A stretch of 24,374 nt of DNA, from positions 1 through 24,374 of IMG/VR virus record IMGVR_UViG_3300035698_003879; one strand, given 5' to 3'. Of the stretch, positions 1-24,374 are shown one piece after another. Every line of letters begins with the position of its first letter. Within the stretch, counting starts at the first letter, position 1. This stretch comes from a virus. A program made the position numbers and the translations under genes. The notes under the pieces were generated by a model, which was given only the letters and a program-made list of their open reading frames with translations, searched no databases and had not been told where the DNA came from.

Positions 1-14
1 AATAGTTGTTTATT

Positions 15-212
15 TTATGATGGCCCCTTGTGTTTATATGGCTTACTCTCACCAGCCAATCGCGGATAATGATACTTGATGATCCCCACAACAACCGTCG
101 CCTCTTGCCTGCTAATTGCAAAATTCTGCATATCTGGAGATGCTGTCATGTACCCAAGAAGCTCGTAATGAAGCTTTTGCAGGGTTTCTGCTAGGTTAAT
201 TTCAGTTTCCAT
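15..212 (-). CDS. Small phage protein of unknown function (65 aa)
   Basis: I do not recognise this protein. It is a 65-residue product read leftward, starting at the ATG at 212. A strong ribosome site (GGAGG, about 7 bases upstream) supports that start over any longer reading. The first half looks helical (NLAETLQKLHYELLGYM) and the last 15 residues are basic and rich in Lys, Pro and Gly. There is no membrane segment and no cysteine. It is the last gene of a five-gene leftward cluster, and its start lies inside the end of the upstream gene (11-base overlap), which suggests translational coupling. Nothing in the sequence gives a function. Confidence 0.7.
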   Translation of the reverse strand: METEINLAETLQKLHYELLGYMTASPDMQNFAISRQEATVVVGIIKYHYPRLAGESKPYKHKGPS

Positions 213-420
213 GGGTTTGATCCTCCGGTACACAATAAAAAGGCTTTGGCCACGCATGCGCCTCACACTTAGCTGAGCGCTCTGCACGAACAGTATCATA
301 CTCTGCCTGATCGGAACTAATAGCATCGACAACAGCAAAGCTTATCGCTAGGAAGCCAATACCCATGCCAAGCACGGTAAGCCCAAAGGTTCGTAAATCG
401 TCTTTTGTTAATTTACCCAT
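202..420 (-). CDS. Small single-span membrane protein (72 aa)
   Basis: A 72-residue protein starting MGKLTKDD at the ATG at 420. The start fits a GGGGGCG ribosome site and an 8-base overlap with the upstream gene. Residues about 11-35 form one hydrophobic segment (TFGLTVLGMGIGFLAISFAV). They are preceded by a charged N-terminus with two lysines and followed by a polar tail with two cysteines (about positions 51 and 63) that could form a disulfide if the tail is outside the cytoplasm. This is inferred from composition only. The shape would suit a small accessory lysis or superinfection-exclusion protein, but no family is recognised. It sits fourth in the leftward small-gene cluster. Confidence 0.7.
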   Translation of the reverse strand: MGKLTKDDLRTFGLTVLGMGIGFLAISFAVVDAISSDQAEYDTVRAERSAKCEAHAWPKPFYCVPEDQTHGN

Positions 421-586
421 GACGCGCCCCCATAAGCTTATCAACCAATTCGCTGCGCTGGCGTTCTGACTCTGTGTCGGACTTGCTGGCAATATCAGCA
501 AACTGACGAATGATTTCCTCTACGCTGGGCATTACTTCATCATCCATTGTATGTGACGCTAATTTAGCTATGAAATATTCTGACAT
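413..586 (-). CDS. Small acidic phage protein of unknown function (57 aa)
   Basis: The start chosen is the ATG at 586 (MSEYFIAKLASHTM), because AGAAGGAGAATAAA directly upstream is a very good ribosome site; the longer reading begins inside the preceding gene. The 57-residue product is polar and probably helical in its second half (VEEIIRQFADIASKS followed by ERQRSELVDKLMG). It has no cysteine, no membrane segment and no motif I recognise. It begins one base after the stop of the upstream 58-residue gene and its stop overlaps the next start by 8 bases, so the three are probably translated from one message. Confidence 0.65.
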   Translation of the reverse strand: MSEYFIAKLASHTMDDEVMPSVEEIIRQFADIASKSDTESERQRSELVDKLMGARHG

Positions 587-587
587 T

Positions 588-764
588 TTATTCTCCTTCT
601 GTGCCGCAATTAGGGCAATATATATCTTCTGGTTCAACAAGGTCTGTCATTCCAAGGTCACGCACTGCTGGCGCTTTCCAAGTATGCTCACACTTTTCAT
701 TGGTGCAAAGTATGCGGATCTCAATATCCTGAGGGCCGGGCATACCGTCTGGGTAATTACTCAT
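588..764 (-). CDS. Small four-cysteine, zinc-ribbon-like protein (58 aa)
   Basis: A complete 58-codon frame: ATG at 764-762, TAA at 590-588. The start overlaps the stop of the upstream gene as ATGA and the stop ends one base before the next start, so the frame exactly fills an otherwise empty slot in the leftward cluster. A GGGATC stretch precedes the start. The protein begins MSNYPDGMPGPQDIEIRILC and ends CPNCGTEGE. Its cysteines are arranged as C20-x4-C25 and C50-x2-C53, with an aromatic and His (EHTW) after the first pair, like a small zinc ribbon. Metal binding is inferred from the cysteine spacing. Its role (for example binding nucleic acid or a host protein) cannot be stated. Confidence 0.72.
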   Translation of the reverse strand: MSNYPDGMPGPQDIEIRILCTNEKCEHTWKAPAVRDLGMTDLVEPEDIYCPNCGTEGE

Positions 765-946
765 GATCCCTCGCTTCCAGCATTCATTGCATCATCATCC
801 ATGAAGCACTGAACCTTAAACTCAGCTCCATTAGTATCTGTGATTGTTACGACTTGACAAAAGAAGGGATCACCATTTGCTCTGGCCAGCTCCCGTGACT
901 TAATCCGGATGTTTGTTACATCGTGTATGCTTAGTGAGTTACTCAT
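761..946 (-). CDS. Small phage protein of unknown function (61 aa), first of the leftward operon
   Basis: The start chosen is the ATG at 946 (MSNSLSIHDVTNIRIKSREL), preceded by TGGAGAATATA. An ATG four codons earlier (958) is possible but would place the start inside this ribosome site. The predicted 61 residues look mostly beta, with alternating hydrophobics (FFCQVVTITDTNG, AEFKVQCFM). There are two cysteines and an acidic DDD near the end. Short proteins opening with 'HDVT.I' and then describing a beta-sheet occur in many phages without an assigned role; that comparison is from memory and not tested. It is the first gene after the divergent noncoding region, so a leftward promoter should lie in 950-1060. 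Confidence 0.7.
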   Translation of the reverse strand: MSNSLSIHDVTNIRIKSRELARANGDPFFCQVVTITDTNGAEFKVQCFMDDDAMNAGSEGS

Positions 947-1023
947 TATATTCTCCATTGGATGGTTATGTAAACGCTAAGGCCGAAGCCCTAGCGCTGC
1001 ACCTTGGTAAGTACGCCTATGAT

Positions 1024-1050
1024 CTTATAGGTACAGTGTAACACTTGCAA
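1024..1050 (-). promoter_or_regulatory. Candidate leftward promoter with internal palindrome
   Basis: On the minus strand TTGCAA (1050-1045) is followed after 15 bases by TATAAG (1029-1024). The spacer is short for a sigma70 promoter. The perfect palindrome AGTGT-A-ACACT (1035-1045) lies in the spacer, where a repressor would block polymerase. It is about 80 bases upstream of the first leftward start (946). Both parts are inferred from pattern only. Confidence 0.3.
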
Positions 1051-1265
1051 GCGGTTTCTTCATTAATTCAGGTCAATTAAATAGAGGTTTGTTTATCCTT
1101 AGCGTTTATTGTTGGATTACACTGCTTTATTGGTGTCAAGGATACGCAACACGATTTTTTGGCCTATTTTTAGGGCTTGTTTATCCCTAAGCCATATCTG
1201 GTGGATCTGAGGGCAGGATAATCTATATGTTGTAAAGAGCATTATCTCATGGCATTATGCTACAC

Positions 1266-1345
1266 GGGCCAAGAGGGTTTTATGTTTTTTTGACTTGTAA
1301 AAATTCCCTCAGCTGATCCTTGGTAAGTACAGCTCCTCTTGGCCC
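1266..1345 (+). promoter_or_regulatory. Structured leader of the rightward operon (alternative stems)
   Basis: GGGCCAAGAGG (1266-1276) is a perfect inverted repeat of CCTCTTGGCCC (1335-1345). Inside the loop, AGCTG (1311-1315) pairs with CAGCT (1330-1334), stacking directly on the outer stem, and GAGGG (1273-1277) can instead pair with CCCTC (1306-1310). TCCTC (1334-1338) can also pair with GAGGA (1361-1365) of the next gene's ribosome site. No T-run follows either stem, so it is not an ordinary terminator. Regulation of translation is inferred. Confidence 0.4.
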
Positions 1346-1369
1346 AACCAATTCACCACGGAGGAACTT

Positions 1370-1618
1370 ATGAGCCTAAACTATAGCTACGACAAGCCAC
1401 GCAAGTACTGTGAGCAGATGGGCACGGTGTGTGATGAGCGCTTCATCCCCACTGTCGATAAATCTTTTACTGAGCTTAACCTAACTCAGGATCAAGTTGA
1501 TGGCGCTATGCGCGTCCACATCTGGGTTGTTATTAATATATTCTCGCCTAACCAATATAGCTGGAAGCAGCGTATCGGATTGGCTTGGCATTTCCTGTTC
1601 GGTAAGAGCTTTGTATGA
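1370..1618 (+). CDS. Phage protein of unknown function (82 aa), first rightward gene
   Basis: I do not recognise this 82-residue protein. The ATG at 1370 has a strong ribosome site (GGAGGAACTT). The N-terminal half is polar with two cysteines (positions 14 and 21) and an acidic stretch (FTELNLTQDQVDGAM). The C-terminal half is aromatic and hydrophobic (VHIWVVINIF, then WKQRIGLAWHFLFGKSFV), suggesting an amphipathic or membrane-associated segment, though not a clear span. Its stop overlaps the ATG of the ParB-like gene as ATGA, so the two are probably coupled. The structured leader just upstream may control it. Confidence 0.7.
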   Translation: MSLNYSYDKPRKYCEQMGTVCDERFIPTVDKSFTELNLTQDQVDGAMRVHIWVVINIFSPNQYSWKQRIGLAWHFLFGKSFV

Positions 1619-2109
1619 GCACTCATATTGCTGAGGAAATTCAATGGATTGAAAAAAAGCTACATCTGAACGAATTGAAACCATTTGAGCATAACCCTCG
1701 CACCATTAGTGAGTCACAATTCAATAAGCTCAAGGAGTCTATCCAGCAGGATGGCTACCACGCACGCATTAAGGTTACTCATGATCTGTGTGTTGTCGGA
1801 GGTCATCAACGGCTGATGGCATTACGCGAGCTTGGCTATGAAGAGGTGCATGTGCTTGTTCCATCTCGTGAGCTGAGCAAAGAAGAGTTTGATCGCATCC
1901 TTGTGCGTGATAATCATGTAAATGGGCTGTTTGATATGGATATGCTTAGTGGCATGTTTGATCTGCCTGATCTGCATGATCTGGGGCTTCGTGAGGTTGA
2001 GACTCTTGATAGCGAGGAAAACATTGCTGCGCCGGGCCGCTACATGGTAAAGTGTCCTGAGTGTAGCCACACATTCCCTACCAAGGGAAACAAATATAAA
2101 GAAGGATGA
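1615..2109 (+). CDS. ParB-like N-terminal-domain protein
   Basis: A 164-residue protein with the ParB/sulfiredoxin-type fold signature: NPR at 27-29, then a helix (FNKLKESIQQDG), then GGHQRLMALRELG at 62-74, matching the G-G-x-x-R-x-x-A-L motif that binds nucleotide or DNA in the family. The following RDNHVNGLFDMDML (98-111) resembles the segment that in larger phage and prophage proteins links this domain to an adenine methyltransferase. No methyltransferase domain is present here. A single CPEC (147-150) lies near the basic C-terminus, half of a usual zinc site. It starts by ATGA overlap with the gene before. Its place directly ahead of the packaging genes suggests a role in DNA marking or packaging, which is inference. 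Confidence 0.75.
   Translation: MSTHIAEEIQWIEKKLHLNELKPFEHNPRTISESQFNKLKESIQQDGYHARIKVTHDLCVVGGHQRLMALRELGYEEVHVLVPSRELSKEEFDRILVRDNHVNGLFDMDMLSGMFDLPDLHDLGLREVETLDSEENIAAPGRYMVKCPECSHTFPTKGNKYKEG
2074..2089 (+). other. Short perfect hairpin at the end of the ParB-like gene
   Basis: TTCCCT (2074-2079) and AGGGAA (2084-2089) form a 6-base stem with a 4-base ACCA loop, about 25 bases before the next start. It contains the ACCAAGG motif seen in the noncoding gaps of this window. No T-run follows, so it is not a classic terminator. It could be coincidental coding sequence. Confidence 0.3.
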
Positions 2110-2113
2110 TACT

Positions 2114-2434
2114 ATGAAGAGCATGGAGCTAACAAAGGAAGAATCAAAGGCAGGATATGGCGAGGTATTAGCGGGTGCTGGTGATGCGCCTCTTTATCCG
2201 TATGGCCTTAACATTCACCTTGATAATGAAACAATAAAGAAGCTCGGCCTCACTGGCCTGCCTGATGTTGGTCAGGTGATGAACATTAACGCTGTTGCCA
2301 AGGTCGTCTCAATTGGCACAAGCCAGCATCAAGGCAATGATAAAACCTCTCGTGCTGAGCTACAAATTACCCACATGACATTGGATAAGGCGGGCAAGGA
2401 TATGGCAAAAGAAATGTATCCGGATATGGATTGA
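2114..2434 (+). CDS. Probable capsid staple-type protein (106 aa)
   Basis: A 106-residue beta-rich protein. The pattern APLYPYGLNIHLDNETIKKLG, then LPDVGQVMNINAVAKVVSI, then RAELQITHMTL is what I recall for small head proteins labelled capsid staple in several podophages, which bind between capsomers; this is recollection, not a search. The ATG at 2114 has AAGGATG as ribosome site; a second ATG four codons in is less well placed. It ends in MYPDMD, and the scaffold protein ends in a similar MYPDM peptide. It sits between the ParB-like gene and the terminase genes, and its TGA is followed after two bases by the ATG of the small terminase candidate. Confidence 0.55.
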   Translation: MKSMELTKEESKAGYGEVLAGAGDAPLYPYGLNIHLDNETIKKLGLTGLPDVGQVMNINAVAKVVSIGTSQHQGNDKTSRAELQITHMTLDKAGKDMAKEMYPDMD

Positions 2435-2436
2435 TC

Positions 2437-2814
2437 ATGGCTGAGCGTAGTGATAATCCCGGACAATACCTAAAAGGCTATCGCTTTGGCGAGCCGGGTG
2501 GTGCTGATCCTGCTGAGGCCGCAGCTAAGTCTCCTCGTAATTCTATCCGCAGCGCTGTGCGTCGCATTGGCGCTATGGATGATGAAACTCTCGCGCATTA
2601 CTGCAAAGAGGGTAAGCTTAGCCAATCACAAAAGCTGGCGCTAAAGAAGTTTAGTCTTGCTATTAAGGATGGTGACATTCGTGCTATGCAGCAGCTTGAG
2701 GAAAGCATTGATGGCAAGCTCGTTGAAACCAAGGTCGAGGTTGTGGCTGATAGCTACGCCGCATTGGTGTTGGAGGCTGCGCAGCTAGATGGCAAAGAAC
2801 CAAGCGACAACTGA
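2437..2814 (+). CDS. Putative terminase small subunit (125 aa)
   Basis: Small terminases recognise the packaging site on DNA and recruit the large subunit. This 125-residue protein has a basic Gly/Pro-rich N-terminus (NPGQYLKGYRFGEPGGADP), a helical centre with a basic patch (SIRSAVRRIGAMDDE), and IKDGDIRAMQQLEESIDGKLVET at about 84-106. The last segment is the 'GD..A...L.e.idGK' pattern typical of phage small terminases. It directly precedes the large subunit and overlaps it by 26 bases, the usual order. ATG 2437 is chosen; TTG 2431 in the same frame is possible but has no good ribosome site. The assignment rests on context plus this motif, with no clear helix-turn-helix seen. Confidence 0.65.
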   Translation: MAERSDNPGQYLKGYRFGEPGGADPAEAAAKSPRNSIRSAVRRIGAMDDETLAHYCKEGKLSQSQKLALKKFSLAIKDGDIRAMQQLEESIDGKLVETKVEVVADSYAALVLEAAQLDGKEPSDN

Positions 2815-4297
2815 GGCGCAACAAATACTCCGCTGGCGACATGATCCAGTTGCCTTTGTCCGTGAGTGTTTCAATCTTGAGCCTGATGAATGGCAAAAAG
2901 ACTTCCTGATTGCATACAATACTGGCAACCGCACTGCTGCAAAGGCGTGCAAGGGGCCGGGCAAAACTGCTGTGCTTGCTTGGTGTGCGTGGCATTACCT
3001 CGCTACTCGTGGCTTTCCTAAAGTAATTGCTACATCAATCACTGGTGATAACCTTCGTGATGGCCTGTGGTCTGAAATGGCCAAATGGCAGTATAAATCA
3101 AACTTATTAAAGCGTGCTTTTAGGTGGCAGGCCGAACGCATTACATCTACTGAACATGCTGAAACATGGTATATGTCAGCTCGTAGATGGTCGCGTGACT
3201 CTGACTCTGAAAAGCAGGGCCAAGCACTGGCTGGTCTGCACGCTGATAATATCCTATTTATTATTGATGAAGCTGGTGGCGTTCCTGATGCTGTGATGGC
3301 CGCTGCTGAGGCCGCACTGGCAAATGCTGGCACTGAGGTTAATCCTGATGCTGAGGCCAAGCTGCTAATATGTGGTAATCCTACTCACCTAAGCGGGCCA
3401 TTGTATCGCGCCTGCACAAGTGAAGCCTCTCTCTGGACTGTTATTGAGATTACTGGGGATCCTGATGATCCTAAGCGCTCAAAGCGTATCAATGTCCAGT
3501 GGGCGCGTGATCAGATTAAGAAGTACGGTGCGGATAATCCATGGGTGCTGGTTAATGTGTTCGGTAAATTCCCGCCTTCATCAATCAATGCGCTGCTTGG
3601 GCCTGATGAGGTTGAAGAGGCTATGAGCCGGGTGATACCTATTAACGTGTATTCTCGTGAGCCAAAAATACTTGGTGTTGATGTGGCGCTTGGCGGTGGT
3701 GATCCCACTGTGATCATGCCACGGCAGGGCCTTGTTTACTTCCGGCCAAAGATTATTCGCTCTGATGATCCTCGTGTGATAGCAGGCGTGATAGGTGTTG
3801 CTTGTCAGAAGTGGGGCGCAGACATGATCTTTATTGATAACACTGGTGGCTATGGTAGCGGCGTGCTGTCCTACTTGCAGGACTGGGGCTATCCTGTGAC
3901 TGGCGTGAAGTTCTCTCAAAAGGCAACTGATCCGGTGTATTACAATAAGCGCACTGAAATGATCCACGACTTTTCCTACCATGTTAAGGCTGGGGCGTGC
4001 TTGGCTCGTAGCAGTGAGTTCAAAGAGGCAATCTGCGCTCAAACATATGTTCATAAGCGTGATCAAATGATTATGCAGCCGAAGGATCAACTCAAAGAGG
4101 GTGTTAATGATACGACTGGCTTTGATATTCTGGATGCATCTGCACTCACACACGCATATCCAGTGGCGCGCAGGATGCTAGAAGATGTTAAATATGGTGC
4201 TGAGCATAACCAAAAGACTGAGTATAGCCCTGTTGAACGTGAGTACGGCCATGCAGATGCGCAACAAACACTTGATGATTACAACCCTGTAGGGTAA
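2789..4297 (+). CDS. Terminase large subunit (packaging ATPase/nuclease)
   Basis: The 502-residue motor that pumps DNA into the head and cuts it. ATPase domain: Walker A CKGPGKT (54-60), Walker B LFIIDEA with D160 and E161, coupling motif LLICGNP (192-198). Nuclease domain: D298 in ILGVDVALGG, D350 in MIFIDNTGG, and D446/D449 in FDILDASAL, the expected three acidic sites of an RNase H-like fold. Length is normal for the family. The start at 2789 lies inside the small terminase gene, with GGAGGCTGCG upstream. No break or missing key residue is seen, so it should be functional. The subfamily, and thus the packaging mode (cos or headful), cannot be fixed by eye. Confidence 0.95.
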   Translation: MAKNQATTEAQQILRWRHDPVAFVRECFNLEPDEWQKDFLIAYNTGNRTAAKACKGPGKTAVLAWCAWHYLATRGFPKVIATSITGDNLRDGLWSEMAKWQYKSNLLKRAFRWQAERITSTEHAETWYMSARRWSRDSDSEKQGQALAGLHADNILFIIDEAGGVPDAVMAAAEAALANAGTEVNPDAEAKLLICGNPTHLSGPLYRACTSEASLWTVIEITGDPDDPKRSKRINVQWARDQIKKYGADNPWVLVNVFGKFPPSSINALLGPDEVEEAMSRVIPINVYSREPKILGVDVALGGGDPTVIMPRQGLVYFRPKIIRSDDPRVIAGVIGVACQKWGADMIFIDNTGGYGSGVLSYLQDWGYPVTGVKFSQKATDPVYYNKRTEMIHDFSYHVKAGACLARSSEFKEAICAQTYVHKRDQMIMQPKDQLKEGVNDTTGFDILDASALTHAYPVARRMLEDVKYGAEHNQKTEYSPVEREYGHADAQQTLDDYNPVG

Positions 4298-4344
4298 TAT
4301 CCTAAATACCAAGGGCAGCCCAAGATATTATTGGAGCAAGCGAT

Positions 4345-4560
4345 ATGTGTATATCTGCGCCTAAGACACCACCTATAGCGGCTTTGCCTGCTGATCCAGC
4401 ACCAGTGCCTCAAGAATCTGATCCATCTACGTTAAATGCTCGCGAGTCTGCGCGTAAGCGTAAGCAGTCAGCCCTTGAATCTAATCAAACATTAGTTACT
4501 GGCGGCCAAGGACTTATTGATCAACCCGTTACTGGTCTTAAATCTGCTACTGGCGCGTAG
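4345..4560 (+). CDS. Small proline-rich phage protein of unknown function (71 aa)
   Basis: A 71-residue protein starting MCISAPKTPPIAALPADPAP, with GGAGC 9 bases ahead of the ATG. The N-terminal third is proline-rich; the middle is basic (ARESARKRKQSALES); the end carries TLVTGGQGLIDQPVTGLKSATG. Small proteins of this build (Met-Cys start, Pro-rich, 'TGG.GL' near the end) commonly sit next to portal or terminase genes in podophages, without known function; this is from memory. The Cys at position 2 is not preceded by a signal peptide, so it is not a lipoprotein. It follows a 47-base gap containing the ACCAAGG motif and precedes the portal by 7 bases. Confidence 0.7.
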   Translation: MCISAPKTPPIAALPADPAPVPQESDPSTLNARESARKRKQSALESNQTLVTGGQGLIDQPVTGLKSATGA

Positions 4561-4567
4561 GCTTTCA

Positions 4568-6271
4568 ATGAAAATGGAGCTTGACGAAAACAATTATTAC
4601 AAGAGCCTTCGCAGCTCTCAAAAGAACGTGCTTAACGGCATGGTTCCTATCTATAAAGATATTCGCAATTTCCTTTCACCGCGCACGGCACGCTTTGATG
4701 GCGAGCTAATCAATAGTGGTGCGAGGCAAGATAGCAATATCCTAGACATTTCTCCGCGTTTAGCCGTGAGAACACTTGCGTCTGGACTGCAATCAGGAGT
4801 GACGTCGCCGCTTCGTCCGTGGTTTCGGCTCGGCACTCCTGATCCAGACTTACAGGACTTTGGCCCTGTTAAGGTGTGGCTCCATATTGTAGAAGTTCGG
4901 ATGAGGCAAGTTCTTGCCCGCTCGAATCTATATGATCGGCTCAAGAGTAGCTACGGCGTACTCGGCACATACGGCACTTCTGCAATCGGTATTGATGAGG
5001 ATGATGAGGACGTGGTTCGTGGGGTTGATTTCCCGCTTGGATCATTCACCATTGCTACTTCACATGCGGGCAGGGTGCATACACTATCCCGTGAGGTATG
5101 GTTTACTCCTGTTCAAATGATTGAGAAGTTTGCTGATGGTGACATGAAGGTTGCACGCGATAAGCTTTCTCAGTCTGTTATCAGCGCATATGATAAAGGC
5201 AATTACGATCAAACATATCCAGTGTGCCAAGTAATTGAGCCTAATCGTAACTATAAAATTGGCTCTGAGCTTTCTAAATTCAAGAAATTCTCAAGCACAT
5301 GGTTTGATGAATCACGCAGCGGAGGTGAGGCTATACTCATGCGCAGCGGATACGACAACCTACCGTTCATGGCCCCTCGCTGGGATCTGCTTGGCGATGA
5401 AACATACGGCTATGGTTGTGGTGAAATAGCTATCGGCACTGCGAAGTCATTGCAGCTAATGGAAAAGCGTAAGCTTCAAGGTATCGACAAGAATGTTACA
5501 CCGCCCATGGTGGCTGATGCCTCTATGCGTAACCAGCGCACCAGCGTTTTACCGGGCAGCACTACATATGTCTCTGGCTTAATCACTGGTAAGCCGGGCT
5601 ATGCCCCTGCGTATCAGGTTAATCCATATATCAATGAGCTGCGTGAAGAGATTATGCGTAGTGAGCGATTGATTGACGAGGCTTTCTTTAAGACATTGTT
5701 CCTTCAAGTCAGTGACATTGGTGGCCAGCCTAACATTACCGCTACACAAATTAATATGATGCGTGAAGAAAAGCTATTGATGCTTGGCCCTGTGCTTGAG
5801 CGCCTAAATGATGAGCTGCTTGATCCATTACTTGATCGAATTTTTACTGTAATGCTCAAGCGAGGCATGTTTCCTGACCCTCCGGAAGAGTTGCAAGGCA
5901 TGCCACTTCGTATTGAATACATCTCAGTTCTGGCCCAAGCTCAAAAAGCCATGGGTATTGGTAACATTGAGCGCTTTGTAGGCTTTGTGGGTAATCTAGC
6001 TGTCGCTAAACAGGATCCCTCTGTTTGGGATAATGTCGATGCTGATGATGTTATTAATCAATATGCTGATGGTGTAGCGCTATCACCAACAATGATGGCC
6101 TCGCAAGAAACAATTGACTCTATTCGTCAAGGGCGGCAGCAGCAGCAGCAAGCTGCGCAGGCGGTTGAAATGGGTACGGCTATGGCACAAGGCGCAGAAA
6201 CATTATCCAAGGCCGATACGTCGGGTGAAAATGTTCTAGCTCAAATGATGGGCGGTGGCTCTAGTGCTTGA
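4568..6271 (+). CDS. Portal (head-to-tail connector) protein, T7 gp8-like
   Basis: The 567-residue portal forms the ring at one capsid vertex through which DNA enters and leaves and to which the tail attaches. The family signature is clear: RLAVRTLASGLQSGVTSPLRPWFRL at about 64-88, then YGVLGTYGTSAIGIDED and PLGSFTIATSHAGRVHTLSR, and later VNPYINELREEIMRSERLIDEAFF and TATQINMMREEK. Length fits T7-type connectors. The ATG at 4568 (GTAGG upstream) is chosen; a frame open from 4517 overlaps the previous gene and adds an unlikely hydrophobic tail. The C-terminus is Gln/Ala-rich (QQQQQAAQ), coded by a CAG run. It overlaps the next gene by 17 bases or fewer. Confidence 0.95.
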   Translation: MKMELDENNYYKSLRSSQKNVLNGMVPIYKDIRNFLSPRTARFDGELINSGARQDSNILDISPRLAVRTLASGLQSGVTSPLRPWFRLGTPDPDLQDFGPVKVWLHIVEVRMRQVLARSNLYDRLKSSYGVLGTYGTSAIGIDEDDEDVVRGVDFPLGSFTIATSHAGRVHTLSREVWFTPVQMIEKFADGDMKVARDKLSQSVISAYDKGNYDQTYPVCQVIEPNRNYKIGSELSKFKKFSSTWFDESRSGGEAILMRSGYDNLPFMAPRWDLLGDETYGYGCGEIAIGTAKSLQLMEKRKLQGIDKNVTPPMVADASMRNQRTSVLPGSTTYVSGLITGKPGYAPAYQVNPYINELREEIMRSERLIDEAFFKTLFLQVSDIGGQPNITATQINMMREEKLLMLGPVLERLNDELLDPLLDRIFTVMLKRGMFPDPPEELQGMPLRIEYISVLAQAQKAMGIGNIERFVGFVGNLAVAKQDPSVWDNVDADDVINQYADGVALSPTMMASQETIDSIRQGRQQQQQAAQAVEMGTAMAQGAETLSKADTSGENVLAQMMGGGSSA

Positions 6272-6641
6272 TGATAAAGAAAATGAAGTAAGTGAGGAGG
6301 AGAAGCTCCGGCTTGAGCTGTTTAATCAATCGTTTATTTCGATAATGAAAACTCGTGCTGGCAGACGGTTTGTCTGGGGCATATTGAGTGAGACTGGGTT
6401 CAGTGGCCAGACATTTACGGGCCAGCGTGAGCTTACAGACTTCAATTGTGGAAAGCGTGATGTGGGCATATGGCTTTTCACTCTTACTGATCAATTCTGC
6501 CCGGAAACATTCTCGCTAATGATGCGTGAAGCAAAAGAGGACTTAAACCATGACCACGGAAACAACAACAACAGCGGAAGCGCCAGCGGCGCAGCCGGGA
6601 GCGACTCCATCTCCATCATCTCCGGGAATAGCTCCGATTGA
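6255..6641 (+). CDS. Bbp19-like phage protein (128 aa)
   Basis: Reads from GTG 6255, or GTG 6264, since no ATG is near the front; GGGCGG lies just upstream of 6255. The core FNQSFISIMKTRAGRRFVWGILSETGFSG, then LTDFNCGKRDVGIWLFTLTDQFCP, matches the pattern of the Bbp19-like family ('f...f.t..G..vl..ll...g', then 'FN.G.R.v...l'), found between portal and scaffold in BPP-1-like phages. Function is unproven, presumably head related. The last 30 residues are Asn/Ser/Gly-rich and overlap the scaffold gene by 92 bases in another frame. The start codon choice is uncertain by three codons. Confidence 0.75.
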   Translation: MALVLDDKENEVSEEEKLRLELFNQSFISIMKTRAGRRFVWGILSETGFSGQTFTGQRELTDFNCGKRDVGIWLFTLTDQFCPETFSLMMREAKEDLNHDHGNNNNSGSASGAAGSDSISIISGNSSD

Positions 6642-7341
6642 TGGCGAAACAACTGAGGCCCCTGCTGCCGATAAGGTAGAGGAAGAGGGTGATCTTGTAA
6701 CAGGCAATCCTGATCCAGAAGAAAACACCGATGGTGACGACGCGAAAGAGGGTGAAAATCCTGACGACGAAACCAAAGATGATGACAAAAAAGACGATGA
6801 TGATCCTGATAAAGACAAGGATGACGACGACAAAAAAGACGATGAAGAGCTGAACCTTGAGGACTTAACGACTCCTGATGATATGCCAATACCTGAGCAT
6901 ATTAAAGAGAAGGTATCTGATCTGAGTAAAATCTTTGACGACAAAGAGCTTTCTAAGGCTGAGAAGATGCAAAAGGCCGTGGATCTGCACGTTGAAATGT
7001 TTAAGGATCAAACAACCCAGTTTAATGCGATTAAAAAAGAATGGCGTGATAGCGTACAGAATGACGCTGAGATTGGTGGCAAAAACTTTAAGTCATCCAT
7101 CAAAGACGCTAATGATATAGTGCGAAAGTTTGCTGGTAGCAGTGACAACCTTGAGGAGTTTCAGGGCTGCCTATCATACTTGGGGCTTGGCAATCACCCT
7201 GCGTTTGTGCGTTTCTGCACTAATATTGCAAAGGCTACTCGTGACGATAGTTTCTCGACTGGCGGTGGAGGCACTACTCTTAAAAAGGATCTGGCCACGA
7301 CTATGTATCCAGACATGGTGTCAGAGACTAACAAAACATAG
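6550..7341 (+). CDS. Capsid assembly scaffolding protein
   Basis: Scaffolds line the inside of the growing procapsid and are then lost. This 263-residue protein has a Thr/Ala/Pro-rich start (TTETTTTAEAPAAQPG), an extremely acidic stretch with runs of Asp and Lys (about 60-105), a helical section and a C-terminal module. The module (WRDSVQNDAEIGGKNFKSSI, then ANDIVRKFAG, LGLGNHPAFVRFCTNIAKAT) is typical of podophage scaffolds. ATG 6550 lies inside the Bbp19-like gene with AGAGGACTTAAACC upstream. Position between portal and capsid protein is classic. It ends with MYPDMVSETNKT. A terminator follows. Confidence 0.88.
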   Translation: MTTETTTTAEAPAAQPGATPSPSSPGIAPIDGETTEAPAADKVEEEGDLVTGNPDPEENTDGDDAKEGENPDDETKDDDKKDDDDPDKDKDDDDKKDDEELNLEDLTTPDDMPIPEHIKEKVSDLSKIFDDKELSKAEKMQKAVDLHVEMFKDQTTQFNAIKKEWRDSVQNDAEIGGKNFKSSIKDANDIVRKFAGSSDNLEEFQGCLSYLGLGNHPAFVRFCTNIAKATRDDSFSTGGGGTTLKKDLATTMYPDMVSETNKT

Positions 7342-7360
7342 ATTCCCGTTGCGATCTTGG

Positions 7361-7397
7361 GGGGTGGGGTAATAATAGTTGCGTCACCCCTTTTTTT
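7361..7397 (+). terminator. Rho-independent terminator between scaffold and capsid genes
   Basis: GGGGTG (7361-7366) pairs with CACCCC (7385-7390), or alternatively GGGGT (7366-7370) with ACCCC (7386-7390), followed at once by seven Ts (7391-7397). The loop is 15-18 bases, rather long. It stands in the largest gap of the structural block, so it should either reduce read-through or be bypassed, with capsid genes having their own promoter or processed message. Confidence 0.65.
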
Positions 7398-7453
7398 AAC
7401 GTAATGTGCTTACACCAAGGTACAGCTAAGGTTTTTCTAACTAGGAGGACTCT

Positions 7454-8506
7454 ATGGCTGAACTAAACTCACAGCTCTTTTCGTTAATTGATGCCTCAAA
7501 GCGGCTTGACCCAAATGGTGGTGTAGAGTCTGGCATTGCTGAATTACTGACTCAAACAAATGAATTACTTGTTGATATGCTATGGAAAGAAGGCAACCTG
7601 CCTACTGGCCACCGCTTAACAATGCGTACTTCGCTTCCGTCTGGTACATGGCGCAAGTTCAACCAAGGTGTTGCTTCTACGAAGTCAACCACCGTTCAGG
7701 TTGATGAAGCTTGTGCAATGTATGAGCAAAAAAGTGCAATCGACAAAGACCTTGCGATGCTCAACGGCAACACGGCTCAATTCCGACTTACTGAGAACAT
7801 AGCGCATATGTCTGCCATGAATAACGATATGGCGACTGCTTTATTCTATCAAGATAACTCTCAACCTGAGCGTTTCGTTGGTTTATCACCTCGCTACAAT
7901 TCTCTGTCTGCTGAAAACGGCCAGAATATTTTAAGCGCAGGCGGTTCTCAAACGGATAATACTTCGGTGTGGCTTCTTGGTTGGGGTGATGCTGGTTTAT
8001 ATGGTATCTATCCAAAGGGATCAAAGGCTGGCTTACAGCATACTCCTGTTAAGGATGGTTCTGGTGATGGTTGCTCTGAGTATGATGATGGCACTCAAAC
8101 AAGCGCTACTTTCCGCGCATACGTTGATCGCTATCAGTGGAAATGCGGTATTGCTGTTAAAAACTGGCAATATGGCGTTCGTATCGCTAATATCGACGTT
8201 GGTGATCTTGCCGCCATTACTGGCACGCAAGCAAGCACCGCTGCTACTGAGCTAATTAAGCTTATGAGTCGCTCTATTGATCGTATCCCCGGAACTATGG
8301 GCGTAAAACTTGCGTTCTACATGAACCGGACTGTATTTTCGATGTTGAAGATTCAAGCTCTTGGCAAGTCTAACAATGCACTAAGCATTGAGGATGCGCT
8401 ATTACAGTTTGGTGATACCATCGTAAAATCTAAGCAATTAAACTTTCTCGGTATTCCGATTCGCACATGTGATGCAATTCTGAACACTGAGGCTGTTGTT
8501 AGCTAA
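7454..8506 (+). CDS. Major capsid protein
   Basis: A 350-residue protein that builds the icosahedral shell, presumably of the HK97 fold like other tailed-phage capsids. Typical features are TQTNELLVDMLWKEGNLPTGHRLTMRTSLPSGTWRKFNQGV near residue 33-75, then QFRLTENIAHMSAMNNDMATALFYQDN, and FYMNRTVFSMLKIQALGK and FLGIPIRTCDAILNTE near the end; this is the 'small phage capsid' type seen in BPP-1-like podophages. The ribosome site AGGAGG 7 bases before the ATG is one of the strongest in the window, fitting high expression. It follows the scaffold and precedes the cement protein. No protease or maturation site is evident. Confidence 0.9.
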   Translation: MAELNSQLFSLIDASKRLDPNGGVESGIAELLTQTNELLVDMLWKEGNLPTGHRLTMRTSLPSGTWRKFNQGVASTKSTTVQVDEACAMYEQKSAIDKDLAMLNGNTAQFRLTENIAHMSAMNNDMATALFYQDNSQPERFVGLSPRYNSLSAENGQNILSAGGSQTDNTSVWLLGWGDAGLYGIYPKGSKAGLQHTPVKDGSGDGCSEYDDGTQTSATFRAYVDRYQWKCGIAVKNWQYGVRIANIDVGDLAAITGTQASTAATELIKLMSRSIDRIPGTMGVKLAFYMNRTVFSMLKIQALGKSNNALSIEDALLQFGDTIVKSKQLNFLGIPIRTCDAILNTEAVVS

Positions 8507-8521
8507 TCATAGGAGGCAAAC

Positions 8522-8962
8522 ATGCTATTAGACAAAGAACTACAATTTTCTGATGCGCAGGCAATTACTGCGTCGGCTGCATCAACCAACTATTTAGACC
8601 TCCAGCTTCCGCGTAATATTGGCGTAGGTGAAGAGCTTTACTTAGTGTTTCTCGTAACTGTTGCATTTACTGATTCAGGTAGTGATTCGACAGTAACTCC
8701 GGTGCTGCAAACTGATGACAACACGTCATTTAGCTCTGCAACTGCGGTGCGTACTTATGATGCGCTTCCTGCTTTAACGGCAGTGGGTACTTATCGTTAT
8801 TACAAGCTTGAGCCATTTACGGCAGCGGGCCTGTATGAGCGCTATCTACGCACATACTACACCGTTGCTGGCGGCAACTTAACCACTGGTTCGATCAGCG
8901 CGTTCTTGACCAAGGACATTTCAGCGTTCCAATCGTATCCTGCTGGTTTCAGCATTACTTAA
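8522..8962 (+). CDS. Capsid cement protein, Bbp16 family
   Basis: A 146-residue beta-rich protein. The opening LLDKELQFSDAQAITASAASTNYLDLQLPRNIGVGEELYLVF and the following 'VTPVLQTDDNTSFSSATAVRT' match the Bbp16-type cement protein, which in BPP-1 forms dimers that clamp neighbouring capsid subunits. The C-terminal part (YKLEPFTAAGLYERYLRTYYTVAGG) completes the expected beta sandwich. The ATG at 8522 has AGGAGG 6 bases upstream. It follows the capsid gene by 15 bases, so the two are likely made together in large amounts. The family name is recalled, not searched. Confidence 0.85.
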   Translation: MLLDKELQFSDAQAITASAASTNYLDLQLPRNIGVGEELYLVFLVTVAFTDSGSDSTVTPVLQTDDNTSFSSATAVRTYDALPALTAVGTYRYYKLEPFTAAGLYERYLRTYYTVAGGNLTTGSISAFLTKDISAFQSYPAGFSIT

Positions 8963-8970
8963 TCATAACT

Positions 8971-8994
8971 GGGCGGTGGCTTCGGCTGCCGCCC
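8971..8994 (+). other. Very stable RNA hairpin with TTCG tetraloop
   Basis: GGGCGG (8971-8976) pairs with CCGCCC (8989-8994); the inner TGGC/GCTG adds two wobble and two Watson-Crick pairs closing a C(TTCG)G loop. This gives a 10-pair stem with the most stable tetraloop type. No T-run follows, so it is not a standard terminator. It lies just after the capsid and cement genes and could protect their message from 3' decay (inference). Confidence 0.65.
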
Positions 8995-9011
8995 GCACAC
9001 GCGGAGTGACA

Positions 9012-9404
9012 ATGAAGAAATTTAAAGCCTTATCAAGCGGCACACTTGGAAATCCATATCGTTTAATTGAGAAGGATCAAATTGTTTCTTTGAATGACGA
9101 TGAGGCAAAGGTGTATGCAAACTGCAAGTGGCTTGTTCCACTAGCTGATGCGCAGAAAATCAAACAAAAACCCATTATGTCGCATATGGCAGATGAGTCT
9201 AATCTTCACCCTCACCCGATTTTGCTTAGCTCTGGCCAGCTTGGTGATGATGCTTATAATCGACAAATGGAAAGCATTAAAAAGCGTGAGAATACAGAGG
9301 ACGGTATCGAAATCCCTGTTGACACACAACCTGATGAAGGTAGCGAAGAAGAAACAATTGACGGTGACGTGGCTGATGGTACGGGCGAGCAAGACGTTAT
9401 CTAG
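9012..9404 (+). CDS. Acidic phage structural protein of unknown function (130 aa)
   Basis: The start chosen is ATG 9012 (MKKFKALSSGTLGNPYRLIE), with GCGGAG 5 bases upstream; an earlier ATG-less extension would run through the hairpin at 8971-8994. The N-terminal 45 residues look like a small beta domain (SGTLGNPYRLIEKDQIVSL, then AKVYANCKWLVPL) of the kind found in short phage head proteins. The C-terminal 45 residues are strongly acidic (PDEGSEEETIDGDVADGTG). It sits between the cement protein and the tail tubular protein, where head-completion or decoration proteins occur, but no function is recognised. Confidence 0.7.
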   Translation: MKKFKALSSGTLGNPYRLIEKDQIVSLNDDEAKVYANCKWLVPLADAQKIKQKPIMSHMADESNLHPHPILLSSGQLGDDAYNRQMESIKKRENTEDGIEIPVDTQPDEGSEEETIDGDVADGTGEQDVI

Positions 9405-9436
9405 CCATATTTCTGTCCTCAACTTAGGAGGCAGCT

Positions 9437-10051
9437 TTGCCAGCGTATTCAAAAACCTCATTATGCAATCTCGGCTTGTCAGCGGTGGGCATAAACTCTC
9501 GTATCGGTAATGTTGATACGGAAAAAAGCAATGAAGCTATACAATGCCGCTTGTGGTACGATCATGTTCGCGTCTTAATTCTTGAGGCAAAGCTGTGGCC
9601 GGGTATGGCTGATAAAGAGTTTGAGCTTCAAGCCTTAACCAATCCGTCTACCCAATGGGCCAAGCTTTACAAGTATCCTTCCAATTGCCTGTTTGCCTCA
9701 CACATCATTAATCCAGCATCAAGAACGCCGGGCCGTGGCGGCAAGATACCATTCAAGCCCACACGCCTTTCTGGTGCGTATGGCAAGGGATTATACTGCG
9801 ATCAAGACAATGCTATTTTAGTGGGCAATGAGGACGTTACCGATCCAACACTGTTCACATCAACATTTGCGCAGGCAATGATCATGGGTATAGGCGCTCA
9901 TGTGTCGCCTTCGCTTCGTGTTGATACTGAGGTCATGAAAGCATCGCAAGCCGGGTTCCGTGAGTGGATGATGGAGGCTTCGCAGCAAGTGAATCGTGAG
10001 GCTCAAGAAGATGAAGAGTCAGCCAGTGAATTTGAAACGGTGAGGGCATAG
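9437..10051 (+). CDS. Tail tubular protein A-like protein (T7 gp11-like)
   Basis: Begins with TTG at 9437, five bases after a perfect AGGAGG (9426-9431); no ATG lies nearby. The 204-residue protein opens AYSKTSLCNLGLSAVGIN and continues with NEAIQCRLWYDHVRVLILEAKLWPGM, the usual 'a...l..lG......s....a..c...yd..r...L....w.fa' layout of the podophage ring protein that joins portal to tail nozzle. It then has KLYKYPSNCLFASHI, and a C-terminal helical, acidic tail. The following 900-residue gene, one base after the stop, is the expected partner that continues the tail. Function by family and position. Confidence 0.8.
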   Translation: MPAYSKTSLCNLGLSAVGINSRIGNVDTEKSNEAIQCRLWYDHVRVLILEAKLWPGMADKEFELQALTNPSTQWAKLYKYPSNCLFASHIINPASRTPGRGGKIPFKPTRLSGAYGKGLYCDQDNAILVGNEDVTDPTLFTSTFAQAMIMGIGAHVSPSLRVDTEVMKASQAGFREWMMEASQQVNREAQEDEESASEFETVRA

Positions 10052-10052
10052 C

Positions 10053-12755
10053 ATGGGCCGCCCTTCATTCTATAATCAACCGAGCTTTGCTGCTGGCGAG
10101 ATAGGCCCTCACCTTTATGGCCGCGTTGATCAAGAGCTTTATTATATTGGGCTTCGCACGGCGCGTAATTATGTGATACGTCATTATGGCGGCGCAAGCA
10201 ATCGTGCTGGTGGTTACTTTGTGGGCGAAACAAAAGACTCTTCTAAGGTTTCCCGGCTTCACCGCTTTCAGTTTAATGAAATACAAACATATGTGTTAGA
10301 AATTGGTGATGGCTATATGCGTTTTTGCGCGGATGGTGGTCAGGTTATTGAGTCGGCTGTCAATGTTAGCGCAATAACAAAGGCTGATCCCGGTGTTATT
10401 ACAGCAAATTCTCATGGTTTCAGCAATGGGGATGATGTTTTTATTCAGGGCATAGTTGGAATGACTCAGCTCAACGGGCGCAGCGTGCGTGTTGCAAATG
10501 TCACAACAAACACTTTTGAGATAACTGACTATCAAGGCGCTGATATAGATACTACTGCATATTCTACATATGGTAGTGGTGGATCTGTTTCTCGTATATA
10601 TACTATTACTACACCATGGGCGGCAGATGAGGTATTTGGCCTGCGCTTTGCTGCCAAAAACGATACACTTACAGTATTCCATCCTGATTATTTTCCGCGC
10701 GATATTACGCGAACGGGCAATACAGCTTGGACTGTTGCACTGTTCACTCCTAATGGCGGGCCGTTTCAAGATAAAAACAGTTCTGATGTCACGGTCACTG
10801 TTGATGCGGATACTGGCACGGGCGTTACACTGACTGCATCTGCGGATATATTTTATTCTAGCATGGTGGGTGAGCTATTTTATATTGAGCAGGATCCTTA
10901 TGATGACACTAAGGCTTGGGAGGCCGCTAAATCAATTACTGCTGCCAATATTCGTAGGGCCGGGCCTAACTACTATAAGGCAGCAAATACCGCCACTACC
11001 GGATCATTAAAGCCGGATCACTTGGAGGGTTCGCTTACTGATGGCGACAACGGCGTTGAGTGGGAATATCTACACTCTGGTTTTGGCATTGTTGAAATCA
11101 CAGCATATACTAGTGCGACTGAGGTGACTGTTACTGTTATTAATAGGCTTCCGGGCAATCTGGTAAGCGTCGCTAGCGGCATATGGGCCAAGGCTGCTTG
11201 GTCAGAATCACAAGGATATCCCGTATCTGGCGTATATCATAAGCAGCGTTTTATCGTTGGGGGAACTCCGTTTGCTCCTAACCGCCTATGGTCAAGTGCT
11301 GTTCGTCTGCGGGCGGCCTTTGGTAATAGCAATCCTATTCTTGCTGATGAAGCTTTTACCGTTGATCTTGATACTGTTGAGGTTAATGCTATTCGCCATC
11401 TGGTGGCGCTCAAGCAGTTGATAGCGCTAACCTCTGGATCGCACCAGCTTATTAATGGTGTGGATAATGTTCTGGATGCTACAAGCCCTCCTGTTGCTGA
11501 TGTTCAAGAGAATACGACTTGCAGCATAGTTGAGCCTATCATTATAGGAAATACGGCAATTTATGTTGAGGACACTGGTGATCTGATACGCTCTATGAAG
11601 TATGAGCTTGCTGGTGATGGCTTCGGAGGTATTGATCTAACTGCGCGCAGCCCGCACCTGTTTGAAAACAAAACGATTGTGGATTGGACGTACCAGCGCC
11701 GCCCGCTTCAAGTCGTTTGGGTTGTGCAAGATGATGGCTCGCTTATTGGATTCACTCTTGTTGAAGAGCAAAAGTTTTATGCTTGGCACAGGCATGATAC
11801 TGATGGCACATTTGAAAGCGTTACCTCAATTCGTGAGGGCCGTGAAAATGATGTTTATCAGATATGCAACCGCACTATTGATGGTGTAACGAAGCGATAT
11901 ATTGAGCGCCATGCAAGCCGCCGCAAGCGTGAAAAGGTGCGTGATTACTTCTTTGTTGATTGCGGGCTTTCGTATGATGGGCGCAACACAAGCACGAAAA
12001 CCATAACTGTTAGCGGTGGTGTAACTTGGGCCTATGGCGAGTCGATGACATTAACAGCGTCAGCGTCAACATTTACTGCTGAGGACGTAGGAAATAAGAT
12101 TGTTTTCTGGTACATAAATGACGAGGGTACTAGTATAGCGCTTCGATTTGAAATAACGGCCTATACATCTGGAACCGTGGTAACTGCCGTGGCTACAAAA
12201 AGCGTGCCTACTGCCTATCAAAATGCTGCCCGTACTGACTGGGAGTTTGCCAAAAAAGTATTTTACAACTTTGATCATCTTGAGGGTAAGGATGCCTCTG
12301 TATTTGCTGATGGTAATGTGGTTAATGGCCTGACGTTTACCGATGGCACACTCACAATTCCGGATGCTGCTGCGGTTGTTCACGCTGGGCTTGGCTATAT
12401 ATCGGATCTTGAAACATTAGATCTTGCTGTTCCGGGTGGCGGGTCGAAAGCAAAGGTTACTAATCAACCGAAGCTATTTATTACTGCGCAGGAAACCCGT
12501 GGTATATGGGCCGCAACGGATGCTTTTGAGGATGAGAGCATTAATTTTAACTCTTTGGACTCTAAGTTCATGAAGCTAAAACCCCGCAGTCCTGACATTG
12601 GATATGATTTACCTATTCCTGCGGGTAGCGATTTATATGAAATTACGCTAAACTCACATTGGTCTAGGAAACAACGTGTGTGCTTGCGCCACATTGATCC
12701 TACACCGATAACAATTAATTGCATCACTCCGGAGGTTGTTCTTGGCGAAGGTTAG
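10053..12755 (+). CDS. Large tail/nozzle protein (tail tubular protein B-like, 900 aa)
   Basis: The N-terminus is the clear mark: QPSFAAGEIGPHLYGRVDQELYYIGLRTARNYVIRHYGGASNRAGGYFVGE. This 'F.aGEi.p.lygR.Dl..y..gl...rN....p.GG..nRpG..fV' pattern is shared by large tail proteins of many podophages. Residues about 105-180 (ITKADPGVITANSHGFSNGDDVF, LNGRSVRVANVTTNTFEI) match the beta domain often labelled ubiquitin-E1 FCCH in such proteins, a structural module and not an enzyme. The rest is beta-rich with several GSGG turns. ATG at 10053 follows the previous stop by one base, with GAGGG upstream. It probably forms the lower tail or nozzle. Confidence 0.82.
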   Translation: MGRPSFYNQPSFAAGEIGPHLYGRVDQELYYIGLRTARNYVIRHYGGASNRAGGYFVGETKDSSKVSRLHRFQFNEIQTYVLEIGDGYMRFCADGGQVIESAVNVSAITKADPGVITANSHGFSNGDDVFIQGIVGMTQLNGRSVRVANVTTNTFEITDYQGADIDTTAYSTYGSGGSVSRIYTITTPWAADEVFGLRFAAKNDTLTVFHPDYFPRDITRTGNTAWTVALFTPNGGPFQDKNSSDVTVTVDADTGTGVTLTASADIFYSSMVGELFYIEQDPYDDTKAWEAAKSITAANIRRAGPNYYKAANTATTGSLKPDHLEGSLTDGDNGVEWEYLHSGFGIVEITAYTSATEVTVTVINRLPGNLVSVASGIWAKAAWSESQGYPVSGVYHKQRFIVGGTPFAPNRLWSSAVRLRAAFGNSNPILADEAFTVDLDTVEVNAIRHLVALKQLIALTSGSHQLINGVDNVLDATSPPVADVQENTTCSIVEPIIIGNTAIYVEDTGDLIRSMKYELAGDGFGGIDLTARSPHLFENKTIVDWTYQRRPLQVVWVVQDDGSLIGFTLVEEQKFYAWHRHDTDGTFESVTSIREGRENDVYQICNRTIDGVTKRYIERHASRRKREKVRDYFFVDCGLSYDGRNTSTKTITVSGGVTWAYGESMTLTASASTFTAEDVGNKIVFWYINDEGTSIALRFEITAYTSGTVVTAVATKSVPTAYQNAARTDWEFAKKVFYNFDHLEGKDASVFADGNVVNGLTFTDGTLTIPDAAAVVHAGLGYISDLETLDLAVPGGGSKAKVTNQPKLFITAQETRGIWAATDAFEDESINFNSLDSKFMKLKPRSPDIGYDLPIPAGSDLYEITLNSHWSRKQRVCLRHIDPTPITINCITPEVVLGEG

Positions 12756-13215
12756 TATAATAAAGGCAACGGCTGCTCATGCAGAATACATTGCAAAGAA
12801 TGTTCGTGATGCTGATAAGCAAGAGATATGGGCTATTGCCATGCGTAATCCAGAAGAGGCTATGCTTAATGGCATTGAAATATCAGATAAGTCATTTACT
12901 GGGATGGTTGATGGTGTGCCTGTATGCATGTGGGGTATTGTTGAGCAATCAATCATTGGGCCAGTTGGCACGCCATGGATGATAGCTAGTAATAAGCTTG
13001 ATCAGTACGCAAAACTATTTATCCGGCAGTGCAAAAAACGCGCTCACAAGTATTTTTCTGCTTACGGTCTGCTTGAAAATTACATTGACACTAGAAACAC
13101 AAAGGCAATACAATGGCTCAAATGGCTTGGGTTCTCAGTAGAGGACGTATCTAGCCCATACGGTGCGCTGGGTATGCCTTTTCACCGCTTTACTATGGGG
13201 GCAAAAAATGTGTGA
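12742..13215 (+). CDS. T7 gp13-like (DUF2833) internal virion / GNAT-like protein
   Basis: The start is TTG 12742, six bases after GGAGG (12731-12735); TTG 12736 touches that site and is less likely. The 157 residues have the acetyltransferase-like layout of the T7 gp13 family: IKATAAHAEYIAKNVRDADKQEIWAI at the front, GMVDGVPVCMWGI in the middle, then NTKAIQWLKWLGFSVEDV, which resembles a GNAT C-terminal strand and helix. Whether it acetylates anything is unknown; the T7 protein is needed for virion assembly. It overlaps the tail gene by 14 bases and the next gene by 8, and heads the internal-protein set. Confidence 0.8.
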   Translation: MAKVSIIKATAAHAEYIAKNVRDADKQEIWAIAMRNPEEAMLNGIEISDKSFTGMVDGVPVCMWGIVEQSIIGPVGTPWMIASNKLDQYAKLFIRQCKKRAHKYFSAYGLLENYIDTRNTKAIQWLKWLGFSVEDVSSPYGALGMPFHRFTMGAKNV

Positions 13216-13699
13216 ACCAACGCTTGCAATAGCAGCTATCGCAATGTCTGCGGCTGGCGCGTTTAGTCAGGCTCAAACAGAAAAAGGAAATGCGAAACAA
13301 AGCGCTGCCATTGCTAGAACCAATCAAGAAATTAAAGAAAAGCAGGCAACTGATGCGGTGCGTCGTGGCGCTGAGGGGGCTGGTGACAAGCGGCAAGAGG
13401 CTCGTGAGGCAACCGCTTCATTGAACGCGCGCGCAGGCTCCAGCGGATTCCTAGCTGGCACTGGTACTAATCTTGATCTTGAAGAGCAAAATGCTGGTAT
13501 TGGTGAGCAAAACGCTTTGACTGTATTAAATAATGCTGAGCGCGAGGCTTATGGATACAAGGTGGGGGCTGCTAGTGATGGCCAAGTTGCCGCTGCTTAT
13601 AGCAGTCGTGCAAGAAGTGCCGGAAGAAATGGCTTACTTGCAGTTGGAACAACGCTAGTAAGTGGAGCATCTAGTAACTACGACACGTTATTTAATTAA
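13208..13699 (+). CDS. T7 gp14-like internal virion protein (163 aa)
   Basis: Start ATG 13208, giving MCEPTLAIAAIAMSAAGAFSQ; a longer frame from 13163 overlaps the previous gene deeply and lacks a ribosome site. The Met-Cys start, a short Ala-rich hydrophobic segment (6-19) and then a long Ala/Gln/Lys/Glu helix (QTEKGNAKQSAAIARTNQEIKEKQATDAVRRG) are the hallmark of gp14-type core proteins, which insert in the outer membrane during DNA ejection in T7. The C-terminus (RNGLLAVGTTLVSGASSNYD) has the usual small-residue segment. The ribosome site is weak (GGGG), so coupling to the upstream gene is likely. Confidence 0.78.
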   Translation: MCEPTLAIAAIAMSAAGAFSQAQTEKGNAKQSAAIARTNQEIKEKQATDAVRRGAEGAGDKRQEAREATASLNARAGSSGFLAGTGTNLDLEEQNAGIGEQNALTVLNNAEREAYGYKVGAASDGQVAAAYSSRARSAGRNGLLAVGTTLVSGASSNYDTLFN

Positions 13700-13708
13700 G
13701 AGTAAAGT

Positions 13709-15826
13709 ATGCCAACTGTACCAGTATTAAAAAAGAATGTTGAAACAAGGCCGCTAAACGGAGGCTCTGTATCTCAATTGCCACAACAGGTTGGCTTTGG
13801 TGCTGAGCTTAGTCAGGCGGGCAAGGCGCTTGGGCAGTTTGCCGATCAAGGCCGGAAGCGCGGCAATGAAGTTGCTATGATTGAGGCGCAGCGTGCCTAT
13901 GATGAGCTTGAGGCAAAAACATTGTTTGATCCTGATAAGGGTGCTTTTTCGCAAAAGGGTGAAAATGCTCTTGGATTGCCTGAGCGAACCTTAAAAGAAT
14001 TTGACGATTTCACAACAAACTATCGCAAGAACCTTGCTAATGATGAGCAACGCTTCATGCTTGATAAAATGACGGTATCCCGTCGCGGGGGCATAGAGCC
14101 TCGGCTGCAAACGCATGAGCGTACCGAAATGGATGCAATCGCAAAAGGAAGAGCCGATGCGGCTATTGACTCTGGAACGCAGCGAGCAACTCTATATTGG
14201 AATGATCCCAAAACCTCTGAGGACTCAATAAATAATGTTGGTGACGTTGTTGCCTTATCTGGGCAGCGCAATGGTCACTCAGCTGAGCAGATAGCATCTA
14301 ATAAATTCAAGGCCATGTCTACTGCGCGGTTCAATGTTTTGGCTGTAATGTCAGATAAAAATGAAGCGGGCGCGGTAAAATATTTTCGTGACAACCGAAC
14401 TAAGTTTACTGCGGACGACTTTGTGCGTGGCCAAAAAATTATAGGCGCGGTTGAGGAGGATATTAACGCAAGGGATATTGTGAATAATGTATCTGCGCCT
14501 GATGTTGTAAAAGATGCAAGTAGCGTGATTGATTTTGTCGTAACAAACTACGAGGGCGAGAAGCTTGTTACCGATAATAACGGTGCAATAGCGCGCTACG
14601 GTATTAATGCAGCGGCCAATCCGGATCTAAAAGATAAGCTTGAATCTATGACTAAGGACGAGGCAATCGGCTACCTCAAGGATCGTTATTACGACAAGCT
14701 TGATATTGACAATATGTCGCCTGAAATGCGACTGCCTACGTTCAACTTTGCTATGACATCTGGCGTTGAGCAGACTAAGAAATTGCTGAAAAGAGCTGAT
14801 GGCGATACACAAAAGTTCATTGATTTACAAGCAGAGTTTTATGCGGATCTTGCTGAAAAAGACCCTGTGAAATATGGCACAAACTATAATGGCTGGATTA
14901 ACCGCTTGCAGGGTGTAACTGCTCAGGTCAGTGGCTCTGGCGGGCAAATGATGAGCATATCAGAAGCTAACGCACGCATTGATGCTTCGGATGGTGATTC
15001 TACCACTAGGCAGAAAGCAAAGAACCTATATAAGCAGCGCTATGATGGTGTTATTGCTGCCCGCAAGCGCGGCGAAGATGATGCTAGCCGTGCGGTTGCT
15101 GAGTATGATGCGGCTGGTGAAACCCCTCCTATGAGTGTTCTGGCCCGGATGAGTCCTAAGCAGCAAGCGGAGCGTCAAGCTAAAAACTATGATCCAATTG
15201 AATATGAGCGCGTGCTTCGTCAGGTTAGCTTTGGTGCGCCAGTTGATTTGGAGCAATACCGCTGGCGGTTCAAGCCCGCACAAGTTGAGCGTTTGATTGA
15301 GTTGCAGGCTGATCCTGTGGGCCAAGCAAAAAGCCGCGCTGTTGAAGAGCAAATGTCTAGTGCGGTTATGTTGGCAACAGGCAAGCAGGTTTTGAAGGGC
15401 AAAGAAGATTATGAAAAGTTTAATAACTTCCGCGAGCTTTTATATAATGGCATTGATGCTTTTGAGCGCACCACTGGGAAAAAAGCAACAGCAGACGACA
15501 TTGAGAATATTGCTGATAAGCAAAAGCTGAATAATGGCTTTGGTTGGTTTGGCTCTGGCGATTCGCTTGTAATTGACGGAATACCAGAACCGGATGGCCA
15601 ATACTACAGCCGACACCCTAGTACTGGTGAAGAGGGTGCCATTGAAGAGGTTGCCCTTGATTATAGTCGCCTTATTTCAGCGCTTACAATAATTGCCCGC
15701 GCTGAGGGCTTGCCTGTTACAGAAGAAAATCTTGTAAAATTGTATGAGCGTGAAAAATCTGCTGGTCGTATCGAAGATAAATATAATAATCCAAATAATC
15801 CTATAAGCTGGAAGTCTGGTATTTAA
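13709..15826 (+). CDS. Internal virion protein (T7 gp15-position, 705 aa)
   Basis: A 705-residue, mostly helical, highly charged protein lying between the gp14-like and giant proteins, where T7-like phages place the gp15 core protein. The N-terminus VPVLKKNVETRPLNGGSVSQLPQQ is a pattern I recall from such proteins, followed by a coiled helical stretch (about 30-75: LSQAGKALGQFADQGRKRGNEVAMIEAQRAYDELE). I see no lysozyme or transglycosylase motif (no SLT-type Glu-Ser pair), so a wall-cutting role is not supported. Residues 550-600 are helical; the last 100 include a Gly/Asp-rich turn (NNGFGWFGSGDSL). The ATG has only weak AAGAG upstream. The stop overlaps the next ATG as TAATG. Confidence 0.7.
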   Translation: MPTVPVLKKNVETRPLNGGSVSQLPQQVGFGAELSQAGKALGQFADQGRKRGNEVAMIEAQRAYDELEAKTLFDPDKGAFSQKGENALGLPERTLKEFDDFTTNYRKNLANDEQRFMLDKMTVSRRGGIEPRLQTHERTEMDAIAKGRADAAIDSGTQRATLYWNDPKTSEDSINNVGDVVALSGQRNGHSAEQIASNKFKAMSTARFNVLAVMSDKNEAGAVKYFRDNRTKFTADDFVRGQKIIGAVEEDINARDIVNNVSAPDVVKDASSVIDFVVTNYEGEKLVTDNNGAIARYGINAAANPDLKDKLESMTKDEAIGYLKDRYYDKLDIDNMSPEMRLPTFNFAMTSGVEQTKKLLKRADGDTQKFIDLQAEFYADLAEKDPVKYGTNYNGWINRLQGVTAQVSGSGGQMMSISEANARIDASDGDSTTRQKAKNLYKQRYDGVIAARKRGEDDASRAVAEYDAAGETPPMSVLARMSPKQQAERQAKNYDPIEYERVLRQVSFGAPVDLEQYRWRFKPAQVERLIELQADPVGQAKSRAVEEQMSSAVMLATGKQVLKGKEDYEKFNNFRELLYNGIDAFERTTGKKATADDIENIADKQKLNNGFGWFGSGDSLVIDGIPEPDGQYYSRHPSTGEEGAIEEVALDYSRLISALTIIARAEGLPVTEENLVKLYEREKSAGRIEDKYNNPNNPISWKSGI

Positions 15827-18800
15827 TGGATTTTTATGAAGCATTAAAACAGTCTACTCTTGAACGTGATGATGAAGAGGCGGGGGGAGCAATAGCTCGT
15901 GCTGCCAATGTTGATCCGGATCAATACGCTGCTGATTTAGCGCTGTCAAAGCGCTCAAACATACCTGTTGATACAGTGAGTCGTAATCGTGATGTTGTTA
16001 AAAAGAAAGTTAATGAGCTAACCTCATATGATATTGCAAGTATTCTAGGCGAAACGCCGGAGGCAAAAGCCTTCTGGAAAAAGCATGGCCCTTTAGTTGG
16101 TGATGATTTTGGCGTCGTTGCGACATGGAAAAAGAATATTACTGATATTCCAAAAAGCTTTGAGGACAGTCTTGATACTCAGCGCGTTATAGAGCTAAAC
16201 GATTTTGATATGAATAATGAGCTTACGCCTGAGCTTGAGGCTGAGCTTAATGCTATGAATGAAATGGCAAGGAACCGTCCTCAACGCGGAACAGGTGGCT
16301 TTATCAGTGATGGTTTAAACCTTACTGCTCAAAACTCTGTGCAGCTTGGGCGCACTACGGCCTATAGTCTTGGTGGATCTGCTGTTGGCGCTGGTACGGG
16401 CTTTGTGGCTGGTAATGCAACGGGTGTTGGACTATTCCTTCCAGAAGAGATATTTACCGTGCCGGGTGGTGCTATTTTAGGTGGTCGCGTAGGCGCTGCA
16501 TATGAAAACTACCAGCAACAATCGCGGTTAATAAATAATGAGCTACGACAAATTCGCGGGGATGATGGCCAGCCCCTTGATCGTGATGTTCGTATAGGCG
16601 GCTCTATCGCTGCTGGTATGCTTAATGCAGGACTGGATACGGTTGGTTTTAGCAAGGTTATGCAGAATATTCCCGGCTTTGATAAGGTTGTTGGTAATCT
16701 TACTCTGGGCGGAATGAAAAAAGCTATGCGCACGCCGGGCATGAAACAAGCATTTGCTCGTATAGGAAAACGATTTTCTACTGGTGTAACGGTTGAGGGC
16801 GCAACTGAGGCGGCTCAGCAAGTGACTCAAATTATCACTGAGGAGCTGAGCAAAGAGCTATCGGATGGAAAGTTTGCAAGCCCCTCTTTTGGTGAGCGAA
16901 TTAATGAAACGGGTGAGGCGTTCTATGGTGGCACTGCCATGGGTACTATTATTAGTGGTGCGGGCGCAACAGTTCGCTCTGTTAATGCGGTTCGGCGTGG
17001 TAATTATGTTTCGCCTGAGCAGGCGCAAGAATATGCGCAGAATCTTAATAAGTCGGTGCGTGAAGATAAGCTCTTTCAGCGTAGCCCGGAAGCCTTTCAT
17101 GACTTAATAAGCAGCTTAGCTGGCGATGAAAAGTTTTACATTAGCTCTGATGCAATAGCTGACACGGTTGGCGTATTTACAGAAGAGCAGCGTAATGCGC
17201 TATTCAATGCTGCGCCCGATCTGCAAAATGATATTAATACCGCTATAGTTTCTGGCTCTGACATTGCAATAAAAAAGGCTGATTACAGCACATTCATTGC
17301 TCCTTATGAGCAGGCTGATGCGTTGGCTCCTTACATTAAGCTTGATCCTGCCGATCAAAGCGTTGCTGAGCGACAAGCAGAAAAGCAATATCTCATGGAT
17401 AATCCGCAGGCGCTTGAAGCGTTGCGCCAGTCGGAAGCTGATCAAAGCCAGATTGATCCAGAAATATTTAAAGCGCTGGAAAAACAAGTAAGCCGGGCCA
17501 TGAAACAGGCTGGCCGTAGCAGTGCTGAACGCCAGACTGTAGCGCCACTATTCGCACGCAAGATTGCTCGTGATGCGGCTGCGTTTGGACTTGATCCTTT
17601 ACAGGAATCAAATGAAAGCCTGCTTGCGTTTGAAACGCAGAATGAAGCTGGGCAAACAATATCCCAAGGCTCAAACATTGATGCGCTATTTGAAGATATT
17701 GCGCGGCTTGATGAAAAGAATGATCAGGGCGAGAATGTACTGAGCGAGCCAGTGCGCGAAGCTGTGCGTGCTTTTACTCAACGGCTGGAAGCTGCTGGCA
17801 TTACGCCTGAGCAAGCAAGTGAGCTTGGTGGCCGCGCTGTATTTGATCAGCTTTATCCTGCGCCTACTGAGCTTGATATTGGTGATGCTACGGTTACGCT
17901 TCCGCAGGCCAGCATCTCTACGGATGAGAATGGCCAGCTCTCGCTTGATGTGGAAGCTGATGATGGTAGCCGTGCGGTTATTGAGGGATACCTTGGGCAA
18001 GAAGAGGTGTTATCGCAAAGTGATCAAACACAAACGCCAGCATTTAAAGAATCGTTTGGTGATTCTAAGGTTGTTGATGAAGATGGTGAGCGCGGCTTTA
18101 TTAAGTTCACTCGCACTAAAAACTTCAAAGAGGCGCTACGCCGCGTAACGGTTGTATTTACTCGCAATGCCAATATGTCAACTGCTGCTCATGAGTTTGC
18201 TCACTTTGGCGTAGCGATGCACCGTAAGTACGCAGAAATGGCCCGCGAGCGCATAGCGGCTGGCGAGAGTAATCCTGAAATAGAGCGTATCCTAGCTGAC
18301 TGGGAAACACTAAAAACTGAGGCGGGCGCTAATAGTGATCGCTTCACTGTTGAGCAAGAAGAAAAAATTGCTCGCATGTTTGAAGGCTATCTGCGCGAAG
18401 GCAAGGCCCCAAGCGAAAAGCTCAAAGCTGTGTTCACCCGTTTCCGTGAATGGCTTACAGCAATTTACCGTGATGCTAAGGCATCTGGCGTTGAAACTAA
18501 TCCGATTGTATCAGAAATATTTGATCGCTGGCTTGCATCAGAAATGGAAATTGCAACGGTTGAGCAAAAGAATTTAAGCATACTAGATGTTGGCAAGGGC
18601 CTGAATCTTAGTGACTCTGCCATGGTGAATCTAAACCAATATGTTGCGCAGTCAAAAGCTGTGGCTGAGGAAAAGCTCTTCCGTGAAATGCAGCGTCAAA
18701 AGCGCCGTATGGAGTCGCAAGCATACAAGAGTGAGTATGCAAAAGAAGTTGAGAAGGTAACTGACGAGCTTAGCAAGCAGCGTGAATACATGGTGGTTAA

Positions 18801-21800
18801 CTACCTTGGTGAAAATGATCTGCGTATTTATATTGATCCTAATGCACCATCTGATGAAGTTGGCCTGCCTCCTGAGCTTGGGCAAATACCTGATTATGCT
18901 GAGCCTATTAGCGCTGCTGATCTTGATGCATTTAATAATGAGCGTATGGATGCAGAAACGATGCGCCAGTATGCCATTGATATATTATTGCAGCCAAAAG
19001 GTGCGCGGCCAAAAAGTCTGGTGTCTTTCTTGGTTGGCCGTGGCGGCCTTAAAGAATCTGGTGATGAATTAAACACGATTGGCATTAATAACAAGCAGCG
19101 CCGGGGGATTCTAAAAGAAGATGGCCTTGAGCTTGATATGGCGCGGGAAGCCGCTGCGGAAGCTGGGTATATTTCCTCGGATGCGGATTTAAACGAGTTC
19201 ATTGATGCGCTGCGCGATGATTGGACTTCGGGGGGTGTATATGCTAATTCTGATATTGATGCAGTTATTGAGGTTGAGGCGCGTAAAAAAGCGGAAGAAA
19301 TAGCGGCTGATCTTAATATTGATATTGCTCTTGAGCGCCGCAAGCGTCAAAACTATGGCGCGTATGCTTCATTATTTACGGACGACATTAACAATCCAAA
19401 GGCGGTGCATGCCGAAGTGCCAGCGGAGCTGTTTGGTTATGAGACTGAACAAAAAATGCTCACTGCGATAAAAAACACTGGCAACATAAAGCGTGTTGCG
19501 GCGCGTCTTGCCCGCGTAAACCTAAGCGAAAAATATCCTAATATGCTTGATGGTAATCGTATTCATGTTGAAGCGATTGATGCTGTTATGAATGATCGCT
19601 CTCTGTTGGCTCTTGATCTCCTAATAAAAGAAATGGGCAAAGGAAAAACTAATCGCTCTGGGATGCGTGCGTTTGCAAAAATGGCTGCTCAGCGTCAAAT
19701 GAACCGTATTAAGGTTGGTGATGCAAACTACGCTTTCCGTTATGATATAAGCCGCGATAAAGCTATTCGTGATGCTATGCGCTCTGCTCGTAAGGGTGAT
19801 GTGGATGCTGCGGTGTTTCAACTGCAAAATGCAATGGTCAGTCAAATGATCTACAAAGAATTACAGGACTTTAAAAAGCTTCGCGTGAAGGCTGAAAAGC
19901 TCTTTGCAAAAGTAAACGCTAGCGACAAGGTTTTATCTGCCCGTGCGGATCTTGATTTCCTTGGTGCAGCTCGTTATATCATGGCGAAATATGGTCTTGG
20001 CGGTGAGCGCTTTGATGTCAATCAATGGCTGGCTGATATTAAAGAAGGTGATCCAATAGTCTATGAAGATTTGGCCTCTGCAATTAATGTTATTCAGGCC
20101 CCCGAGAAGCCCGCAAGCGAGCTTACGATAAGCGAATATCGTCAGATTTATAACGCCATCCAGAATATTTACAATACTGCGCGAAGCCTAAAGCAGTTTG
20201 ATAAAGACGATAAAAAGTTTCAGGTTGATGAAGCTGTTGGCGAGCTTATTGAAACGATGGGCAAGCACAAGCAGCAACCGTTACTTGATAGCACTCAGGT
20301 TATTAACTGGAATAAAGCAATAGAATCATTGCTCTCTATAAAATCTTCTCTGCGGCGTGTTGAGCTGTGGGTCAAGGCTATTGATCGTGGCGATGATGGT
20401 GCGTTTTTAAAGTATATCTGGCAGCCAGTTTCTAATGCTGAGGATGCTTACTTGCAGGATCATCAAAGGTGGATGAGTGGCTACCGTGATATTTTGAAGA
20501 AGCATAAGGCTATGCTTAATAAGCGCAACAAGGTTGATTCTGGCATGGTTCGCTCTGATGATATAGGGCGGCAAGCTCCTATTATCTGGAATGACAAAAT
20601 GGAAATGATAGGATTTCTCCTGCACACTGGAAATGAAAGTAATCTGGAAAAGCTTTTGGGTGGTTATGGAATTGATCGGCAAAAATATAATGAAGCAATT
20701 AAGTCGCTTGAGGCAAACGGCCTAATAACAAAGCAGGACTGGGAGCTTGTGCAAGAGCTTTGGGATTATGTTTCTGACATAAAGCCGTTGGCACAAAAGG
20801 CTCATAAAAAGCTATATGGCCACCGCTTTGATGAGATAGAAAATACACCAATTCAAACCGCTTACGGAACGATTCGTGGCGGATACTGGCCAGCTATTGT
20901 TGATGCGAGCCAAGTTACCGACGCCAAAAAGCTTGATGAAATACTTGATGACTCTCGCCAGTATATGTGGGCAACTGTTTTTAAGGGTATGTTCAAAAGC
21001 CGTGTGCAACAATACCAAGCTCCGCTAGAAACTGACTTGCGCCTTGGTAGCCAGCACATTGATCGCATGCTTAAATTCATTCACTTGGAGCCTGCTGTTC
21101 GTGATGTTGGGCGTGTGATAAATCATAGAGATTTCAAAAATCACTTGGGCGCAATTGATCCTGATGCTTATGCTGGTATGCTGCTTCCTTGGTTGCAGCG
21201 TGTTGCTAAGCAGGCAACTGAGCCGCCTCCCGCTCCGGGCGATAAAGGCTCTATGCTGGGCCGTGGGTTTGTTAAGAAACTAAAGCAAGCATCTTCTCGT
21301 CAATTTATTTTATACAATGCAACTGTTGCCGCCCAGAATCTTGCAAATATGCCTGTGGCTGCTCACTTTGTTGGCTATCCTAGACTTGCCGCCGCATTTG
21401 CTAAGCATGCGCTTTCGCCTATATCAACAACTCAAGATGTAAATAAAGCGTCTAAAATGATGGCTGAGCGTAATAATATAGCATCACAAAAAGTCTTTCA
21501 GGAAATTAGTCAGATAGCAGGGCGCAAGTATAAGTTCACAAAAGTTAAGGATTTCCTTGTTTTGCATGGCACTATACTGCTACGCGCAAGTGATGTTTGG
21601 CTTGGTACTGTTACTTGGATTGCTGCTTATGATAAGGCGATTGGTGAGCATGGTGATCACGATAAAGCAGTTGCATATGGTGATCATGTGGTTCGCAGCT
21701 CTCATTCTTCTCGTGGGGCAAAAGATGTGTCAAAACTTGAAGCTTCGCATCCAGCGGTTCAAATACTTGTGCCATTTTATAACTATTTTAATACCCAGCT

Positions 21801-22374
21801 TAATGTTCAAGTAACGGAAATGGGCAATATCATGCGTAATCATGGCTGGTCGGGTGCGCCTCAGCTATTCTTTGCATATATATCTTTGATGTTGTTGCCC
21901 GCCCTAATCGGTGATCTTATTAGTGATGGCCTCCGTGGCAAGCTTCCGGATGACGATGATGGCGATGGTGAGTATATTGATGATTGGTTGGCTTGGGCGC
22001 TGCATAAGCAAGTACGCTATCTGGCTGCTGAGGTTCCTGTCGTGGGGCAAACAGTTAATGCTGCAATTAAGGCGTTTAATGACAACCCTATGGATGATCG
22101 CGCAAGCATATCACCGTTTGTATCCCTTATTGACTCTAGTGTGCGCGCTGTTCAGGGTGTTGCAAAAGAGGCTCAGGGTACTGATGTTGACGATAGTCGT
22201 CTGGCGCAGGATCTGCTTATGATGGGCGGTCTGGTTACTGGGCTTCCTCTTGGGCAATTTGGAAAGCCTGTTGGTTATATTGCTAATGTTAATGAGGGTG
22301 ATGAACCTAAGCCTGATAATGTGTTTGACTTCACTCGCGGTATTATTGGTGGCCCTCGCGTGCCTAAGCGGTAA
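15826..22374 (+). CDS. Giant internal virion protein with zinc-protease motif and PLxRFG-like end (2182 aa)
   Basis: The largest gene (6.5 kb), in the position of the T7 gp16 ejection protein. N-terminal 1-110 has the common phage module (DPDQYAADLALSKRSNIPVDTV, then ASILGETPEAKAFW). Residues about 180-225 are a Gly/Ala-rich hydrophobic stretch. A metallopeptidase motif AAHEFAHF gives H789-E790-x-x-H793, and EEKIARMFEGYLREGKAPSEKL (from about 845) supplies a likely third ligand (E845 or E846); this is the layout of predicted proteases in large phage polyvalent proteins. A coiled stretch follows near 940-990, a module SLVSFLVGRGGLKESGDEL near 1065-1145, a hydrophobic segment near 2014-2033 (LFFAYISLMLLPALIGDLI), and GLPLGQFG ending the protein near 2141-2146, a variant of the PLxRFG motif. 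It starts at TAATG overlap. Protease activity is not shown. Confidence 0.8.
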   Translation: MDFYEALKQSTLERDDEEAGGAIARAANVDPDQYAADLALSKRSNIPVDTVSRNRDVVKKKVNELTSYDIASILGETPEAKAFWKKHGPLVGDDFGVVATWKKNITDIPKSFEDSLDTQRVIELNDFDMNNELTPELEAELNAMNEMARNRPQRGTGGFISDGLNLTAQNSVQLGRTTAYSLGGSAVGAGTGFVAGNATGVGLFLPEEIFTVPGGAILGGRVGAAYENYQQQSRLINNELRQIRGDDGQPLDRDVRIGGSIAAGMLNAGLDTVGFSKVMQNIPGFDKVVGNLTLGGMKKAMRTPGMKQAFARIGKRFSTGVTVEGATEAAQQVTQIITEELSKELSDGKFASPSFGERINETGEAFYGGTAMGTIISGAGATVRSVNAVRRGNYVSPEQAQEYAQNLNKSVREDKLFQRSPEAFHDLISSLAGDEKFYISSDAIADTVGVFTEEQRNALFNAAPDLQNDINTAIVSGSDIAIKKADYSTFIAPYEQADALAPYIKLDPADQSVAERQAEKQYLMDNPQALEALRQSEADQSQIDPEIFKALEKQVSRAMKQAGRSSAERQTVAPLFARKIARDAAAFGLDPLQESNESLLAFETQNEAGQTISQGSNIDALFEDIARLDEKNDQGENVLSEPVREAVRAFTQRLEAAGITPEQASELGGRAVFDQLYPAPTELDIGDATVTLPQASISTDENGQLSLDVEADDGSRAVIEGYLGQEEVLSQSDQTQTPAFKESFGDSKVVDEDGERGFIKFTRTKNFKEALRRVTVVFTRNANMSTAAHEFAHFGVAMHRKYAEMARERIAAGESNPEIERILADWETLKTEAGANSDRFTVEQEEKIARMFEGYLREGKAPSEKLKAVFTRFREWLTAIYRDAKASGVETNPIVSEIFDRWLASEMEIATVEQKNLSILDVGKGLNLSDSAMVNLNQYVAQSKAVAEEKLFREMQRQKRRMESQAYKSEYAKEVEKVTDELSKQREYMVVNYLGENDLRIYIDPNAPSDEVGLPPELGQIPDYAEPISAADLDAFNNERMDAETMRQYAIDILLQPKGARPKSLVSFLVGRGGLKESGDELNTIGINNKQRRGILKEDGLELDMAREAAAEAGYISSDADLNEFIDALRDDWTSGGVYANSDIDAVIEVEARKKAEEIAADLNIDIALERRKRQNYGAYASLFTDDINNPKAVHAEVPAELFGYETEQKMLTAIKNTGNIKRVAARLARVNLSEKYPNMLDGNRIHVEAIDAVMNDRSLLALDLLIKEMGKGKTNRSGMRAFAKMAAQRQMNRIKVGDANYAFRYDISRDKAIRDAMRSARKGDVDAAVFQLQNAMVSQMIYKELQDFKKLRVKAEKLFAKVNASDKVLSARADLDFLGAARYIMAKYGLGGERFDVNQWLADIKEGDPIVYEDLASAINVIQAPEKPASELTISEYRQIYNAIQNIYNTARSLKQFDKDDKKFQVDEAVGELIETMGKHKQQPLLDSTQVINWNKAIESLLSIKSSLRRVELWVKAIDRGDDGAFLKYIWQPVSNAEDAYLQDHQRWMSGYRDILKKHKAMLNKRNKVDSGMVRSDDIGRQAPIIWNDKMEMIGFLLHTGNESNLEKLLGGYGIDRQKYNEAIKSLEANGLITKQDWELVQELWDYVSDIKPLAQKAHKKLYGHRFDEIENTPIQTAYGTIRGGYWPAIVDASQVTDAKKLDEILDDSRQYMWATVFKGMFKSRVQQYQAPLETDLRLGSQHIDRMLKFIHLEPAVRDVGRVINHRDFKNHLGAIDPDAYAGMLLPWLQRVAKQATEPPPAPGDKGSMLGRGFVKKLKQASSRQFILYNATVAAQNLANMPVAAHFVGYPRLAAAFAKHALSPISTTQDVNKASKMMAERNNIASQKVFQEISQIAGRKYKFTKVKDFLVLHGTILLRASDVWLGTVTWIAAYDKAIGEHGDHDKAVAYGDHVVRSSHSSRGAKDVSKLEASHPAVQILVPFYNYFNTQLNVQVTEMGNIMRNHGWSGAPQLFFAYISLMLLPALIGDLISDGLRGKLPDDDDGDGEYIDDWLAWALHKQVRYLAAEVPVVGQTVNAAIKAFNDNPMDDRASISPFVSLIDSSVRAVQGVAKEAQGTDVDDSRLAQDLLMMGGLVTGLPLGQFGKPVGYIANVNEGDEPKPDNVFDFTRGIIGGPRVPKR

Positions 22375-22394
22375 ATTGCTTGCTGTTTTAACGG

Positions 22395-22436
22395 CTCCGC
22401 TGTAAGATGCGTTTACCAAGGGCGGCAACTGCGGAG
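22395..22436 (+). promoter_or_regulatory. Possible ribosome-site-sequestering stem before the tail fibre gene
   Basis: CTCCGC (22395-22400) is complementary to GCGGAG (22431-22436), which is the fibre gene's ribosome site, with a 30-base loop. The same gap holds an ACCAAGG motif at 22415. A six-pair stem of this loop size is weak evidence. Confidence 0.25.
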
Positions 22437-22442
22437 TATAAA

Positions 22443-24284
22443 ATGACTGTAGCGGCACTTACGGCAGCACCACGCAAAATAAGTTATCCTGATATTGAGG
22501 GCAGCTCTGGCCCGTTTAGCTTTAGCTTTCGGGTTATCGTTCGTGATGGCGTTCCACAAATATCTGTTATCAAATATAATTCTGCCGGATCGCCCACTGT
22601 TCTTGATATTTCAAGCGGATACACTTTTGTACCATCAAATGGCGGCCTTACTGGCGGTGTATTAACGCTCATTGATGCTGGCATTGCGGGTGAATCATTA
22701 TTTATTAGTGGTAGCACTCCTATTAGCCAGCCAACTGGATATGCTGATGAGGGTGATTTCTCACCTGAGAAGCATGAGGAAAGCTATGATTTAGCAACAC
22801 TAATAATCCAAGAGCAGCAACAGGATATTGAGCGCTCTATAAAATTCCCTCTGGTTGATAATGTTGCTTTGGTTTCTGAGTTTCCTACTGCGGCGCTCCG
22901 CGCTAATAAAATAGCGGCATTTGATGCTAGTGGTAACCTAATTGTTAGCACAAACGATCTTTCCTCTATTGAGGGTGGTGCGGGCCTAGCCCAGCAATGG
23001 GCAAACAAGATAACTGGTGTAGTTACAGATAGCGAGTATTCCGCAAAGGCTTACGCGCTTGGCGGCACGGGGATTACGGACACTGCTGGCAAAGGCGCTG
23101 CAAAAGAATGGGCTACTAAGACTGGTGGCACTGTTGATGGCACTGAATATAGTGCAAAGAAATATGCGCAGGACGCGGCGGGTGATGCTATCCTTACGGC
23201 GGCTGATGTTGTTAGCACAAACGCTGATGTGGTTACTACTAATGCGGCTGCGGCTGCGGCGGTGGCTGCGGCTGCTTCTGGCATGTATAACAATGTTGAT
23301 TCTATTGATGATGGGGATAGTCCTTATGTGCCTAGTGTTGGCGAAGAGGGAACATTGTTCTTGGTGGATACTACTAGCGGTGCGGTGGTAATTAATCTAT
23401 CGGCGCTGTCTGTTTATGCCGAGGATATGAAGTTTGCTTTTGCGCGTGTTGCGGGTTCAAATACGATTACAATTAACCGTGGGGGTAGCGATACTATTAA
23501 TGGCGGCACTGCGGCGCTGGTGATTAATACTACTAATGTGATACTTGATATTATTGGTGACTCAGCAACAAGTGCATGGTTAAGCCGTACTGGTAGCGCT
23601 GTGCTGGCAGATGGCTCAGTGACGCTAGCAAAACTTGCTAATATTAATGCGACTACTAATGCAAAGGTTGTGGGCCGAAAAACGGCTAGCGACGGTGTTC
23701 CTGAGTTAATAGATATTCTTGATGAAGATGATTTGACTTCTGATAGCGCGACTGCGCTTGCTACCCAGCAAAGCATTAAGGCGTATATTGATGCGTTACC
23801 AACTGGCTCAACTGTAATAATGACGCCTCAATCTACAACCAGTGGTAATACTAAGACGTTCTCTTCTATCCCCGCTGGTGTAAAGAAATTCACCGTCCAT
23901 TTTGATGGTGTCTCGTGGGCTAGTACGGCGACGTGTATAATAAGATTTGCCGACGCAGGGGGTACGGAGGCGACTGGCTATAGTGGGCGATATGTTGATC
24001 TTACCGATGCAAGTGCAGTTGATGTAGGTACCAATTTTACGGGCGTAGCACTAGGGCCTATAAATGCCGCACAAGCCTATAATGGTCATGTGACATTCGA
24101 GCTAATGGATGCTTCTTCTAATAAATGGACGTGGAATGGCGTGGTTTGTCAAACCGGCAGTGCCATAATGACTATTGTGTGTGGCAATAAACATCTAAGC
24201 GATACCCTAACCGACGTTGTTATAACAAGTACCGCTAGTGTTAATTTCGACGCCGGTAATATAAATGTTTCATACAGACTTTAA
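22443..24284 (+). CDS. Tail fibre / host-recognition protein (613 aa)
   Basis: Start ATG 22443, with GCGGAG 6 bases upstream; the frame opens earlier but lacks a ribosome site. The N-terminus (ISYPDIEGSSGPFSFSFRV, ISSGYTFVPSNGGLTGGVLTL, then YDLATLIIQEQQQDIERSIKFP at about 115-140) is the tail-attachment domain of T7-like fibres. Two 37-residue-spaced repeats follow (W186 and W223, each W-A-x-K-x-x-G-x-V...EYSAK-Y-A), then an Ala-rich stretch of helix (near 265-280). SVTLAKLANINATTNAKVVGRK leads to a 150-residue beta-rich C-terminus (from about 460) ending VNFDAGNINVSYRL, the probable receptor-binding tip. No enzyme or C-type lectin signature is visible, and no chaperone gene follows in the window. 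Confidence 0.85.
   Translation: MTVAALTAAPRKISYPDIEGSSGPFSFSFRVIVRDGVPQISVIKYNSAGSPTVLDISSGYTFVPSNGGLTGGVLTLIDAGIAGESLFISGSTPISQPTGYADEGDFSPEKHEESYDLATLIIQEQQQDIERSIKFPLVDNVALVSEFPTAALRANKIAAFDASGNLIVSTNDLSSIEGGAGLAQQWANKITGVVTDSEYSAKAYALGGTGITDTAGKGAAKEWATKTGGTVDGTEYSAKKYAQDAAGDAILTAADVVSTNADVVTTNAAAAAAVAAAASGMYNNVDSIDDGDSPYVPSVGEEGTLFLVDTTSGAVVINLSALSVYAEDMKFAFARVAGSNTITINRGGSDTINGGTAALVINTTNVILDIIGDSATSAWLSRTGSAVLADGSVTLAKLANINATTNAKVVGRKTASDGVPELIDILDEDDLTSDSATALATQQSIKAYIDALPTGSTVIMTPQSTTSGNTKTFSSIPAGVKKFTVHFDGVSWASTATCIIRFADAGGTEATGYSGRYVDLTDASAVDVGTNFTGVALGPINAAQAYNGHVTFELMDASSNKWTWNGVVCQTGSAIMTIVCGNKHLSDTLTDVVITSTASVNFDAGNINVSYRL
22998..23168 (+). repeat. Two-copy protein repeat in the tail fibre
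   Basis: Copies start at W186 (22998) and W223 (23109), 111 bases apart. Shared positions are WA-K, G, V, EYSAK and YA. The DNA has diverged, so this is an old protein repeat and not a recent duplication. Similar repeats are common in shaft regions of phage fibres. Confidence 0.6.
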
Positions 24285-24293
24285 GGGTTAAAT

Positions 24294-24374
24294 ATGACTG
24301 CTAACCTTGTAATGTTCATCCTTATTTTTATAATCGGCGCTTTTTCAAACGCTATCCGTGGTGGGCAACACCGC
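24294..24374 (+). CDS. N-terminal fragment of a small membrane protein (runs off the window)
   Basis: Only the first 27 codons are present, open to the last base. The ATG at 24294 has AAGGG 7 bases upstream and follows the fibre stop by 9 bases. The peptide MTANLVMFILIFIIGAFSNA is one membrane segment followed by a positively charged loop (IRGGQHR), so the N-terminus is probably outside and the loop inside the cell. Position right after the fibre gene would fit a holin or another lysis-associated membrane protein, but this is inference and the rest of the gene is needed. Confidence 0.55.
   Translation, partial: MTANLVMFILIFIIGAFSNAIRGGQHR

Follow-up and report, generated by a model that had tools for sequence, protein, structure and literature searches.

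Gene order at the locus

The window (the whole stretch of DNA analysed here, a virus record of 24,374 bases) carries structural genes whose order, as read from PHROG matches, we take to be that of phage T7: a portal-type adaptor, gp11-like and gp12-like tail proteins, two internal virion proteins, an endolysin-type protein, a giant protein and a tail protein. The following genes are referred to below.

4517-6271: portal-type adaptor (PHROG match)
12736-13215, plus strand: internal virion protein, phrog_308 (E 1.6e-42)
13163-13699, plus strand: gp14-like internal virion protein, phrog_418 (E 3.1e-26)
13709-15826, plus strand: endolysin-type protein at the gp15 position, phrog_1044 and phrog_10475, with a GH108 domain (E 1.2e-6, above the cut-off)
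15826-22374, plus strand: giant protein of 2182 residues at the T7 gp16 position, PHROG 9880 (E 7.7e-234)

The gene for the giant protein follows the gp14-like and gp15-position genes, which is the place of gene 16 in T7, and the protein is the gp16-position product of a BPP-1-like podovirus. T7 gp16 itself carries a transglycosylase, whereas the muralytic domain of the window sits in the neighbouring gene (13709-15826). The same succession of internal virion proteins, endolysin-type protein, giant protein and tail protein surrounds Bbp10, the homologous PHROG 9880 protein of Bordetella phage BPP-1, which is about 24% identical to the window protein over 52% of the latter. Because of the gp16 position beside the internal virion protein and endolysin genes, we infer that the giant protein is plausibly injected with the DNA, as the earlier note had supposed. 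The function of PHROG 9880 is recorded as unknown, homologues of Bbp10 are annotated merely as part of a structural cassette, and the searched text of PMC3974807, PMC8951688 and PMC9239159 held no virion proteomics of relatives. As a separate observation, residues 116-180 of the gp12-like tail protein (10053-12755) match E1_FCCH, a domain of ubiquitin-activating enzymes, with E 1.1e-11.

A conserved ligand set in the giant protein

Bases 18172-18405 encode, in frame, residues 783-860 of the giant protein, where the earlier note had reported HEFAH at residues 789-793 followed by a segment E-x-IAR-x-FE-x-YLREGKAPS. Translation bears out both elements: residue 846 is glutamate, and the segment reads E846-K-I-A-R-M-F-E853-G-Y-L-R-E-G-K-A-P-S863, running three residues beyond 18405.

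18094-18540, plus strand: predicted metallopeptidase domain, residues 757-905 (conservation and model)
18190-18204, plus strand: HEFAH, residues 789-793, two presumed zinc ligands and presumed general base (conserved in 100 of 100)
18361-18363, plus strand: E846, presumed third zinc ligand (conserved in 100 of 100; replaced together with HExxH in the Rhizobium-type members L111, L160 and L184)
18382-18414, plus strand: family signature E853-S863 (E-G-Y-L-R-E-G-K-A-P-S), retained even in Rhizobium-type members without the ligand set

HEFAH is the only HExxH in the 2182-residue translation. Since 126 of 5000 composition shuffles of the protein contain at least one HExxH, the motif by itself is weak evidence, and we accept it as real on the strength of its conservation. 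In protein searches, the giant protein was present in 42 phage records and the domain in 40, Bbp10 among them. To these were added 80 viral loci, the best 80 of at least 587 domain matches in viral contigs, found by the pattern ExY[LVM]xEG[KR][AS]P, which includes neither HExxH nor E846. The resulting alignment of 100 sequences (the window, 19 others and the 80 viral loci, these being the best of at least 587) is identical throughout at H789, E790, H793, E846, A849, E853, Y855 and G859, which rules out a chance motif. The first four are those whose lack of conservation the earlier note had named as evidence against a peptidase. Since that pattern selected the 80 viral loci, it accounts for part of the conservation between E853 and P862. 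HExxH itself is present in 99 of the 100; the remaining sequence, L100, has HExxxH (HEIGGH), its histidines aligning across a gap. Beside the third ligand, position 845 varies: 80 of the 100 have H, 11 have Q, 7 have E (the window included) and 1 has M, and it differs between the window (E) and Bbp10 (H). This variation rules out H845 as the third ligand, and sequence comparison supports E846 as the best candidate.

A second sample was drawn from bacterial genomes with the ExYLxEGKAP signature alone as the key, giving at least 120 stretches (80 plus 40, not random), among which we judged 103 to be family members and 17 to be chance matches, for example to aminotransferase-like proteins. HExxH lies upstream of the signature in 95 of the 103 and HExxxH in one (L222), while five (L111, L128, L160, L180, L184) have neither; the other two, L142 and L195, are truncated at the start of the locus. 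We excluded L128 (QESGR, with a fused N-terminal half and a short C-terminus) and L180 (HExxH region absent) as probably decayed. L257 is intact; L258 and L259 resemble chance matches. The domain occurs in prophages of many phyla. When the C-terminal 1,454 residues of 72 sequences were compared, 21 columns were identical in at least 70 sequences and 16 of these fell in residues 785-901, which makes the peptidase domain less variable than any other part of the C-terminal half.

Several members vary around the motif. L100 (domain at 9001-9372) and L222 (HEAGGH), with their HExxxH spacing, both retain E846. Phage AF (L007, residue 807) and phage CP2 (L017, residue 926) have a second HExxH, HEVQH and HEVLH respectively, upstream of the conserved one. 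Inserts of at least 100 residues separate the HExxH helix from the third-ligand helix in L143, L150, L173, L018 and L254, those of L143 and L018 being ADP-ribosyltransferase-like in appearance when inspected by eye.

Predicted fold and relation to known zincins

A model of residues 734-948 built from 62 sequences (mean pLDDT 85.3) places HExxH in helix 784-811, preceded by two strands, and both E846 and E853 in helix 842-858. In this predicted model, an HExxH helix with a downstream glutamate on a later helix reproduces features of clan MA. It is also the zincin pattern described for the MPTases of polyvalent proteins in PMC5512222. There, zincin-like MPTases are both the commonest domain and the hub in polyvalent proteins of phages and plasmids, fall into 12 clades and include an HExxxH-type set; processing of P1 DdrB is reported, and autoproteolysis or host targeting is suggested for MPTases. 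The window shares with these proteins, P1 DdrB included, an HExxH helix and a later-helix glutamate within a giant phage protein.

Fold searches with the domain model (Foldseek, VIA-align 2) gave no metallopeptidase among the matches listed; such a result does not exclude the fold. A profile scan matched the window domain to no Pfam peptidase family, and single members gave weak, scattered Pfam matches to M78, M3, M41 and reprolysin. The best matches to a solved relative by sequence, both rejected, were penicillin acylase (E 0.011, over the second helix only and without HExxH) and Spartan (E 1.9). The gluzincin-like ligand set proposed in the earlier note stands, conserved in every aligned sequence; a gluzincin fold would be putative, no solved metallopeptidase having matched the model among the structures listed.

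The nearest published assignment concerns Bbp10: its residues 700-1000 helped to seed CLCA_X, a predicted zincin family whose consensus is HExxHxxxD (PMC3650047). Bbp10 shares the downstream signature with the window and has HESGH where the window has HEFAH. The aspartate of the consensus is missing from both, position 797 being A in the window and E in Bbp10, for which reason we leave the window domain out of CLCA_X even though its Bbp10 homologue served as a seed. Overall, we regard the domain as well supported, and very probable, as metallopeptidase-like, with the putative zincin assignment drawing on the ligand pattern and published profile work rather than on a fold match.

Variable cargo and a near-constant C-terminal module

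The peptidase lies between two unequal parts of the protein. In 61 complete viral homologues, the C-terminal side, counted from HExxH, has 1233 +/- 80 residues, against 1241 +/- 399 on the N-terminal side.

15886-16077, plus strand: LPD22-like stretch, residues 21-84 (E 2.8e-5; 24.7 bits, below the Pfam cut-off of 28.6)
17761-18075, plus strand: predicted joint between cargo and peptidase, residues ~646-750, a candidate self-cleavage site matching the region of the gene split in Hyphomicrobiales
18556-22371, plus strand: C-terminal module, residues 911-2182, mostly helical (model and lengths)
20356-21477, plus strand: part of the C-terminal model aligning with gp16-type core proteins, residues 1511-1884 (suggestive only)

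Domains of polyvalent proteins recur on the variable side: of six relatives examined, five have LPD22 above the cut-off near the N-terminus, and upstream of the peptidase two have ART-PolyVal and one has PBECR5. The window protein differs in that the profile scan matched no effector domain in it and gave LPD22 only weakly. The C-terminal model (residues 983-2182, mean pLDDT 72.9) aligns over ~220 residues with core or ejectosome proteins of T7, PhiM1 and E1004 at Z 9.3, 8.7 and 7.0, a range that helical models reach by chance, and Foldseek with this model gave no match at E <= 0.001. Together with the gene position shared with T7 gp16, the partial structural similarity of the models suggests that the C-terminal module is probably of gp16 type.

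A comparable layout is found in the N4 vRNAP, in which an HExxH domain (C1) precedes a large helical C2 (PMC12633501). In six of six N4-like proteins, ~1,230-1,309 residues separate HExxH from the C-terminus, equal to the lengths in the window family. Homology of the C-terminal half with N4 vRNAP C1-C2 is nevertheless unsupported (hhalign E 0.016, probability 2.9%; Foldseek match to 9pnr at E 3.5), the window-family profile matched none of six N4-like genomes, and the RNA polymerase domain of N4 vRNAP is absent from the window protein by profile scan.

In one genome (G180, L254:4925-10000), a T7-gp16-type C-terminus (phrog_342, E 4.9e-97) follows the peptidase domain in the same protein, in place of the usual module; the peptidase domain thus moves between kinds of ejection protein. 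We had considered this locus as a split gene with an intact site, which is ruled out by its lysozyme-type upstream gene and gp16-type C-terminus.

Gene splitting and ligand loss in Hyphomicrobiales

The three Rhizobium-type members L111, L160 and L184 retain the EGKAP signature, with QGSSR, HGASR and QGASR in the place of HExxH and A, S and S in the place of E846. Of 397 genomes searched in the same order, Hyphomicrobiales, 9 gave a match, and within one family 6 of 20 genomes had further members. At the HExxH position, the five measured members of that family have REAAH, RDGAR, CEAAR, REAAR and GELGD; in the sixth genome, G375, which carries two copies, the first has RDGAR and the second likewise lacks HExxH. 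Hence none of the eight measured Hyphomicrobiales members (three plus five) has an intact ligand set. In the five members of the second subclade, inspection by eye finds E846 kept in four and replaced by D in one, so that only HExxH is lost throughout.

In all eight, the open frame for the C-terminal half starts 51-143 residues before the HExxH equivalent, distances that are upper bounds because they are taken from open frames. In eight of nine genomes examined, an upstream gene has a match to the N-terminal part of PHROG 9880 (nine copies: L234, L235, L236, L248, L250, L251, L252 and both copies of L253); L249 has no such N-half match upstream. The two halves overlap by four bases in G001, and in L235 the N-half frame lies ~3 kb upstream rather than adjoining. 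L253, from G375, has two copies of the split pair in succession on one contig.

A tree of the C-terminal module (101 sequences) groups the eight split members in one clade with support 1.0; as judged from these sequences, the split clade is monophyletic, a single evolutionary event. Ten columns reach at least 95% conservation among the 93 other sequences; the split members retain them in 67 of 80 cells, and the C-terminal half is accordingly still under constraint where the ligand set is not. We read this pattern as the need for cleavage having lapsed when the two parts came to be made separately. The elements may also be domesticated or decaying: they lie on bacterial contigs, adjoining tail and internal virion genes in G297, and in G001 the endolysin gene is ~20 kb away from the split pair. 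L151, with an intact HELGH and its N-half in another frame, may be an exception, a split with an intact motif. Other broken frames with intact motifs exist, mostly in metagenome assemblies, and G202 (L245), where the motif is intact but stops follow, was left out of the count. We found no report of the association between splitting and ligand loss in the open-licence literature searched.

Proposed role in self-processing

We observed conservation of the ligand set, the two-part architecture, the gene order and, in one clade, a gene split coinciding with ligand loss. The best explanation, to which we assign a probability of about 0.48, is self-processing at the joint between cargo and ejection module. 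The giant ejection protein would comprise a variable cargo, a zincin-like metallopeptidase at the joint and a near-constant helical module. The histidines of HEFAH and E846 would presumably hold zinc, with E790 presumably activating water, and the most likely job of the domain would be cleavage in cis just upstream of itself. Such a cut would separate the N-terminal cargo from the C-terminal ejection module; it could fall before packaging, within the virion, or once the protein has entered the cell. We infer the cut and when it occurs, as we do zinc binding and catalysis. Self-cleavage is favoured over an attack on host proteins because the C-terminal side is constant, the cargo is variable, and the split and the loss of the ligand set come together. 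Self-processing has likewise been proposed for such MPTases from P1 DdrB, although, according to the same source, no processing precedes packaging of the N4 vRNAP, whose HExxH domain is analogous (PMC5512222). We also count against it that the split is a single event, that decay or domestication is possible, the cases of L151 and L249, and that there is no fold match and no known cleavage product. Tentatively, the peptidase might even be a dedicated release switch, existing only because cargo and ejection module form one chain, its site decaying after a split into two genes.

The alternatives fare less well. It is unlikely, in our estimate, that the domain, once injected, cleaves proteins of the host, whether of its defence, its envelope or its regulation. 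It does sit in a probably injected protein, effector domains adjoin it in relatives, and PMC5512222 allows such a role; however, a host-directed protease should persist whether or not the protein is one chain, yet the split clade loses the ligand set, and it would be expected to vary between hosts, whereas nothing else in the C-terminal half is as invariant as this domain, which prophages of many phyla share. The comparative evidence points to the protein itself rather than to the host defence and envelope proteins that the earlier note had offered as targets; its other proposal, that the protease could process the virion core, comes close to self-processing. Action in trans on other virion core proteins, at assembly or ejection, would suit the fixed place of the gene in the structural cluster, between internal virion proteins and tail protein, but we think it improbable, as it gives no prediction why splitting should accompany site loss, and core-protein cleavage was not found in the literature searched. 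We give similarly little credence to a metal site with a structural role or other chemistry and no protease: no solved metallopeptidase matched the model, just two strands are predicted before the HExxH helix, and HExxH also occurs in radical SAM type enzymes (PMC12633501), but HExxH with a later-helix glutamate is the zincin pattern of polyvalent MPTases (PMC5512222), the Bbp10 region was linked to zincins by profile comparison (PMC3650047), and selective loss upon a gene split is not expected of a purely structural site.

If the peptidase is such a switch, self-cleavage would be the general means by which this large podovirus group releases ADP-ribosyltransferases, RNases and other injected effectors from the ejectosome. 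The motif itself belongs to an already predicted kind of zincin, and what is new here is the functional evidence. The targets of MPTases are left open in PMC5512222, and a natural gene split beside the peptidase, with the ligand set lost, makes that question directly testable.

Two observations concern how the relatives are recorded. Our scans give no support for the names 'crystallin beta/gamma motif', 'lysis protein' or 'lysin', under which L002, L008, L011, L012, L014 and L019 are annotated. Limnohabitans phage DC33 (L006, PQ492659.1) is filed under Inoviridae yet encodes the podovirus giant protein.
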